A DNA stretch of 55,690 nucleotides from NCBI RefSeq assembly GCF_000520555.1, contig NZ_KI914846.1, forward strand, positions 14,268-69,957, in the 5' to 3' direction. This document shows, piece by piece, positions 1-55,690 of the stretch (positions within the stretch are counted from its first letter, which is position 1; each line of letters opens with the position of its first letter). Source of the stretch: Arthrobacter sp. Br18. GTDB taxonomy: Bacteria; Actinomycetota; Actinomycetes; Actinomycetales; Micrococcaceae. Under the pieces are notes generated by a model. That model saw nothing but the letters and a program-made list of their open reading frames with translations. It was not told where the DNA came from and did no database searches. The position numbers and the translations under genes are program-made.

Positions 1-168
1 GTGGAGCTCGAGATTGGGGCGCCGCTGCCCGGATTCGAGCCGCGACAGCGTGCTGACCGATATGCCCGTGGCGGCAGCCACGTCGCCGAGCGTCATGTCG
101 CACCGCTGGCGGGCGCTTCGGAGCCGTGGCCCGATGCCGTCGAGCACTGTGTCGTAGTTGGGGATCAT
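1..168 (-). CDS. XRE-family HTH regulator, 5' part only
   Basis: The minus strand reads an ATG at 166-168 (GGAGA just upstream) into 56 codons that run off the window edge. Residues about 14-50 form a clear XRE helix-turn-helix, with the recognition-helix motif GISVSTLSRLESGQRRPN. Many regulators of this kind carry a C-terminal cupin sensor domain, but that part lies outside the window, so the ligand is unknown. The gene is divergent from the flavoprotein gene at 274 with only 105 bases between start codons, and so is its likely regulator. XRE assignment is firm; the rest is inference. Confidence 0.85.
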   Translation of the reverse strand, partial: MIPNYDTVLDGIGPRLRSARQRCDMTLGDVAAATGISVSTLSRLESGQRRPNLELH

Positions 169-177
169 TCTCCAAGT

Positions 178-192
178 TTGCCATATCGGCAA
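178..192. promoter_or_regulatory. Candidate operator between divergent genes
   Basis: TTGCC-ATATC-GGCAA is a perfect 5-bp inverted repeat with a 5-bp spacer in the 105-bp region between the divergent XRE gene and the flavoprotein gene. A further TTTGCC follows at 198-203. The position fits autoregulation by the XRE protein and control of the flavoprotein. Binding is inferred only from symmetry and location. Confidence 0.45.
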
Positions 193-273
193 CATTGTTT
201 GCCAGTCCTGGCCGGAGTGCCCCACGATTGATCCTGTCGGCGCCACCGCCGCATCAGCGCACAGGAGAGAGCC

Positions 274-1338
274 ATGGACCAGCAGAAAGAGCACGACGTC
301 GTCATCATTGGAGGAGGCGCAGCGGGACTCAGCGCCGCGGTAACCCTGGGCAGGGCGCTCCGCTCGGTGCTCGTGATCGATGCGGGGGAACCGCGGAACG
401 CCCCCGCCACGGGGATGCACGGATTCCTCTCCAGGGACGGAGTCGCACCTCAGGACCTGCTGTCGATCGGCAGGGAGGAAGTATCGACCTATGGCGGGAT
501 GATCCTGCAGGGAACTGCCACGGCCGCTCGAGTGCAACTCCAGTCCGGCGGACCGGGATTCGAGGTGCTGCTCGAGGACGGCGGCTCCGTTCGGGCACGG
601 CGGCTGCTGCTCACCACGGGACTGGTCGACGAACTGCCGGAGATTCCGGGACTCCGGAACCAGTGGGGCCGCGGCGTAGTGCACTGCCCCTATTGCCACG
701 GGTGGGAAATCCGGAACCGTCCGATCGGCGTGCTTGCCTCGGGGCCCATGGCCATCCATCAGACCCTGCTGTTCCGCCAATGGAGCAATGACATCACCCT
801 GTTCTTCAACGATGCGGTGACTCCCTCGGAGGATGAATGGGAAAAGCTGGCCGCCCGATCCATCCGTGTTGTCGAAGGGGCGGTACGGGAAGTCGAGGGA
901 GATTCCGCCGGCGTCACCGGACTGGTTCTGGAATCGGGCCGGGTCTTCGCCCTGGGAGCACTGGTGGTGGGGCCCCGGATGACCGCCCGGTCGAGCGTCT
1001 TCGCGTCCCTGGGGCTGCAGACGGAGGAGCATCCGCTGGGAGTGGGCGCCTACCTCGAGACCGGCCCCCAGGGTGCTACCGCCGTTCCGGGAGTGTGGGC
1101 AGCGGGGAATGCCAGCGACCTTTCCGCCCAGGTCATCGCATCAGCCGCTGGAGGTGTTGCGGCCGGTGCGGCCATCAACGCCGATCTGATAGCTGAGGAG
1201 ACAACCACCGCCGTGCAGGTCCGCAGGAACAGCTTCTCAGCGGCCACCGAGGCACGCATCACCGAGCGGATCCTTGGCAAGAGGCGCCATGGCCTTGAAA
1301 CTGTACTTACCCCTACCCTGGAGCATCATGCACACTGA
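274..1338 (+). CDS. Thioredoxin-reductase-like FAD/NAD(P) oxidoreductase
   Basis: This 354-residue protein has the N-terminal FAD-binding GGGAAG motif at residues 13-18 and a redox CPYC pair at 138-141, followed by a second nucleotide-binding half and a C-terminal FAD contact (AAGNASD). The order matches the low-molecular-weight thioredoxin reductase family. It is about 30 residues longer than a typical TrxB because of a basic C-terminal tail. Proteins of this subgroup beside XRE regulators are usually annotated NAD(P)/FAD-dependent oxidoreductases rather than the housekeeping TrxB, and the only thioredoxin gene here lies 30 kb away. The physiological disulfide partner is unknown. Its 3' end overlaps the next gene by 11 bases, suggesting an operon. 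Confidence 0.85.
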   Translation: MDQQKEHDVVIIGGGAAGLSAAVTLGRALRSVLVIDAGEPRNAPATGMHGFLSRDGVAPQDLLSIGREEVSTYGGMILQGTATAARVQLQSGGPGFEVLLEDGGSVRARRLLLTTGLVDELPEIPGLRNQWGRGVVHCPYCHGWEIRNRPIGVLASGPMAIHQTLLFRQWSNDITLFFNDAVTPSEDEWEKLAARSIRVVEGAVREVEGDSAGVTGLVLESGRVFALGALVVGPRMTARSSVFASLGLQTEEHPLGVGAYLETGPQGATAVPGVWAAGNASDLSAQVIASAAGGVAAGAAINADLIAEETTTAVQVRRNSFSAATEARITERILGKRRHGLETVLTPTLEHHAH

Positions 1339-1981
1339 GTCCGCCCATGACGAGTCCGAGCACGCCGTCTTCGACCAGGATTTCTGGGACAGGCGGTATG
1401 CGGAGCAGCACCGGATCTGGAGCGGAAACCCGAATCCCCAGCTCGTGGCCGAAACCCGTGAGCTGCCTCCGGGCCATGCGCTCGACGTCGGGTGCGGCGA
1501 GGGTGCCGACGCACTCTGGCTTGCGGGCCGCGACTGGCGGGTGACCGCCGTCGACATCTCACCCGTCGCCCTTGCCCGTGCGCGGGAGCAGGCGGAGGTG
1601 GCCGAGGTGGCACAGGCTATCGAGTGGCTCGCCGAGGACCTGCTGTCCTGGGTGCCTGAACCGCGGGGCTACGACCTGGTGTCGGTACAGTTTATGCAGC
1701 TTCCGCAGGCAGCCCGGACTCCCCTGTTCCAGCGCTTGGCGGCGTCGGTGGCGCCCGGCGGCATGCTCCTGATCGTGGGCCACCATCCGTCCGACATGCA
1801 TACGACGGCGCACCGACCGCCCATCGCCGAGCTGTTCTACACCCCGGAGGAGGTGGCCGGGCTGCTCGATGAAAGCTGGACGATCACCGTCTGCGAGGCA
1901 CGCCCGCGTCCGACCACGGACCCTGGGGGAAATCCGGTGACCATCCACGATTCGGTGCTGGTGGCCCTCCGAAGCGGATGA
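1328..1981 (+). CDS. Class I SAM-dependent methyltransferase
   Basis: A 217-residue protein with the SAM-binding motif I LDVGCGEG around residues 52-59, an acidic motif II (VTAVDIS) and the usual Rossmann layout. An in-frame start lies 54 bases upstream, but the ATG at 1328 is preferred because it overlaps the flavoprotein stop and begins the conserved N-terminal region (FWDRRY). Similar small methyltransferases act on thiols, tellurite or small metabolites; nothing here fixes the substrate. The overlap with the flavoprotein gene suggests co-expression and perhaps a shared detoxification role, which is inference. Confidence 0.85.
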   Translation: MHTESAHDESEHAVFDQDFWDRRYAEQHRIWSGNPNPQLVAETRELPPGHALDVGCGEGADALWLAGRDWRVTAVDISPVALARAREQAEVAEVAQAIEWLAEDLLSWVPEPRGYDLVSVQFMQLPQAARTPLFQRLAASVAPGGMLLIVGHHPSDMHTTAHRPPIAELFYTPEEVAGLLDESWTITVCEARPRPTTDPGGNPVTIHDSVLVALRSG

Positions 1982-2002
1982 TCGTGCTGGCATACTGGCG
2001 CC

Positions 2003-2212
2003 ATGGAACTTTCGGGGTGGCTCAGTCCGGCTGAATTCTGGGCAATGTATGACGACGGCGAGCAGCAGGTGCGCCTCACCGCTGTCGGCACCGAAGTTTT
2101 CGGGCTGGCAGCCTGGCCCGGTGACAAAGCCGTCGGTGAGTGGGACCTCGGGTCCACCCCTCCCTCGGTAGCCGCACTGACCTACGGGTCCGACACCGAA
2201 CCCCGCACGTGA
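2003..2212 (+). CDS. Small hypothetical protein
   Basis: A 69-residue ORF starting MELSGWLSPAEFW, 21 bases after the methyltransferase. I recognise no domain and see no signal peptide or membrane segment. Its stop overlaps the GTG start of the next small gene in a GTGA arrangement, which supports both being real and translationally coupled. Length and acidic character fit a small cytosolic protein. Confidence 0.55.
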   Translation: MELSGWLSPAEFWAMYDDGEQQVRLTAVGTEVFGLAAWPGDKAVGEWDLGSTPPSVAALTYGSDTEPRT

Positions 2213-2553
2213 CAGTGCGCACCACCACGCAGGACCCGGTGATCGATGCCGGCCTCCAGCGGATGCGGGGCAGTGTCCACGGCGGCCGCCCCGACATGAT
2301 GGCCAGGCAGCAGGCGTTGCGGGAGGAGAAGGGCGACGACGTCGTCATCCCGGTCGACGGCCGGCACACCGTTTTCACGGTGTGGCAGGAACGCGACGGC
2401 TGGTGGGCAGCGGGTTCCTACGACGGGCACGGTCTGGTCCTCGGGGTCCGGGGGGTGGATCCCGCCTCGATCGAACTGGTGCGGATCCGGAGCCTTGAGC
2501 CCTACTTCGCCGGAGGGCGTGCCCACATGAGAGCCCTGCGGGGCGAGACATAG
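2209..2553 (+). CDS. Small hypothetical protein, coupled to upstream ORF
   Basis: The longest reading frame opens at 2140, but the GTG at 2209 makes a four-base GTGA overlap with the previous stop and starts the well-behaved part of the protein (114 residues). The middle has a two-strand pattern (DGRHTVFTVWQERDGWW), and there is no recognised catalytic motif. It is soluble. Function unknown. Confidence 0.55.
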   Translation: MTVRTTTQDPVIDAGLQRMRGSVHGGRPDMMARQQALREEKGDDVVIPVDGRHTVFTVWQERDGWWAAGSYDGHGLVLGVRGVDPASIELVRIRSLEPYFAGGRAHMRALRGET

Positions 2554-2592
2554 GCGCTTCCTCAGCCCAGAGGCTCTCGGTAGGCTCCACCC

Positions 2593-3373
2593 ATGGAATT
2601 TGTCAGCGAGCGCTACCTCAATTTCGCCAGTGTGATCGACGAGCCGACGCGTGAGCAGAACAGGATGACGAGCACCATGCCGTTCATCTACCCCCACTTC
2701 GTGTCGATGCCGGACGCCCACCTGGGGAAGGGATGTGCCGTCGGATCGGTCCTGCCGACCCTCGGCGCCATCATTCCGGCGGTCGTCGGCGTTGATATCG
2801 GCTGCGGGATGGTCGCCGTCCGCACCGGACACAGCGCACCTGATATCCGGCACCTCGACCGCCGGGCGTTGCGGGAAGCCATCGAACGCGCCGTCCCTCT
2901 CTCAGCGGAAAACAACAACCGCAACGTGATGGCAACGGCGGAACCGCGGATCCGGCTCCTGGAGCAGGAGGCCGCCGACGCCGGCTTCAACTACACCGCG
3001 AAGGAGACCCACTTCGGCAGGGACGTGTGGCTGTCGCGGAAAGGGGCCATCGCCGCCGATGAAGGCCGCCCCGGCCTGATTCCCGGCTCCATGGGCACCC
3101 GGTCCTATGTGGTGACGGGCAAGGGCTTCGCGCCGTCGCTGAACTCGGCTCCGCGCGGGGCTGGCCGGGAGTACTCGCAACGCGGCGCGGAAGCATTTCA
3201 CCCATGATCAGCTCCGCCAGGCGATGGAGGGCATCGAGTTCCGCGACACCGCTGCGTTCCTCGACGAGATACCCGGTGCCTACAAGGACATCGACGTGGT
3301 CATGGAAGACGCGAAGGAGCTGGTGGACATCCGCCACACGCTGCGGCAGATCGTGAACGTGAAGGGCGACTGA
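2593..3373 (+). pseudogene. rtcB: RtcB-type RNA ligase, internally deleted and frameshifted
   Basis: RtcB joins 2',3'-cyclic-phosphate and 5'-OH RNA ends using Mn2+ and GTP. The N-terminal part is clear, including VGVDIGCGM with the metal-binding Cys, but near residue 133 the reading jumps to the C-terminal part (YTAKETHFGRDVWLSRKGA). Roughly 150-200 residues of a normally ~390-residue protein are missing, including the GSGNHF and HSGSRG motifs and the CHHN metal site. The His that forms the GMP adduct, normally SAPHGAGR, is SAPRGAGR. A frameshift near 3177 moves the natural ending (HTLRQIVNVKGD) into another frame, stopping at 3373. Three independent lesions make this a decayed gene. Confidence 0.9.
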
Positions 3374-3381
3374 CCGGCTCC

Positions 3382-4044
3382 TCACCCGTCAGGCAGGACG
3401 AGGGTCAGTTCGGGCCTGGCCCTCGCCAGTTCCATGAGCACCAGGGAGACTGCTGCGCGGTCGACGCCGGCCTCGCCATCAACCCTCCGGTCACGCAGCC
3501 GCACCTGGACAGCTCTGGCATGACGGGAAAAGCGCGCCCAGTCCCCGCCGCCTGCCCGGAGCGCACGAAGCGGTGACAGCAGGGCAGCGCGCCTCAGCCA
3601 GGCGTCGTCGTCGTCCACCCAGCGATCCAGGACGACGTCGGCGCGCGAGCGGACAGGCGGGTCCAGCCTTTCGATCAGGGGCCCGGCGACGTCGACCGCG
3701 AGCGGGTCGACCAGAACCTGCAGCCGTGCCCCGCGGAGGAAACCCTCGATGCGCGTCAGGTCGGAATTCCTCAGCAGGTGGAGATTCGACTGAAGCAGGA
3801 CGACGGCCGCGAGGCGGCGCTCGAACACCGGGACCGCCCACAGTTCGGAGCTCAACGCGGTGATCTCGTCATGGGTCAGCCCGGGGTAACGGCGCAGGGC
3901 ATCCCGGACGGTCCCTCGGACCGCACCTACGGACGAGCCGTAGAACTGCAGGCCGCCGGCCAGCCGCACTTCGAACTCAGCCGCCCGCTCCTCCGATCCC
4001 TCACGCTGCAGCGCGCCATCCACGAAGCCGGCAGGATCACTCAT
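3382..4044 (-). CDS. AlkD-like DNA alkylation repair protein
   Basis: A 220-residue all-helical protein with the spaced pattern of the AlkD HEAT-repeat glycosylase family: W-AVPVFERRLAAVVLL and LDRWVDDDDAWLRRAALL. AlkD enzymes remove N3- and N7-alkylated purines without flipping the base. An upstream extension to 4113 exists, but the ATG at 4042-4044 (MSDPAGFVDGAL) begins the conserved part. It converges on the broken rtcB, nine bases from its stop. A second alkylation-repair gene of unrelated fold lies at 29723. Confidence 0.75.
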   Translation of the reverse strand: MSDPAGFVDGALQREGSEERAAEFEVRLAGGLQFYGSSVGAVRGTVRDALRRYPGLTHDEITALSSELWAVPVFERRLAAVVLLQSNLHLLRNSDLTRIEGFLRGARLQVLVDPLAVDVAGPLIERLDPPVRSRADVVLDRWVDDDDAWLRRAALLSPLRALRAGGGDWARFSRHARAVQVRLRDRRVDGEAGVDRAAVSLVLMELARARPELTLVLPDG

Positions 4045-4154
4045 CCGCCCATTGTCCCGCGTCCCGAGGCGGAGGAACCCGGAACTGAAGAACGGCGGGG
4101 CGGACTGTGCCACGATGAGGAAACCGCGTTTCCACCACGCGTAGGGAGGGCCCT

Positions 4155-4898
4155 ATGGATATCGCTGTCATCGCCGGGCTGGCGGTCTTCATCGGCACCG
4201 TCCTGCAGCGGATCTCCGGCACGGGTGTCGGGCTGGTCCTCTCCCCTGTCCTCGCCCTGCTCCTCGGCCCGTCCGCCGGGATCCTTGCCACCAACGCCAC
4301 CACGACGATTTCCGGGTTCCTCATCATGCTCTCGGTGCGGCGGCGCGTCGTCTGGCCACGGGTCGCGGCGATCGTCGCCTCGGCTGCCCTCGGCGTCGTC
4401 GTCGGTGCCGCGCTGGTGACTGTCATTCCCGCCGCCTGGTTGCAGATCATCATCGGAACGGTGGTCCTTGCCAGCCTCGCACTGACGGTGAGCGCACCGC
4501 GTCTGCCGCACCTTTCCGGAAAAGGCGTGACGCTCGCCGCCGGCGCCCTGGGAGGGTTGCTGAACACGACGGCCGGCGTCGCGGCCCCGGCGATGGTCAT
4601 CTACGCCCAGCTCACCCGGTGGGAGCAGCGGACGTTCTCCGCATCCCTGCAACCGATCTATATGAGCATGGGGGCGATGTCCGTCATCGCCAAGACGGCC
4701 TTCGGCGCCACCGGCTTCGAGACCCTGCCCCCGTGGTGGGTGGTTCCGGCCGTCGTCGGCATTGTTTCAGCCGGGATCCTGGCGGGAACCCTGCTGGAGC
4801 GAAAGGTTCCACCGACCGCTGCCCGGACGCTGGCGATTACCCTGGCCGGCCTCGGCGGCGCCGCGGCGATCATCAAGGGCATACTCTCGCTGGTCTAG
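4155..4898 (+). CDS. TauE/SafE-family sulfite/anion exporter
   Basis: 247 residues, almost entirely hydrophobic, with about eight predicted membrane segments in two similar halves. The N-terminal Gly/Pro-rich stretch (ISGTGVGLVLSPVLALLLGP) and the later GALGGLLNTTAGVAAPAMV are typical of TauE/SafE permeases, which move sulfite, sulfoacetate or related anions across the cytoplasmic membrane. It stands alone between convergent or opposite-strand genes, so context does not show the substrate. Confidence 0.85.
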   Translation: MDIAVIAGLAVFIGTVLQRISGTGVGLVLSPVLALLLGPSAGILATNATTTISGFLIMLSVRRRVVWPRVAAIVASAALGVVVGAALVTVIPAAWLQIIIGTVVLASLALTVSAPRLPHLSGKGVTLAAGALGGLLNTTAGVAAPAMVIYAQLTRWEQRTFSASLQPIYMSMGAMSVIAKTAFGATGFETLPPWWVVPAVVGIVSAGILAGTLLERKVPPTAARTLAITLAGLGGAAAIIKGILSLV

Positions 4899-4941
4899 CT
4901 GCACGGTCCAGCCCGGCGCGTTCAATGGACCACCCAGCATC

Positions 4942-6126
4942 CTAGGGCGGCGCCTCCCAGGACAGGATCGACGCGCCTGCCGCGGCGGCAGGGCCACCGG
5001 GGATTACCTTCATCAGTGTGTTACGGACGGCGACGGCGACGTGTCCACTAACGTCGGCTCCCAGCAGTCCGGCGTGCCGGGAACGACGCGCAATCCGTTG
5101 CGTCCGGGGGCGGCGCTCGGCGTCGAAATGTCGAAGCGCGGCTGCTAGCGGTGTACCTGCGTTGACCGCCCGGCCGATCAGGAGCCCGATGCAGGCGCCG
5201 TCCTCCAGGGATGAGTTGGCACCTTGCCCCATGGTCGGCACCATGGCGTGGGCGGCGTCGCCGATCAGCACTGTGCGTCCATGCACGTAGGACCTGAGGC
5301 GCGGCGCGAGTGAGTAGACATCGTGGCGCATGATCCGGCTCGGTGGTGTGGCCTCGATCAGGGCGGGAACCGGTTCCGCCCATCCGCGGAAATGGTCGGA
5401 GGCCGCCAGCTTCTCGTCCGGCCACGCAGCATGCTCGGCTGTGGAGGTGTACCCATACCAATAGACCTGGTCGGCGCTGATCCGGACGGCACCGAACTCG
5501 GTGCCTGGACCCCAGATCACCGTAAAATCCTCCGACACGAGGAAGGTGTCCGCCACGACGCCGCGCCACGCGGATTTACCGCTGTAGTGCGGAATCGTTG
5601 CAGGCGCGAGCTGGTTCCGCACAGTGCTGCGCAGGCCGTCGGCTCCCACCACGAGGTCCGCCTCGTAATTCTTCGTGCCGCCGGCCGAAACGCACTGCAC
5701 GGAGGCCCGCGCGCCGTCCGGGTCCCCGGGACTGACCGTCACCACCCGCGCACCGGTCACAAGACAGGCGTCACCGGCAGCTTCGCGCAACAAGCGGTGC
5801 AGCTGCTGCCGGTGGATACCTTAGACCTCCTGTGGGACCTTCCCTGAGCTGCTCCGTGGAATCCGCATCAGCCAGGTACCTGACTGGTCCATTGTTCCGG
5901 CCATGCGCAGCCGGTGGCCGGCGTTGCGCGTTGCAGCATCGAGGCCAAGCGTCGCAAGGGCCGACAACCCGTTGGCCGTGATGCTGATGCCTGCCCCTAC
6001 TTCGGTGACGGGACCTGCCTGCTCGAGAACGGTCACCGCCCACCCCTGGCGCAGCAGGGCGGCACCGGACGCCAGCCCTGCGATGCCGCCTCCGACGATC
6101 ACCGCCCTGCGTTCCCGCACGCCCAT
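4942..6126 (-). pseudogene. FAD-dependent monooxygenase with in-frame stop
   Basis: Read on the minus strand from the ATG at 6124-6126, the frame starts with a classic FAD motif (VIVGGGIAGLASGAALL) of the PF01494 hydroxylase family. It stops at TAA 5821-5823 after about 101 codons and continues in the same frame with GIHRQQLHRLLREAAG, the RDLVVGADGLRSTVR region and the GDAAHAMVP motif to 4942. Total length (~394 codons) equals the family norm, so one base change to TAA is the only lesion. The position normally holds an aromatic residue before GIHRQ. Either a recent nonsense mutation or a sequencing error; readthrough or restart at TTG 5791-5793 would lack the FAD site. Confidence 0.88.
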
Positions 6127-6321
6127 GCTTCCCTCCGACGATTCAGCTACCTCGGTCCCTTCCACCCCGCTCCAGGAGGGGCAGAGGATCCGGGCCAACT
6201 TAACACGTCCGACCGCACTGCGGAAGGTCTGTCCCTGGTGGCCCGTGACCAGCTGAAAGCACAGGTGTCCGGTGTCGCTCACCGACTGAGGATCGTCATC
6301 GGTGCAGCGTGCGCTTCCTGA

Positions 6322-7365
6322 CTAGGTGAGTGTCGACGTGTCGATGACGAAGCGGTAGCGGACATCGGAGGCCAGAACGCGTTCGTAGGCGTCGTTGATC
6401 CTGCCTGCCGGGATGACTTCGATCTCTGCGCCGAGGTGGTGCTCGGCGCAGAAGTCGAGCATCTCCTGGGTCTCGCGGATACCGCCGATCATGGAGCCGG
6501 CGAAGGACCGGCGCCCGGCGATGAGCGCGAACGCGTTCACGGGAAGTGGTTCCGCTGGAGCCCCGACGTTGACAAGGGTTCCGTCGAGGCTCAGCAACTG
6601 CAGGTAGGCGCTGATGTCGATCGAGGCGCTGACCGTGTTGATGATCAGATCGAAGGTCCCGGCAAGGGTCTCAAACGTCCCGGGGTCGCTGGTGGCGTAG
6701 TAGGAGTCCGCACCCAGGCGCAGCCCGTCTTCCAGCTTCTTCAGGGACTGCGACAGGACGGTGACCTCGGCGCCCATCGCGTGGGCGAGCTTGACGGCCA
6801 TGTGGCCGAGCCCGCCGAGTCCGACGACCGCGACCTTCGTGCCCGGACCTGCGCCCCAGCGGCGCAGCGGTGAGTAGGTGGTGATACCGGCGCACAGCAG
6901 CGGCGCGGCGACGTCGAGTTCGAGCCCGTCCGGAATCCGCACGACGAAGTCTTCGGTCACCACGACGTGGGTGGAGTATCCGCCCTGGGTGATGGTCCCG
7001 TCACGGTCGAGGGCTCCGTAAGTGCCGGTGTTCCCCTCGACGCAGTACTGTTCCTCACCGTTGCGGCAGTTGAGGCACTTCCCGCAGGAGTCGACCATGC
7101 ACCCGACGCCGACGCGGGCACCGACGGAGTACTTCGTGACTGCGGAGCCGACCTCAGCGACGATGCCGGCGATCTCGTGGCCCGGGGCGAGCGGGTAGGA
7201 CTGCGATCCCCAGTCACCGCGAACGGTGTGGATGTCCGAGTGGCAGATGCCGGCGAACTTGATCTCGATCAGCACATCGTGCGGGCCCACCTCGCGGCGT
7301 TCGATGGTAGTGGGAACGAGCTCCTCCGTTGCGGAAGGGGCGGCGTAGGCGTTGACGGTAAGCAT
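6322..7365 (-). CDS. Zinc-dependent NAD(P) alcohol dehydrogenase
   Basis: 347 residues, full length for medium-chain dehydrogenases of the YahK/AdhC (cinnamyl-alcohol dehydrogenase-like) group. Catalytic zinc ligands are visible in GICHSDIH and PGHEIAG, the structural zinc loop is [15 protein letters not shown], and the coenzyme motif is [14 protein letters not shown]. It probably reduces aldehydes with NADPH in the cytosol. The longer frame to 7482 includes a poor leader; ATG 7363-7365 ([10 protein letters not shown]) matches the family start. It is divergent from the MmyB-like regulator at 7502, its likely controller. Confidence 0.9.
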
Positions 7366-7501
7366 AAGTCTCCAATGAGGGTAGAACGGATGAGGGGACA
7401 GGTGACAAGTCAACCCTGGTGTCGCGGGACCGGAAAGTCCCTGTCGGTAGGTGTACTGGGAGAACGCCCCTCCTATGGACACCGCAACCTATTCTTGCAG
7501 G

Positions 7502-8377
7502 ATGGACAATCGAGCCGAGGTCCGCGAATCCCTCATGACGCGACGGGCCAAGGTCACCCCCGAGGAAAGCGGGCTCCTGCCCGGCCTGAACCGGCGGGTT
7601 CCGGGGCTCCGACGCACCGAGGTCGCTCTTCTCGCGGGAGTGAGCGTCGAGTACTACTCCAAACTCGAACGCGGAGCAATATCAGGCGCGTCGTCGTCGG
7701 TGCTCGAAGCGATCTCACGGGCATTGCAACTCGATGACACCGAACGGGCACACCTTCTCGATCTGGCGCGCGCCGCTGACGGCATACCGACAGCCGGGCG
7801 TCCGCGGCGTCGGATTTCGAAGCAACCGCCCGCACGCCCGAGCCTCCAGTGGGTGCTCGATGCGATCACTGAGGGTATCGCGTTCGTGCGCAACCAGCAC
7901 CAGGATCTCCTTGCAACGAACGTCCTCGGGAGAGCCTTCTACTCTCCCGTCATCGGCGACGGCTGGCCCACCCCGAACCTCGCCCGATTCCAGTTCCTGG
8001 ACCCCACCTCCCGGGATTTCTACCCCGATTGGGAAGTCTTCGCCGAGATGTGCGTTGCCGTCATGCGCGCCGAAGCCGGCCGGGACCCCCACGACCGGGC
8101 CATGCAGGACCTCGTCGGTGAGCTCTCCACTCGCAGCGAGACCTTCCGGACCCTCTGGGGCGCCCACAACGTACGAACCCATGGCACAGGAACAAAACGC
8201 TTCCACCACCCGGTCGTGGGCGAACTCGATCTCGCCTACGAGGAACTCACCCTCACCGCCGAACCCGGCCTGGTTCTCCTGATCTACACCGCAGAACCGG
8301 GCTCACCCTCAGCCGAACGTCTCCGACTGCTCGCATCCTGGGGCGCAGACCGGCACGCCGCAGTTCCCGAACGCTGA
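7502..8377 (+). CDS. XRE-family regulator with MmyB-like ligand domain
   Basis: 291 residues. The N-terminal helix-turn-helix (RRTEVALLAGVSVEYYSKLERG) is followed by the YYSKLERG/LL.LARAA signature and a C-terminal MmyB-like ligand-binding domain (LQWVLDAITEGIAFVRNQHQD and FHHPVVGELDLAYEEL). Such proteins sense small hydrophobic molecules and usually control a neighbouring dehydrogenase or SDR gene. Here 136 bases separate it from the divergent alcohol dehydrogenase. The start at ATG 7502 (MDNRAEVRE) is chosen over the in-frame ATG at 7451 because similarity begins here. Confidence 0.88.
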   Translation: MDNRAEVRESLMTRRAKVTPEESGLLPGLNRRVPGLRRTEVALLAGVSVEYYSKLERGAISGASSSVLEAISRALQLDDTERAHLLDLARAADGIPTAGRPRRRISKQPPARPSLQWVLDAITEGIAFVRNQHQDLLATNVLGRAFYSPVIGDGWPTPNLARFQFLDPTSRDFYPDWEVFAEMCVAVMRAEAGRDPHDRAMQDLVGELSTRSETFRTLWGAHNVRTHGTGTKRFHHPVVGELDLAYEELTLTAEPGLVLLIYTAEPGSPSAERLRLLASWGADRHAAVPER

Positions 8378-8461
8378 GCCGAGTCCTCACCGGAGGCCCG
8401 CCGGCTCAACGGCGCCGCGACGACGACCTCCAAGCAAGCACTCGGAATTCGGTCTCCGAGG

Positions 8462-9220
8462 TCAGCGCAGGTAGGACGCTCCGTTCACGTCGATGACTGT
8501 GCCGCTGACCCATTCCGGCGCTGTGGTAGCCAGCCACGCGACGGTCGCAGCGACCTCTGCCGGCTCGGCGACGCGGCCGAACGGGCTCTGGGCTCGGACG
8601 GCATCCCCGCCTGGTCCATCGAGCACAGTCCGGCCCATCTCGGTGTCGACGAACCCGGGAGCGACCGTGGCCGCGAAGATGCCGGAGGGGGCGAGAGCGA
8701 CGGCGAGTGACTGTGTCATCGCGTGCAACGCAGCCTTGCTCGCACCGTAGGCCGGGGTGGTCGGCTCACCCCGGTAAGCCCCCCGCGAGCCGACGCTGAC
8801 CAGCCGGCCCCCGGCGGGACCGCGGACGCGGTGCATGAGGTGGTCGACCATCAACCAGGAGAGGTTCGCGGGCCCCAGCAAGTTGACGTCAAGCGTGTGA
8901 CGCCACGCATGCTGCCAGCCCGCGTAGGTGGTGCTGTCGACGGGATGTGCCTCGAAGACCCCGGCGTTATTGACCAGGACATCGACATCACCCAGCGTGG
9001 AGACAGCCTCGGCGAACACCCTCTCGCACGTTTCGGGGGAACTCAGGTCGCCGATCACCACGGCGTGACCCTCGCCGGGCAGATCCGCCATGACGCGGGA
9101 CGCCGACGCCGCATCGCGTCCAGCGTGCACCGCGACCCTGTGCCCGTCAGCGGCCAATGCCCGCGCCACAGCGGCACCGATACCGCGGCCCGCCCCAGTT
9201 ACCAGGATGCATGTGTTCAT
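8462..9220 (-). CDS. SDR-family oxidoreductase, FabG-like
   Basis: 252 residues with the classical SDR elements: TGAGRGIG at about residues 8-15, the VNNAG motif, and the catalytic YGASKAA. The C-terminal region (VSGTVIDVNGASYLR) ends as in FabG-type 3-oxoacyl reductases. Upstream frame extends to 9373, but ATG 9218-9220 is where the Rossmann fold begins. It may be part of the neighbouring regulator's target set, since it converges on that gene with 84 bases between. Substrate not deducible. Confidence 0.88.
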   Translation of the reverse strand: MNTCILVTGAGRGIGAAVARALAADGHRVAVHAGRDAASASRVMADLPGEGHAVVIGDLSSPETCERVFAEAVSTLGDVDVLVNNAGVFEAHPVDSTTYAGWQHAWRHTLDVNLLGPANLSWLMVDHLMHRVRGPAGGRLVSVGSRGAYRGEPTTPAYGASKAALHAMTQSLAVALAPSGIFAATVAPGFVDTEMGRTVLDGPGGDAVRAQSPFGRVAEPAEVAATVAWLATTAPEWVSGTVIDVNGASYLR

Positions 9221-9396
9221 GCATGGGACATTACCGACCGGGTCTCCGAAATACATTCTCAGCGTCACAAGCCGTGCCCTATAGCACCTGTGCCACGCTT
9301 TCAGGAGGGCCACCACAGGCATATTCTTCTTGTGTGGCAGTCCGAGCCGGGAGCACGCTGGGCTTGACGGCACCCTGCCGTCCCTGAGGAGGTCCC

Positions 9397-10353
9397 ATGT
9401 TTTTCCATGTCCAGCAATTGATCAATGAGATCGTTCCGGATGAGCCCGATCCCGCGGCGGCGAACGCCCTGCAGGAGGGATTGGGCGGCCAGTTCGGCGA
9501 GATGCGCACGATGATGCAATACCTGTTCCAGAGCATGAATTTCCGTGGCGCGGCGGCAAAGCCGTACCGGGATCTGCTGCAGGGCATCGGCACGGAGGAG
9601 ATCAGCCATGTCGAGCTGATCGGTACCACCATCGCAAGGCTCCTTGACGGCTCGCCCCGCTACCAGGGCAAACCCGAAGACCCATTGGACACTCCCGGAG
9701 CCGGGGGCTCCATTCCGCTGAACCTCGCCCTCTCGGAGGGCAATATCCACCACTACCTGGTCGGCGCGCAGGGAGCCATGCCGGTGGACGCCGCCGGAAA
9801 CCCCTGGAGCGGAAGCTACGTCTACAACTCGGGCAACCTGCCCCTGGACCTGCTGTACAACCTGATGCTCGAGGCTACAGGCCGGCTGCAGAAATGCCGC
9901 ATCTACGAAATGACGGACAACAAGACAGCGCGGTCCACCGTCGCCTACCTCATCGTTCGCGACCAGGCACACGAGAACGGTTACGCCAAAGCACTCGAAA
10001 CACTCGGGGTGAACTGGAAGGCACTCCTTCCCATTCCCAAGACCAGTGCTGAAAAATTCCCTGAGGTGAAGAAGCTCCTCGACCTGGGCCTTCACAGCAA
10101 GCAGTACACCTTCGACCTGGGGAACCAGTCCGAAGCCGGAAAAATCTACCAGGGCCTTTCCCCTTCCAGGGACGGTTCCAATCTGAACCTCAGCGAGCAA
10201 GCTCCCGAAGGCGTGCCGTCGGTCATCGCGCCGGAACGCTACGAGGAATTTGCTCCCGGGCTGGACCCCGAGCTCCTCGAGCTCATCCAGGCCACGTCCG
10301 ACATGGAGATGGCGGATATCGACAACATGTTCGGTCCCGTCGGCAAGAGCTGA
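9397..10353 (+). CDS. Manganese (non-haem) catalase
   Basis: 318 residues, start fixed by a strong GAGGAGG eight bases before ATG. The dimanganese ligands expected for the family are present: Glu35, Glu68 and His71 (ExxH in GTEEISHVEL), Glu159 (LMLEATG) and His192 (RDQAHENGY). The long C-terminal tail is typical of the dodecameric spore-coat/stress type. It dismutates H2O2 in the cytosol without haem. Since the haem catalase gene at 50042 is frameshifted, this may be the main catalase from this window, if that lesion is real. Confidence 0.95.
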   Translation: MFFHVQQLINEIVPDEPDPAAANALQEGLGGQFGEMRTMMQYLFQSMNFRGAAAKPYRDLLQGIGTEEISHVELIGTTIARLLDGSPRYQGKPEDPLDTPGAGGSIPLNLALSEGNIHHYLVGAQGAMPVDAAGNPWSGSYVYNSGNLPLDLLYNLMLEATGRLQKCRIYEMTDNKTARSTVAYLIVRDQAHENGYAKALETLGVNWKALLPIPKTSAEKFPEVKKLLDLGLHSKQYTFDLGNQSEAGKIYQGLSPSRDGSNLNLSEQAPEGVPSVIAPERYEEFAPGLDPELLELIQATSDMEMADIDNMFGPVGKS

Positions 10354-10367
10354 GGAACCACGCAGGT

Positions 10368-10427
10368 GATGGACGGGAACCGGGCAGGGCGTGCCCGTCG
10401 GGGTGCCCTGCCCGGTTCCCGTCCATC
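10368..10427 (+). terminator. Strong hairpin after Mn catalase
   Basis: A perfect 23-bp inverted repeat (10368-10390 with 10405-10427) and a 14-nt loop, starting 15 bases past the catalase stop. There is no clear U-tract, so it may stabilise the mRNA 3' end as well as terminate. Confidence 0.75.
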
Positions 10428-10643
10428 GCTCGCGCAGCTACGCCTGCGAACACCGCCGACCACACCGCGCGCTGAGGTTCGCCCGGGTCAGACGTAGAGA
10501 GGCAACGATCGTCTGGACTCATCCCCCGGGGGACCCGCCTTGAGGCTGGGCCGGACGGAACGGAATTCTTCGACGCTCCCCGGGCTTGCCGCAGTCAGGG
10601 CAGCCAGTGAGTTGCCATCAGGAACCGTATGGTGAGGAGAGCG

Positions 10644-11658
10644 ATGATGACCCTGGTTGACTCGACGGCGGGGCCCGACGGCTCGAGAAAAAACACGGCG
10701 CTGGTAGTCGGTGCGTCCGGCATCGCGGGATCGGCCCTGGTGGACAAGCTCACCGCGGTCCGTCGCAGCGGCTCTGGCCCCGGAACATCCCACCCACGTG
10801 TTCTTCACGGCCTGGGCGCGCCAGGACTCCGAGGAGGAGAACATCCGGGTCAATGCGGGCATGCTGCGGAACCTCCTGGCGGCGCTTGCGGACAAACACG
10901 TGGCGCATGTAGCCCTCATGACCGGCCTGAAGCACTACCTCGGCCCCTTTGAGTCCTACGCGGCCGGAGAGATGGCGGACACTCCGTTCCATGAAGAGGA
11001 ACCCCGCCTGCCCGTGAGGAACATGTATTACGCCCAGGAGGACGAGCTGTGGTCCGGGGCCGCCACCCAGGGCTTCACCTGGTCCGCGCACCGCGCCCAC
11101 ACCGTTATCGGACATGCAGTCGGCAACGCCATGAATATGGGCCTGACGATCGCTGTTCAGGCCACCCTCTGCAAGGAGACGGGACAACCGTTCACCTTCC
11201 CCGGATCCGAAACGCAATGGAACGGCCTGACGGACATGACCGACGCCGGCCTTCTCGCCGATCACATGGTGTGGGCTTCAACAACTCCTGCCTACGCGGA
11301 CGAGGCTTTCAACGTCGTCAACGGCGACGTCTTCCGCTGGCGGTGGATGTGGCCGCGCCTCGCCGCTTATTCCGGCGTCGAGCCCGAAGGTTATCAGGAC
11401 GAGCCACGGCCGCTCGAGGTTCAGATGGCCGGCACGGAAGAGCTGTGGCAGCGCATAGCCGACACCGAGGGGCTTGCCGAGTCCCGGCTGGACCGTGTGG
11501 CGTCCTGGTGGCACACCGACGGTGATCTTGGCCGGAATATCGAGGTGGTCACGGATATGAGCAAGAGCCGGATCGCCGGGTTCACCGAATACCGGAGAAC
11601 CCTCGACGCATTCACCGACCTCTTCGACCGCTACCGGGCGGACAACCTCATCCCCTGA
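10644..11658 (+). pseudogene. PRISE-type (progesterone 5-beta-reductase/iridoid synthase-like) SDR, deleted near N-terminus
   Basis: The gene opens well (GAGGAGAG before ATG 10644) and encodes a nucleotide-binding motif ALVVGASGIAGSALVDKL, but at about 10752-10762 the reading moves to another frame. This frame continues as VAAALAPEHPTHVFFTAWARQD and runs intact to 11658 with family landmarks LMTGLKHYLGPFE, NMYYAQED, HTVIGHAVGNAMNMG and VVTDMSKSR. Between the parts only about 10 bases remain where family members have roughly 35 residues (second beta strand and NADPH phosphate-binding loop). A deletion of about 100 bases with frameshift is inferred. The C-terminal 300 residues are intact but lack the coenzyme motif. 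Confidence 0.85.
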
Positions 11659-11761
11659 GCCGGCTCCTGCCAGGAGCAGACAGCTTCTGGCGGGAGGAAC
11701 CGGCCAGCGGCGCGGCGTCTGCGGCGTGCCTGAATGCTATCCGCCGAGACTCCCGACTTGT

Positions 11762-11777
11762 GTTAGGCAGACCTAAC
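11762..11777. promoter_or_regulatory. Candidate DtxR/IdeR iron box
   Basis: GTTAGG-CAGA-CCTAAC is a perfect 6-bp palindrome 102 bases before the siderophore-binding protein gene. It shares TTAGG and CCTAAC with the left and inner-right parts of the actinobacterial DtxR/IdeR consensus (about 12 of 19 positions by eye). The downstream iron-uptake genes make iron repression likely. Confidence 0.6.
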
Positions 11778-11878
11778 AAGACAGCTTTCAGTGGCGCGCA
11801 GAATTAGAAAACACTTCTATGATCTATTGGCCGGCGCGCCTGCCATCGCGAGATGGCCCCACTACCTGGAGCAACGTT

Positions 11879-12823
11879 ATGAAGCCCCCCTCGAAGTCCG
11901 GCCTGATGGCCGGCGCCGCCGCTCTCTCATTGCTCACCCTCAGCGCCTGCGCACAGGAGGCGGAAGCGGAAACCGCGTCCAGCCCTGCATCGATGACGGT
12001 GGAGCACGCGCAGGGAACCACCGAGATCCCCGCAGATCCGGATACCGTCTTCACCTTCGACCTTGGCGTACTCGATACCCTCGACGCCCTCGACGTCCCG
12101 GTTGCCGGCGTCCCCCAAGCCAGCCTGCCTGAATCGCTCTCCCAGTACGGATCCGAGAACGTCGCCAACATCGGCACGCTGCAGGAACCCGACTTCGAAG
12201 CCACCAGCGCCGGGGACCCTGACCTGATCATCATTTCCGGCCGCACTGCTGATTACTACGAGGAGTTCAGCGAAATCGCCCCGACCATCGACCTCAGTGT
12301 CGTTGCGGCAGAGCCGATGCCTTCCTTCAGGGAAGTCACCACCACGCTCGGCACCATCTTCGGCAAGGAGGGCGCCGTCGAGGAAAAGCTGACTGCCCTT
12401 GATGCCCGCATCGAGGAAACCAGCGCTGCCGCCGCCGACGCCGGGACAGGCCTGATCGTCATGACCAGCGGCGGCGAAATGACCGCCTACGGTGCCGGCT
12501 CGCGGTTCGGCATGATCCACGACGCCCTCGGTGTCCCGACCGCAGCCGACGTGGCATCGGACGGCCGGCACAGGGAATCCATCTCCTTCGAGTTCATCGC
12601 CGAGACGAATCCGGACCACCTCTTCGTCATCGACCGTGACGTCGCCATCGGCGAGGCCGGGGATGCCGCATCCGCCGTCCTCGACAATGACCTCGTCAAC
12701 GGCACCAAGGCTGCGATGAACGGTGCCATCACCATGCTCGACCCCACGGCCTGGTACATCGTCGGATACGGCCTGAACAATGTGGACGCGATGGTCTCCG
12801 CCATCCAGGACGCAACAGCCTAG
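11879..12823 (+). CDS. Iron-siderophore ABC transporter substrate-binding lipoprotein
   Basis: 314 residues with a lipoprotein signal peptide ending in the lipobox LSAC (Cys24), then a periplasmic-binding-protein fold of the FecB/CeuA class (PF01497): AQGTTEIPADPDTVFTFDLGV, GTLQEPDFEA, and DLIIISGR. The wording resembles YclQ-type proteins that bind petrobactin or catecholate siderophores; the ligand is inference. It is anchored on the outer face of the membrane and should deliver iron-siderophore to a FecCD permease. Start ATG 11879 has GGAG upstream. Its own partner genes downstream are badly damaged, so uptake would need another transporter. Confidence 0.9.
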   Translation: MKPPSKSGLMAGAAALSLLTLSACAQEAEAETASSPASMTVEHAQGTTEIPADPDTVFTFDLGVLDTLDALDVPVAGVPQASLPESLSQYGSENVANIGTLQEPDFEATSAGDPDLIIISGRTADYYEEFSEIAPTIDLSVVAAEPMPSFREVTTTLGTIFGKEGAVEEKLTALDARIEETSAAAADAGTGLIVMTSGGEMTAYGAGSRFGMIHDALGVPTAADVASDGRHRESISFEFIAETNPDHLFVIDRDVAIGEAGDAASAVLDNDLVNGTKAAMNGAITMLDPTAWYIVGYGLNNVDAMVSAIQDATA

Positions 12824-12896
12824 GATTCCCCAGCCCCGGGGTCCAGCGCCTGTCGCCGGACCCCGGGGGAACGGATCGGAATAGACCACCACCGCC

Positions 12897-13341
12897 ATGC
12901 CCACCGAAAGTCCGGCCACAGGTTCCCCTGCCGCCGTCGTTCCCGCAGAACGACGGCGGTTCCCCCGCGCCGCCGGCCTCACCGCAGCCGCGACGGGAGT
13001 CCTCTGCCTCGCCGTCGTGAGCATGTTCATCGGCGTCAGCGACGTCTCGTTGAGCACGCTGCTGGCCGGTGACTCCGCGGCCTGGGACGTCTTCTGGATC
13101 AGCCGGGTGCCCCGCACGCTCAGCGTGGTCCTGACGGGCATGGCGCTCAGCATCGCCGGACTCATCCTGCAGCTCATGGTCCGCAACAAATTCGTCGAAC
13201 CCTCGACCGTGGGGACGGTGGAGTCGGCGTCGCTGGGCATCCTGGTGGTGACGATCTTCCTGCCAGCCGCCTCGCTCTTCACGAAAATGTCGACCGCGGT
13301 CGTCTTCGCGGCCGCGGGAACAGCGCTCTTCCTTCGCGTCC
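12897..13341 (+). pseudogene. FecCD-type siderophore permease, N-terminal fragment
   Basis: The first ~148 residues of an iron-siderophore permease: a leader, a membrane segment (AGLTAAATGVLCLAVVSMF), the family motif ISRVPRTLSVVLTGMALSIAGLILQ with a Met-Val-Arg-Asn-Lys continuation, and two more membrane segments. At about 13341 similarity ends abruptly and the frame runs on as meaningless Arg/His-rich residues to 13475. Normal proteins have about 330 residues and nine or ten segments. The end abuts the tail of an ATPase gene, so this is one edge of a deletion. Confidence 0.88.
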
Positions 13342-13500
13342 TGCTACTCCGACGACATCATCGCCATGTGCGACGGACGGATCATCCACCAGGGACCTCC
13401 GGCACTGATCATGCAGCCGGAGGTCCTGCGCGACATCTACGACATCGACATCCGGATCGAGGAGATCGACGGTAACCGGATCGGCGTGTACTTCGCCTGA
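13342..13500 (+). pseudogene. Siderophore ABC transporter ATPase, C-terminal remnant
   Basis: In the frame one base on from the permease, codons from 13342 read CYSDDIIAMCDGRIIHQG and continue to IEEIDGNRIGVYFA and TGA at 13498-13500. This is the last ~52 residues of a FepC/YclP-type ATPase (region after the H-loop). Walker A, signature and Walker B are absent. The usual gene order SBP-permease-permease-ATPase predicts that about 2 kb has been removed between this point and 13341. Confidence 0.85.
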
Positions 13501-13583
13501 CCCCCATCCCGCCTTTGATGGTGTCGGGAGTGCCATGTATCCAAGCGGCTTTCAGCGTCTACCTCCCTTGAGATACGCCACCC

Positions 13584-13619
13584 TTGACGTGACACCACGC
13601 TGACGCCACAATGGTGTCA
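13584..13619 (+). promoter_or_regulatory. Promoter with palindromic operator, probably leaderless transcript
   Basis: A -35 TTGACG (13584-13589), 17-bp spacer and -10 CACAAT (13607-13612) put transcription start at or next to the ATG at 13619, so the mRNA is probably leaderless. TGACACCA (13590-13597) and TGGTGTCA (13612-13619) are perfect inverted copies 22 bp apart, two helical turns, flanking the promoter core. A third, 7-of-8 copy lies near 13519. The site fits an operator for the RHH protein encoded immediately downstream. Confidence 0.65.
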
Positions 13620-14143
13620 TGGATCTCCAGAGCTACGTGAACGACCTCCACCACCAGTTGGGAATTGCGGCCGATGCGGGCGGGGAGGAGACTCGCGAGC
13701 TGGCCGACCGACTCACCGCACCATTGGAAAGCGCAACGCGTCTCATGTTGTTGGAAGCACTCACGGCGGCGGCGAGCGAAATCACCCGGGAACTCGCACC
13801 GGGTTCAGTGGATGTCCGCCTTCGCGGACGGAATCCCGAGTTCGTGGTGACGCCACCCGCGACCAGCGCGGACCTTGATGATGCAGCCGATGACCGGATT
13901 CCGGATCGCCCTCCCAGAAGTGCGCCGATCGACCCCGAGGAGAGTGGAACGTCGCGGTTCACGCTGCGTCTGCCGGATCACCTCAAATCACGGGTCGAGG
14001 AAGCGTCCGCCCGCGAGAGGCTCTCGGTCAATTCGTGGCTTGTCCGATCCATCACTGCGTCCCTCGACCAGGCCGACACCGGCCCGCGGGCAGGAGGGCG
14101 GAAGCCATCCACCGGACGCCGCTACAGCGGGTGGGTGCAGTAG
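13619..14143 (+). CDS. HicB-family ribbon-helix-helix protein
   Basis: 174 residues. The C-terminal third (residues about 112-150, SRFTLRLPDHLKSRVEEASA then LSVNSWLVRSI) is a typical ribbon-helix-helix DNA-binding domain as in HicB/Arc proteins. The N-terminal ~75 residues form a small alpha/beta region without the usual HicB RNase-H-like core. No HicA toxin (dsRBD-like, ~60 residues) is adjacent, so it is unlikely to be a classic antitoxin. It lies 61 bases before a DUF4097 gene, a pairing I know from other actinobacteria, and probably represses its own promoter through the palindrome at 13590-13619. Confidence 0.8.
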   Translation: MDLQSYVNDLHHQLGIAADAGGEETRELADRLTAPLESATRLMLLEALTAAASEITRELAPGSVDVRLRGRNPEFVVTPPATSADLDDAADDRIPDRPPRSAPIDPEESGTSRFTLRLPDHLKSRVEEASARERLSVNSWLVRSITASLDQADTGPRAGGRKPSTGRRYSGWVQ

Positions 14144-14204
14144 CCCGCCCACCCGCCACTCCCTGTTCCCATGCACCTACTGAGTTCCCCGAAGGAAGCC
14201 CTCC

Positions 14205-15107
14205 ATGTCGATCTTCGAAACGCCAGGCCCGATCTCCCTCGCCGTCGAACTCAACCTCGGCGACGTCCGCATCACCGCGAGCGACCGCACCGACACTGCC
14301 GTCGACGTGCGTCCGAGCAACGAATCCAAAGGTTCCGATGTGCGGGCAGCGGAACAGACGCGCGTCGAATACTTCAACGGCACCCTGCTCATCAAGGGGC
14401 CCAAGGAATGGAAACGATACGCAATACTGAGCGGCAACGGCTCCATCGACGTCGATGTCCGCCTTCCCTCGCACTCCGACGTTCGCGGCGATGCCGGGAT
14501 GGGAACCTTCCAGTGCGACGGAGAACTCGGACGATGCGATCTTCGAACCGGTATGGGCACAGTGCGGCTCGATCGGACCGCTTCCATGAAAGCCGAGTCC
14601 GGCTACGGCGACATCATCGTGGACCGGGCAGCCGGCAATCTCGAAGCCAAGACAGGATCAGGTGATATCACGATCCGCGGGATCGACGGCTCGGCACACA
14701 TCAAGAACTCGGACGGAGATATCGACATCGATGAGATTGCCGGTGATCTCCACGTCAAGGCCGCGAACGGCGATATCTCCATCGGACGGGCGCAAGCCTC
14801 CATCTCTGCAAAGTCCGCCAACGGCAACGTCCGGGTCGAAGAGATAACGCGCGGCTCGGTGGTCCTTGAGACGGCAGCCGGCAATGTTGCCGTCGGCATC
14901 GCCGAAGGCACCACGGCCTGGCTGGACGCGAGCACACAATACGGGCACGTCCGTAACTCGCTGAGCCCGAGCAGCGGCCCGGATGGAGGCGGGGAAACCG
15001 CCGAGATTCGTGCCCGCACCTCGTACGGTGACATCGAGGCCCACCGCTCGGTTCGGACGAGGCTCGAAACGGAAAGTCGTAGCCGCCCAGCCGACCCGCA
15101 GAATTGA
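14205..15107 (+). CDS. DUF4097 beta-strand repeat protein
   Basis: 300 residues built from repeated ~20-residue beta units, for example GDIIVDRAAGNLEAKTGSG, GDITIRGIDGSAHIKNSDG and GDLHVKAANGDISIG, predicting a right-handed beta-solenoid as in DUF4097 proteins. No signal peptide or membrane segment, so cytosolic. The biochemical role of the family is not established. Co-transcription with the RHH gene 61 bases upstream suggests that the solenoid protein is the partner or effector of that regulator. Confidence 0.85.
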   Translation: MSIFETPGPISLAVELNLGDVRITASDRTDTAVDVRPSNESKGSDVRAAEQTRVEYFNGTLLIKGPKEWKRYAILSGNGSIDVDVRLPSHSDVRGDAGMGTFQCDGELGRCDLRTGMGTVRLDRTASMKAESGYGDIIVDRAAGNLEAKTGSGDITIRGIDGSAHIKNSDGDIDIDEIAGDLHVKAANGDISIGRAQASISAKSANGNVRVEEITRGSVVLETAAGNVAVGIAEGTTAWLDASTQYGHVRNSLSPSSGPDGGGETAEIRARTSYGDIEAHRSVRTRLETESRSRPADPQN

Positions 15108-15149
15108 ACGGGTGCGGAGGCGTACAAAGCAAAAACCTCCGGAAGCAGA

Positions 15150-15281
15150 ATGCTGCCCAACCGCCGCCGCGAAGGCAAGGACGATGATCTTGACGCGATC
15201 ACCGCAGCCCGCGCCGCAGCGACTTGGAACTGCTACGACGATGAGGGCGAGCGGCGGGCTGCTGACCCGGACTTTGGTTAA
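15150..15281 (+). pseudogene. Possible IS110-type transposase remnant
   Basis: A 43-codon stretch encodes PNRRREGKDDDLDAITAARAA, resembling the conserved GK-D-DA-AAR region of IS110-family DEDD transposases. Nothing before or after it continues the protein and no inverted repeats are seen. The surrounding 15108-15456 contains no other supportable gene. Weak evidence; it may be chance. Confidence 0.3.
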
Positions 15282-15456
15282 GCCAGCCTCGCAGACTCCG
15301 AAGCTGAGTCAGGGCGCACGACGGTCGCAGGAAGGGCGTCTCCATGCCTCCTTTGTACTCTTCGCCATCGTACGCGAGTGCGCTGGAAAGCCGAGTGCCG
15401 GGACCTCATCCTTCCGGATGAGGTCCCGGCACGTGGCGTCCGATGCCGGCCGCGAC

Positions 15457-17715
15457 CTACTTCTTCAGCGTGAGCACCAGTTTGGGTGCGGCGGTGCTGC
15501 CGGCCTCCTTGGAATTGAGGTCCAGGCCGTCGCTGCTGCTGGAGTCGATGCCGAGTGAGAGCTGTTGGCCGAGCTCACCGGTCAGGCCGCTGATTGTCAG
15601 GGGAACGCTGTAGTTGGTGTTGGTCGCTGTCGGGCCGAGCGTGCCGACGCTGGTGCTAAGCGCCGGCTTGTTGTCGTAGGTGATGGCGGGCTCGGTCCAG
15701 CTGTCAACGGCGACCAGCTTGACGTTCTGCATACCCGTCGACCCGCTCCCGGCACTACGCAGCTGCAGCGTCGCACTCTCCAGCGTCCTACCCGCATACG
15801 CGGAAAGGTTGAACTTCAGGTACGTGACCTCCAGTGGGCTGCTGTCCACACCCAACATGGTGCTCGTGCCATAGTTCGTCGTCGTCGCCCCACTCGACAC
15901 ATAGCTGTCAGCGGTGGCCGGAATCGTGACGGTCTCCGAAGTGCCGCCCGCGGCAGCCGCTGTGGTGAAGGTCCAGGTCCTGTCCGACGCCAATGGATTA
16001 CCGGCGACGTCCTTCACTCCACCGGAGCCGCCCTTGATCGTTGCCGTGTACGTCGTACCCGGTGCCAGATCCGCACCCGGGTTCAGCGTCGCAACATTGC
16101 CCGTGCTGCTGTACATCACAGCAGCCGGAACCGCCGTCGTCCCCGCCTTCAACGTGAACGTGCTCGAGGTGACCGTCGCCGCATTCATCGGCTCCGAGAA
16201 CGTCCCCGTCACATTTGCCGTCACCGCCACGCCGGTCACACCAGCAGCCGGAGACGTCGCCGTCACCGTCGGAGCCGTCGTATCGCCACCACCACCGCCA
16301 CTACCAACGCTGGGGTCGTAATAGTGCCAGTACCGGCTTGTGGCGTTGACATCGGCGAGCACCAGCAGACCGCTGCTGGCCGTCCCTCGCGCCGCACTGT
16401 TGAGGTTCTGCTTCGTCGACGTCACGTTGTGGACATACTGGTCGGCGTCCACGATGCGAGCCGTCTTCGTGGTGGTGAAGCTGATGTTGCTCAGCGGTGA
16501 GGACTTCTCGTAGATCGCGCCCCCCGAGCTGGTGCAGACACCAGCGTTCGTCGTGCCGCTCGACTTCGGATAGGTAGCAAAGGTACGCAACCTTTGCGTG
16601 CTCTCATCGATCAGGACGATCACCCGGTTCGGGCACTCCGCCACGGTCGCGATCGTGTGCACCGACCACGTCGTGCCGCTCAGTTTCAGCAGCTGTATCA
16701 GCGGCTGGGACGAGGACGTGAACGATGTCTTGATTGCGGCGAAAACCAGACCATTCGAGGCGGAGTCCAGCCACTTCAGGTTCATATGGTCATCACCGCT
16801 GCGCTGGCCCGAAACCGCCGTCACCGGAGCTGTCCAGGCGGTGTCGGATGCTCCATCGACGTGGTAGCTCCAATACATGCCGTCAGTGGCATCGCCGACC
16901 TGCCGGCTCCACATCACGCCCATTTTGTTCCCGTCGAACGCGATCACCGCCGACGTGTCGTCCACGGACACGTTGCTCGATGACGCAGGATGCGGGAACG
17001 GCGTCCCCCACGTCCTGCCATCCGTGCCAGTGACGTTCAGGTAGATCCGGTTCCCCTGCTGCCAGGTGGCCCACACCCGACCCGTCGAGTCCTTGTCGAT
17101 GGTCAGGGCCTCGACGCGCTGGTTGTTGATCTGTGTAGAGCTCAGCAGCGTGTACGTCTTCGTGCTCGAGTTGTAGCTGTAGCTCCGCATCGTCGTCGGG
17201 AAGTTCGGCTCAGCCGGCAGTCCGTCATTAACGAACCGATAGCTCGCCACATACAACGTCTTGGCCTTGTCGTCCCACAAGACGTCATGATGCGTGTTTG
17301 CCCGCGTGTCGGTCGCTACACGGGTATCGACCCACGAGCTCGTCGGGCCATTGAACCGGAAGATATGAAAATCCGAGCTAGCAGTGTCCCACAGGTTCCC
17401 CCACCAGATCCCGTCGTTGAACCACAACCCACTCGTCGCCCGCTTCGAACCCGTCGGCGTCCCAGTCCCCGAATGCGACGGACCCTCAACCCCAACATCT
17501 CCCGGATCAGCCGACGCCACAACCGGCCCCACTAGACCACCCGGCACCAACAGCAGCGCTGCCAGCACTGCTGCCAGTAGTGCATGGAGCCGAAGATTCC
17601 GCGATCTGTGTGGACGAAGACCAGCCGACCGGCCGCCTCCCCGCCTCAAGCCAAGCCAGGAAGTCCTGCTACCTCCACAAAGCACGCCGTTGTGAGAAGA
17701 TCCATGATCGAGCAT
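15457..17715 (-). CDS. Large secreted protein: beta-propeller, Ig-like and CBM96/DNRLRE domains
   Basis: 752 residues. An Arg-rich n-region leads to a hydrophobic signal segment at about 44-68 (LHALLAAVLAALLLVPGGL) with cleavage likely near ASA. Residues ~85-450 contain BNR/propeller-like blades (HHDVLWDDKAKTLYVASYRF, WATWQQGNRIYLNVTG). A Gly-rich linker follows near 470, then a Big_5-type Ig domain (TSPAAGVTGVAVTANVTGTF ... SEPM) and a C-terminal CBM96-type DNRLRE domain (ATADSYVSS...TYLKFNLSAYAGRTL). It is exported and probably binds or processes a surface or environmental glycan. The 43-residue n-region is long, so a downstream start is possible. No glycan enzymes adjoin it. Confidence 0.8.
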   Translation of the reverse strand: MLDHGSSHNGVLCGGSRTSWLGLRRGGGRSAGLRPHRSRNLRLHALLAAVLAALLLVPGGLVGPVVASADPGDVGVEGPSHSGTGTPTGSKRATSGLWFNDGIWWGNLWDTASSDFHIFRFNGPTSSWVDTRVATDTRANTHHDVLWDDKAKTLYVASYRFVNDGLPAEPNFPTTMRSYSYNSSTKTYTLLSSTQINNQRVEALTIDKDSTGRVWATWQQGNRIYLNVTGTDGRTWGTPFPHPASSSNVSVDDTSAVIAFDGNKMGVMWSRQVGDATDGMYWSYHVDGASDTAWTAPVTAVSGQRSGDDHMNLKWLDSASNGLVFAAIKTSFTSSSQPLIQLLKLSGTTWSVHTIATVAECPNRVIVLIDESTQRLRTFATYPKSSGTTNAGVCTSSGGAIYEKSSPLSNISFTTTKTARIVDADQYVHNVTSTKQNLNSAARGTASSGLLVLADVNATSRYWHYYDPSVGSGGGGGDTTAPTVTATSPAAGVTGVAVTANVTGTFSEPMNAATVTSSTFTLKAGTTAVPAAVMYSSTGNVATLNPGADLAPGTTYTATIKGGSGGVKDVAGNPLASDRTWTFTTAAAAGGTSETVTIPATADSYVSSGATTTNYGTSTMLGVDSSPLEVTYLKFNLSAYAGRTLESATLQLRSAGSGSTGMQNVKLVAVDSWTEPAITYDNKPALSTSVGTLGPTATNTNYSVPLTISGLTGELGQQLSLGIDSSSSDGLDLNSKEAGSTAAPKLVLTLKK

Positions 17716-18056
17716 TGTTGCTCCCCGGAATTGAACGTTGACCGTCGATTCCCCAGTGCGTACAGTCTCAATTGTTCAAGCATCGAAAGCAACCCCCAAT
17801 TGTGATGACCCTGGACTCGGCCGTGGCGGAGACTGCCGTCCGTCGCCCCGGTGTTGCGATGCTGCGGTCGCCGAGCCCGCATACCGACAGCACCCAGGTG
17901 CGCGAAGACGAGGACGATGCCCAGGTGTGGTACCCGATGCGGGCCGCAGGCAGTGTTTGACCCCCCACGCGCCGCCGCAGAGGAGAGGAAGAGGACAGCG
18001 CCGAAGCCGTGGCGAATCATCGCGGTGACCGGGGCGGCCGGCATGACACTTGAAAT
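17716..18056. other. Intergenic region without a supported gene
   Basis: About 340 bases between the secreted-protein start and the tRNA-Met terminator. Open frames on both strands (for example 17772-17960 plus and the minus extension to 18044) have no recognisable motif or convincing ribosome site, so I call none. The promoter of the secreted protein should lie here. Confidence 0.5.
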
Positions 18057-18095
18057 AAAAGCAGGTCAGGGGAAGTATGCCCCTGACCTGCTTTT
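18057..18095 (-). terminator. Intrinsic terminator of tRNA-Met
   Basis: A perfect 16-bp stem (18057-18072 with 18080-18095) and 7-nt loop directly after the tRNA, ending in a T-run on the minus strand. The stem begins within the encoded CCA. Confidence 0.9.
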
Positions 18096-18171
18096 GGTAG
18101 CGGTGCCGGGACTCGATCCCGGGACCTCACGATTATGAGTCGTGCGCTCTAACCAGCTGAGCTACACCGCC
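18095..18171 (-). tRNA. tRNA-Met (anticodon CAU), CCA encoded
   Basis: The minus strand folds into a cloverleaf: acceptor GGCGGTG paired with CACCGCT, D-arm AGCTCAGCTGG, anticodon loop CTCATAA, T-arm GGTTCGA-type sequence, and a 3' ACCA. CAU is read as elongator Met; a lysidine-modified Ile2 tRNA cannot be excluded without a model, and the G1-U72 pair is unusual. Confidence 0.9.
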
Positions 18172-18225
18172 ATAAATGAGCGTGCCCGCAACCACATTTT
18201 ATCGTGTGCGGGCCCCTCATTCGAG

Positions 18226-18297
18226 AGCCCCCCACCGGAATCGATCCGGTGACCTCGTTCTTACCAAGAACGCGCTCTACCACTGAGCTAGGGGGGC
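18226..18297 (-). tRNA. tRNA-Thr (anticodon GGU)
   Basis: A 72-nt cloverleaf on the minus strand with acceptor GCCCCCC/GGGGGGC, anticodon stem CGTTC/GAACG around loop TTGGTAA (GGU, reads ACC/ACU). The discriminator is T and CCA is not encoded. It lies 54 bases upstream of tRNA-Met and could be co-transcribed. Confidence 0.92.
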
Positions 18298-18375
18298 AAC
18301 AGCAAGAAACTTTACCAGTTCCCTACCACTGGTGCGAAATCGTCGGCCACCCTGTTAGGCGGCACCCCGGTTCCG

Positions 18376-18407
18376 CTTTGGATCCCTGCTGCTGCAGGGA
18401 TCCAAAG
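18376..18407 (-). terminator. Hairpin after the helicase gene
   Basis: A perfect 14-bp stem (18376-18389 with 18394-18407) and 4-nt loop, 20 bases past the DEAD-box helicase stop. No U-tract follows. Likely a terminator or 3' stabiliser. Confidence 0.65.
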
Positions 18408-18426
18408 GGGTAGACCTAGCTGATTG

Positions 18427-20379
18427 CTACCACTGGTCGGTCTGCGCACTCGACCGGCCGGCACCGGCTCCGGCACCTTTTCCGGTGCGCGGCTTACGGG
18501 CACTGTCGCCGGCGAAGCGGGTGTCGCCGTCGCGCTTCTTGGAGTCGTTGTTGAAGTCCTTCTTGAAGGGCTTCTTGAACTCCCCTGCAGCGCGGCTGCC
18601 GGCCGGCTTGCGGCCCTTGTCGAGCTCGAGGTGGATCAGCTCGCCACTGATCCGGGTCTTGGACAGCGCACGCCACTGATCCTTGCTGAGGTCCGCGGGG
18701 AGCTCGACAAGAGTGTGGTCGGCGCGGATGTCGATGCCGCCGATCTGCGCGGAAGAAAGCCCGCCCTCGTTGGCGATGGCACCGACGATTGAGCCGGGCA
18801 TCACGCGCTGGCGGCGTCCCACGGCGATCCGGTAGGTGGCGTTACCCTCGGTGAGGGTGCGTGTCGGCCCGCGTGAACCGAAGGCATCCTTGCGTCCCTC
18901 GGAGCGTTCGCGCTGCCCGACCGGCGCCACGGGGATGTCCTTGACCAGGATGGGATTGCCGTTCTGGGCCATGACGGCCAGGGCGGCCGCGATCTCGGCT
19001 GCGGGGACGTTGTGTTCCTGCTCATAGTTCGCGATGAGATCGCGGAACTCGGATACGTCCTCCCCTGCCAGGGTCTCGGTGATCTTGCCGGCGAACTTGA
19101 CCATGCGCAGTTCATTGATGGTCGCGGAGGAGGGGAGCTGCATCTGCTCGACGGGCTGGCGGGTGGCCTTCTCGATGGAACGCAGCAGGTACTTCTCACG
19201 CGGGGTGATGAAGAGGATGGCGTCACCCGAGCGGCCCGCGCGGCCGGTGCGGCCAATGCGGTGCACGTAGGACTCGGTATCGTGCGGGATGTCGTAGTTC
19301 ACGACGAGCGAGATCCGCTCCACATCGAGCCCGCGGGCTGCGACGTCAGTAGCCACGAGGATGTCGATCTTGCCGTCGCGCAGGGCCTCGACAGTGCGCT
19401 CGCGCTGCTGCTGGGGAATGTCCCCATTGATGGCTGCTGCCGAGAAGCCCCGTGAACGCAGCTTGTCCGCCAGGTCTTCGGTGGCCATCTTGGTGCGCAC
19501 GAAGGCGATGATGCCGTCGAAGTCCTCGACCTCGAGGATGCGGGTCATCGCATCGAGCTTGTGGGGGCCCATGACCTGCAGGTAGCGCTGCCGTGTGTTG
19601 GTGCCAGTGGTGGTCTTGCCCTTGACGGAGATCTCGGCAGGATCGTTCAGGTACTTCTTGGCGATCCGGCGGATGGCGGCGGGCATGGTGGCTGAGAAGA
19701 GTGCAACCTGCTTCTCGGCCGGCGTCGAGGAGAGAATCTGCTCCACATCCTCGGCGAAGCCCATGCGAAGCATTTCATCAGCCTCGTCGAGCACGACGTA
19801 CTCGAGGTTGGAGAGGTCGAGCGAGCCCTTGGAGATATGGTCGATGACGCGGCCCGGCGTACCGACAACCACCTGGGCACCGCGGCGCAGGCCGGCAAGC
19901 TGCGGGCCGTACGGCGATCCGCCGTACACGGGCAGAACAGTGAACCCGTCCATGTGCCGCGCATAGGAGGTGAACGCTTCAGCGACCTGCAGCGCGAGCT
20001 CACGGGTCGGTGCCAGGACCAGCACCTGCGTGTTCTTGCTCGGTCCGCCGTTGATGTCGGCGAGTTCAGCCATTTTCGACAATGCCGGGACGGCGAATGC
20101 CGCCGTCTTGCCGGTGCCCGTCTGGGCGAGGCCGACGACGTCACGTCCTTCGAGGAGCGCCGGGATGGTGGCGGCCTGGATGGGTGACGGCTTCTCGTAG
20201 CCGACGTCGGTGAGGGCCGCGAGGACGCGGGCGTCGAGATTCAGATCAGCGAAACGGATATCGCCGTCTTCTTCGACGGGAGCTCCGGCGGCCGGTGCAG
20301 CAACGGCCGGGGATTCGACGGCTGAGGTAGCCGAATCGTCGGTGTTTTCGGTGTTTTCGAGGAACAGGTTTTCAGGCAT
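18427..20379 (-). CDS. DEAD-box ATP-dependent RNA helicase (DeaD/CsdA type)
   Basis: 650 residues with all core motifs in order: Q motif before AQTGTGKT (Walker A), PTRELALQ, GTPGRVIDH, VLDEADEML, SAT, the RGLDVERI region and HRIGRTGRAGR. The C-terminal third has a DbpA-type RNA-binding domain (YRIAVGRRQRVMPGSIVGAI) and a basic tail rich in Lys/Arg, as in DeaD. It unwinds structured RNA during ribosome assembly and cold adaptation. ATG 20377-20379 (MPENLFLENTENT) is chosen; an upstream in-frame extension to 20493 lacks similarity. A long 5' leader is likely. Confidence 0.95.
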   Translation of the reverse strand: MPENLFLENTENTDDSATSAVESPAVAAPAAGAPVEEDGDIRFADLNLDARVLAALTDVGYEKPSPIQAATIPALLEGRDVVGLAQTGTGKTAAFAVPALSKMAELADINGGPSKNTQVLVLAPTRELALQVAEAFTSYARHMDGFTVLPVYGGSPYGPQLAGLRRGAQVVVGTPGRVIDHISKGSLDLSNLEYVVLDEADEMLRMGFAEDVEQILSSTPAEKQVALFSATMPAAIRRIAKKYLNDPAEISVKGKTTTGTNTRQRYLQVMGPHKLDAMTRILEVEDFDGIIAFVRTKMATEDLADKLRSRGFSAAAINGDIPQQQRERTVEALRDGKIDILVATDVAARGLDVERISLVVNYDIPHDTESYVHRIGRTGRAGRSGDAILFITPREKYLLRSIEKATRQPVEQMQLPSSATINELRMVKFAGKITETLAGEDVSEFRDLIANYEQEHNVPAAEIAAALAVMAQNGNPILVKDIPVAPVGQRERSEGRKDAFGSRGPTRTLTEGNATYRIAVGRRQRVMPGSIVGAIANEGGLSSAQIGGIDIRADHTLVELPADLSKDQWRALSKTRISGELIHLELDKGRKPAGSRAAGEFKKPFKKDFNNDSKKRDGDTRFAGDSARKPRTGKGAGAGAGRSSAQTDQW

Positions 20380-20736
20380 GGGGAAAGAACCTTCAGGTAG
20401 GTGCCGGACGGCCCGGTCGGCGGAAGCCGATAGGTGCCGTGTGTACATAGAAATCCGGCACTGTTTCAATCCCGCGGCAGGACTTCTCGTCACAACTGGT
20501 TCGCTGCTGTCTCAGCAGTGATGTGTGACGTTTTCTTCTAGCCGGCGCTCCCTGATGAATCTGCCCGCCTGTTCTGCAGCGAGCCCCAAACACAACCTAT
20601 CCAGCCCCTGAAGGGCGAAAATAAAGGGAATACCGGTGTGGGGGATGCTCCCAGTCTACGGCACGCGGGGCGCCCGGAACATTCGAAAGCACGACGGCGG
20701 CGGGTGACCTTGCCCACGTGAGCTCGTGCGGGGCGG
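20380..20736. other. Helicase 5' leader and MOSC downstream flank
   Basis: About 357 bases between the helicase start and the MOSC stop. It probably contains the helicase promoter and a long untranslated leader, common in cold-inducible DEAD-box genes. I identified no gene, riboswitch or clear promoter pair. Confidence 0.45.
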
Positions 20737-21387
20737 TCACCGGGCCGGCTGCAGGGCCTTGAGCGCGGATTTCCGCACCTCCGGGGCGAGTGCCGGCAAC
20801 CGCCCTGCGTCGGCGTCGAGCAGCCGCTGTGCGGATTCGACGTCGAGTCCGGCGAAGATCTGTGCGGCGGTGATGCCGTGGGCTGGGACACTCAGGACCT
20901 GCACGCCGTCCCCCGCCCGAATGGTGCCGCGGGTGACAACGCTGAGGTAGGTCCCGAGCCGGTTCGCCTCGGCGAACCGTCGAACCCAGTTCTTCTCGCC
21001 GAGACGGCGTGCGAAGTTGACGCACGGCGTGCGGGGCATGGTGGCTTCCAGGACCACGGTGTCCCCGATCCGCCAGCGCTCCCCGATGACTGCACCACTG
21101 GCGTCGATACCGGCAACACGGAGGTTTTCACCGAAGAGGCCAGGCTCCACAGCGCGCCCCAGCTCCGCGCTCCAGTAATCCGCGTCGTGCTGTGAATAGG
21201 CGTAGACAGCCTTCAGTGCTCCGCCGTGATGCTTGCGGCTGGCCTGGACATCGCCGGTGAGACCCAGCGCATGCACGTTCACGTCGCCGTCGACCGCGCG
21301 CTTGTCGATGGCCGTCACCCCGGTGGAATCCCGGGTGGGAAGGAGCTCATGCACGCGGCACACCGCTACCAGGGAACCAAGTGTCAT
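20737..21387 (-). CDS. MOSC-domain protein, YiiM-like
   Basis: 216 residues. The MOSC core is shown by HHGGALKAVYAYSQHDADYW, GLFGENLRV and the conserved Cys in MPRTPCVNFARRL, the residue thought to bind molybdenum cofactor or sulfur. YiiM-type MOSC proteins reduce N-hydroxylated base analogues. A C-terminal helical extension is present. Its start is ten bases downstream of the end of the glycosyltransferase gene, so they may share a transcript. Confidence 0.88.
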   Translation of the reverse strand: MTLGSLVAVCRVHELLPTRDSTGVTAIDKRAVDGDVNVHALGLTGDVQASRKHHGGALKAVYAYSQHDADYWSAELGRAVEPGLFGENLRVAGIDASGAVIGERWRIGDTVVLEATMPRTPCVNFARRLGEKNWVRRFAEANRLGTYLSVVTRGTIRAGDGVQVLSVPAHGITAAQIFAGLDVESAQRLLDADAGRLPALAPEVRKSALKALQPAR

Positions 21388-21396
21388 GCCGATATC

Positions 21397-22689
21397 CTAT
21401 GGCGTCGGCCGGGCCGAGCGGGCTTCTTCGGTACGCGGGCCGGAGGTGCACGGGTCGGCGGGTCGGCGGGTCCGCGTCAGCAGCACCCAGAACACCATGA
21501 TGGCCAGTCCGCAGAAAACGCCCGCGCTGGAGGCCATGAGCCAGCCGGTGGTCAGCTGGGAGTTCAGGTCCTCGGCACCGAACAGCTCGCCGAGAGTCTT
21601 CGGCGAGTAGATGAAGACGGGCAGCGTGATGCCGAACAGGGCCCCGGCCCCGTATCGGTAGGCCTTCCGATTGTCGGGCAGGGAGAAGAACTGCGCGGCA
21701 AGGACCGGGAGGATGATCGCGATCCACACCCAGTGGTGCGACCAGGAGATGGGTGAGATGAGCAGCATGAGCAACGCCGTCGCCGTCATTCCGGTGAAAC
21801 GGTCACCCCGCGCACGGGCGCCCCGGATAACGTACGCGGCGGCCCCGACGAGCGCGAGCGACAGGACGAGCCACGGAATGAAGGAGGGAAAGTCCGGACC
21901 GCCGAAGTGGAGAATGGCGCCGCGCACCGACAGGTTGTCCACATACCCTTCCCCGCCGATCCGGCCCGTGTCCCGCAGCATCTGGAGCCAGTAGGTCCGT
22001 GACTCGACAGGGAGCAGCAGGAAGCCGAGTCCGATGGTCCCGAAGAAACCGCCGGCCATGTTCCGCAGTTCGCGCCACTCGCCCCGCATCAGGAAGTAGA
22101 GGCCGAAGACCAGCGGCGTCAGTTTGATGCCGGCGGCGATCCCGGTGAGCATGCCCGTGGGCCATCTGCGGTGCGGCCCCGAGAGCAGGTCCACGATGAT
22201 CAGCGCAAACAGCAGGATGTTGATCTGGGCGAAGGCCATGGTCTCCCGCCAGGGCCCCAGCAGGCAGATCAGGCCCGCACCGGCAATGGCGGCCGGCAGT
22301 GCCACCGGATGGCTCAGCACCGCACGCACACTGCCGAGTCGGGCCAGGTACCGCGCCGCATGGATCGCCGTCGCCAGTGCCGTCAGGACCGAGAGCGCGA
22401 CGAAGATCAGCGCGCCGGTTTCGGCGCTGACCAGCGTCAGTGCGGTGAAGAGCAGGGCGGCGAACGGCGGGTAGGTGAACAGGAGAGATCCCTCGCCCTC
22501 ACCGAACGAGCGGCTGTACAGCGATCCGTCCCCGTCCGCCACGCTCTGGCCGCCCATGCGGTAGACGCGGAAATCCAGGCCGATGAAGTCCGCCCATGAG
22601 AGGGACACCAGCGCGAGTGCTGCGAAAACGACGACGGCGGCAACGAGACTGAGCGCCCGGACTACCGGTGGGCTGCTGGTCAAACGCAT
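21397..22689 (-). CDS. GT87-family integral membrane mannosyltransferase
   Basis: 430 residues with about ten membrane segments. The first loop carries the conserved acidic site (FIGLDFRVYRMGGQSV then LYSRSFGEG and FTYPPFAALLF) typical of GT87/DUF2029 proteins such as the mycobacterial polyprenyl-phosphomannose-dependent alpha-1,2-mannosyltransferase PimE. A later conserved ISPISWSHHWVW motif is also present. It probably adds mannose to a lipid-linked glycan on the outer face of the membrane. Acceptor unknown. Confidence 0.85.
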   Translation of the reverse strand: MRLTSSPPVVRALSLVAAVVVFAALALVSLSWADFIGLDFRVYRMGGQSVADGDGSLYSRSFGEGEGSLLFTYPPFAALLFTALTLVSAETGALIFVALSVLTALATAIHAARYLARLGSVRAVLSHPVALPAAIAGAGLICLLGPWRETMAFAQINILLFALIIVDLLSGPHRRWPTGMLTGIAAGIKLTPLVFGLYFLMRGEWRELRNMAGGFFGTIGLGFLLLPVESRTYWLQMLRDTGRIGGEGYVDNLSVRGAILHFGGPDFPSFIPWLVLSLALVGAAAYVIRGARARGDRFTGMTATALLMLLISPISWSHHWVWIAIILPVLAAQFFSLPDNRKAYRYGAGALFGITLPVFIYSPKTLGELFGAEDLNSQLTTGWLMASSAGVFCGLAIMVFWVLLTRTRRPADPCTSGPRTEEARSARPTP

Positions 22690-22841
22690 GCATCATCCTT
22701 TGCCTGTGGGGTTGTTGCGGCACCGTTCCGATGACCCGATTCATCGCCCGGCGGCTCATCCAGTGTAGCCACGGTCCGCGGCGCCCGCAGGCGAGCGGGT
22801 ATGTTGGAAATTCCGTACCCCTTCCGAAAGGCTCTTCCTCC

Positions 22842-24050
22842 ATGGCCACGTCCCCGCGCGGAAAGTCCGCACCTGCTCCCCTGACCGCTGTCGTCAACGC
22901 CCACGTGGTGCCGATCGACGGCGATCCCTTCGACGGCACCGTGGTGTTCGGCGGCGGCACCATCACCGCCCTCGGTGCAGACGTGAAGGTACCCGACGGC
23001 GCTGCCGTCATCGACGCGGAAGGCAAGTGGCTGCTGCCCGGTTTCGTCGATGCCCACGTACACCTGGGCACGCATGAGGAGGGCGAGGGCTCCGCGGGGG
23101 ACGACACCAATGAGATGACCGACCCCAACACCGCAGGGGTGCGCGCCCTGGACGCCATCAACCCCTACGACCCCGGCTTCGACGACGCCCTCGCCGGCGG
23201 CGTGACCACCGTCAACGTCAACCCGGGTTCCGGCAACCCGATCGGCGGCCTTGCCGTTGCCATCCACACCCACGGCCGGTACATCGAGGAGATGCTGCTG
23301 CGCTCCCCCAGCGGACTGAAGTCCGCCCTGGGCGAGAACCCGAAGCGCGTGTACGGCGACAAGAAGCAGACGCCCTCCACGCGCCTCGGCACCGCCATGG
23401 TGATCCGCAAGGCGTTCATGGAAGCGCAGAACTACATGGGCAAGGCCGACGAGAACGCCCGCGATCCCAGGCTCGAGGCCCTTGCCATGGTGCTGCGCCG
23501 CGAGATCCCCTGGCGCCAGCACGCCCACCGGGCCGACGACATCGCCACCGCCATCCGTCTCGCCGACGAGTTCGGCTATGACCTGGTGCTCGATCACGGC
23601 ACCGAAGCGCACCTCCTCGCCGATGTGCTCGCCGAGCGCGGCACCCCCGTGCTGATCGGCCCGCTGTTCACCACGAAGTCGAAGGTCGAACTCCGCGGAC
23701 GCTCCATCGCCAACCCCGGCAAACTTGCAGCGGCGGGTGTCGAGATCTCGATCATCACCGACCACCCCGTCATCCCGATCAACTTCCTGGTGCACCAGGC
23801 AACGTTCGCCATCAAGGAAGGGCTCGACCGCGAGACTGCCCTCCGCTCCATCACCATCAACCCGGCGAAGGTGCTGGGCCTCGCCGAACGCCTCGGGTCG
23901 CTCGCCGTGGGCAAGGACGCCGACGTCGTGCTGTGGAGCGGCGATCCGCTCGACGTCATGCAGCGCGCCCTGCAGGTCTTCATCGGCGGCCGCGAGGTCT
24001 ACCGTTACGACCCCACCACGCGCAGTGGCGTCGTCGCGGCCCGCGGATAG
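22842..24050 (+). CDS. Amidohydrolase (imidazolonepropionase-like)
   Basis: 402 residues of the metal-dependent amidohydrolase superfamily. The first metal ligands are in GFVDAHVHLG, followed by IPWRQHAHRADD, LDHGTEAHL and the catalytic Asp in ISIITDHPVIP; the C-terminal beta domain (NPAKVLGLAERLGSLAVGKD) is typical. It hydrolyses an amide or cyclic imide/urea-like bond of unknown substrate. ATG 22842 is chosen over an upstream extension that overlaps the divergent glycosyltransferase. Confidence 0.9.
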   Translation: MATSPRGKSAPAPLTAVVNAHVVPIDGDPFDGTVVFGGGTITALGADVKVPDGAAVIDAEGKWLLPGFVDAHVHLGTHEEGEGSAGDDTNEMTDPNTAGVRALDAINPYDPGFDDALAGGVTTVNVNPGSGNPIGGLAVAIHTHGRYIEEMLLRSPSGLKSALGENPKRVYGDKKQTPSTRLGTAMVIRKAFMEAQNYMGKADENARDPRLEALAMVLRREIPWRQHAHRADDIATAIRLADEFGYDLVLDHGTEAHLLADVLAERGTPVLIGPLFTTKSKVELRGRSIANPGKLAAAGVEISIITDHPVIPINFLVHQATFAIKEGLDRETALRSITINPAKVLGLAERLGSLAVGKDADVVLWSGDPLDVMQRALQVFIGGREVYRYDPTTRSGVVAARG

Positions 24051-24060
24051 CGTGACACCC

Positions 24061-24489
24061 ATGACCGGCCGCAGGCCCCCGCTTCCGCCGAAGCCGTTCA
24101 CGCTCCGCGCCGCGGTGACAGTATGGCTCGTGGTGGGCGTTTTGCTCCTCATCGCGGGCGGGACCTTCCTGTTCTCGGCCGCGGCGCAGGAACAGGACCG
24201 GGCGGGCTTCCTCGGTCTGGGGATCGTCCTTGCGGTGCTCGCAGCCGTGCAGTTGGCCCTGCTGATGCGACTGCGCCGTGGCAGGCGGAGCGCACGGGAA
24301 CTCCTGACGACTCTCGGGATCATTGCGGGTGTCCCCGTGCTCGTGCGCGGGACTCCCGGGCTGTCGGCGATCGCCGTCGCCATGCTCGTGGCGGTGCTGC
24401 TGATGTGGCTGCCGCAAAGCAGCGACTACTTCCAGCTCACCGAGCCGAAAGCGAAGAGGAAGCTCCGCCTGCCGTGGGCACGGGGCTGA
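24061..24489 (+). CDS. Small integral membrane protein, unknown
   Basis: 142 residues with four predicted membrane segments (VTVWLVVGVLLLIAGG, LGIVLAVLAAVQLALL, LLTTLGIIAGVPVLV, IAVAMLVAVLLMWL) and basic ends. It starts 10 bases after the amidohydrolase and is probably co-transcribed. I do not recognise the family; it may be a four-helix DUF protein common in actinobacteria. Its last ~50 bases overlap the convergent regulator gene. Confidence 0.75.
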   Translation: MTGRRPPLPPKPFTLRAAVTVWLVVGVLLLIAGGTFLFSAAAQEQDRAGFLGLGIVLAVLAAVQLALLMRLRRGRRSARELLTTLGIIAGVPVLVRGTPGLSAIAVAMLVAVLLMWLPQSSDYFQLTEPKAKRKLRLPWARG

Positions 24490-24967
24490 TCCGCTCCCGG
24501 TGTGGAATGAGGGTACCCTCCCGTGATGGGACGCATTCGAGGGCTGACCGGCAGGAGAGGTGCCGATCCATGCCGACGATTTCAGGACGGCACCTCATGG
24601 CATTTCCTTTCGCGCGTCGGCGATCCCGGGGAGTGAAGATCGCCAGAAGCGCTCCGATGTCCTGGTGCGCAGTTGCCGGATGACGGAAGGGTCGGTGCGC
24701 TACGACGACGTAGTGCGTGCGGCGTCCCTCCCTGATGCGTTGCAGATACCCGGCCTCTTCAAGATCCTTCAGGATGTGCAGGGTTGCCCGCGGCGTGATG
24801 CCGACCGTGTCTGCGATGTCGTGGATGAGAATGTCCGGGTCGGCTGCCACCGCCAGGAGGACATGGCCGTGGTTGGTCAGGAAGGTCCACGGATGCCGCA
24901 CCCGAGGGTGGGCCGGATCACGCTGCAGAGCTGCCTCGTCGGTCCGAGGTCCTGACGGTCCGCTCAT
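24437..24967 (-). CDS. Winged-helix transcriptional regulator
   Basis: 176 residues with a winged helix (LLAVAADPDILIHDIADTVG then ATLHILKDLEEAGYLQRIREGRRTHYVV) of the MarR/ArsR-like type. GGGAGAGG upstream supports ATG 24965-24967, while an alternative ATG at 25009 overlaps the TerC stop as ATGA. The C-terminal 50 residues are poorly structured. Its position immediately downstream of the manganese-responsive TerC gene suggests co-transcription. Target unknown. Confidence 0.75.
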   Translation of the reverse strand: MSGPSGPRTDEAALQRDPAHPRVRHPWTFLTNHGHVLLAVAADPDILIHDIADTVGITPRATLHILKDLEEAGYLQRIREGRRTHYVVVAHRPFRHPATAHQDIGALLAIFTPRDRRRAKGNAMRCRPEIVGMDRHLSCRSALECVPSREGTLIPHRERISPVPTAGGASSSLSAR

Positions 24968-25005
24968 GAGTGTTCCTCTCCCTTGCCCAGCATCGAATGC
25001 ACTTC

Positions 25006-26034
25006 TCATCGGCGTGGTAGCCCGTTGCGGTTACTGAGCCAGAGGGGCTCGAGAGCCGCGATCTCGTCGGGTCGCGCGTCCCTGAAGGGTGGTGTCGCTG
25101 GGGCAGGCGGTTCCTGCCGGCCTTGTCCGCGGGTGGCAAGAAGGCTTGCTGCGATGGAAACGCCCAGGATCACGGCGATGACAGTCAGGGAGATCGGCGT
25201 CGGGATGTAGTAGATGTCGATCTTGAGCGCCATCTTGATGCCGACCCAGACCAGGACCAGGGCGAGGCCGACCTTGAGGTAGATGAACCGGTGGATGAGG
25301 TCCGCCAGCAGAAAGTACATGGCACGTAAGCCCAGGATCGCGAAGGCGTTGGCCGTGAAGACGAGGAACACCTCGTCGGTGACCGCGAAGATTGCCGGAA
25401 TGGAGTCGACAGCGAAGATGATGTCGGTGACCTCGACCATGACCAGGACCGCGAGAAGTGGAGTCGCCAGCAGGACTCCGCCCCGACGGATGAGGAAGCG
25501 CTGCCCATGAAAGGCATCCGTCATGGGCACGTGCCGGCGGAACAGTTTCAGCGCCCTGGATTTGCCGGGGTCGATGTGTTCGTTGCGCTGGCGGAGCATC
25601 CGGTACCCGGTATACAGCAGGAACGCCGCGAACAGGTACAGCACCCAACCGGCGCCGGCGATGATGGCTGATCCGGCGGCAATGAAGGCCGCACGGAAAA
25701 CGAGGGCGCCGAGCACCCCGAAAAACAGGACCCGGTGCTGGTACTCGCGGGGGACGGCGAAAAAAGTGAAGATGATCGCCCATACGAAGACGTTGTCGAC
25801 AGCAAGTGACTTTTCGATCAGGTAGCCGGCGAAATACTGCTGCCCGAACTCCGCCCCGTAGAACCGCCAGACGAGCATCCCGAACCCCACACCGAAGAAC
25901 ACCCAGACGGTGGACCACAGGGCCGCCTCCCGCACCTCGATGATGTGGGCCTGTCGATGCGCGACGAGGTCGATAACGAGCATCAGGAGGATGAACCCGA
26001 TGACGGCCGACCATACCCAGAGGGGAACGTTCAT
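25006..26034 (-). CDS. TerC-family membrane protein, probable Mn2+ exporter
   Basis: 342 residues with about nine membrane segments. The conserved TerC acidic motifs are visible: EKSLAVDNVFVWAIIF and VEVTDIIFAVDSIPAIFAVT. Members protect against manganese or tellurite, and those preceded by yybP-ykoY riboswitches act in Mn2+ export. Here such a riboswitch lies 32 bases upstream, giving strong support for manganese export. Full length for the family. Confidence 0.92.
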   Translation of the reverse strand: MNVPLWVWSAVIGFILLMLVIDLVAHRQAHIIEVREAALWSTVWVFFGVGFGMLVWRFYGAEFGQQYFAGYLIEKSLAVDNVFVWAIIFTFFAVPREYQHRVLFFGVLGALVFRAAFIAAGSAIIAGAGWVLYLFAAFLLYTGYRMLRQRNEHIDPGKSRALKLFRRHVPMTDAFHGQRFLIRRGGVLLATPLLAVLVMVEVTDIIFAVDSIPAIFAVTDEVFLVFTANAFAILGLRAMYFLLADLIHRFIYLKVGLALVLVWVGIKMALKIDIYYIPTPISLTVIAVILGVSIAASLLATRGQGRQEPPAPATPPFRDARPDEIAALEPLWLSNRNGLPRR

Positions 26035-26066
26035 GAGGACCTGCTTTCCAGTCAGTGATAACCAAC

Positions 26067-26162
26067 TGGAGGTCTCTCCCGGCCCTGATGCTCGGCCTGT
26101 CCACCGGTAAGCGCCGGGGCTTCCGTAATGTCGATGAACTGTTCAGGGGATACTCCCCTCCA
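26067..26162 (-). ncRNA. yybP-ykoY manganese riboswitch
   Basis: On the minus strand the P1 stem TGGAGG (26157-26162) pairs with CCTCCA (26067-26072). Immediately inside are the family's signature GGGGAGTA (26151-26158) and, at the 3' end, GAGACC (26071-26076), the two conserved Mn2+-binding loops of yybP-ykoY RNAs. The ~96-nt length is typical. It lies between the metB stop and terC, in the terC leader. High Mn2+ should switch terC expression on. Confidence 0.82.
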
Positions 26163-26235
26163 TGTGCAATTAGTGAACCACACTTCACCTGATCGGGGAA
26201 GGGGCGTCGTCGGGACCCCGCAACTGGCGTTGCGT

Positions 26236-27402
26236 CTAGCTGCGCAGCGTTGCCAACGCGTGCTCGAGGTCCGCCAAAAGGTCCTCGACGTCCTCGATAC
26301 CCACCGACAGCCGGATCAGGTTCTCGGGTACGGCAAGCTCGGTGCCCTTGACCGACGCGTGCGTCATATCGGAGGGGTAGTTCATCAGCGACTCGATGCC
26401 GCCGAGGGATTCCGCCAGCGTGAACACGGAGGTCGACTCGGCCACCTTTTTCGCAGCCTCGGGTCCGCCCTTGAATGTCACCGAGATCATGCCGCCGAAG
26501 CTCTTCATCTGGGCTGCGGCGAGATCGTGGCCGGGGTGCTTCGCGAGGCCGGGGTAGTACACGTTCTCCACTTCATCCTGCTCGAGCAGCCACTGCGCGA
26601 TCGTGGCGGCGTTGGACGAGTGGCGGTCCATGCGCACGCCGAGGGTCTTCAGGCCGCGTGTGGTGAGCCATGCCTCCATGGGCGCCGATACCGCACCGAC
26701 GGCGAACTGGATGAAGCCCACCTTCTCGGCGAGTTCGCCGTCATTCACGATCACGGCCCCGCCGCTGGCGTCCGAGTGCCCGCCGATGTACTTGGTCGTC
26801 GAGTGCACCACGACGTCGGCGCCAAAGGTCAGCGGCTGCTGCAGGTAGGGTGAGGCGAAAGTGTTGTCCACGACAAGGAGTGCGCTGGCGTCGTGCGCAA
26901 GCTGGGCGATGGCAGCGATGTCGGTGATCTTCATCATCGGGTTCGACGGCGTTTCCACCCACACCATTTTGGTGTTTCCACCCGCGATGGCGGCGCTGAC
27001 GGCGTCGACGTCTGCCATGTCCACCGCGCTGTTGGTGACACCCCAGTCGGCCAGCACACGGTTGATCAGCCGGTACGTTCCACCATAGGCGTCGTTGCCG
27101 AGCACGATGTGGTCACCCGGGCGCAGTGCCGCGCGGATCAGGGCGTCCTCGGCGGCGAGGCCGGAGGCGAAGCTGAAGGCGTGCGCGCCGCCCTCGAGGG
27201 CGGCCAGCTGGGTCTGCAGCGAATCGCGCGTCGGGTTGGTGCCCCGGCCGTACTCGTAGCCATTGCGCAGCTTGCCGATACCGTCCTGCGCGAACGTGGT
27301 GGTCTGGTAGAGCGGCGGAATGACCGCTCCCGTGGTGGGATCCGGCGTCTGGCCGGCGTGGATCGCACGGGTGTTGAAGCCCTGGGCGTCGAAATGCGTC
27401 AC
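26236..27402 (-). CDS. metB: Cystathionine gamma-synthase/lyase (PLP)
   Basis: 388 residues of the Cys/Met-metabolism PLP family. The PLP Lys is Lys204 in HSTTKYIGGHSD, preceded by LLVVDNTFASPY; the Tyr/Arg motif GYEYGRGTNPTR binds the partner active site's PLP phosphate. It could form cystathionine or cleave it. The GTG start overlaps the cystathionine beta-synthase stop as GTGA, so translational coupling favours reverse transsulfuration, homocysteine to cysteine, as its main role. Symbol is by family; metB versus mccB is unresolved. Confidence 0.88.
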   Translation of the reverse strand: MTHFDAQGFNTRAIHAGQTPDPTTGAVIPPLYQTTTFAQDGIGKLRNGYEYGRGTNPTRDSLQTQLAALEGGAHAFSFASGLAAEDALIRAALRPGDHIVLGNDAYGGTYRLINRVLADWGVTNSAVDMADVDAVSAAIAGGNTKMVWVETPSNPMMKITDIAAIAQLAHDASALLVVDNTFASPYLQQPLTFGADVVVHSTTKYIGGHSDASGGAVIVNDGELAEKVGFIQFAVGAVSAPMEAWLTTRGLKTLGVRMDRHSSNAATIAQWLLEQDEVENVYYPGLAKHPGHDLAAAQMKSFGGMISVTFKGGPEAAKKVAESTSVFTLAESLGGIESLMNYPSDMTHASVKGTELAVPENLIRLSVGIEDVEDLLADLEHALATLRS

Positions 27403-28808
27403 GATGCTCCTGAGGATGGGGGTTGTTGGATGCTCATATAGGTCAGCAAGTCCTGGCGCGTCAGAATTCCCACCGGCGAACCGGAGAGCGTCACCATGAG
27501 GGTGTCATGATGCTGGAGTCGCTCGCCGGCCGCATCGACACATTCACGTGAGCCGATCAGTGCGAGCTTTCCGTCCATGTGCTCCGAGATCTTGTCCGTC
27601 AGTCTCGCCTGCCCCTGGAGAATTTTCGCGGTCAGCGAGCGCTCGCCGACTGAGCCCAGCACCTCGCCCATCTTCACCGGCGGCTCGTGCGAGAGGACCG
27701 GGATGCTCGACACCCCGTACTCGCTCATCATGGCAATGACCTCGCGCACCGTTGCTGATGGCGGGGCGTACACGAGTTCCGGGATTGCGCCCGTTTTCGA
27801 GCCCAGAACCTTCCCGACCGTGTGCTCGTCTCCGCCGTCCCCGTCCAGGAAACCGAGGGACCTCATCCAGTCGTCGTTGAAGATTTTGCCGAGGTACCCG
27901 CGGCCGCCATCCGGCAGGAGGACCACGACGACGTCGTCAGCGGTCAGGTTACGGGCCACCCGCAGCGCGGCCACCACGGCCATGCCGCACGATCCGCCGA
28001 CCAGCAGCCCCTCTTCCCGGGCAAGGCGCCGGGTCATGGCGAAGCTCTCGGCGTCGGTGACGGCGTGGATCTCGTCGGCCACCGAGCGGTCGTAGGCATC
28101 CGGCCACATGTCCTCGCCGACGCCCTCGACGAAGTAGGGGCGTCCCGTACCGCCGGAGTACACCGAGCCGTCCGGGTCAGCACCGATGATCCGCACCGCG
28201 CCGCTCTCGCGGGCGGCCGATACTTCCTTCAGGTAGCGGCCCGTTCCACTGATGGTGCCGCCGGTACCCACCCCGGTGACGAAGTGCGTCAGGCGGCCGT
28301 CCGTGTCGTTCCAGATTTCGGGGCCCGTGGATTCATAGTGGCTGAGGGGCCCGTTGGCGTTCGAGAACTGGTCGGGTTTCCAGGCGCCCGGGATGTCGCG
28401 GGCGAGCCTGTCGGAGACGCCGTAGTAGGACTCCGGGCTCTCGGGTGCAACGGAGGTCGGGGTCACCACCACCTGCGCGCCGTAGGCCTTGAGGACGTTG
28501 CGCTTATCCTCTCCCACCTTGTCCGGCACCACGAAGATGCACTTGTAACCTCGCTGCTGGGCCACCAGGGCGAGGCCCACTCCGGTGTTGCCGGAGGTGG
28601 GCTCGACGATGGTGCCGCCGGGCCTGAGTTTGCCCTCGGCTTCGGCCGCATCGATCATCCTCGCTGCGATGCGGTCCTTCACCGACCCGCCGGGGTTCAG
28701 GTACTCGACCTTCGCCAGGACCGTCGCGGCGATCCCCTCGGTCACAGTGTTGAGTTTGACCAGCGGGGTATTGCCGATCAGGTCGACTATCGAGTTCGCG
28801 TACTTCAT
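27399..28808 (-). CDS. cbs: Cystathionine beta-synthase with C-terminal CBS domains
   Basis: 469 residues. The PLP Lys44 lies in PGGSVKDRIAARM, with the substrate loop EPTSGNTGVGLALV and phosphate-binding GTGGTISGTGRYLK. The last ~130 residues hold a CBS-domain pair (PPSATVREVIAMMSEYGVSSIPVL and the closing GILTRQDLLTYM) that probably regulates the enzyme. It condenses serine and homocysteine to cystathionine. ATG 28806-28808 (MKYANSIVDLIGNTPLVKL) is the family start; an upstream extension is unsupported. Confidence 0.93.
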   Translation of the reverse strand: MKYANSIVDLIGNTPLVKLNTVTEGIAATVLAKVEYLNPGGSVKDRIAARMIDAAEAEGKLRPGGTIVEPTSGNTGVGLALVAQQRGYKCIFVVPDKVGEDKRNVLKAYGAQVVVTPTSVAPESPESYYGVSDRLARDIPGAWKPDQFSNANGPLSHYESTGPEIWNDTDGRLTHFVTGVGTGGTISGTGRYLKEVSAARESGAVRIIGADPDGSVYSGGTGRPYFVEGVGEDMWPDAYDRSVADEIHAVTDAESFAMTRRLAREEGLLVGGSCGMAVVAALRVARNLTADDVVVVLLPDGGRGYLGKIFNDDWMRSLGFLDGDGGDEHTVGKVLGSKTGAIPELVYAPPSATVREVIAMMSEYGVSSIPVLSHEPPVKMGEVLGSVGERSLTAKILQGQARLTDKISEHMDGKLALIGSRECVDAAGERLQHHDTLMVTLSGSPVGILTRQDLLTYMSIQQPPSSGAS

Positions 28809-28951
28809 GCCTATAAAGCTACCAAGGAGGGAGTCCTCGGGAGTCCGGAGGTTACGCCGAAGGACAGGCCGGCGCTTTTTCCGGGGACTTCTGGGGTGTC
28901 CACAGTGCGGACCGTCGGAATACTCAGCCTGCTGATGGTCTTGCACCCACT

Positions 28952-29617
28952 ATGACAACTATCGCGATTATCGGAGCAGGATCAGGTCTCGGAGCAGCAG
29001 TGGCGCGGCGGTTCGGCGCCGAAGGGTTCGCTGTCGCCCTCATTTCCCGCAACCAGGGGCGGCTCGACGCGCTCGCTGAGGAACTGGGGAAGGACGGCGT
29101 CCACGCCCGAGGCTTCACCGCCGACGTGCGGGACCCCGCGTCCATCGCGAGTGCGCTGGAACACGCCACCGAAACGCTCGGCCCCATCGAGGTGCTGCAG
29201 TACAGCCCGCTCCCGCAGAAGGACTTCATGCGGCCCGTGCTGGAAACGACCCCGGCGGATCTCGTGGGGCCCATCGAATTCTCCATCTACGGCCCGGTGG
29301 CGGCCGTGCACCAGGTGGTTCCGGGCATGCGTTTCCTCGGCAAGAACCGCGGCACCATCCTCTTCGTGAACGGCGGCTCGGCCGTAAAGCCAGGGCGCCA
29401 CGTGACCGGCACCTCCGTGGCCTTCGCCGGGCAGGCCGCCTACGCGGAGCTCCTTCACGAGGTCCTGGGCGAGGAGGGCATCCAGGTGTCCCAGCTCATC
29501 ATCGGCGGGCGCATCGTCGCCGGTGATCCCGAGAAGGACCCCGACGTCCTTGCCGGAATCCTCTGGGACCTGCACATCAGGCGCGACCGCTTTCGTCACC
29601 AGGTCAGCGAGGACTGA
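28952..29617 (+). CDS. SDR-family protein with degenerate active site
   Basis: 221 residues with the Rossmann motif GAGSGLGAAVARR, an aspartate-containing second motif and LQYSPL in place of the usual NNAG. The catalytic Tyr-X3-Lys is not seen: the equivalent stretch reads TSVAFAGQAAYAELL. It may be a reductase using other residues or a non-catalytic binding protein. It is divergent from cbs with 143 bases between. Substrate unknown. Confidence 0.8.
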   Translation: MTTIAIIGAGSGLGAAVARRFGAEGFAVALISRNQGRLDALAEELGKDGVHARGFTADVRDPASIASALEHATETLGPIEVLQYSPLPQKDFMRPVLETTPADLVGPIEFSIYGPVAAVHQVVPGMRFLGKNRGTILFVNGGSAVKPGRHVTGTSVAFAGQAAYAELLHEVLGEEGIQVSQLIIGGRIVAGDPEKDPDVLAGILWDLHIRRDRFRHQVSED

Positions 29618-29722
29618 GCAGGCACTGGAGTGCCGGCGGCGGCCCGTGGCCGGAGGGCCTGCCGCCCGTGGCGGGAGAGCCGGCACCCCGCCCGGCGGTG
29701 CCTTCCGTGGCACCATTAAGTA

Positions 29723-30697
29723 ATGACCACCGCTCCCTCCCTCGCACGCCCCGCGGGGCTGTCGGCGGTGTGGGAACCGGAAGGTGCGTACAACCTCGCA
29801 GGGACCATCGGGATCCTCCAGTGCGGCGCGCAGGATCCCGCACATATCATCACCGCTGGCACCCACTGGCTGGCGTTCCGGAACGACGACGGCGCGACCA
29901 CCGTCCGCCTCACGCAGCACGGAACGCTGAGGCGGGCACGGATCGAAGCGGCGGCGTGGGGTGCGGGAGCGGAGCTCGCTCTCGCCACCCTTCCGCAGCT
30001 CCTCGGAGCCGCCGACAACTGGTCCGGCTTCGACGATCCCGACTACCGCGAGACGCTGCCCGAACTGGCGAGGAAGGGCCGCTACCTCAGTCCGGGCCTC
30101 CGGTTACCCTCCACCGGCAGGATGCTCGACGCCGTTGCCCGGTCGGTCCTCGAGCAGCGGGTCACCGGCCTCGAAGCCAAGCGGGCTTGGAGATACCTGT
30201 TGAACCAGTACGGCGATCCCGCTCCCGAGGCCGGCGACGACGCTCCCGCCGGGCTTCGGCTCCCGCCGACCGCGAAGCAGTGGCGCCGGGTGCCCTCGTG
30301 GGAGTGGCACAAGGCCGGCGTGGACGCGCAGCGTTCGACGACCATCCTGAAGGCCGCGCTGGTGGGCTCCGGGCTCAAGCGGCTTGCGGGCCTCCCCAAC
30401 GGCGACGAACTCCGTACCGGACTTCGCTCGGTGCCGGGTATCGGAGTCTGGACGGTGGCCGAGGTCCTGCAGCGCACGCACGGGTGCCCTGATTCGATTT
30501 CCGTGGGCGATTACCACCTCGCCGCCTACATCGGCGCAGCCCTCACCGGCAGACGGACCGACGACGCCGGCATGATCCGCCTGCTGAAGCCCTGGGCAGG
30601 TGAACGGCAGCGCGTCGTGCGGATGCTCTATGCGAGCGGTTTCCGGAAGCCCGCCTACGGTCCGAGGCTGTCCCCCGAGGACCACCGGCGAAGGTGA
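29723..30697 (+). CDS. DNA-3-methyladenine glycosylase, HhH-GPD (AlkA-like)
   Basis: 324 residues. A helix-hairpin-helix GPD core is visible (LRSVPGIGVWTVAEVLQR) followed by the catalytic Asp in SVGDYHLAAYIG; upstream is the AlkA-like SVLEQRVTGLEAKRAWRYL. It excises alkylated purines from DNA, leaving an abasic site. No Cys iron-sulfur loop is present, so it is not an Nth/MutY type. With the AlkD-like gene at 3382 it gives two independent alkylation-repair routes. Confidence 0.88.
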   Translation: MTTAPSLARPAGLSAVWEPEGAYNLAGTIGILQCGAQDPAHIITAGTHWLAFRNDDGATTVRLTQHGTLRRARIEAAAWGAGAELALATLPQLLGAADNWSGFDDPDYRETLPELARKGRYLSPGLRLPSTGRMLDAVARSVLEQRVTGLEAKRAWRYLLNQYGDPAPEAGDDAPAGLRLPPTAKQWRRVPSWEWHKAGVDAQRSTTILKAALVGSGLKRLAGLPNGDELRTGLRSVPGIGVWTVAEVLQRTHGCPDSISVGDYHLAAYIGAALTGRRTDDAGMIRLLKPWAGERQRVVRMLYASGFRKPAYGPRLSPEDHRRR

Positions 30698-30728
30698 AGT
30701 ACCGGGCGCGTCCGGCTAGGCTCGAGGA

Positions 30729-31019
30729 ATGAGCGAACCCGTGAACGTCCTTGCCGTTTTCACCCCCAATGAGGGCGAATTCTTCCGTGTGAAACTGGCC
30801 CTCGACATCGCCGTCGAGCGGGTCGTCGAGGAGCCCGGCTGTATCCGGTACGAGATCACCGACGCCGCGGAGGACCGCATCGAACTGACGGAGAAGTGGG
30901 AATCCACAGAACTGCTCGATCAGCACCTGTTGGGCGCTGCGGTCCAGGACCTTGGGGAGTCCCTCAGTGCGCTGGTGTCCGGACCGGCGGAGGTAACGCG
31001 CTCCGACAAGCAGCCCTGA
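30729..31019 (+). CDS. Antibiotic-biosynthesis-monooxygenase-like (ABM) protein
   Basis: 96 residues of ferredoxin-like alpha+beta fold with the ABM pattern: LAVFTPNEGEFFRVKLAL, EEPGCIRYEI and ELTEKWESTELLDQHL. Such small dimers include quinol monooxygenases and haem-degrading proteins. No haem Asn/Trp pattern is obvious. It lies 31 bases after the glycosylase and may be co-transcribed. Function in vivo unknown. Confidence 0.8.
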   Translation: MSEPVNVLAVFTPNEGEFFRVKLALDIAVERVVEEPGCIRYEITDAAEDRIELTEKWESTELLDQHLLGAAVQDLGESLSALVSGPAEVTRSDKQP

Positions 31020-31038
31020 GTTCGAGCTGAAGACGGAA

Positions 31039-31066
31039 GAAGCCCCCGCTCGAGAGCGGGGGCTTC
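31039..31066. terminator. Bidirectional terminator between convergent genes
   Basis: A perfect 13-bp GC-rich stem (31039-31051 with 31054-31066) lies between the ABM gene and the convergent thioredoxin gene. The two-base nominal loop will open slightly. TTTT occurs downstream on the plus strand at 31077-31080. Confidence 0.8.
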
Positions 31067-31097
31067 CTCGAAGCCGTTTTCCGGGCGGTTGCCGGGG

Positions 31098-31490
31098 TCA
31101 GCCCTCCTGGGGAGACGTGGCATTGCCGGCTGTGGCCTGCTGCGCAACCTGTTCGTGAACGGTTTTCATGTCAAGGCCCTTCACGGCGTCGACGAGTTCG
31201 GTGAACTGGGTGGCGTTCATCGCTCCGGGCTGCGAGAACACGAGGACCTTCTCGCGGAAGGCCATCAGTGTGGGGATCGACGTGATGCCCGCGGCCGCTG
31301 CGAGGGACTGCTCCGCCTCGGTGTCCACCTTGGCGAAGGTGACGTCGTCGTGCTGCTGGGAGACGGCGTCGTACACCGGTGCGAACTGCTTGCACGGGCC
31401 GCACCACTCTGCCCAGAAGTCTACGAACACGATGTCGTTGCCTTCGATGGTTTCGGGGAAGCTTGCTTCGGTGATATTGATTGTCGACAT
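31098..31490 (-). CDS. trxA: Thioredoxin
   Basis: 130 residues with the active site WCGPC (Cys30, Cys33), the preceding VFVDFWAE strand and the cis-proline motif SIPTL. A ~20-residue C-terminal extension follows the normal fold. It keeps cytosolic proteins reduced and would need a thioredoxin reductase; the TrxR-like flavoprotein at 274 is a distant relative and its pairing is unproven. Confidence 0.93.
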   Translation of the reverse strand: MSTINITEASFPETIEGNDIVFVDFWAEWCGPCKQFAPVYDAVSQQHDDVTFAKVDTEAEQSLAAAAGITSIPTLMAFREKVLVFSQPGAMNATQFTELVDAVKGLDMKTVHEQVAQQATAGNATSPQEG

Positions 31491-31620
31491 ACATCAACGC
31501 TAGCGAACATGCCCTCCGATGTCGTCCTCTGTTCGCTGAGGATGAAGCCCATCGTGATCACTGTGGCCATCACTGGCATCACCACTGTCACGACCACTCG
31601 AAAAGGATTGCCGAGGCCGG

Positions 31621-32163
31621 ATGCCCTACCTGAAGAAGGACGGCTTCCCCGTCGCGGATGCAGCAGTCTTCCTGCTCGGCGCCTGGACTGCCGAGCGGAC
31701 GCTGGTGGACAACGCGGAAAGCAGGCGGGGAACCTTCACCGGCATCACCACCTTCACGCCGGACGACGCCGGGCGTCTCGCCTGGGTTGAAGTGGGCACC
31801 GTCGCCTGGCCGGCCGTTGGAGCGCCGACCGTTGTAACACCGGCCTTCGAAGCGCCGGCCTTTCGGAAGTACCTCCTGGAGCCTGGAGCCACCCGCTCCG
31901 GCCTTCGCGTCCTGTTCGCCGACGGGCGCCCGTTCCATGACCTCGACCTCGCGACAGGAGTCTGCACAGCGGAGCACTGGTGTTCACCGGATACCTACGG
32001 AATTCACTTCCTTGTCCGCACGCCGGACGTCATCGAGTATTCCTGGGAAGTGCACGGCCCGGCGAAGGACCAGCTGCTGACCACGGTACTTCGCCGTCGG
32101 GAATCGCTAGCATTGCCGCATGAGCTTCGAAACCTCGCATCGGGTAGCCACACCGGTCCTTGA
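31621..32163 (+). CDS. DUF6314 family protein
   Basis: 180 residues with the pattern of DUF6314: LLGAWTAERTLVD, FTGITTFTPDDAGRLAW, VLFADGRPFHDLDL and TAEHWCSPDTYGIHF. These make an eight-strand lipocalin-like barrel, ligand unknown. It is soluble. The end overlaps the next gene by 44 bases, suggesting the two form an operon. Confidence 0.8.
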   Translation: MPYLKKDGFPVADAAVFLLGAWTAERTLVDNAESRRGTFTGITTFTPDDAGRLAWVEVGTVAWPAVGAPTVVTPAFEAPAFRKYLLEPGATRSGLRVLFADGRPFHDLDLATGVCTAEHWCSPDTYGIHFLVRTPDVIEYSWEVHGPAKDQLLTTVLRRRESLALPHELRNLASGSHTGP

Positions 32164-33016
32164 GGTCGCCTTCGAGACTGCGGGGCCGGTGAACGGTTCA
32201 CCCGTGATCCTGCTGCACGGCTTTCCCTACGACGTCCGGGCGTTCGACGACGTTGCCCCAATCCTTGCGGCACGCGGCCACCGCGTCCTTGCGCCCTACC
32301 TGCGGGGCTTCGGTGCCACCTCGTTCCTCGACCAGGCGCGGCGGTCTGGACAGCAAGCGGCTCTGGCGCAGGACCTCCTCGACTTCCTGGACGCCCTCGG
32401 GATCTCCAGCGCCGTCCTGGCGGGGTACGACTGGGGCGGCCGCGCCGCCTGCATCGTCGCCGCCCTTTTTCCGGAGCGTGCGTCGGGGTTGGTGACCGCG
32501 GGCGGCTACAACGTGCAGGACATCTCCCGGGCCATGGAGCCGATGGCGCCGGAAGTGGAACGGTCCTACTGGTACCAGTACTACTTCTCCACCGAGCGCG
32601 GCCGCCGGGGCCTCGAAGCCAATCGGGACGCACTGTGCGAGCTGCTGTGGCGGACCTGGTCACCCTCCTGGCTGGGCGCGGCGTCGTCATTCCCCGCCAC
32701 CGCAGCCAGCCTCCACAATCCGGATTTCGTGGACGTGGTCATCCATTCCTACCGCCACCGATACGGCCTCGCCGAGGACGATCCCCGGTATCGGGATCTG
32801 GAGGACAGGATTGCGGAGCAGCCGGAGATTACGGTGCCGACCATCGTGCTGGAGAGCGGGGACGACGGCGTGGGCGGGCCGCTCAGCTCTACCGACCGGC
32901 ACCACTTTTCGGGTGGTTACGAGCTCCGGCACCTCCCCGGGGTGGGGCACAATGTGCCCCAGGAGGCGCCTGATGCCTTCGCCCAGGCAGTGCTCGACCT
33001 GCTCCCGCCCAGCTAG
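32120..33016 (+). CDS. Alpha/beta-fold hydrolase, epoxide-hydrolase/dehalogenase-like
   Basis: 298 residues. The oxyanion region is LLHGFPYDVRAFDD, the nucleophile elbow GYDWGGRAA puts an Asp (residue 104) where lipases have Ser, and a late acid and catalytic His (LPGVGHNVPQEAP) are visible. An Asp nucleophile is typical of epoxide hydrolases and haloalkane dehalogenases, so hydrolysis of an epoxide or similar substrate is likely. Substrate unknown. Confidence 0.87.
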   Translation: MSFETSHRVATPVLEVAFETAGPVNGSPVILLHGFPYDVRAFDDVAPILAARGHRVLAPYLRGFGATSFLDQARRSGQQAALAQDLLDFLDALGISSAVLAGYDWGGRAACIVAALFPERASGLVTAGGYNVQDISRAMEPMAPEVERSYWYQYYFSTERGRRGLEANRDALCELLWRTWSPSWLGAASSFPATAASLHNPDFVDVVIHSYRHRYGLAEDDPRYRDLEDRIAEQPEITVPTIVLESGDDGVGGPLSSTDRHHFSGGYELRHLPGVGHNVPQEAPDAFAQAVLDLLPPS

Positions 33017-34116
33017 GCTCTTGCCCTCCGCGTGCCCCGCCGCAGGCGTGGGACCCGGTGAACCCGCGGAAACTCGAACAGCAGGGTCACGGACGCATGA
33101 TCACCGCGGCTATAGATACAGGCAACGCCCAGCGGAATGCCGATTCCGAGGATCACCAGCAGCGGATACAGCAGCCAGGGGGCGGACAGGCCGACGGCGT
33201 CGGCGAGCGCCACGGTGATCATGATCGGCGCGAGGTGTGTGACGTAGAAAACGATCGAGTTCCTGCCGACGAACGCAAGACCTCGCCCGGCGTCTCCGCC
33301 GGACATCCGAGGGAAGAGCCGTGCCGCGATCACCAGTACACCCACCACTCCCCAGGCGAACTGCGTCCTGTACAGCACCTCCACCTCCTGCGCACTGAGG
33401 AAGGCAACGCCGGCGGCGGCTGCTGCGGAAAGGGAGATCACCCACCAATTCCTGGTGATGCGCAGCGCCGTTTCCCAGTGCTGCGCGGTCCACGCTCCGA
33501 GGAAGAAGAAGCCGAACAGGAAAGCGAGCATACCGGCCATGCCGGCTTCGGGCAGCGCCAGGGAGACAAGAAAGCCTGCAAGGGCTGGGTACAGCGGCGG
33601 AATCCTCCGCAGCGGGAAGGCAACCGCATAGAAGACGAGGAGGAACCAGAGGTACCAGAGGTAGGTGGGAGGGAAGTAGGCGATTTCGGCGAGATCGGCG
33701 AGGGTGAAGTTCGCACTGGCCGCGAGGATGATGACCGACCAGAGAAGATACGGCCAGCCGACCCGGGCGGCTTTGCCCGCGAAGTAGGTTGCGCGGGGCT
33801 TCCCCAGCGATCGTGGCAGGAGTACCCCGGAAAGAAACATGAGCACGGGAATGCGGAAGGGCTCAAGGAGCTGGTTGAAGGTCTCGATGACCGGCGGCAG
33901 GCCTTCGTCCAGGAACCGCAGCGCTTCACCGGCGTGGAGGACGACCACCAGCAGGATTGCGACGCCGCGCAGGCTGTCGAGCCAATCGACCCTGGTGCCC
34001 TTGGCTGCTTCGATCGCACTTCCCCGTCGTCGTGCCGTTCCTCTTGCTGTACAGCCTAGGTGCTTCTGGGCGGGAAATGGTCCCCCTAACCCGGTCTCAA
34101 GAGGCAGGGGGACCAT
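33013..34116 (-). CDS. Acyltransferase family 3 membrane protein
   Basis: 367 residues with about ten membrane helices. The catalytic His-containing first segment (DWLDSLRGVAILLVVVLHAGEAL) and LFSGVLLP-like region identify the OafA/YrhL acyltransferase-3 family, which O-acylates surface polysaccharides, antibiotics or lipids. ATG 34114-34116 is tentative, since much of the upstream frame to 34572 is low-complexity and lacks similarity. It converges on the hydrolase with a four-base overlap. Confidence 0.82.
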   Translation of the reverse strand: MVPLPLETGLGGPFPAQKHLGCTARGTARRRGSAIEAAKGTRVDWLDSLRGVAILLVVVLHAGEALRFLDEGLPPVIETFNQLLEPFRIPVLMFLSGVLLPRSLGKPRATYFAGKAARVGWPYLLWSVIILAASANFTLADLAEIAYFPPTYLWYLWFLLVFYAVAFPLRRIPPLYPALAGFLVSLALPEAGMAGMLAFLFGFFFLGAWTAQHWETALRITRNWWVISLSAAAAAGVAFLSAQEVEVLYRTQFAWGVVGVLVIAARLFPRMSGGDAGRGLAFVGRNSIVFYVTHLAPIMITVALADAVGLSAPWLLYPLLVILGIGIPLGVACIYSRGDHASVTLLFEFPRVHRVPRLRRGTRRARA

Positions 34117-34609
34117 CCGGCGTCTATAGCCGCCTAGGAACAGCTCAACCATTGCGGTGCTGGGGTAGCCGCCGCGGGAACTGCTCCCGCTTAAACAGTG
34201 CGCTTGCCATAAACAGCAGTCAATCCGACACGGGCCGGGTACGCCAAGGGAGAAATTGAAGGGCTCCATACTCCGCCGGGCGGAGGAGCTGGGCGCCCCG
34301 CGCTCCGGTCCGCTGGACATTACGGGGCCGGGCCTATTGTCGACAGGTACAGATGAGGATACTGTGACTGCTGTTACTGCTTCGGGTCTCTTGAACGTGC
34401 GGGTCAGTAGCAGGGGGTCCGTCCGGCGCTGGAGGCAGGGGCGGGCCCCTTCTTTCGACCGGAACGCGGATGTCAGGAGACTCGTTGTGATCATCACCCT
34501 CCCCGTCGGATCCGGCGGACCGCTGGCCTGCCCCCACCAGTACGTGGGCACCTGCGCGAACTGTCCGACCAAGCCGTAGCGGAAACCAACCCATCCCGGG
34601 CAGGAAAAA
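34117..34609. other. Intergenic region left of the element
   Basis: About 490 bases between the acyltransferase and the old tRNA-Tyr terminator. An open frame at 34256-34579 has no recognised motif or ribosome site and is not called. I see no other gene. Confidence 0.5.
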
Positions 34610-34643
34610 ACCCGTCAGGCCTTCTTTCGAAGCCCTGACGGGT
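34610..34643 (-). terminator. Displaced tRNA-Tyr terminator
   Basis: A 14-bp stem with one mismatch (34611-34624 with 34629-34642), TTTC loop and six Ts on the minus strand (complement of 34605-34610). It lies 26 bases outside attL and points the same way as tRNA-Tyr. The natural reading is that it ended the tRNA-Tyr transcript before the element inserted. Confidence 0.85.
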
Positions 34644-34668
34644 CCAGTTCCCGCACCATTGCTGGTGA

Positions 34669-34689
34669 GTGGCAGATGAGGGATTCGAA
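34669..34689. repeat. attL, 21-bp core repeat
   Basis: A 21-base sequence starting GTGGCAGATGAGG and ending ATTCGAA is identical to 44135-44155, the 3' end of tRNA-Tyr. It marks the left edge of the element. Sequence diverges immediately on both sides. Confidence 0.92.
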
Positions 34690-34778
34690 ACCTCTTATCG
34701 GTGCAGGTCAGGGCCAAAAACCCCGGAATCTAGAGAAAGTGCATCACTGTAAGTCACGCCGTATCAGGTTGTTTCATG

Positions 34779-34803
34779 GGCAAGTGTGGGCAAAATGTGG
34801 GCA
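34779..34803. repeat. Left arm-type repeat (25 bp)
   Basis: A 25-base sequence with two TGTGGGCA motifs 11 bp apart, 24 of 25 bases identical to 44038-44062. It lies about 90 bp inside attL. Candidate arm-type integrase site. Confidence 0.75.
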
Positions 34804-34855
34804 GGATGTCGGCACGGGGTCACCGAGGTGCAAGGACGCGCCTCCTTGCGGACCA

Positions 34856-34903
34856 CAAGAGAGAGCCGCCAGTCACTTACTTGCGGCTGGCGGCTCTCTC
34901 TTG
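34856..34903. terminator. 17-bp perfect hairpin near attL
   Basis: A 17-bp perfect stem (34856-34872 with 34887-34903) with a 14-nt loop sits just past the stop of the 51-residue ORF, so it probably terminates the leftward cargo transcript and insulates the element. Confidence 0.7.
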
Positions 34904-34918
34904 TTCGGATGGTCTGGT

Positions 34919-35074
34919 TTAGGCTTTTAGCGTGATGAGTCGCCGCGCTCTAATCAGCTCTCGCCTCTTGCGCTCGCTCTTCGCATCCCGAAGAGCCTGG
35001 TCGAATGACCGGACTACGGTTGCACGAGTACCTGCGGATTCTTTTGGCTTCAAGACCAGTTCAATCTTTCCCAT
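34919..35074 (-). CDS. Small basic protein (51 aa), element cargo
   Basis: A start at 35072-35074 has GGGAGGG upstream and opens a 51-residue frame ending TAA 34919-34921. The protein is Lys/Arg-rich (for example SERKRRELIRARRLITLK), mostly helical, and could bind nucleic acid or membrane. It sits 47 bases after the membrane-GAF gene and before a strong hairpin, so the two probably form one transcript. Function unknown. Confidence 0.7.
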   Translation of the reverse strand: MGKIELVLKPKESAGTRATVVRSFDQALRDAKSERKRRELIRARRLITLKA

Positions 35075-35121
35075 GAGTAACCCTCCCTGGCTATACCTAA
35101 TGATACAGCGGTAAATAGAGA

Positions 35122-35904
35122 CTAGCGTGTGGCTTCCGCATACGCCACAGCGAGTATCGAGGCAAATACGGCAGCGGTAGAACCATCCCGGACATCGAGG
35201 TCGCCAGTATTTGGCGAGTCGATGGAAATCATCCCGTATGCCACTGCCCTACCTGTTTCATCGTCCGATCTGCGACGTATCGGTGCGGATATGAAGGTGT
35301 TGTAGCTGCCGCCAAGCCCAATGTATGGCCCATCCTCGGCATTCTCGATGTCTGGCTCGAAGGTGAAGTTATTGGCATCGGAGAGCAAACTGAATGCCCG
35401 GTCACCGCGAACTGTGCCTCTCTCGAAGGGTAGCGGCTTATCCCCCCTGCCTTGTCGAGCAGCCCAGCTCATCGTCTGCCCATCGTCGCTTATCTCAAAT
35501 ACAACTACCCGAACGTCCTGAAGGTTGCTGAACGCACTCTTCAGGGCACCAGCTGCTTGCTGAGACATCACCCGAACAGAGTTTTTTCGTTCATCCTTCG
35601 CCTGCGACGGAATGTCGTGCAGGGTCTCGATCAAAGGAATGAGGCAATCATCCATGATCGACTCACGGGCGGCCGTCTCATCCTCTTGCTGCTTCCAATA
35701 CGAGTCGAAGTAGGAGTATGCCGCTTGTACACCGCCAGCAAGTGCGATGCCTCCAATACCTAGGCCCCAGAAGTCGGTGCCGAGCAGGAAACCAAACACA
35801 GTAACCCCGACAAGCAGCCCGGTGACTGTTACCCATTCAAAGCGGTGACAGTAGTAGCCAGCCCATACGAGAGCCACTTTCGCAGGGTTGTCGGGCTTAT
35901 GCAC
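35122..35904 (-). CDS. Membrane-anchored GAF-like protein, element cargo
   Basis: 260 residues. Two membrane helices lie near residues 24-41 and 46-63 (VTVTGLLVGVTVFGFLLG), then a helical linker to about 95 and a GAF-like sensor region to 255 (VVVFEISDDGQTMSW, FISAPIRRRSD, AVAYGMISIDSPN). The GTG start has a weak ribosome site. In mobile elements, membrane-plus-sensor proteins often serve in phage exclusion or defence, but no effector domain is visible. I do not assign a function. Confidence 0.65.
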   Translation of the reverse strand: MHKPDNPAKVALVWAGYYCHRFEWVTVTGLLVGVTVFGFLLGTDFWGLGIGGIALAGGVQAAYSYFDSYWKQQEDETAARESIMDDCLIPLIETLHDIPSQAKDERKNSVRVMSQQAAGALKSAFSNLQDVRVVVFEISDDGQTMSWAARQGRGDKPLPFERGTVRGDRAFSLLSDANNFTFEPDIENAEDGPYIGLGGSYNTFISAPIRRRSDDETGRAVAYGMISIDSPNTGDLDVRDGSTAAVFASILAVAYAEATR

Positions 35905-35951
35905 TCACGAATTCAACCACAAAGGTCCCCGGACGACAGACAAACTCACTT

Positions 35952-36257
35952 CTAGCCGTCCCTGTGGCGTTCCCGCTTCGGTATCTCCCGGCGCCGGCAT
36001 GCCGCGGTGTGCACCCATGCTTCCCTGGCGCGGGAAAACTCCACCCACTGCACGAGTACGGCGTCGGCCGTCCATGCCATGGCGAAGCCCTTCACTGTCT
36101 GCTTTACGTCGTCGGGGTAGGTGAGGTCGCACCATACCGGGGACGCGTTTTCTGTGGTCCAGTGGATTGGCTGGGTTGGTTCCTCAAGCTGCACCGGCGC
36201 GATAAACCTGTCCGCTGAGGGTGGGATGCCATGCCAACCGTGATGCTCCTGAGCCAT
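35952..36257 (-). CDS. Hypothetical element protein (101 aa)
   Basis: A 101-residue soluble protein with a Trp-rich, mixed alpha/beta pattern (QPIHWTTENASPVWCDLTYP, AWTADAVLVQWVEFSRAREAW). I recognise no domain; the pattern YPDDV/ W..FSRAREAWV is the type seen in actinophage and plasmid small proteins. It lies 47 bases upstream of the GAF-protein gene, in the same direction. Confidence 0.65.
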   Translation of the reverse strand: MAQEHHGWHGIPPSADRFIAPVQLEEPTQPIHWTTENASPVWCDLTYPDDVKQTVKGFAMAWTADAVLVQWVEFSRAREAWVHTAACRRREIPKRERHRDG

Positions 36258-36755
36258 GAACGGAGCCTACTTTCCGCCACGGACAAAAACGCACCCAGTG
36301 CCTCGCTGGCCGTCGTGCACGGAAGAGTTGAGCCCGGAATCTCCGTGTGTGAAACCCTAGACCACGGGGAAGGACGGCCCTCCCGGGGGGAGGATCGGGG
36401 GCGTGGGTCATCATGACGGCGCGGGGATGGGCGGGCTTAGGCTCGGTTCGGGGCTGATGAACGCAGGTCATGCCGTCGAGGCCACGGGAGATGCGCGGCT
36501 CATCAACTGTCGAGTTCTGCACAGTTGACAGGTCGCGCCTGAGGGTCACGTCGCTAACCCCTGGCTTCCTTGGTCTTGCGGATCACATTGGCGCGAAATA
36601 GGTTACGTCAGATCGTTTGACGATGCTAGTCAGTTGGCTTAGGTAATTGCAGAACTGTGCTTTCCACTTTTCTGCAATTCGCGAACTTTTCCCTTAATCC
36701 CGAGACCATGCTTACACTGCAACTCTCAACCACTTCATTTGATATTGGGGAAACA
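36258..36755. promoter_or_regulatory. Regulatory region with two inverted repeats
   Basis: About 500 bases with no convincing gene between divergent cargo genes. Two palindromes stand out: TCAACTGT/ACAGTTGA (36503-36528, 10-nt loop) and AATTGCAGAA/TTCTGCAATT (36645-36679, 15-nt loop), the latter in an AT-rich stretch upstream of the Excalibur gene. They may be operators or RNA hairpins. An ORF on the minus strand at 36184-36549 has no support. Confidence 0.5.
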
Positions 36756-37208
36756 ATGAAAAAGAGCACAGCAGGTATCGCATTAGCCGCAGCAGCAGGG
36801 TTCACCGCACTGTCGGCAGCGCCCGCCATGGCAGTACACCTTCCATTTCCGAACTGCGACACCGCAGCGGCTGCCGGCGTATTCAACATTCCGGAAGATT
36901 CGCCCGCCTTCCAGCAGGGCTTGGACGCTGACAATGACGGCTTCGGGTGCGATGCGGCCGGCAATCCAGCGTTCAACCCCGCTCTCGTCGAAGTGCATGT
37001 AGAGCCCGCACCTCCGACGATTGTTCCCGCACCTCCGGCGCCGCCGGTTAACGATCAGCAGATGGGCACGATGCCTACAGGTGGCGCGGAGACCGGCGTA
37101 GCCCAAGAGACGGCACCTGACGTATCCGGAATTGCGCTTGGAGGCGGCCTGCTGCTAACGGCAGCTGCAGGCGGTGCGTACATCGTTCGGCGCCGCACAG
37201 TCAGTTAA
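36756..37208 (+). CDS. Exported Excalibur-domain protein, element cargo
   Basis: 150 residues. A typical signal peptide (MKKSTAGIALAAAAGFTAL, cut after AMA at about 26) precedes an Excalibur domain with Cys34 and the calcium-binding DADNDGFGCD at 57-66. A Pro-rich stretch and a C-terminal hydrophobic segment followed by RRR (GIALGGGLLLTAAAGGAYIV) suggest a membrane or wall anchor; no exact LPXTG is seen. Start ATG 36756 has GGGG upstream. It alters the host surface and is plausible satellite cargo. Confidence 0.82.
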   Translation: MKKSTAGIALAAAAGFTALSAAPAMAVHLPFPNCDTAAAAGVFNIPEDSPAFQQGLDADNDGFGCDAAGNPAFNPALVEVHVEPAPPTIVPAPPAPPVNDQQMGTMPTGGAETGVAQETAPDVSGIALGGGLLLTAAAGGAYIVRRRTVS

Positions 37209-37225
37209 ATACCCGCAACGCAGAA

Positions 37226-37262
37226 AAGCGCCCCACCTCCTTTCGTGGGAGGTGGGGCGCTT
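37226..37262 (+). terminator. Terminator after the Excalibur gene
   Basis: A perfect 15-bp stem (37226-37240 with 37248-37262) with a 7-nt loop, 18 bases past the stop. The 150 bases to the next gene hold nothing I recognise. Confidence 0.85.
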
Positions 37263-37425
37263 CCGCCGTGGCCGTGAGTGAACGGAAGGCATTCCATTTC
37301 CAGTTTTGCTCCGGCCCATTTCCGGCGGCTGGTGCTGACGGATCACTGCGCAACGAAGGAACGCTAACCGCCATACTTTGGCACTTGCTGTTGCAGCCCG
37401 CCGCGAGCTTCACACCATAATCTGA

Positions 37426-37668
37426 TTAGATATCGGCCTGATTCCAGGGCCGTCCGGGTGGCTCGGGCATCGTCTGAATGAGTTCATCAAAGCCCGCGGG
37501 CATGTGCTTGTCAGCCCAATCTCTCGCCGCTGACCACCAGTTATCCCACTTCTCCCAAGGCTGCACTCCCGGCCAATCATCCGGGCGGAAGACAAGAGCC
37601 CATGCCGGAATGGTCCCGTCCCACGGCTTCCCGTCGTCCAGGAGAACAACCTTCTGCCGGCGCCTCAC
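37426..37668 (-). CDS. Hypothetical protein coupled to terS-like gene
   Basis: An 80-residue protein from GTG 37666-37668, overlapping the terminase-like gene's stop as GTGA. It is Trp/Pro-rich (PAWALVFRPDDWPG, WEKWDNWWSAARDWADK) with no recognised domain. In phage maps the gene after terS is often small and accessory, so a packaging-related role is a guess. Confidence 0.6.
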   Translation of the reverse strand: MRRRQKVVLLDDGKPWDGTIPAWALVFRPDDWPGVQPWEKWDNWWSAARDWADKHMPAGFDELIQTMPEPPGRPWNQADI

Positions 37669-38009
37669 CGGACCGCCGAAATATTCCGGACGCCCGAACG
37701 CCTCTGAGGTGTCCTGATGGCTTCCTGTTCATCCTCCAACGGGATCCTGAGCGAAGCCACAAGCTTCGCGAGGGTTACGCGCTGCTGACGGGCCTCCACC
37801 AAGGCGGGATGAGCCCGGACGCCCTGAGGGCTGACGTTGGTCACACCCTCATCCCTGACGATCCTTTCCAGCTCATCCAAAGCGTCCAATGTGCGGGCGG
37901 CTTCAAGCAGAATTGATAGCTCATGTTGGCCTAATTCATAGTCATCCGTGACGGATCGCCACAATTTGCGGCCTCCAGCCTTCAATCCGGATGGGGTCTT
38001 GTGCTCCAT
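37665..38009 (-). CDS. Terminase small-subunit-like protein
   Basis: 114 residues, start fixed by AAAGGACC upstream of ATG 38007-38009. The sequence has the P27/small-terminase pattern: GGRKLWRSVTDDYELGQHELSI, AARTLDALDELERIV, then HPALVEARQQRVTLAKLVAS. Such proteins choose DNA for packaging. No large terminase is present in the element, the arrangement used by satellites that redirect a helper phage's packaging. The match is by family pattern, not a database search. Confidence 0.72.
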   Translation of the reverse strand: MEHKTPSGLKAGGRKLWRSVTDDYELGQHELSILLEAARTLDALDELERIVRDEGVTNVSPQGVRAHPALVEARQQRVTLAKLVASLRIPLEDEQEAIRTPQRRSGVRNISAVR

Positions 38010-38147
38010 TACGTTGGTCCTTTCGGGGAAGTGGTGTTGTGGGAGGGGTGGAATAGGCCGATTCATCCAGCGTCGCGGGAATGTACCGCTATGCCGGAGG
38101 GAGCGGAGGAAGGCGGGGGTGGCAGGGACTGGGGCGTGGGGTGCCTT

Positions 38148-38174
38148 GTGGGCCGGTCGTGGTGACCGGCCCAC
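38148..38174 (-). terminator. Hairpin between the 279-aa gene and terS-like gene
   Basis: A perfect 11-bp stem (38148-38158 with 38164-38174), five-base loop, five bases past the stop of the gene at 38180. The remaining 140 bases to the terS-like start look GC-rich with no gene; a separate terS promoter may lie there. Confidence 0.65.
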
Positions 38175-38179
38175 GTTGG

Positions 38180-39019
38180 TTAGTCGGCGTTGGCTTGTGC
38201 GAGGTTGCGGGCCAGGTTGTCCAGTGCTGCCCTGTTGCCGGCGATACGTGCCGCTTGTCCGCCGTGTCCCCATTTCTCGGCTTCCAGGGCTTCGGCGTCG
38301 TACTGCACTGCTGCCTGTTCGAGTGACTGGAAGCGGGCGGCGACTTCCTGCACGCCTGTGGCCAGGCTGAGCTTTACGCCCATGAGCACGAGGTCCCAAG
38401 CTTCGGGGTTGGCGCCGCGTAGCCGGTTCTCCGTCCATTGCGTGAATGTCGGGTTCCCGATCACGAGGGCTTTGGAGTACGGGTTCTCCGTGAGGCTGGG
38501 AAGCATGTGATGGATGAGGCGCCAGACCGCGCACACCTTGGAGATGCGCTTGTTGGCGTCCATGATTTCCAGTGCCGCTTTCCCTGCGTGCAGGTTCATG
38601 CTGTCGGGTTCGAGGTAGGCGAGGGGTACGGCTCCCACGATGTCTTTCAACCGTTCGAGGGTGGCGGCGTCGGCGGCGAACATCTCGCCCAACTGGTTGT
38701 TGATGCCGGGTACGGCGTCCAGGAACACTGCCAGGACCTCTTGGTCCCGCTTGGCTTCGAGGGCTTCGGTGAGGCCGTGGAGGTTGGCGAGGTAGGCGCG
38801 TGTGACGAGTGCCTGCACGGTCTTGTCTGTGCCGGGGTCTTTGCCGGCGGTGAGTAGCTGAGTCACGGCGTCGGTGATTTCGTCGGGGCCGGGGGCTGTG
38901 ATGGTCAGCGGTGCAGGCGTGGTGGCGGCGGCTTCGGGGATCTCAAAGCCCAAGTGCTTACTTTCTTGCCTCAGAATCATGATCGCGGTCCGCTGGTTCG
39001 AATTCATTGGGATGTGCAT
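38180..39019 (-). CDS. Hypothetical protein, element core (279 aa)
   Basis: A mainly helical soluble protein with no domain I recognise (NLHGLTEALEAKRDQEVLAV, KVCAVWRLIHHMLPSL). GAAAGG upstream supports ATG 39017-39019. An alternative start at 39079 would overlap the previous gene's stop as ATGA. It is the largest unknown in the element and lies between the small-gene cluster and terS, where satellites often encode packaging-interference or capsid-size proteins; that is only a position-based guess. Confidence 0.7.
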   Translation of the reverse strand: MHIPMNSNQRTAIMILRQESKHLGFEIPEAAATTPAPLTITAPGPDEITDAVTQLLTAGKDPGTDKTVQALVTRAYLANLHGLTEALEAKRDQEVLAVFLDAVPGINNQLGEMFAADAATLERLKDIVGAVPLAYLEPDSMNLHAGKAALEIMDANKRISKVCAVWRLIHHMLPSLTENPYSKALVIGNPTFTQWTENRLRGANPEAWDLVLMGVKLSLATGVQEVAARFQSLEQAAVQYDAEALEAEKWGHGGQAARIAGNRAALDNLARNLAQANAD

Positions 39020-39075
39020 GGTGTTGCCTTTCGGTTTGGGGTTGCTTGTGGTTGCCGGGGCCTCCGGTGAGCCGG

Positions 39076-39282
39076 TCATTGCTCGTACACGCTGGCGTCG
39101 AAGAGTGCCCTGGTGTAGGTGCGGAGCGGATTTTCCGTGACCTTGTCGGGCATCCGTTCCTGCCCGTGGATTACCGGGCCGGTGATGGGTTCCTGCGGGG
39201 CTTCCGGCGCGGGTTCGTGCTCAGGCTCGTTGTTGCTAAACAAGGCCCTTGCGTAGGCGCGGGCACGCTCGGTTTCGTCCAT
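39076..39282 (-). CDS. Small hypothetical protein with internal repeat
   Basis: 68 residues. The first and last parts carry similar motifs, RAYARALFSNN and RTYTRALFDAS, around a Pro/Glu-rich middle, so it may bind a partner twice. No known domain. It overlaps the possible upstream start of the next gene. Confidence 0.6.
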   Translation of the reverse strand: MDETERARAYARALFSNNEPEHEPAPEAPQEPITGPVIHGQERMPDKVTENPLRTYTRALFDASVYEQ

Positions 39283-39287
39283 CGGTG

Positions 39288-39464
39288 TTATTCCTTTTCT
39301 TCGGTGGTGGGAGTTTCAAACCAGCTATTCCAGCGGCGGAAGGTGGCGACGGTGATGCCGTCCTTGCCGCGGATGATCTTCAATACCGGGCCGGTGAAGG
39401 TGACCTCTTCGGGCTTCGCATCGAATGCGTGTGTTCCGTCTGGGGTGATGATCGTGATTGGCAT
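39288..39464 (-). CDS. Small hypothetical protein (58 aa)
   Basis: From ATG 39462-39464, a compact beta-rich protein (MPITIITPDGTHAF, EVTFTGPVLKIIRG). No recognised domain. It lies in the same tight minus-strand operon, five bases from its neighbour on either side. Confidence 0.6.
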   Translation of the reverse strand: MPITIITPDGTHAFDAKPEEVTFTGPVLKIIRGKDGITVATFRRWNSWFETPTTEEKE

Positions 39465-39469
39465 GGGTG

Positions 39470-39682
39470 TTACTCCTGATCTGGGGTGGTGGATTCGAGC
39501 TTTGGTTGCGAGTTGCCTGCTGCGTCCACGAGGTCGTGGAGCTGGTCGGCGAGGGTCCGGGCTTCGGCGTGGGTCAGGTGGGCTTTGACGCTGCCGCCGT
39601 GCATGAGCCCGATGCCCGGCGTTTCGGTGCCGAAGTGGTCTTTCCACGTCCAGGAGCGGGCCTTGATGTAGGGGCGGGTCAT
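39470..39682 (-). CDS. Small hypothetical protein (70 aa)
   Basis: A 70-residue soluble protein (MTRPYIKARSWTWKDHFG, EARTLADQLHDLVDAAG). It starts within a four-base ATGA overlap of the previous gene, confirming coupled translation. No known domain. Confidence 0.6.
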   Translation of the reverse strand: MTRPYIKARSWTWKDHFGTETPGIGLMHGGSVKAHLTHAEARTLADQLHDLVDAAGNSQPKLESTTPDQE

Positions 39683-39867
39683 TGAGTGGCCTTCTCTCGT
39701 GCGTCGTAGAGTTTCAGTCGGGCTTCTGCGGTGAGCGCTCGTGTCTGCCAGGTCCGCATTTCACGGTGGGCTTGGAGGGCTTTGGACTGGAACCGTTCGG
39801 CAAGGTGTTCGAGGTCGGCCTTGCATAGGCCCATGGCGTTGAGTGGTGGCGGCTCGATGTAGGTCAT
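39679..39867 (-). CDS. Small hypothetical helical protein (62 aa)
   Basis: A 62-residue protein with a long predicted helix (LEHLAERFQSKALQAHREMR) suitable for a coiled coil. It begins the leftward small-gene run just after the iteron cluster. Function unknown. Confidence 0.6.
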   Translation of the reverse strand: MTYIEPPPLNAMGLCKADLEHLAERFQSKALQAHREMRTWQTRALTAEARLKLYDAREKATQ

Positions 39868-39874
39868 TTCAATG

Positions 39875-40007
39875 TTCCTAGCGGTGAGGGTGTCTCTAGG
39901 AAGGTAGGAAGTTTAGGGAGACTAGGAATATAGGAATAGATGGTGTTCCTAAACTTCCTAAAGTTCCTAGGTTCCTGACATGTAGGGGCAGGGTAGGAAG
40001 TTAGGAA
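39875..40007. repeat. TAGGAA iteron cluster, candidate origin of replication
   Basis: Ten TAGGAA/TTCCTA hexamers lie in 133 bases: TAGGAA at 39897, 39905, 39923, 39931, 39994 and 40002; TTCCTA at 39875, 39946, 39955 and 39964. Neighbours sit 8-9 bp apart in pairs or triplets. AGGAAGTTTAGG (39907 region) is the inverse of CCTAAACTTCCT (39949 region). The cluster directly follows the RepA-like gene, as the iteron origins of staphylococcal satellites do. An operator array is the alternative. Confidence 0.72.
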
Positions 40008-41173
40008 TGGAGGGTGTAGAACCATTTCCCCTGCCCTTCCCGTGATGCTGAGGTGCCGATATGGCGCATGGCCTCTTCGCTGGCGGTCTTCCCGAATCCG
40101 GCTTTCTTCAGGTGGTCCTTCACGTCAGCACTGAGGACGTCGCCGGGCTGGTCTGCCAGGTACTCCCGGATCACTTCCTCGGCTTGCTCGGATTTGGACG
40201 GCTTCCGGTCTGCGTTCAGCTCGTCACGCTTCCACTCGGCTAGTAGTTGGGCTATCGGCATCAAGGCGTCCTGTGGGCCTGTCAGGAGGGCCGTGGTGCC
40301 TGGGTCGTCGTCGGTCTGGGCTCTGACCTGTTCCACGGTGACGTTGAACTTCACGGCGTCCACGATCCCCGTCGTGTTGGCCTTGTCTGGTCCAACCCAT
40401 AGGTGCTGGGCTCCGGTGTCCGTGAGTTGCGGACGGGCAGCAAATAGGACCATGCGGGCCTTTTGCCGTAATGCTGCGGTGCCGCCCATGAGGTCCCGAG
40501 TGTTGGTGGTGTCTGCCCGGTTGGTGTGCGTTACCAGGAGCACCGAGAGGTTGTGCCGGGTGGCCAGGGTCTTCCAGGGGTGGAGTGCCGCCCTAGCCTG
40601 TTGGGTGTCTCTGATGTTCAAATTTCCGGCAACGGTGTCCAGCCACGCATCCACCACGAGAAGCGCCGGCTTATCCGTCAGTTGATCCAGGAGCCCGTGA
40701 AGTAGGAGCATGTCCCCGCCGTCGCCTCCGGTGAAGATCGGTGTCCCTGAGCCGTCGTCTTCGGCGCAGAAGAAATGCACTCTGGAAACATCCGCGCCGG
40801 CTGTCTTCAATCTCGCCTCCACTTCGGCGGCTGAATCTTCGGTGACGATGACAACGACGTCGGCAGGCTTCCGTTTCGCCCAGTTGAACATCGGATAGGC
40901 CCGCCCTGTGGTGACAAGCGTTGCCATGAGCACCCATAGCAGGCTCTTGCCGATACCTTCGGCACCGACCAGGACTGTGATTTCCCGACGGGGAAGCCAT
41001 CCCTTGCCGAGCCATTGCGTTGGCGGCGGTAACCGTAGCTCGGTGGTCCTTCGCAGGGCGAGGCCTTTCTTGCGCGGTTCAAGGGCCGTCACGGTGGCCC
41101 CGTGCTGGTAGCCGGGTGGCTCCCAGTCCCCTGCGTTGAGGGGTCGCGCCCATCCGGGCGTGGTGTCTGTCAT
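40001..41173 (-). CDS. RepA-like AAA ATPase (replicative helicase)
   Basis: 390 residues with Walker A GAEGIGKS (70-77), Walker B LLVVDAWLD (Asp175) and a conserved VTHTNRAD motif, matching the AAA_25/RepA-type ATPases found in plasmids, phages and satellites. A C-terminal winged-helix-like region (ADVKDHLKKAGFGKTASEEAMRHIG in the protein, continuous) may bind DNA or iterons. No primase domain is seen, so priming would use a host or helper enzyme. It probably initiates element replication. Confidence 0.82.
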   Translation of the reverse strand: MTDTTPGWARPLNAGDWEPPGYQHGATVTALEPRKKGLALRRTTELRLPPPTQWLGKGWLPRREITVLVGAEGIGKSLLWVLMATLVTTGRAYPMFNWAKRKPADVVVIVTEDSAAEVEARLKTAGADVSRVHFFCAEDDGSGTPIFTGGDGGDMLLLHGLLDQLTDKPALLVVDAWLDTVAGNLNIRDTQQARAALHPWKTLATRHNLSVLLVTHTNRADTTNTRDLMGGTAALRQKARMVLFAARPQLTDTGAQHLWVGPDKANTTGIVDAVKFNVTVEQVRAQTDDDPGTTALLTGPQDALMPIAQLLAEWKRDELNADRKPSKSEQAEEVIREYLADQPGDVLSADVKDHLKKAGFGKTASEEAMRHIGTSASREGQGKWFYTLHS

Positions 41174-41380
41174 TTAGGCTGCCTCCGCCATATGTCCTGG
41201 TGCCCAAGCGATCGGGCCGCCTCTGTAGTCGGTAATTCGTGTGGCCGCTGCTGCGGCCCGGTGTCTGCGTACGTCGATGCCACCGATCGCGGCACGGATC
41301 GTGTTGCGTATGTGCTGGTCCAGGTCCGGGATGCCGTCGAAGAGACAGTCACCGAACGGTTCCCGGCTCGGGGCCATCAA
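41174..41380 (-). CDS. Small hypothetical protein (68 aa)
   Basis: A 68-residue protein immediately before rep, its stop next to the rep ATG. It begins with the ATGA overlap of the 115-aa gene. It contains many Ala/Arg residues and no recognised domain. Confidence 0.55.
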   Translation of the reverse strand: MMAPSREPFGDCLFDGIPDLDQHIRNTIRAAIGGIDVRRHRAAAAATRITDYRGGPIAWAPGHMAEAA

Positions 41381-41724
41381 ACTCGGTCACCGCCCCGCAT
41401 TCCGAGGGTGTCCATAGCTGGGTGGGGCTTCGGGTCTGCTGCGATCTTGTCCAGGACGTGGCCGAGGTGTCGGTGGATCTTCTTCATCTCGGCGAGGGTG
41501 TATGCCTCTGAATTGCGCTCAAGGTTCGCGAAGAAAGTAACGCCTTCCTCGTCCTTATAGCGGGCGTCGATGTGGAAGCCGATGTCGTTGAGGCGGGAGC
41601 TGGGGCCGTCGTGGAGCCCGACGTGTCGGTAGTTCGGGTCTTCCTTCCAGATACTCCGCTGGCTGGTGGCCTGCGCTGCTGGCACAGCGGGAGTGGTTTC
41701 TGCGATACTGGGGGTAGTCTTCAT
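41377..41724 (-). CDS. Hypothetical protein (115 aa)
   Basis: A soluble, mixed alpha/beta protein (GFHIDARYKDEEGVTFFANL, AYTLAEMKKIHRHLGHVL). I recognise no domain. It lies between the zinc-ribbon gene and rep in the same operon, and so may assist replication or modify the host. Confidence 0.6.
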   Translation of the reverse strand: MKTTPSIAETTPAVPAAQATSQRSIWKEDPNYRHVGLHDGPSSRLNDIGFHIDARYKDEEGVTFFANLERNSEAYTLAEMKKIHRHLGHVLDKIAADPKPHPAMDTLGMRGGDRV

Positions 41725-41739
41725 GGCTGGTACTTCTTC

Positions 41740-41973
41740 CTATTCGTTGGGTTGGGTGCTGGTGGCGGCGGTTCCGGAATGTTCTTTGGCGAGAGATCCG
41801 GTGCCGTCGCTCTTTTTTGTTCTGGCCCTACACACTGGGCCGAGGTGGTAGTGCAGGCTGACGGGATTCCACAACGGCGCTTGGCACCTGTTGCACCTGC
41901 TTGTGAGCGCGAGGCCCACCGAAGCGGCGTAGACCTGAAGTTCCGCGATAACCGCGGCTGCTGGCCTACTCAT
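41740..41973 (-). CDS. DUF6011-like zinc-ribbon protein
   Basis: 77 residues with a zinc-ribbon-like CNRCQAPLWNPVSLHYHLGP followed by VCRAR, in the pattern of actinophage/plasmid DUF6011 proteins. It probably binds nucleic acid. It overlaps the next upstream gene by eight bases. Confidence 0.65.
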   Translation of the reverse strand: MSRPAAAVIAELQVYAASVGLALTSRCNRCQAPLWNPVSLHYHLGPVCRARTKKSDGTGSLAKEHSGTAATSTQPNE

Positions 41974-42097
41974 CTTCAGCGCCTTTCAGATGCGGGTTCT
42001 TCGCACTCACTGCGGCGTCGTTCAGCAGGCCGGCGTGACTGGTGCCGTGCCAATACCCGGACTCCCACGCGGCGGCAATATCAGCCTGGGTAATCAC
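41966..42097 (-). CDS. Small hypothetical protein (43 aa)
   Basis: From GTG 42095-42097, overlapping the excisionase stop as GTGA, a 43-residue protein (DIAAAWESGYWHGTSHAG...). The pattern WESGYWHGTSHA is of a kind seen in actinophage small proteins. An in-frame ATG lies at 42146-42148, but the overlap supports the GTG. Confidence 0.6.
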   Translation of the reverse strand: MITQADIAAAWESGYWHGTSHAGLLNDAAVSAKNPHLKGAEDE

Positions 42098-42297
42098 GCG
42101 CTCACCTGCCGGTCGCCGGTCTGCTGGCGAGTCTGCGCATTCAACCACTCGTCAATGGCGGACTGGCGGTAACGAACGGCCTTGCCGCACTTGATGAACT
42201 TCGGGCCAATGCCTCGGTAACGCATTTGCGCAAGTGAGCCGGTCGTAGTTCCGAGGTACTCGGCTACTTGTTCCGGCCGGTGCAGTAAATCTTCCAT
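42094..42297 (-). CDS. AlpA/excisionase-like helix-turn-helix protein
   Basis: 67 residues from ATG 42295-42297, preceded by GAGGAGGG. It contains the MerR/AlpA-like pattern LLHRPEQVAEYLGTTTGSLAQ and a C-terminal Arg patch (KAVRYRQSAIDEWL). Such proteins are excisionases or activators, including AlpA in Gram-negative PICIs. It is divergent from the repressor-like gene, matching a lysis-lysogeny-like switch. Confidence 0.75.
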   Translation of the reverse strand: MEDLLHRPEQVAEYLGTTTGSLAQMRYRGIGPKFIKCGKAVRYRQSAIDEWLNAQTRQQTGDRQVSA

Positions 42298-42417
42298 GTC
42301 ACCCTCCTCGATCGCTGGAAGATCTTTTTGATCTCCCATGAATCACAGTAAATGACGAGCCGTCACGGTGTCAAGTTTGACTTATCGACGATCATTTTGA
42401 GCTGTAGAGTACTTAGC
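42298..42417. promoter_or_regulatory. Switch region between XRE and excisionase genes
   Basis: A 120-bp divergent promoter region, visibly AT-rich. It contains GTCAA-GT-TTGAC (42370-42381), a 5-bp inverted repeat, with TTGACT as a possible -35. It is the natural place for repressor control of the element. Confidence 0.55.
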
Positions 42418-42960
42418 ATGGCTGAAAAAAAGATCGCACTGAGCGGCACTGGCGAGACAGTACGCCGAAACGTGAAGCGCCTTCGAGGCGGAATGCAGTA
42501 CAAAGAGCTGGCAGAGCGGCTGGCTTACCTAGGGCGTCCCATTCCGACGCTCGGGCTGCGCCGTATTGAGGCGGGAGAACGGCGAGTAGACGTTGACGAT
42601 CTCGCAGCGCTATCCATCGTGTTTGGTGTGTCTCCGCTAACGCTTCTCATGCCGGAAGACGGGAGCCGATTTACCAGCTCATTTGTAACAGGTGTCCCTG
42701 ACAGGGAAATAGCACACAATGCGCAATGGCTATGGGGAACAGGCCAAGAACCGCTGGTCGTCCACATAACACAGCCGGAAAAGCTGCAAGGCGAGGTTGC
42801 CCTATTTCAGAATCGCTCAAGGCCTCTGATTGAACCCCGCGAGCAAGGCGACCTTGGAGACAGGCAATTAGACACCAACGGACGCGGGCTACTACGCGCT
42901 TTCGGCTTCGGTGACGTTGACGATAAGCAAGGTCTGGTATACGACGATGGCGACGATTGA
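42418..42960 (+). CDS. XRE-family repressor-like protein (satellite Stl-like role)
   Basis: 180 residues. Residues about 12-75 form an XRE helix-turn-helix (GGMQYKELAERLAYLG, TLGLRRIEAGERRVD, ALSIVFGVSPLTLL); the C-terminal part is acidic and may be an interaction domain. ATG 42418 is chosen because the upstream extension has no HTH character. By position it is the candidate repressor of excision and replication, perhaps derepressed by a helper phage as Stl is in staphylococcal islands. It overlaps the integrase start by 14 bases. Confidence 0.78.
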   Translation: MAEKKIALSGTGETVRRNVKRLRGGMQYKELAERLAYLGRPIPTLGLRRIEAGERRVDVDDLAALSIVFGVSPLTLLMPEDGSRFTSSFVTGVPDREIAHNAQWLWGTGQEPLVVHITQPEKLQGEVALFQNRSRPLIEPREQGDLGDRQLDTNGRGLLRAFGFGDVDDKQGLVYDDGDD

Positions 42961-44086
42961 GTCTTACGAGACCAGCGCAGGAAAGCGTTACCGGGTCCGA
43001 TATCGGACGCCTGAGCGGAAACAAACGGACAAACGCGGTTTCAGAACCAAACGGGACGCCGAGAACTTCGCCGCAACCGTGGAAGTGTCCAAACTCAAAG
43101 GCGAGTACATCGACGTATCCGCAGCACGGGCAACCATCGGTCAACTTGGGCCGGAATGGCTGGCACGGCAAACGCACCTGAAACCCTCGTCATACCGCCC
43201 AGTAGAGGCCGCGTGGCGGAATCATGTTGAACCTGTCTGGAGTGCTAAAGCTGTGTCCGACATACGGAAGACCGCCGTGCAGCAGTGGCTTTCCCACATG
43301 ACTACGGGTGACGGCGCAACAGTGAAAGCGAAGTCCGCAACGGTGGTTATCCGGGCGTATGGCGTGCTGGCGTCCATCCTGGATGGTGCCGTTGATGACC
43401 GGCGCATTCTGTCCAATCCGGCGCGGGGTGTGGACCTGCCCAGGAAGGGCCGGAAAGCACACATCTACCTTTCCCATGACCAAGTGCATGATCTGGCGGC
43501 AGAAGCGAAGCATGGAACGTTGGTCTTAGTGCTGGCCTATTGCGGTCTGCGCTGGGGTGAAGCTGTAGGCCTCAGAGTGAAGCATCTCGACATGTTGAAA
43601 CGGCGCTTTCGGGTAGAAGAAAACGCGGTCGAGGTTGGCGGCAAGATCGAAGTAGGCACACCCAAAAATCATAAGAAGCGCTCCGTGCCGTTCCCTAGGT
43701 TCCTTACAGAACCGCTTGCCGTCCAATGCGAGGGCAAAGGGCGGGAGGATCTGGTGTTTCCCGGTGAGGACGGCGGCTATATGCGTTCCACGCGGGTGCA
43801 AGAGAACCGGGGTGGTTGGTTTACGGGTGCGGTAAAGCGTTCCGGGGTTCCCAGGATCACTCCTCATGATCTACGGCATACCGCGGCGAGCTTCGCAGTT
43901 TCCGCCGGCGCCAACGTCAAAGCGGTCCAACGGATGCTCGGTCACAGCTCAGCGGCAATGACTCTGGACATCTATGCGGACCTGTTCGATGAGGACTTGA
44001 ACGCCGTTGCAGATGCGCTAGATCACGCTGTTTCAGCGGCAAGTGTGGGCAAATTGTGGGCACGGAGCTTATCCGAGCAAAACTAG
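42947..44086 (+). CDS. int: Tyrosine recombinase (integrase)
   Basis: 379 residues from ATG 42947. The catalytic set is visible: Arg202 (CGLRWGEAVG), a Lys near 240 in TPKNHKKRS, His307-Arg310 (PHDLRHTAAS), His333 (MLGHSS) and Tyr343 (LDIYADLF). The N-terminal part has the arm-binding pattern (SYETSAGKRYRVRYRTPER) and an SAM-like core domain. It lies next to attR and should insert the element into the 3' end of tRNA-Tyr. Its last codons also encode the right arm-type repeat. Confidence 0.95.
   Translation: MATIESYETSAGKRYRVRYRTPERKQTDKRGFRTKRDAENFAATVEVSKLKGEYIDVSAARATIGQLGPEWLARQTHLKPSSYRPVEAAWRNHVEPVWSAKAVSDIRKTAVQQWLSHMTTGDGATVKAKSATVVIRAYGVLASILDGAVDDRRILSNPARGVDLPRKGRKAHIYLSHDQVHDLAAEAKHGTLVLVLAYCGLRWGEAVGLRVKHLDMLKRRFRVEENAVEVGGKIEVGTPKNHKKRSVPFPRFLTEPLAVQCEGKGREDLVFPGEDGGYMRSTRVQENRGGWFTGAVKRSGVPRITPHDLRHTAASFAVSAGANVKAVQRMLGHSSAAMTLDIYADLFDEDLNAVADALDHAVSAASVGKLWARSLSEQN
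44038..44062. repeat. Right arm-type repeat inside int
   Basis: 24 of 25 bases match 34779-34803, including both TGTGGGCA motifs 11 bp apart. It lies 73 bp inside attR and within the integrase 3' end (residues VGKLWA). Confidence 0.75.
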
Positions 44087-44087
44087 A

Positions 44088-44124
44088 GGCCCCTACTTCC
44101 CAGTGTTTGCGGGAAGTAAGGGCC
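44088..44124. terminator. Terminator between int and tRNA-Tyr
   Basis: A 14-bp stem with one mismatch (44088-44101 with 44111-44124), nine-base loop, right after the int stop. It can end int and, on the minus strand, replace the tRNA terminator displaced to 34610. Confidence 0.8.
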
Positions 44125-44134
44125 TTAGTTGCCT

Positions 44135-44155
44135 GTGGCAGATGAGGGATTCGAA
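44135..44155. repeat. attR, 21-bp core repeat
   Basis: The right copy of the 21-base att core, covering the tRNA-Tyr T-arm and acceptor 3' half. The element carries these bases and so leaves the tRNA functional. Confidence 0.92.
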
Positions 44156-44217
44156 CCCCCGTAGGCGTTGCCAGCTGATTTACAGTCAGCCCCCTTTGGC
44201 CGCTCGGGTAATCTGCC
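44136..44217 (-). tRNA. tRNA-Tyr (anticodon GUA), integration target
   Basis: An 82-nt class II tRNA on the minus strand: acceptor GGCAGAT/ATCTGCC, anticodon GTA in loop CTGTAAA, a long variable arm and a normal T-arm GTTCGAATC. CCA is not encoded. Its 3' half is duplicated at attL, showing this is the insertion site. Confidence 0.95.
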
Positions 44218-44342
44218 GAACGTCTTCAAGTGAAGACCACCCGCCGCAAGGACGGGCAAGATCACTTTACAAAAGATTCGTCCCAGACACGAATCGTCAT
44301 CGACTGCGCAGTAGATACCGCCGACACGGCTTTTGGCGGTAA

Positions 44343-44438
44343 GTGCTGCGCACTCGATGCCAGGACGGCACGTCGGTGCTGCGCACTCGATGCCAGGACG
44401 GCACGTCGGTGCTGCGCACTCGATGCCAGGACGGCACG
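44343..44438. repeat. 33-bp tandem repeat, ~2.9 copies
   Basis: Copies start at 44343, 44376 and 44409 and begin GTGCTGCGCACTCGATGCC; the third is truncated. It separates tRNA-Tyr from yajQ, just upstream of the yajQ ribosome site. There are no spacers. In one frame it would encode 11-residue repeats with no start. Confidence 0.9.
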
Positions 44439-44495
44439 CGCAGGTGCAACCCAGTAGGCTGGAGCGAGGAATTGAACCAACTTCAAGGAGGCACC

Positions 44496-44984
44496 GTGGC
44501 AAGCGAATCCACGTTCGACGTCGTGAGCAAAGTGGACAAGCAGGAGGTGGCCAACGCGCTGAATCAGGCGCAGAAGGAAATAGTGCAGCGCTACGACTTC
44601 AAGGGTGTCGGCGCGGAGGTCGACTTCAGCGGCGAGAAAATCCTCATGAAGGCCAACTCGGAGGAGCGTGTCCTCGCCGTGCTCGACGTGCTGCAGTCCA
44701 AGATGATCAAGCGCGGCATCTCCCTGAAGTCCCTCGACACGGGAGAGCCCTACGCCTCAGGTAAGGAATTCCGCCTGGAGACCGCGATCAAGGAGGGCAT
44801 CGAGCAGGACATCGCCAAGAAGATCAACAAGCTCATCCGGGACGAGGGACCCAAGGGCGTGAAGTCCCAGATCCAGGGCGATGAACTGCGCGTCAGCTCC
44901 AAATCACGTGATGACCTCCAGGCCACCATGGCCCTGTTGAAGAACTTCGACGAGGCAGACCTCCAGTTCGTCAACATGCGCTGA
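44496..44984 (+). CDS. yajQ: YajQ-family nucleotide-binding protein
   Basis: 162 residues, full length. GTG 44496 is fixed by AAGGAGG six bases upstream. Family landmarks are STFDVVSKVDKQEVANAL, QRYDFKGVGAEVDF and KLIRDEGPKGVKSQIQGDEL. YajQ proteins have two ferredoxin-like domains and bind nucleotide; some bind cyclic di-GMP. The upstream frame through the 33-bp repeats is not part of the gene. Confidence 0.94.
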   Translation: MASESTFDVVSKVDKQEVANALNQAQKEIVQRYDFKGVGAEVDFSGEKILMKANSEERVLAVLDVLQSKMIKRGISLKSLDTGEPYASGKEFRLETAIKEGIEQDIAKKINKLIRDEGPKGVKSQIQGDELRVSSKSRDDLQATMALLKNFDEADLQFVNMR

Positions 44985-45040
44985 CCCGCACTCCCGCTTC
45001 GATCGGGCGACGAGAGGGCCCGCCGTCGTCGGCGCGAAAC

Positions 45041-45919
45041 TCAGCCCAACGGCCGACCGGCCATCCCCTCGAGGCGCGCGATGCGCTGGTCCATGGGAGG
45101 GTGGCTTGCGAACAGCTTGCCCACACCGCCGCCCTCGAAGGGGTTGGCGATCATCAGGTGCGAGGTGTTGACGAGTCGCTGCTCCTGCGGAAGCGGCGCC
45201 CGCTGGGTGCCGGAGGCGAGTTTGCGCAGCGCCGAGGCAAGGGCCAATGGATCGTTGGTGAGTTTGGCACCGTCCTCGTCGGCATCGTACTCGCGCGTGC
45301 GGCCGATCGCCATCTGGATGAGGCCCGCGGCGACCGGGGCCAGGAACGCCAGCACCAGGGCGGCGATGGGATTGCCGCCCTGGTTCCGGTTCCCGCCGAA
45401 CAGGCCCGCGAACGCGAACATCTGCGCCACCGACGTGATGACGCCGGCAACGGCGGCCGCAATGGAGCCCGTGAGGATGTCCCGGTTGTACACGTGCATG
45501 AGTTCATGTCCCAGGACGCCGCGGAGTTCGCGTTCGTCGAGCAGTTGGAGGATCCCCTGTGTGCAGCAGACCGCCGCGTGCTCGGGGTTGCGGCCCGTCG
45601 CGAACGCGTTGGGCGCCATCGTGGGTGAGACGTACAGGCGCGGCATCGGTTTGTTGGCCCGCGCGCTGAGCTCCCGCACAATCCGGTACATGGCCGGTGC
45701 CTGCTGCTCGGTCACCTCGACGGCCTTCATGCTGCGGATGGCGATCTTGTCGCTGTTCCAGTAGCTGTAGGCCACGGATCCCACGCCGATCAGCGCGAAG
45801 ATCCAGAGGAAGGCGGAACTGCCCGTGGCACCGGCGATGACAGCGCCGAACAGGAGGAAAATCCCCATGAGGACGCCGAACAACAACGCCGTCTTGGCAC
45901 CGTTGAGGTGATTGTGCAC
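45041..45919 (-). CDS. htpX: HtpX-type membrane zinc metalloprotease
   Basis: 292 residues of peptidase family M48. Two N-terminal membrane segments (ALLFGVLMGIFLLFGAVIAG, LWIFALIGVGSVAYSY) precede the catalytic HELMH at 138-142, with the later Glu in REYDADEDGA as third zinc ligand; two further hydrophobic stretches follow the HELMH. It degrades damaged membrane proteins in the cytoplasmic membrane. Confidence 0.95.
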   Translation of the reverse strand: MHNHLNGAKTALLFGVLMGIFLLFGAVIAGATGSSAFLWIFALIGVGSVAYSYWNSDKIAIRSMKAVEVTEQQAPAMYRIVRELSARANKPMPRLYVSPTMAPNAFATGRNPEHAAVCCTQGILQLLDERELRGVLGHELMHVYNRDILTGSIAAAVAGVITSVAQMFAFAGLFGGNRNQGGNPIAALVLAFLAPVAAGLIQMAIGRTREYDADEDGAKLTNDPLALASALRKLASGTQRAPLPQEQRLVNTSHLMIANPFEGGGVGKLFASHPPMDQRIARLEGMAGRPLG

Positions 45920-46039
45920 TGCAGCAACTCCTTTGAAAGTCGGCTCCCGAACCCAGCAGGGCCGTACTGGTTCAACGCCGCCGCGGGGCGCGCTGTTCCA
46001 CAGATTCTACGGGCCGGGGCTCGGCGCGGGCCGGCAGCC

Positions 46040-47326
46040 TCAAGCTTCCGGGTGCCGCGAGTCGTACCGGGCAAAGCGTGGCTGCCAGCGTGAGAGGGCC
46101 AGCACCAGCACGATGCAGGCGAGCCCGCCGACGACGGCGGTCCACCCCTCCCCCAGCCAGGCCGCGTTCCCGCCGGCCACCACGTCACCCACCCGCGGGC
46201 CCCCCGCGACGACGACGATGAAGACCCCCTGCAGCCTGCCGCGCATCGCGTCGGGAGTTGCGGACTGCAGGATGGTGTTGCGGAAGACACTGCTGATCGA
46301 GTCGGCGATTCCGGCGAGGACGAGGCACAGGGCTGCGGGGAGAACCCAGGCGGACAGCTCCCCCTCCCCCGCCGCGGTCCCGCCGGACGAGCTCGCCATG
46401 ACCACCACCAGGCCGAAGCCGCTGACCGAGGCGCCCCACCCGACGATCGACCAGATCACCGCCTGCCCCTGCTGATGGATGCGCCCGAGCGGACCGGAGA
46501 ACAGGCCCGCCAGCACCGCCCCGAAAGCGGCCGAGGCGAACAGGATACCGACCGTCAGCTCACCGCCGCCGATCAGTACGGCCCCCACCGCAGGCAACAG
46601 GACGCGCGGCTGGGCCAGGATCATGGCGGCCAGATCCACGATGAACGTCATGCGGATATTCGGCCGGGTTCCGAGGAAGCGGAAGCCCTCGAGGACCGTC
46701 GCGAGCCCTGCGCGACGGGTGGGCCCTTCCGGCGGAAGGGGCGGCAGCCGGTAGACCGCCCACAGCGCGAAGGTGAAGGTCACGACGTCGATGGTGTAGG
46801 TCCAGGCATAGCCCACCTGCGCCACCAGCACGCCCGCGAGCAGCGGGCCGATGGTGAAGGCCAGGCCGAAGGTGATCATGCTGAGGGCGTTGGCCGCCGG
46901 AAGGAGTTCCGGCCGGACCAGCCGCGGGATGATCGAGCTGCGGGTGGGCTGGTTGATGCCTGCGGCACCCGAATGGACGGCAATGAGGCAGTAGAGCAGC
47001 CAGACGTTGTCGAGGCCCAGCCACGCCTGCGCAGCGATGGCCATGGACGTTATCCAGAGGGCGATTCCCGATGCCAGAGCCACTTTGCGGCGATCCTGCG
47101 CATCGGCGATTGCTCCGCCGTACAGACCGGCGATCACGAGCGGCACGAGGGCGAACAGGCTGAGGAGGCCGACGCTCAACGTCGATTCCGTCAAGGAATA
47201 GACCTGGAGACTGACGGCGATCAGGGTGAGCTGGGTTCCGATGGCCGAGAGCGCCGTGCCGATGTAGAGCCGGCGGAATGCGGGGCTCTCCCGCAGCGGC
47301 GTGATGTCAGCAAGGAGTCGGGGCAC
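46040..47326 (-). CDS. MFS transporter (EntS-like)
   Basis: 428 residues with 12 predicted membrane segments. The motif A-like loop GAIADAQDRRKVAL and the MFS_3/EntS pattern (RLYIGTALSAIGTQLTLIAV, GINQPTRSSIIPRL) are clear. These export siderophores or drugs by proton antiport. It could export a siderophore, as the damaged siderophore-import genes at 11879 hint, but the loci are far apart. Confidence 0.88.
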   Translation of the reverse strand: MPRLLADITPLRESPAFRRLYIGTALSAIGTQLTLIAVSLQVYSLTESTLSVGLLSLFALVPLVIAGLYGGAIADAQDRRKVALASGIALWITSMAIAAQAWLGLDNVWLLYCLIAVHSGAAGINQPTRSSIIPRLVRPELLPAANALSMITFGLAFTIGPLLAGVLVAQVGYAWTYTIDVVTFTFALWAVYRLPPLPPEGPTRRAGLATVLEGFRFLGTRPNIRMTFIVDLAAMILAQPRVLLPAVGAVLIGGGELTVGILFASAAFGAVLAGLFSGPLGRIHQQGQAVIWSIVGWGASVSGFGLVVVMASSSGGTAAGEGELSAWVLPAALCLVLAGIADSISSVFRNTILQSATPDAMRGRLQGVFIVVVAGGPRVGDVVAGGNAAWLGEGWTAVVGGLACIVLVLALSRWQPRFARYDSRHPEA

Positions 47327-47388
47327 CGGGAAAGTGTATCCGGAGTTTGGTTCACGGCGGCAACGAACTCACCCGGGGGAAGTGCTCC

Positions 47389-48093
47389 TCAGGCTTCCAG
47401 CTCGCCCGCCGCAATGGCCTTGTGGATTTCCTCCAGGACCCGCTTGTCGCCGATGGGCCGGAAGTGGCCCATCGTGTCGAGTTGCACGTTGCGGGCTCCC
47501 TCCAGGTAGCTGCCGCCCGGAATGTGCGGGTCGAACCTGCCGTAGATCGACGTGATGCGGGCGTTGTTCTCGATATTCGCGCGCAGCAGCTGAAGCGTAC
47601 GGTTGCCCGGCGCAAAGGCCCGGATGCTCGGAAGCACGAAGAAATTCGCGTAGATCGAGCCGGAGAACGGAGTGTTCACGGTGACCAGCCGGTTCACGCG
47701 TCCTGCCTGGTGAGGCATGGTCAGCAAAAACTTCCCGATCAGCCCGCCTTTGCTGTGGGCGACGACCACCACGTTCTCAAGGCCCTGCTGTTCGAGATAT
47801 CGACCCACGAGGACTGCCATATCCTCGACCGTTCCCAGGTTGTAGCCGAGCTGCCGCACCACGTGGATGGGGTGGCCTGCAGCATGCAGATGGTCCGCAA
47901 CGGGACGCATGAACTGCCAGGTCTCGTAGATTCCCGGGATCAGCAGGACGGGCAGCCGGTGCACGTGAGCCTTCTCCGGGTCGGTGGTCAGGTAGCGTGC
48001 GGGATCGGCCCGAAAGAGAAAGCCATGCACCTGCCAGAAGCCCACGTAGGCGTAGTCGAGTGCCCAGGCCCAGCCGCGCTTCACGAGATTCAC
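47389..48093 (-). CDS. Alpha/beta hydrolase, lipase-like
   Basis: 234 residues from GTG 48091-48093. The core has an oxyanion strand LPVLLIPGIYETWQFM, a Ser nucleophile in VVAHSKGGLIGKF, and later acid and His regions (GHFRPIGDKRVL). The sequence resembles class-2 triacylglycerol lipase-like hydrolases. The start is uncertain: in-frame ATGs lie at 48153 and 48189, with poor ribosome sites at all three. Substrate unknown. Confidence 0.75.
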   Translation of the reverse strand: MNLVKRGWAWALDYAYVGFWQVHGFLFRADPARYLTTDPEKAHVHRLPVLLIPGIYETWQFMRPVADHLHAAGHPIHVVRQLGYNLGTVEDMAVLVGRYLEQQGLENVVVVAHSKGGLIGKFLLTMPHQAGRVNRLVTVNTPFSGSIYANFFVLPSIRAFAPGNRTLQLLRANIENNARITSIYGRFDPHIPGGSYLEGARNVQLDTMGHFRPIGDKRVLEEIHKAIAAGELEA

Positions 48094-48274
48094 CCTTTCA
48101 CCGTACCGATATTCTTCACAGCCGGGGCGGCGACTTCGAGCACGACGGCCCATGGACACGAACGTTGCCCCGAGCCGCACGCGCCGCACTCACTCCCGGT
48201 TTCACGCGCGAGACACTCGCGGGTGTCGTGGCCTGCGGTTAGGCTGAAGTGACTCCTTCCTCACAGGGGGCTTC

Positions 48275-49462
48275 GTGTCAGACATTCGGGTGATCCAAAG
48301 GCCGCGGCCGACGGCGATCCGGGCGGCCGGACTTTTCGACGGGCAGTCGTTCCGGCAAGCCTCCGTGGTAATCCTCGACGGACCACTCATCGCGTCGGTG
48401 GGGACCGGAGAATACATTCCGGAGTATGCAGACCCGCTCGATCTGGGGCCGGTGACCCTGCTCCCCGGCCTCATCGACACCCATACCCATCTGGCCTTTG
48501 ATGCCGGCGCCGACCCGGTGGGCACACTGGCTGCCCGGACGGATGCCGAGGTCGTCGTCGCAATGCGCCGTGCCGGGCACGCCGCGTTGGCGGGCGGCGT
48601 CACCACCCTGCGGGATCTGGGCGACCTCGACTATCTGTCCCTGCAGCTGCGCGGTTCCCGCGGCTTTCCGACACTGGTGGCGGCCGGACCTCCCATCACC
48701 TCCGTCGCCGGGCACTGCCACTTCCTGGGCGGCACCGCGTCCCCGGGAGAACAGAGCCTGCGGGCAGCCGTCCGTGAGCACGCCGACCATGGCGTGGACG
48801 TCATCAAGATCATGGCCACCGGAGGAAATCTGACGCCGGGAAGCAGGCAGGAGTCAGCGCAGTTCAGCGCCGCAGAGATACGTGCCGCCGTTGACGAGGC
48901 CCACCGGGCCGGACTACCTGTCACGGCGCATGCCCACGGCACGCCCGGCATAGCGAATGCCATTACTGCCGGCGTTGACGGAATGGAACACGTCAGTTTC
49001 TGGTCAGCAACGGGCGTCGACGAGCCCGGGGACTTCATCCACAGAATAATCAGCCAACGGATCGTCGTTGGAGCAACGGTGGGGATACGCCCCGTGGAAG
49101 GGCTCCGTCCGCCGGACGCTGTCCTGCGACGGCTGCCGTTCATCGAGGCCAACCTGCGGCGGATGTACGAAGCCGGTGCCGTTCTGGCCGCTGGAACCGA
49201 TGGCGGGATCGCCCCGACGAAACCCCACGATGTCGTCCGGTACGCGCTGCCCCAGCTCATGGATGCGGGCATGGGTGCCGCCGAAGCCCTTCAAATGATC
49301 ACCTCCGCGGCGGCAGCAACCTGCGGGCTCTCGACGTCCAAGGGGCGGATCGAAGCCGGTTACGACGCGGACCTGTTGGCGGTTCGGGGAAACCCGCTCG
49401 AGGACCCGGCAAGCATCCATGACATCGCGGCAGTCTTCAGCCGGGGAACCAGGGTCTGCTGA
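48275..49462 (+). CDS. Metal-dependent amidohydrolase
   Basis: 395 residues from GTG 48275. The metal ligands are in GLIDTHTHLAFD, followed by the Lys in VIKIMATGGNL, His in PVTAHAHGT and GMEHVSFW, and Asp in AAGTDGGI. The family includes imidazolonepropionase, prolidase-like and Xaa-Pro or atrazine-degrading enzymes. It is distinct from the amidohydrolase at 22842. Substrate unknown. Confidence 0.9.
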   Translation: MSDIRVIQRPRPTAIRAAGLFDGQSFRQASVVILDGPLIASVGTGEYIPEYADPLDLGPVTLLPGLIDTHTHLAFDAGADPVGTLAARTDAEVVVAMRRAGHAALAGGVTTLRDLGDLDYLSLQLRGSRGFPTLVAAGPPITSVAGHCHFLGGTASPGEQSLRAAVREHADHGVDVIKIMATGGNLTPGSRQESAQFSAAEIRAAVDEAHRAGLPVTAHAHGTPGIANAITAGVDGMEHVSFWSATGVDEPGDFIHRIISQRIVVGATVGIRPVEGLRPPDAVLRRLPFIEANLRRMYEAGAVLAAGTDGGIAPTKPHDVVRYALPQLMDAGMGAAEALQMITSAAAATCGLSTSKGRIEAGYDADLLAVRGNPLEDPASIHDIAAVFSRGTRVC

Positions 49463-49500
49463 GGCCGAGGGGGCAGCAATACCGGGGACGGCGCGGAGCC

Positions 49501-49523
49501 TTATTATGATTTATTCAAAATAA
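49501..49523 (+). promoter_or_regulatory. AT-rich palindrome before fur
   Basis: TTATT-CAA-AATAA (49511-49523) is a 5-bp inverted repeat in a 23-base run that is strikingly AT-rich for this genome. It lies 16 bases before the fur ATG and next to a possible -10 TATGAT at 49505. A Fur/PerR autoregulatory site is likely. Confidence 0.6.
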
Positions 49524-49539
49524 GTGGTTGACTCGGGCC

Positions 49540-50052
49540 ATGACCACGGGAACGCACCGCTCCGATGCCCTCGAGGCTCAGTGGTCACGCGCGCTGCACT
49601 CCCTGGGGCGGCGCGTCACCCGGCAGAGGCTGGCAGTCCTCGCCGCCGTCGAGCATTCCCCGCATTCCACCGCCGACGATGCTGCAGCCGCGGTGCGCGC
49701 TGAGCTGCCGCACATCACCGTGCAGTCCGTCTATGTGGTCCTCGCGGACCTGACCGACGCGGGACTGCTGCGCCGCATCGAGACGCCGCACTCCCCCGCG
49801 CGCTATGAGACGCGGGTCGGGGACAACCACCACCACGCGGTGTGCACAGGGTGCGGGCGCATCGAGGACGTCGACTGCGCCGTGGGCCACGCCCCGTGCC
49901 TCACCCCCTCCTGGGCCCCGGGGTCAGGGCGCATGACCATCCAGATCGCGGAAGTGATGTACCAGGGCCTGTGCGACGACTGCCGCGACATCCCCGCACA
50001 ATCCACCGACCACTCAACAGATTCACCACAGAAGGAGCACCATGAACGCTAA
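49540..50052 (+). CDS. Fur/PerR-family regulator beside katA
   Basis: 170 residues from ATG 49540. The winged-helix DNA-binding half ([40 protein letters not shown]) leads to a metal-binding half with [10 protein letters not shown] and CDDC zinc motifs. A Fur protein coupled to a catalase is the actinobacterial FurA/CatR-like peroxide switch. It overlaps katA by 11 bases and likely represses both until oxidised. Confidence 0.9.
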
Positions 50053-51558
50053 TTTCAGCACGACGCAGTCCGGGGCGCCGGTCATCGATGACGGCCATTC
50101 CTCGGTTATGGGCCGCGACGGAGCCATTCCGCTGACCGACCACTACCTCATCGAGAAGCTGGCCCAGTTCAACCGCGAGCGCGTCCCCGAGCGTGTGGTC
50201 CACGCCAAGGGCGGCGGTGCCTTCGGTGTCTTCGAGACCACCGAGGACGTCAGTATGTTCACCAAGGCGGCCCTCTTCCAGCAGGGCGCCACCACCGAGA
50301 CGCTGCTGCGGTTCTCCTCTGTGGCCGGCGAGCAGGGCTCCCCCGACACGTGGCGCGACCCCCGCGGCTTTGCGCTGAAGTTCTACACCCCCGAGGGCAA
50401 CTACGACCTCGTGGGAAACAACACGCCCGTCTTCTTCATCCGCGACGGCATCAAGTTTCCCGACTTCATCCACTCGCAGAAGCGCCTTCCCGGCACCAAC
50501 CTGCGCGACGCCGACATGCAGTGGGATTTCTGGACGCTCAGCCCGGAGTCCGCCCACCAGGTCACCTGGCTCATGGGCGACCGCGGCCTCCCCAACTCCT
50601 GGCGCACCATGAACGGCTATGGATCCCATACCTACATGTGGATCAACGAGGCCGGTGAGAAGTTCTGGGTCAAATACCATTTCAAGTCCAACCAAGGCCA
50701 CGAAGTGCTGTCCGTCGACGAGGCCGAGGCCCTGGCCGGCTCTGACGCCGACCACCACCTGCGGGACCTTTCCGAGAACATCGCCAAAGGTAACCACCCG
50801 AGCTGGGACCTGAAGGTCCAGATCATGCCCTACCACGACGCCAAGGACTACCGCTTCAATCCCTTCGACCTCACCAAGGTCTGGCCGCAGGCCGACTACC
50901 CGCTGATCCCGGTCGGCAAGCTCACACTGAACCGCAATCCAGAGAACTACTTCTCGCAGATCGAGACCGCAATCCAGAGAACTACTTCTCGCAGATCGAG
51001 CAGGCGACGTTCGCGCCGTCGAACTTTGTTCCCGGCATCGCGGCGAGCCCCGACCGCATGCTGCAGGCCCGGATCTTCTCCTACGCCGACGCGCACCGCT
51101 ACCGGGTGGGAACCAACCATGCGCAGCTCCCGGTGAACATGCCGAAGAACGAGGTCCGCAACTACTCGAAGGACGGCTCCGGCAGGTACCACTTCAACTC
51201 CGCGGCCACCCCTGTCTACGCCCCGAACTCCGTCGGCGGTCCCGCCGCTGATCCCGCACAGTACGGTGCGCACGGCGGCTGGGAGAACGACGGCGACCTC
51301 GTCTACGCCGCGCACTCGCTGCACGCGGAGGACGACGACTTCGGCCAGGCCGGCACGCTGTACCGCGAGGTCTTCGACGACGCCGAGCGCGCGCGTTTCC
51401 TCGAGACGATCACCGGAGCGGTGGGCGGCGTCGTCAGCGGCGATATCCGTGAGCGCGCCATCGCGTACTGGACCAGCGTCGATGAGACCCTGGGTGCCAA
51501 GCTCCGCGCGAATCTCGGCACGGCATCCGCATCCGCATCCGAAGCGGCACTGTATTAG
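50042..51558 (+). pseudogene. katA: Haem catalase, frameshifted by a tandem duplication
   Basis: The reading starts normally, with His54 in [15 protein letters not shown] and Asn in [14 protein letters not shown], as in monofunctional haem catalases. At 50966 a second copy of the preceding 35 bases shifts the frame, and the frame ends early at 51136 with meaningless Arg-rich sequence. The proper continuation ([20 protein letters not shown], haem-binding [12 protein letters not shown]) resumes from 51001 in another frame and ends at 51558. Removing one copy restores a ~493-residue catalase. Either a real, reversible mutation or an assembly error. Confidence 0.93.
50931..51000. repeat. 35-bp perfect tandem duplication in katA
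   Basis: 50931-50965 and 50966-51000 are identical. Thirty-five is not a multiple of three, so the second copy frameshifts katA. Loss of one copy by slippage would repair the gene. Confidence 0.97.
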
Positions 51559-51597
51559 GCCCTACCCCGCATAGCCCCGCCGGGCGAGCGCTTACGG

Positions 51598-51630
51598 AGA
51601 GGCAGGACGGACCTGGTCCGCCCTGCCTCT
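51598..51630. terminator. Terminator between katA and GNAT gene
   Basis: A 15-bp stem with one mismatch (51598-51612 with 51616-51630) and three-base loop between convergent genes. Confidence 0.75.
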
Positions 51631-51657
51631 TCTGCAAGGAGCGCGGCGCTGGCGGGA

Positions 51658-52293
51658 TCACACCTGCTGGAGCTCGGCGTCCGCGATGAGGTGTTCCACG
51701 CGGTGTCGCTGCCGTGTGGGCAGGAGTGCGAGGTACTGCGGGTTCTCGGCCAGGAATTCACGGACCTGCGGACAGTACGGCGCGACGGCAAGACGGCGCC
51801 GGTGCGCGTTGAGGAGGACATGCTGGATCAACAGCGGTTCCACCTCCATCCGCCGGAAGCGCGGGTCCACGACGGCCTGCAGGAGCAGGACGTTCCCGCC
51901 ATGCATCTCGTACTTGACGTATCCAGCCATCCTCCCGTCGGAGAAGAGTTCGAATCGGGAGAACAGCGGGTTGTCGCGGAAGGTCCCTCGCAGTTGCGAC
52001 TGTGGAACGCGTGTCTCGGCGATGGTTTCCCGGCGTTCGAGCTCCTCGACGAGGGCTTCGTACTGCTCCCTGGACTCCATCGGCGGGTAGTTGCGGTCCA
52101 GAAGTCGATAGACCTGATTGCAGAGCACGCGCAGCTCGCGGGTGGTGATCACCGAGAGATCCACCGGAAATCCCGTCTCATCGAGGTGCGGATCGATGCT
52201 GGAGGGGTGGCCCGACGGCCCGACGAACGGCGGCGGACTCTCCTGCACAACGGGCGAATGTAGCCGGTCAAGTACTAGGGGATCATTTTCCAT
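51658..52293 (-). CDS. GNAT-family N-acetyltransferase-like protein
   Basis: 211 residues from ATG 52291-52293 (GGAG seven bases upstream). The C-terminal ~90 residues fit the small GNAT/YidJ fold: FELFSDGRMAGYVKYEMHGG, LLLQAVVDPRFRRMEVEPLL, VAPYCPQVREFLAENPQYLALL. The N-terminal half is helical and unassigned. An upstream in-frame ATG at 52318-52320 lies in a 26-bp tandem duplication and is an alternative start. Function unknown. Confidence 0.78.
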   Translation of the reverse strand: MENDPLVLDRLHSPVVQESPPPFVGPSGHPSSIDPHLDETGFPVDLSVITTRELRVLCNQVYRLLDRNYPPMESREQYEALVEELERRETIAETRVPQSQLRGTFRDNPLFSRFELFSDGRMAGYVKYEMHGGNVLLLQAVVDPRFRRMEVEPLLIQHVLLNAHRRRLAVAPYCPQVREFLAENPQYLALLPTRQRHRVEHLIADAELQQV

Positions 52294-52306
52294 GGCTGAC
52301 TCCACG

Positions 52307-52358
52307 ATGGTGGTTCCCATGGCCCTCTGCTAATGGTGGTTCCCATGGCCCTCTGCTA
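52307..52358. repeat. 26-bp perfect tandem duplication at the GNAT start
   Basis: 52307-52332 and 52333-52358 are identical. The right copy duplicates the alternative start codon and leader of the GNAT gene, which may change its translation. Confidence 0.95.
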
Positions 52359-52455
52359 GGCCGGTTCCGAAAGCATAGTTCACCCCGGTTGAAAGAGAAA
52401 CCCAGCAGGCTGACTAATTTTCGATGGCCCGTGGAGCCCGAGGGCCCGCGGATTT

Positions 52456-53289
52456 TCAGCCGGAGATTTCCTGCTGAACGAGGCCCGCAAGGGACCGCAA
52501 GCGTTGTTCGTCCTGCTCGGAAAAACCGCGGGGTTTGTCGTCGATGACGCAGAGCGTGCCGATCCGCCAGCCACCCGGCCCGGTCAGCGGGCACCCGGCG
52601 TAGAAGCGTATCCGCGGGAGGTCCTGCACCAGCGGATTGTTCCGGAATCGTTCGTCGTGGAGGGCGTCGGTGACCACCAGGGCATCGGCCGAGCGGATGG
52701 TCTGATTGCAGAAGGAGACGTCCCGCGGCAGGTCCTGCCCGATCGGGCCGTTGACCGACTTGATGATCTGCCGGTCCTGTCCGATGAGCGCGATCGACGC
52801 CGAGCTCACGGCGAACTCCTGCCGGGCGCGCCGGGTGATCCTGTCGAACCGTTCCTCGCGGAGGGTGCCGAGCAGCCCGGTGCTGTGCAGCGATTCGAGC
52901 CGGCGGGCTTCTGCCCTCTGACGGCCGGGGCGGGATCCGGGACCCGTGACCGGGTCCGCGGCGACCAGCCTCTCCAGGTCCCGATCGGACAGCCTGTCGA
53001 ACCGGCTTCCTGAGTAGCCCGCCGCAGTGGACACGTCCCCGTTGCTGTAGGGCGCGGGACGGAAGGGCTCGCTCCGCCCGTCGAGCAGTTCATTGACGGT
53101 GTGGGCGACAATGTCCCGCTCGACCCGGGGCAGGAGCAGCAGGCCGTGGAGATACGCCTCGACGTCGGCGATGTCGCAGGTACCGCCGGTGTCGAGATAC
53201 GCCATCCATAGATCACCGACTCGAAGCCCGGCGTCTGCGACGGTCCCGAGCGTGAGCCATTGCTGCAGGTATCCGTCCATCCCTGTCAT
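52456..53289 (-). CDS. GAF-domain protein
   Basis: 277 residues from ATG 53287-53289 with GGAGG eight bases upstream. Residues ~1-100 hold helical ANTAR-independent sequence of unknown type; residues ~150-277 are a GAF domain (ASIALIGQDRQIIKSVNGPI, SFCNQTIRSADALVVTD, FYAGCPLTGPGGWRIGTLCV). It is a cytosolic sensor with no visible output domain. It is unrelated by position to the membrane-GAF protein at 35122. Confidence 0.85.
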   Translation of the reverse strand: MTGMDGYLQQWLTLGTVADAGLRVGDLWMAYLDTGGTCDIADVEAYLHGLLLLPRVERDIVAHTVNELLDGRSEPFRPAPYSNGDVSTAAGYSGSRFDRLSDRDLERLVAADPVTGPGSRPGRQRAEARRLESLHSTGLLGTLREERFDRITRRARQEFAVSSASIALIGQDRQIIKSVNGPIGQDLPRDVSFCNQTIRSADALVVTDALHDERFRNNPLVQDLPRIRFYAGCPLTGPGGWRIGTLCVIDDKPRGFSEQDEQRLRSLAGLVQQEISG

Positions 53290-53497
53290 TCCTCAGGCCT
53301 CCACTCCGCGCACCACACCCGACACCTCTACGGTACATTTTCCGGCGCTCTCCGGACGGACACAAAATGGCGTGCCGTCTGCGCCGGTCCTTGCTAAGCT
53401 CCCGGTGCTGATAGTGCCCTCCTGACACCCTGATACCGTTCCTGGAAGCTGAACGCCGCCCGGCGCGAATGCCGACCACAAGCACCCGGAGGACCAC

Positions 53498-54595
53498 GTG
53501 CGCGCAGTCTATTTCGACAGGTACTCCCAGCGCCCGGCGATCCGGACCGTGGCGGACCCGGTGCCCGGTCCGGACGGTGTCGTCGTGCGCGTTGAGACCA
53601 CAGGACTGTGCCGGAGCGATGTCCACGGCTGGCTGGGGCACGACTCGGGAATTGCGCTCCCCCACGTTCCCGGACATGAGCTGGTGGGAACCATCGCCGC
53701 CCTCGGTCCCCGCGTACAGCGTTTCGCCGAGGGGCAGCGCGTCACCGTGCCGTTCGTCTGCGCATGCGGACAATGTCCTGAGTGCCGCTCGGGCAACGGA
53801 CAGGTCTGCCGGAACCAGACCCAGCCCGGCTTCACCCACTGGGGCTCCTACGCCGAGCTGGTAGCCCTCCACGACGCGGACACCAATCTCATTGCCGTCC
53901 CCGACGACCTCGACAGCGGAGCCGCGGCGCTCCTCGGGTGTCGTTTCGCCACTGCCTACCGGGGCCTCGCCCACCAGGCGCAGCTCCAGCGAGGCGAGTC
54001 ACTCCTGGTGATCGGCTGCGGAGGCGTCGGGCTGAGTGCGGTGATGATCGGCGTCGCGCTGGGAGCAACCGTCACCGCCGTCGACATCGACGACTTCACC
54101 CTGGACCGTGCGCGCCGGCTGGGAGCCTCGCGCGTGATCAACTCCTCCGGGCTGGGCCAGACGGAGCTGCTCGGCTCGATCGAGGCCCTGGTTCCGCAGG
54201 GCGTGCAGGTCTCGGTCGACGCCCTGGGGCTCGCGGAGACTGCAGCTGCCGGCATCCTGTCCCTTCTTCCCCGGGGACGCCATGTCCAGATCGGACTGTT
54301 CTCGTCCGACCCGGTGCTGCCGATGTCAGCTGTGATCGCCAGGGAGCTGACGGTGCTGGGGAGCCATGGGATGCCCGCCGGGGACTATCCTGCCCTGCTT
54401 GCCCTGGTCGCTTCGGGAGCGCTGCGCCCCGAAACGCTGATCGAGCGCAGAATCACCCTGGACGAGGCACCCGAGGCACTCGTGGCGATGGCCTCGGGGC
54501 GCAACCCCGCGGGCGTGACCGTCATCGATATCCTCCCGCCCACCCGGGTCAGGTCCTCACGAGCGCCGGTTCCGGTTCCCTTTCGGTCCGGGTGA
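53498..54595 (+). CDS. Zinc-dependent alcohol dehydrogenase
   Basis: 365 residues from GTG 53498 (GGAGG upstream). Catalytic zinc ligands lie in GLCRSDVHGW and PGHELVGT; structural zinc loop CACGQCPECRSGNGQVC; coenzyme motif VIGCGGVGLSAVMIG. It belongs to the medium-chain dehydrogenases and resembles threonine/sorbitol-dehydrogenase-like enzymes. It is distinct from the alcohol dehydrogenase at 6322. The 3' end overlaps the convergent MMPL gene by 47 bases. Confidence 0.9.
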   Translation: MRAVYFDRYSQRPAIRTVADPVPGPDGVVVRVETTGLCRSDVHGWLGHDSGIALPHVPGHELVGTIAALGPRVQRFAEGQRVTVPFVCACGQCPECRSGNGQVCRNQTQPGFTHWGSYAELVALHDADTNLIAVPDDLDSGAAALLGCRFATAYRGLAHQAQLQRGESLLVIGCGGVGLSAVMIGVALGATVTAVDIDDFTLDRARRLGASRVINSSGLGQTELLGSIEALVPQGVQVSVDALGLAETAAAGILSLLPRGRHVQIGLFSSDPVLPMSAVIARELTVLGSHGMPAGDYPALLALVASGALRPETLIERRITLDEAPEALVAMASGRNPAGVTVIDILPPTRVRSSRAPVPVPFRSG

Positions 54596-55690
54596 GTCTG
54601 GCACCCTCGACGTCGACGTCGGGCAGGATCCGGCCGAGCCATGCCGGCAGCCACCATGCCTTCCTGCCGAGCAGGTACATCGCCGCCGGGACGAGGGTCA
54701 TCCGCACCACGAAGGCATCCACCAGCACTCCGAACGCCAGTCCGAAGCCGATCGGGCGGACCATCGCCAGGTGGGAGAACACGAAGCCGGTGAAGACGGC
54801 GACCATGATGATCGCCGCTGCGGTGACCACCCGGGCGCCGTGGCTGAAACCGATACGCACCGCTGCCCGCGGATCGTCCCCGTGCACGAAGGCTTCCCGC
54901 ATTCCGGACACCAGGAACATCTGGTAGTCCATCGCCAGCCCGAACAGGACGCCGATCAGGATGATGGGCAGGAAGCTGAGGATGGGACCCGGGTTCGTCA
55001 CCCCGAAGAAGTCCCCCAACCAGCCCCACTGGTAGATGGCCACCGTCGCGCCGAAGCTTGCCAGCAGCGAGAGCAGGAAGCCTGCGGTGGCGATCAGCGG
55101 CACCAGGACCGAACGGAAGACCAGCAGCAGCAGGATCAGTGACAGGCCGACGACGATGCCCAGGTACAGCGGCATGGCCTCCATGAGCTTCGCCGAGACG
55201 TCGATGTTCGCGGCGGTCTGCCCGGTCACCGAGATTGCCACCCCGGTGTCGGCTTCGACGTCCGCCGAGGAGTTCCTCAGGTCCCGCACGAGGTTCTCGG
55301 TGGTTTCACTGGCCGGACCCTCCTCGGGCAGGACCTGGAAGATCGCGGTCCGCCCGTTGTCGCTGACCGTCGCCGGGATCGAGGCGGCGACGTCGGGAAT
55401 GGCCGCCAGGCGGTCGTTGACCTCCAGCTGCAGTTCGGTCAGTTCGGCCTCGTCGGCTGTTTCAGGCAGGGATCCGACGACGATCAGCGGCCCGTTGGTT
55501 CCCTCCCCGAACTTCTCCCCTACGGTGCTGTAGGCCTGGAAGGCAGTGGAATCGGCGGGCTCGGTGCCGCCGTCGGGCAGGCCGACCCGGAGCTGTGCTG
55601 CCGGGATCGCGAGAACACCGAGGAGGACGACGCCGGCGATCAGCGTGAGGACCGGTTTCCGGGTGACGAACCCACCCCAGCCGCGGCCTT
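54549..55690 (-). CDS. MMPL/RND-family transporter, C-terminal part
   Basis: The frame runs from the window edge to 54549 and gives ~380 residues of a larger protein. It includes a membrane helix after a VTRKPVLTL start, an extracytoplasmic loop (PADSTAFQAYSTVGEKFGEG), then helices with MMPL motifs (GLAMDYQMFLVSGMREAFV, GFGLAFGVLVDAFVVRM). MMPL proteins export lipids or glycolipids. Partial at the 5' side; function unassignable. Confidence 0.85.
   Translation of the reverse strand, partial: GRGWGGFVTRKPVLTLIAGVVLLGVLAIPAAQLRVGLPDGGTEPADSTAFQAYSTVGEKFGEGTNGPLIVVGSLPETADEAELTELQLEVNDRLAAIPDVAASIPATVSDNGRTAIFQVLPEEGPASETTENLVRDLRNSSADVEADTGVAISVTGQTAANIDVSAKLMEAMPLYLGIVVGLSLILLLLVFRSVLVPLIATAGFLLSLLASFGATVAIYQWGWLGDFFGVTNPGPILSFLPIILIGVLFGLAMDYQMFLVSGMREAFVHGDDPRAAVRIGFSHGARVVTAAAIIMVAVFTGFVFSHLAMVRPIGFGLAFGVLVDAFVVRMTLVPAAMYLLGRKAWWLPAWLGRILPDVDVEGARLTRTEREPEPALVRT

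Follow-up and report, generated by a model that had tools for sequence, protein, structure and literature searches.

A frame-breaking 35-base tandem repeat in the catalase gene katA of an Arthrobacter draft genome

The katA locus and its predicted product

The window, that is the whole stretch of 55,690 bases analysed here, belongs to a 3.54-Mb draft genome in 120 contigs; it is itself free of gaps and has a 100-N gap on either side. Judged by the closest named matches over 303 catalase residues (Arthrobacter sp. Leaf234, A. agilis and A. ruber, 93-95% identity), the source organism appears to be an Arthrobacter near these three. The following features make up the katA locus:

49528-50052, + strand: Fur-family (PerR-like) regulator gene, Pfam FUR above cut-off
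50042-51136, + strand: katA as written, an ORF of 364 residues with catalase sequence in residues 1-308 and the rest out of frame
50168-50218, + strand: distal-histidine catalase motif, upstream of the lesion and still in frame
50931-50965, + strand: copy 1 of the 35-base unit
50966-51000, + strand: copy 2 of the 35-base unit, abutting copy 1 and identical to it
51001-51558, + strand: 3' part of katA, with Pfam Catalase 304-382 and Catalase-rel, its own frame being open from 50794
51070-51096, + strand: proximal haem-ligand tyrosine motif RIFSYADAH, downstream of the lesion

The regulator gene overlaps the start of katA by 11 bases, and NCBIfam PerR models matched it below their own cut-offs. 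Two identical copies of 35 bases at 50931-51000 had been reported in the preliminary description, and we could confirm them as exact and abutting. The repeat comprised exactly 2.00 copies, with zero extra matching bases on its flanks; from base composition, about 1e-15 exact doubles of period 35 would be expected by chance in 55,690 bases. The site was without Ns, and the 140 bases around the repeat had no second copy elsewhere in the genome, matching only themselves. A test for DNA hairpins at the site revealed nothing strong (z = 0.47 for the sequence through copy 1 and -0.30 for that after copy 2).

Starting from the ATG at 50042, the katA frame was kept up to E308 (50963-50965) and lost from 50966 onwards, with a stop at 51136. 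The proposed frame shift after residue 308 was borne out in that E308 was the last residue in frame, on which the Pfam pieces and the relatives agreed. The Pfam Catalase profile (PF00199, 383 positions) matched with positions 1-303 on the piece ending at E308 and with positions 304-382 on the piece from 51001. It was contiguous over both pieces and so gave a whole-profile match, but in two different frames as written. By patterns which we take to be those of the distal histidine and of the haem-ligand tyrosine in catalases, RIFSYADAH was missing from the ORF as written and did not share one frame with the distal-histidine motif. Since the haem-ligand tyrosine motif is lost, known catalase chemistry implies that the product as written should not work as a catalase. 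As far as can be judged from the sequence, katA as written is a broken monofunctional haem catalase gene and not a working member of the family. Programmed -1 frameshifting was considered as a rescue and rejected, as no strict slippery heptamer was present in the overlap of the two frames.

Catalase genes in relatives and in the source genome

We searched 38 genomes of the genus, the source genome included; none of the 37 others was of the same species. A Pfam Catalase match was present in all 37, full-length (1-382) in 36 and cut by a contig end in the remaining one, G027. For 33 of the 36 full-length loci the place agreed with that of the katA DNA match, the other three (G057-G059) lying outside the DNA search. 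katA is a monofunctional haem catalase gene found throughout the genus sample. The 35-base repeat was absent from all 36 congeners showing katA whole. In a codon-by-codon comparison with 19 relatives (L005-L023), no insert was found at the site in any of them: all 19 went without an additional base from the E308 equivalent to the next block, in line with the earlier claim that a single copy gives an intact catalase frame. In G027 (C59, L174) the contig ends at 5372, one base short of the equivalent of the end of copy 1, probably by chance.

The ratio of nonsynonymous to synonymous codon differences was 0.23 before the site and 0.22 after it, which suggests that katA was working until recently. 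As the two copies do not differ and conservation is as strong in the 3' part as in the 5' part, the lesion should be either young or unreal. Among the genomes seen, the duplication appears confined to the source genome and would be recent, if it is not unreal. A broken katA is indeed unexpected, given that the gene is intact in every congener showing a whole copy, and this counts against a real knock-out.

Besides katA, three catalase genes were found in the source genome (G000), one for a haem catalase and two for Mn-catalases:

G000:C59:8119-9288: second haem catalase
G000:C110:97018-97764: Mn-catalase match
G000:C1:23664-24539, which is 9397-10272 of the window, + strand: Mn-catalase match

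Nothing in the source genome matched the KatG-type peroxidase family. A second, lower-scoring haem catalase occurred in 23 of the 37 relatives (matches above 500 bits); the match in G009 covered profile positions 1-369, and the one in G022 (G022:C1:566033-567190) contained one internal TAG. Given the three further genes, a cell without KatA would probably not be catalase-negative, and in a catalase assay on colonies the remaining enzymes would probably hide the loss. The suggestion that the repeat governs peroxide sensitivity is weakened by the same three genes. For the A. agilis group, six glacier strains that had been tested, all of them other than the source strain, are described as catalase-positive (PMC13387620).

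Doubled contig ends and the possibility of an assembly error

At a distance of 1.3 kb from the katA repeat, the window contains another exact duplication:

52307-52358: 26-base unit, 2.00 copies, located at the 5' end of a small minus-strand gene of acetyltransferase type, or upstream of that end

G016, the nearest relative, has the unit once only, and the hairpin test at the duplicated site gave z = -1.66, with 12 of 200 shuffles equally stable. The pair brings up the main rival to a real duplication, which is a serious one: contig overlaps of 35 and 26 bases may have been joined unmerged and so written twice, katA being really intact. In a variant of this, the 1.3-kb piece would perhaps have been placed between two larger contigs. 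Such short pieces are common, as 4 of 17 pieces between gaps were below 2 kb. In this scaffolded draft most gaps are runs of 100 Ns, and the window occupies exactly the space between two such gaps. Both doubles resemble doubled overlaps minus the Ns. Three doubles of at least 20 bases with zero extra matching bases were present in 0.99 Mb, and the location of two of them within 1.4 kb has p ~0.008 if they are scattered randomly, a value computed after the pair had been noticed.

The draft does contain doubled contig ends. Our sample of it comprised 0.99 Mb of called bases in 52 stretches, the window included, nine all-N contigs having been dropped. Exact suffix-prefix overlaps of at least 12 bases were present at 9 of 44 gaps (13, 16, 17, 17, 20, 21, 36, 51 and 58 bases), as against 1 of 1892 mispaired flanks; any shared stretch of at least 12 bases was found between the 100-base flanks of 14 of the 44. 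The 0.38 Mb sampled from G016 had 47 gaps, 14 of them with end overlaps of 14-45 bases. For G009, which is another assembly, doubled ends were seen at none of 14 N gaps. Four doubled joins were looked up in relatives, two with usable matches and two with no useful match; by arithmetic on the printed coordinates, both stretches with usable matches were single there. The 51-base one was single in three of the four genomes matching both flanks (G003, G009 and G024), the fourth, G016, having a 100-N gap of its own with a doubled 24-base overlap, so that the one-copy fit failed. The 20-base one was single in both genomes concerned (G016 and G020). The gap overlaps in the source draft and in G016, two of them single in relatives, argue that assemblies of this kind write contig-end overlaps twice. 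Doubled ends around 100-N gaps can be seen, among others, at L127:19665, L128:2111 and L186:16975 in the source genome and in L221 in G016. False duplications are to be expected where genes break beside such gaps, and since contig ends are written twice at part of the gaps in this draft, frameshifts at exact repeats need a check against the reads before annotation. Separately, L109 (G000:C3), a contig of 3.1 kb, carries an exact double of 226 bases at 1201-1652.

Like these unmerged overlaps of 13-58 bases, the katA site has an exactly doubled stretch, of which relatives have one copy, as they do for the two overlaps that could be checked. It differs from them in two respects, since the joins have a run of Ns between the copies and richer G+C around them, and katA has neither. 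G+C was 0.55 over 100 bases at both N-less duplications (for katA, 100 bases spanning the junction of the two copies), whereas none of 91 joins (44 of the source genome and 47 of G016) was that low, the lowest flank mean being 0.59. Within the source genome, 550 of 19,621 stretches of 100 bases had a G+C as low as this. Nor was there an excess of short doubles without Ns. Counting exact N-less doubles 12-19 bases long and allowing up to 2 extra matching bases, we obtained 9 in 0.99 Mb of the source genome, 5 in 0.38 Mb of G016 and 7 in the 0.70 Mb sampled from five single-contig congeners, and 8 of the 23 doubled join overlaps fell in that length range. At 20 bases and above, under the same limit on extra bases, the counts were 4, 0 and 1, respectively; the zero in G016 was obtained despite more gaps per base. 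Compared with a 1.08-Mb control, made up of G016 and the five single-contig congeners, the source genome had 10 exact duplications of period at least 20 against 5 (p 0.20), and 4 against 1 when at most 2 extra bases were allowed (p 0.20). Outside this control, none was found in 0.10 Mb of G009 and one in 0.53 Mb from 80 catalase-neighbourhood loci.

The earlier mention of an assembly error as an option thus retains substance in the doubled contig-end overlaps at the gaps of the draft, but loses weight at the katA site itself, with its low G+C and lack of Ns. The low G+C, together with the missing excess of N-less duplications of 12-19 bases, is why we hold a real duplication to be more likely than a join error. 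That the copies arose by unmerged joining appears to us possible but rather doubtful. We favour instead, as the fairly probable explanation, that a recent, spontaneous and ordinary tandem duplication inactivated katA.

Origin and reversibility of the duplication

According to the explanation by a recent knock-out, 35 bases inside katA would have been doubled spontaneously and without microhomology. A ribosome would read copy 1 in frame, pass into copy 2 in a shifted frame and stop after residue 364. Frame and tyrosine motif being lost, no working KatA would be made. The cell would tolerate this, katA being dispensable where the genome also encodes three further catalases, one of the haem and two of the Mn type, which are presumably active. 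If the duplication is real, one catalase has been lost in a genome with backups. Exact tandem duplications in general can be lost precisely by slippage, and rare revertants are therefore to be expected here too: replication slippage between the copies could delete one of them precisely. This revertibility would be a property of the mutation, and we see no evidence in it for an evolved switch.

The preliminary description had gone further and proposed phase variation. Its statement that the lesion could be reversible stands insofar as loss of a copy is possible, as it is for any exact tandem duplication; this does not make the site special, and the relatives examined, with one copy each, give no sign of a switch. 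An evolved switch would have one copy for KatA on and two copies for KatA off, flipping within the population. In 2001 and 2003, Waite et al. reportedly described how sequence within capsule genes of pneumococci (type 3 locus, cap8E and tts) is duplicated spontaneously. Two reports characterize such capsule gene duplications as spontaneous and reversible (PMC4243769, PMC4022640). As described there, a tandem duplication within an ORF disables the gene, as in katA; reversal was reported for the capsule genes, however, whereas the katA duplication is known from one draft sequence, and gene, organism and selective setting differ. With an exact, abutting tandem duplication that breaks an ORF, katA has the right geometry for a switch of this duplication type. 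Simple-sequence-repeat contingency loci, on the other hand, have many short units maintained at the locus. There, too, the frame is set by the repeat copy number, but in katA a 35-base unit occurs just twice, and in a single genome, and no repeat was found at the locus in related strains, these being congeners only. Among the matches listed in the literature search, no title concerned a katA duplication.

The stop of the katA contig in the 68%-complete G027, one base before the equivalent of the end of copy 1, could have come from a mixed population, but for a single contig end in so fragmentary a genome chance is a ready explanation. Against a switch we further count the missing repeat in the 36 congeners with whole katA, the zero extra matching bases, which leave nothing pre-existing to favour a renewed duplication, and the other catalases, which would blunt the phenotype. 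We consider an evolved switch very improbable. A frame-breaking exact repeat in one draft does not amount to a switch.

As to how an ordinary duplication could arise, the katA site showed no sign of microhomology. Contig C73 of the source genome carries matches both to Ku and to a LigD domain, which makes fill-in followed by blunt end-joining possible. It may be conjectured, as a long shot, that the 35- and 26-base duplications both stem from one episode of staggered-break repair by Ku/LigD fill-in and blunt ligation. Only if this were true would the case have general significance, since break repair in such bacteria would then create revertible gene-off alleles.

Another repeat and a putative element were noted elsewhere in the window. 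At 44343-44441, between tRNA-Tyr (44135-44217) and a DUF520 gene, a 33-base unit is present three times, the third copy at 91%; three aligned relatives (L167, L168 and L170) match on both sides of it and not across. At 42911-44217, a phage-type integrase gene ends beside tRNA-Tyr, and none of the fetched relatives aligned strongly between about 34000 and 44079. An integrated element is possibly present here.
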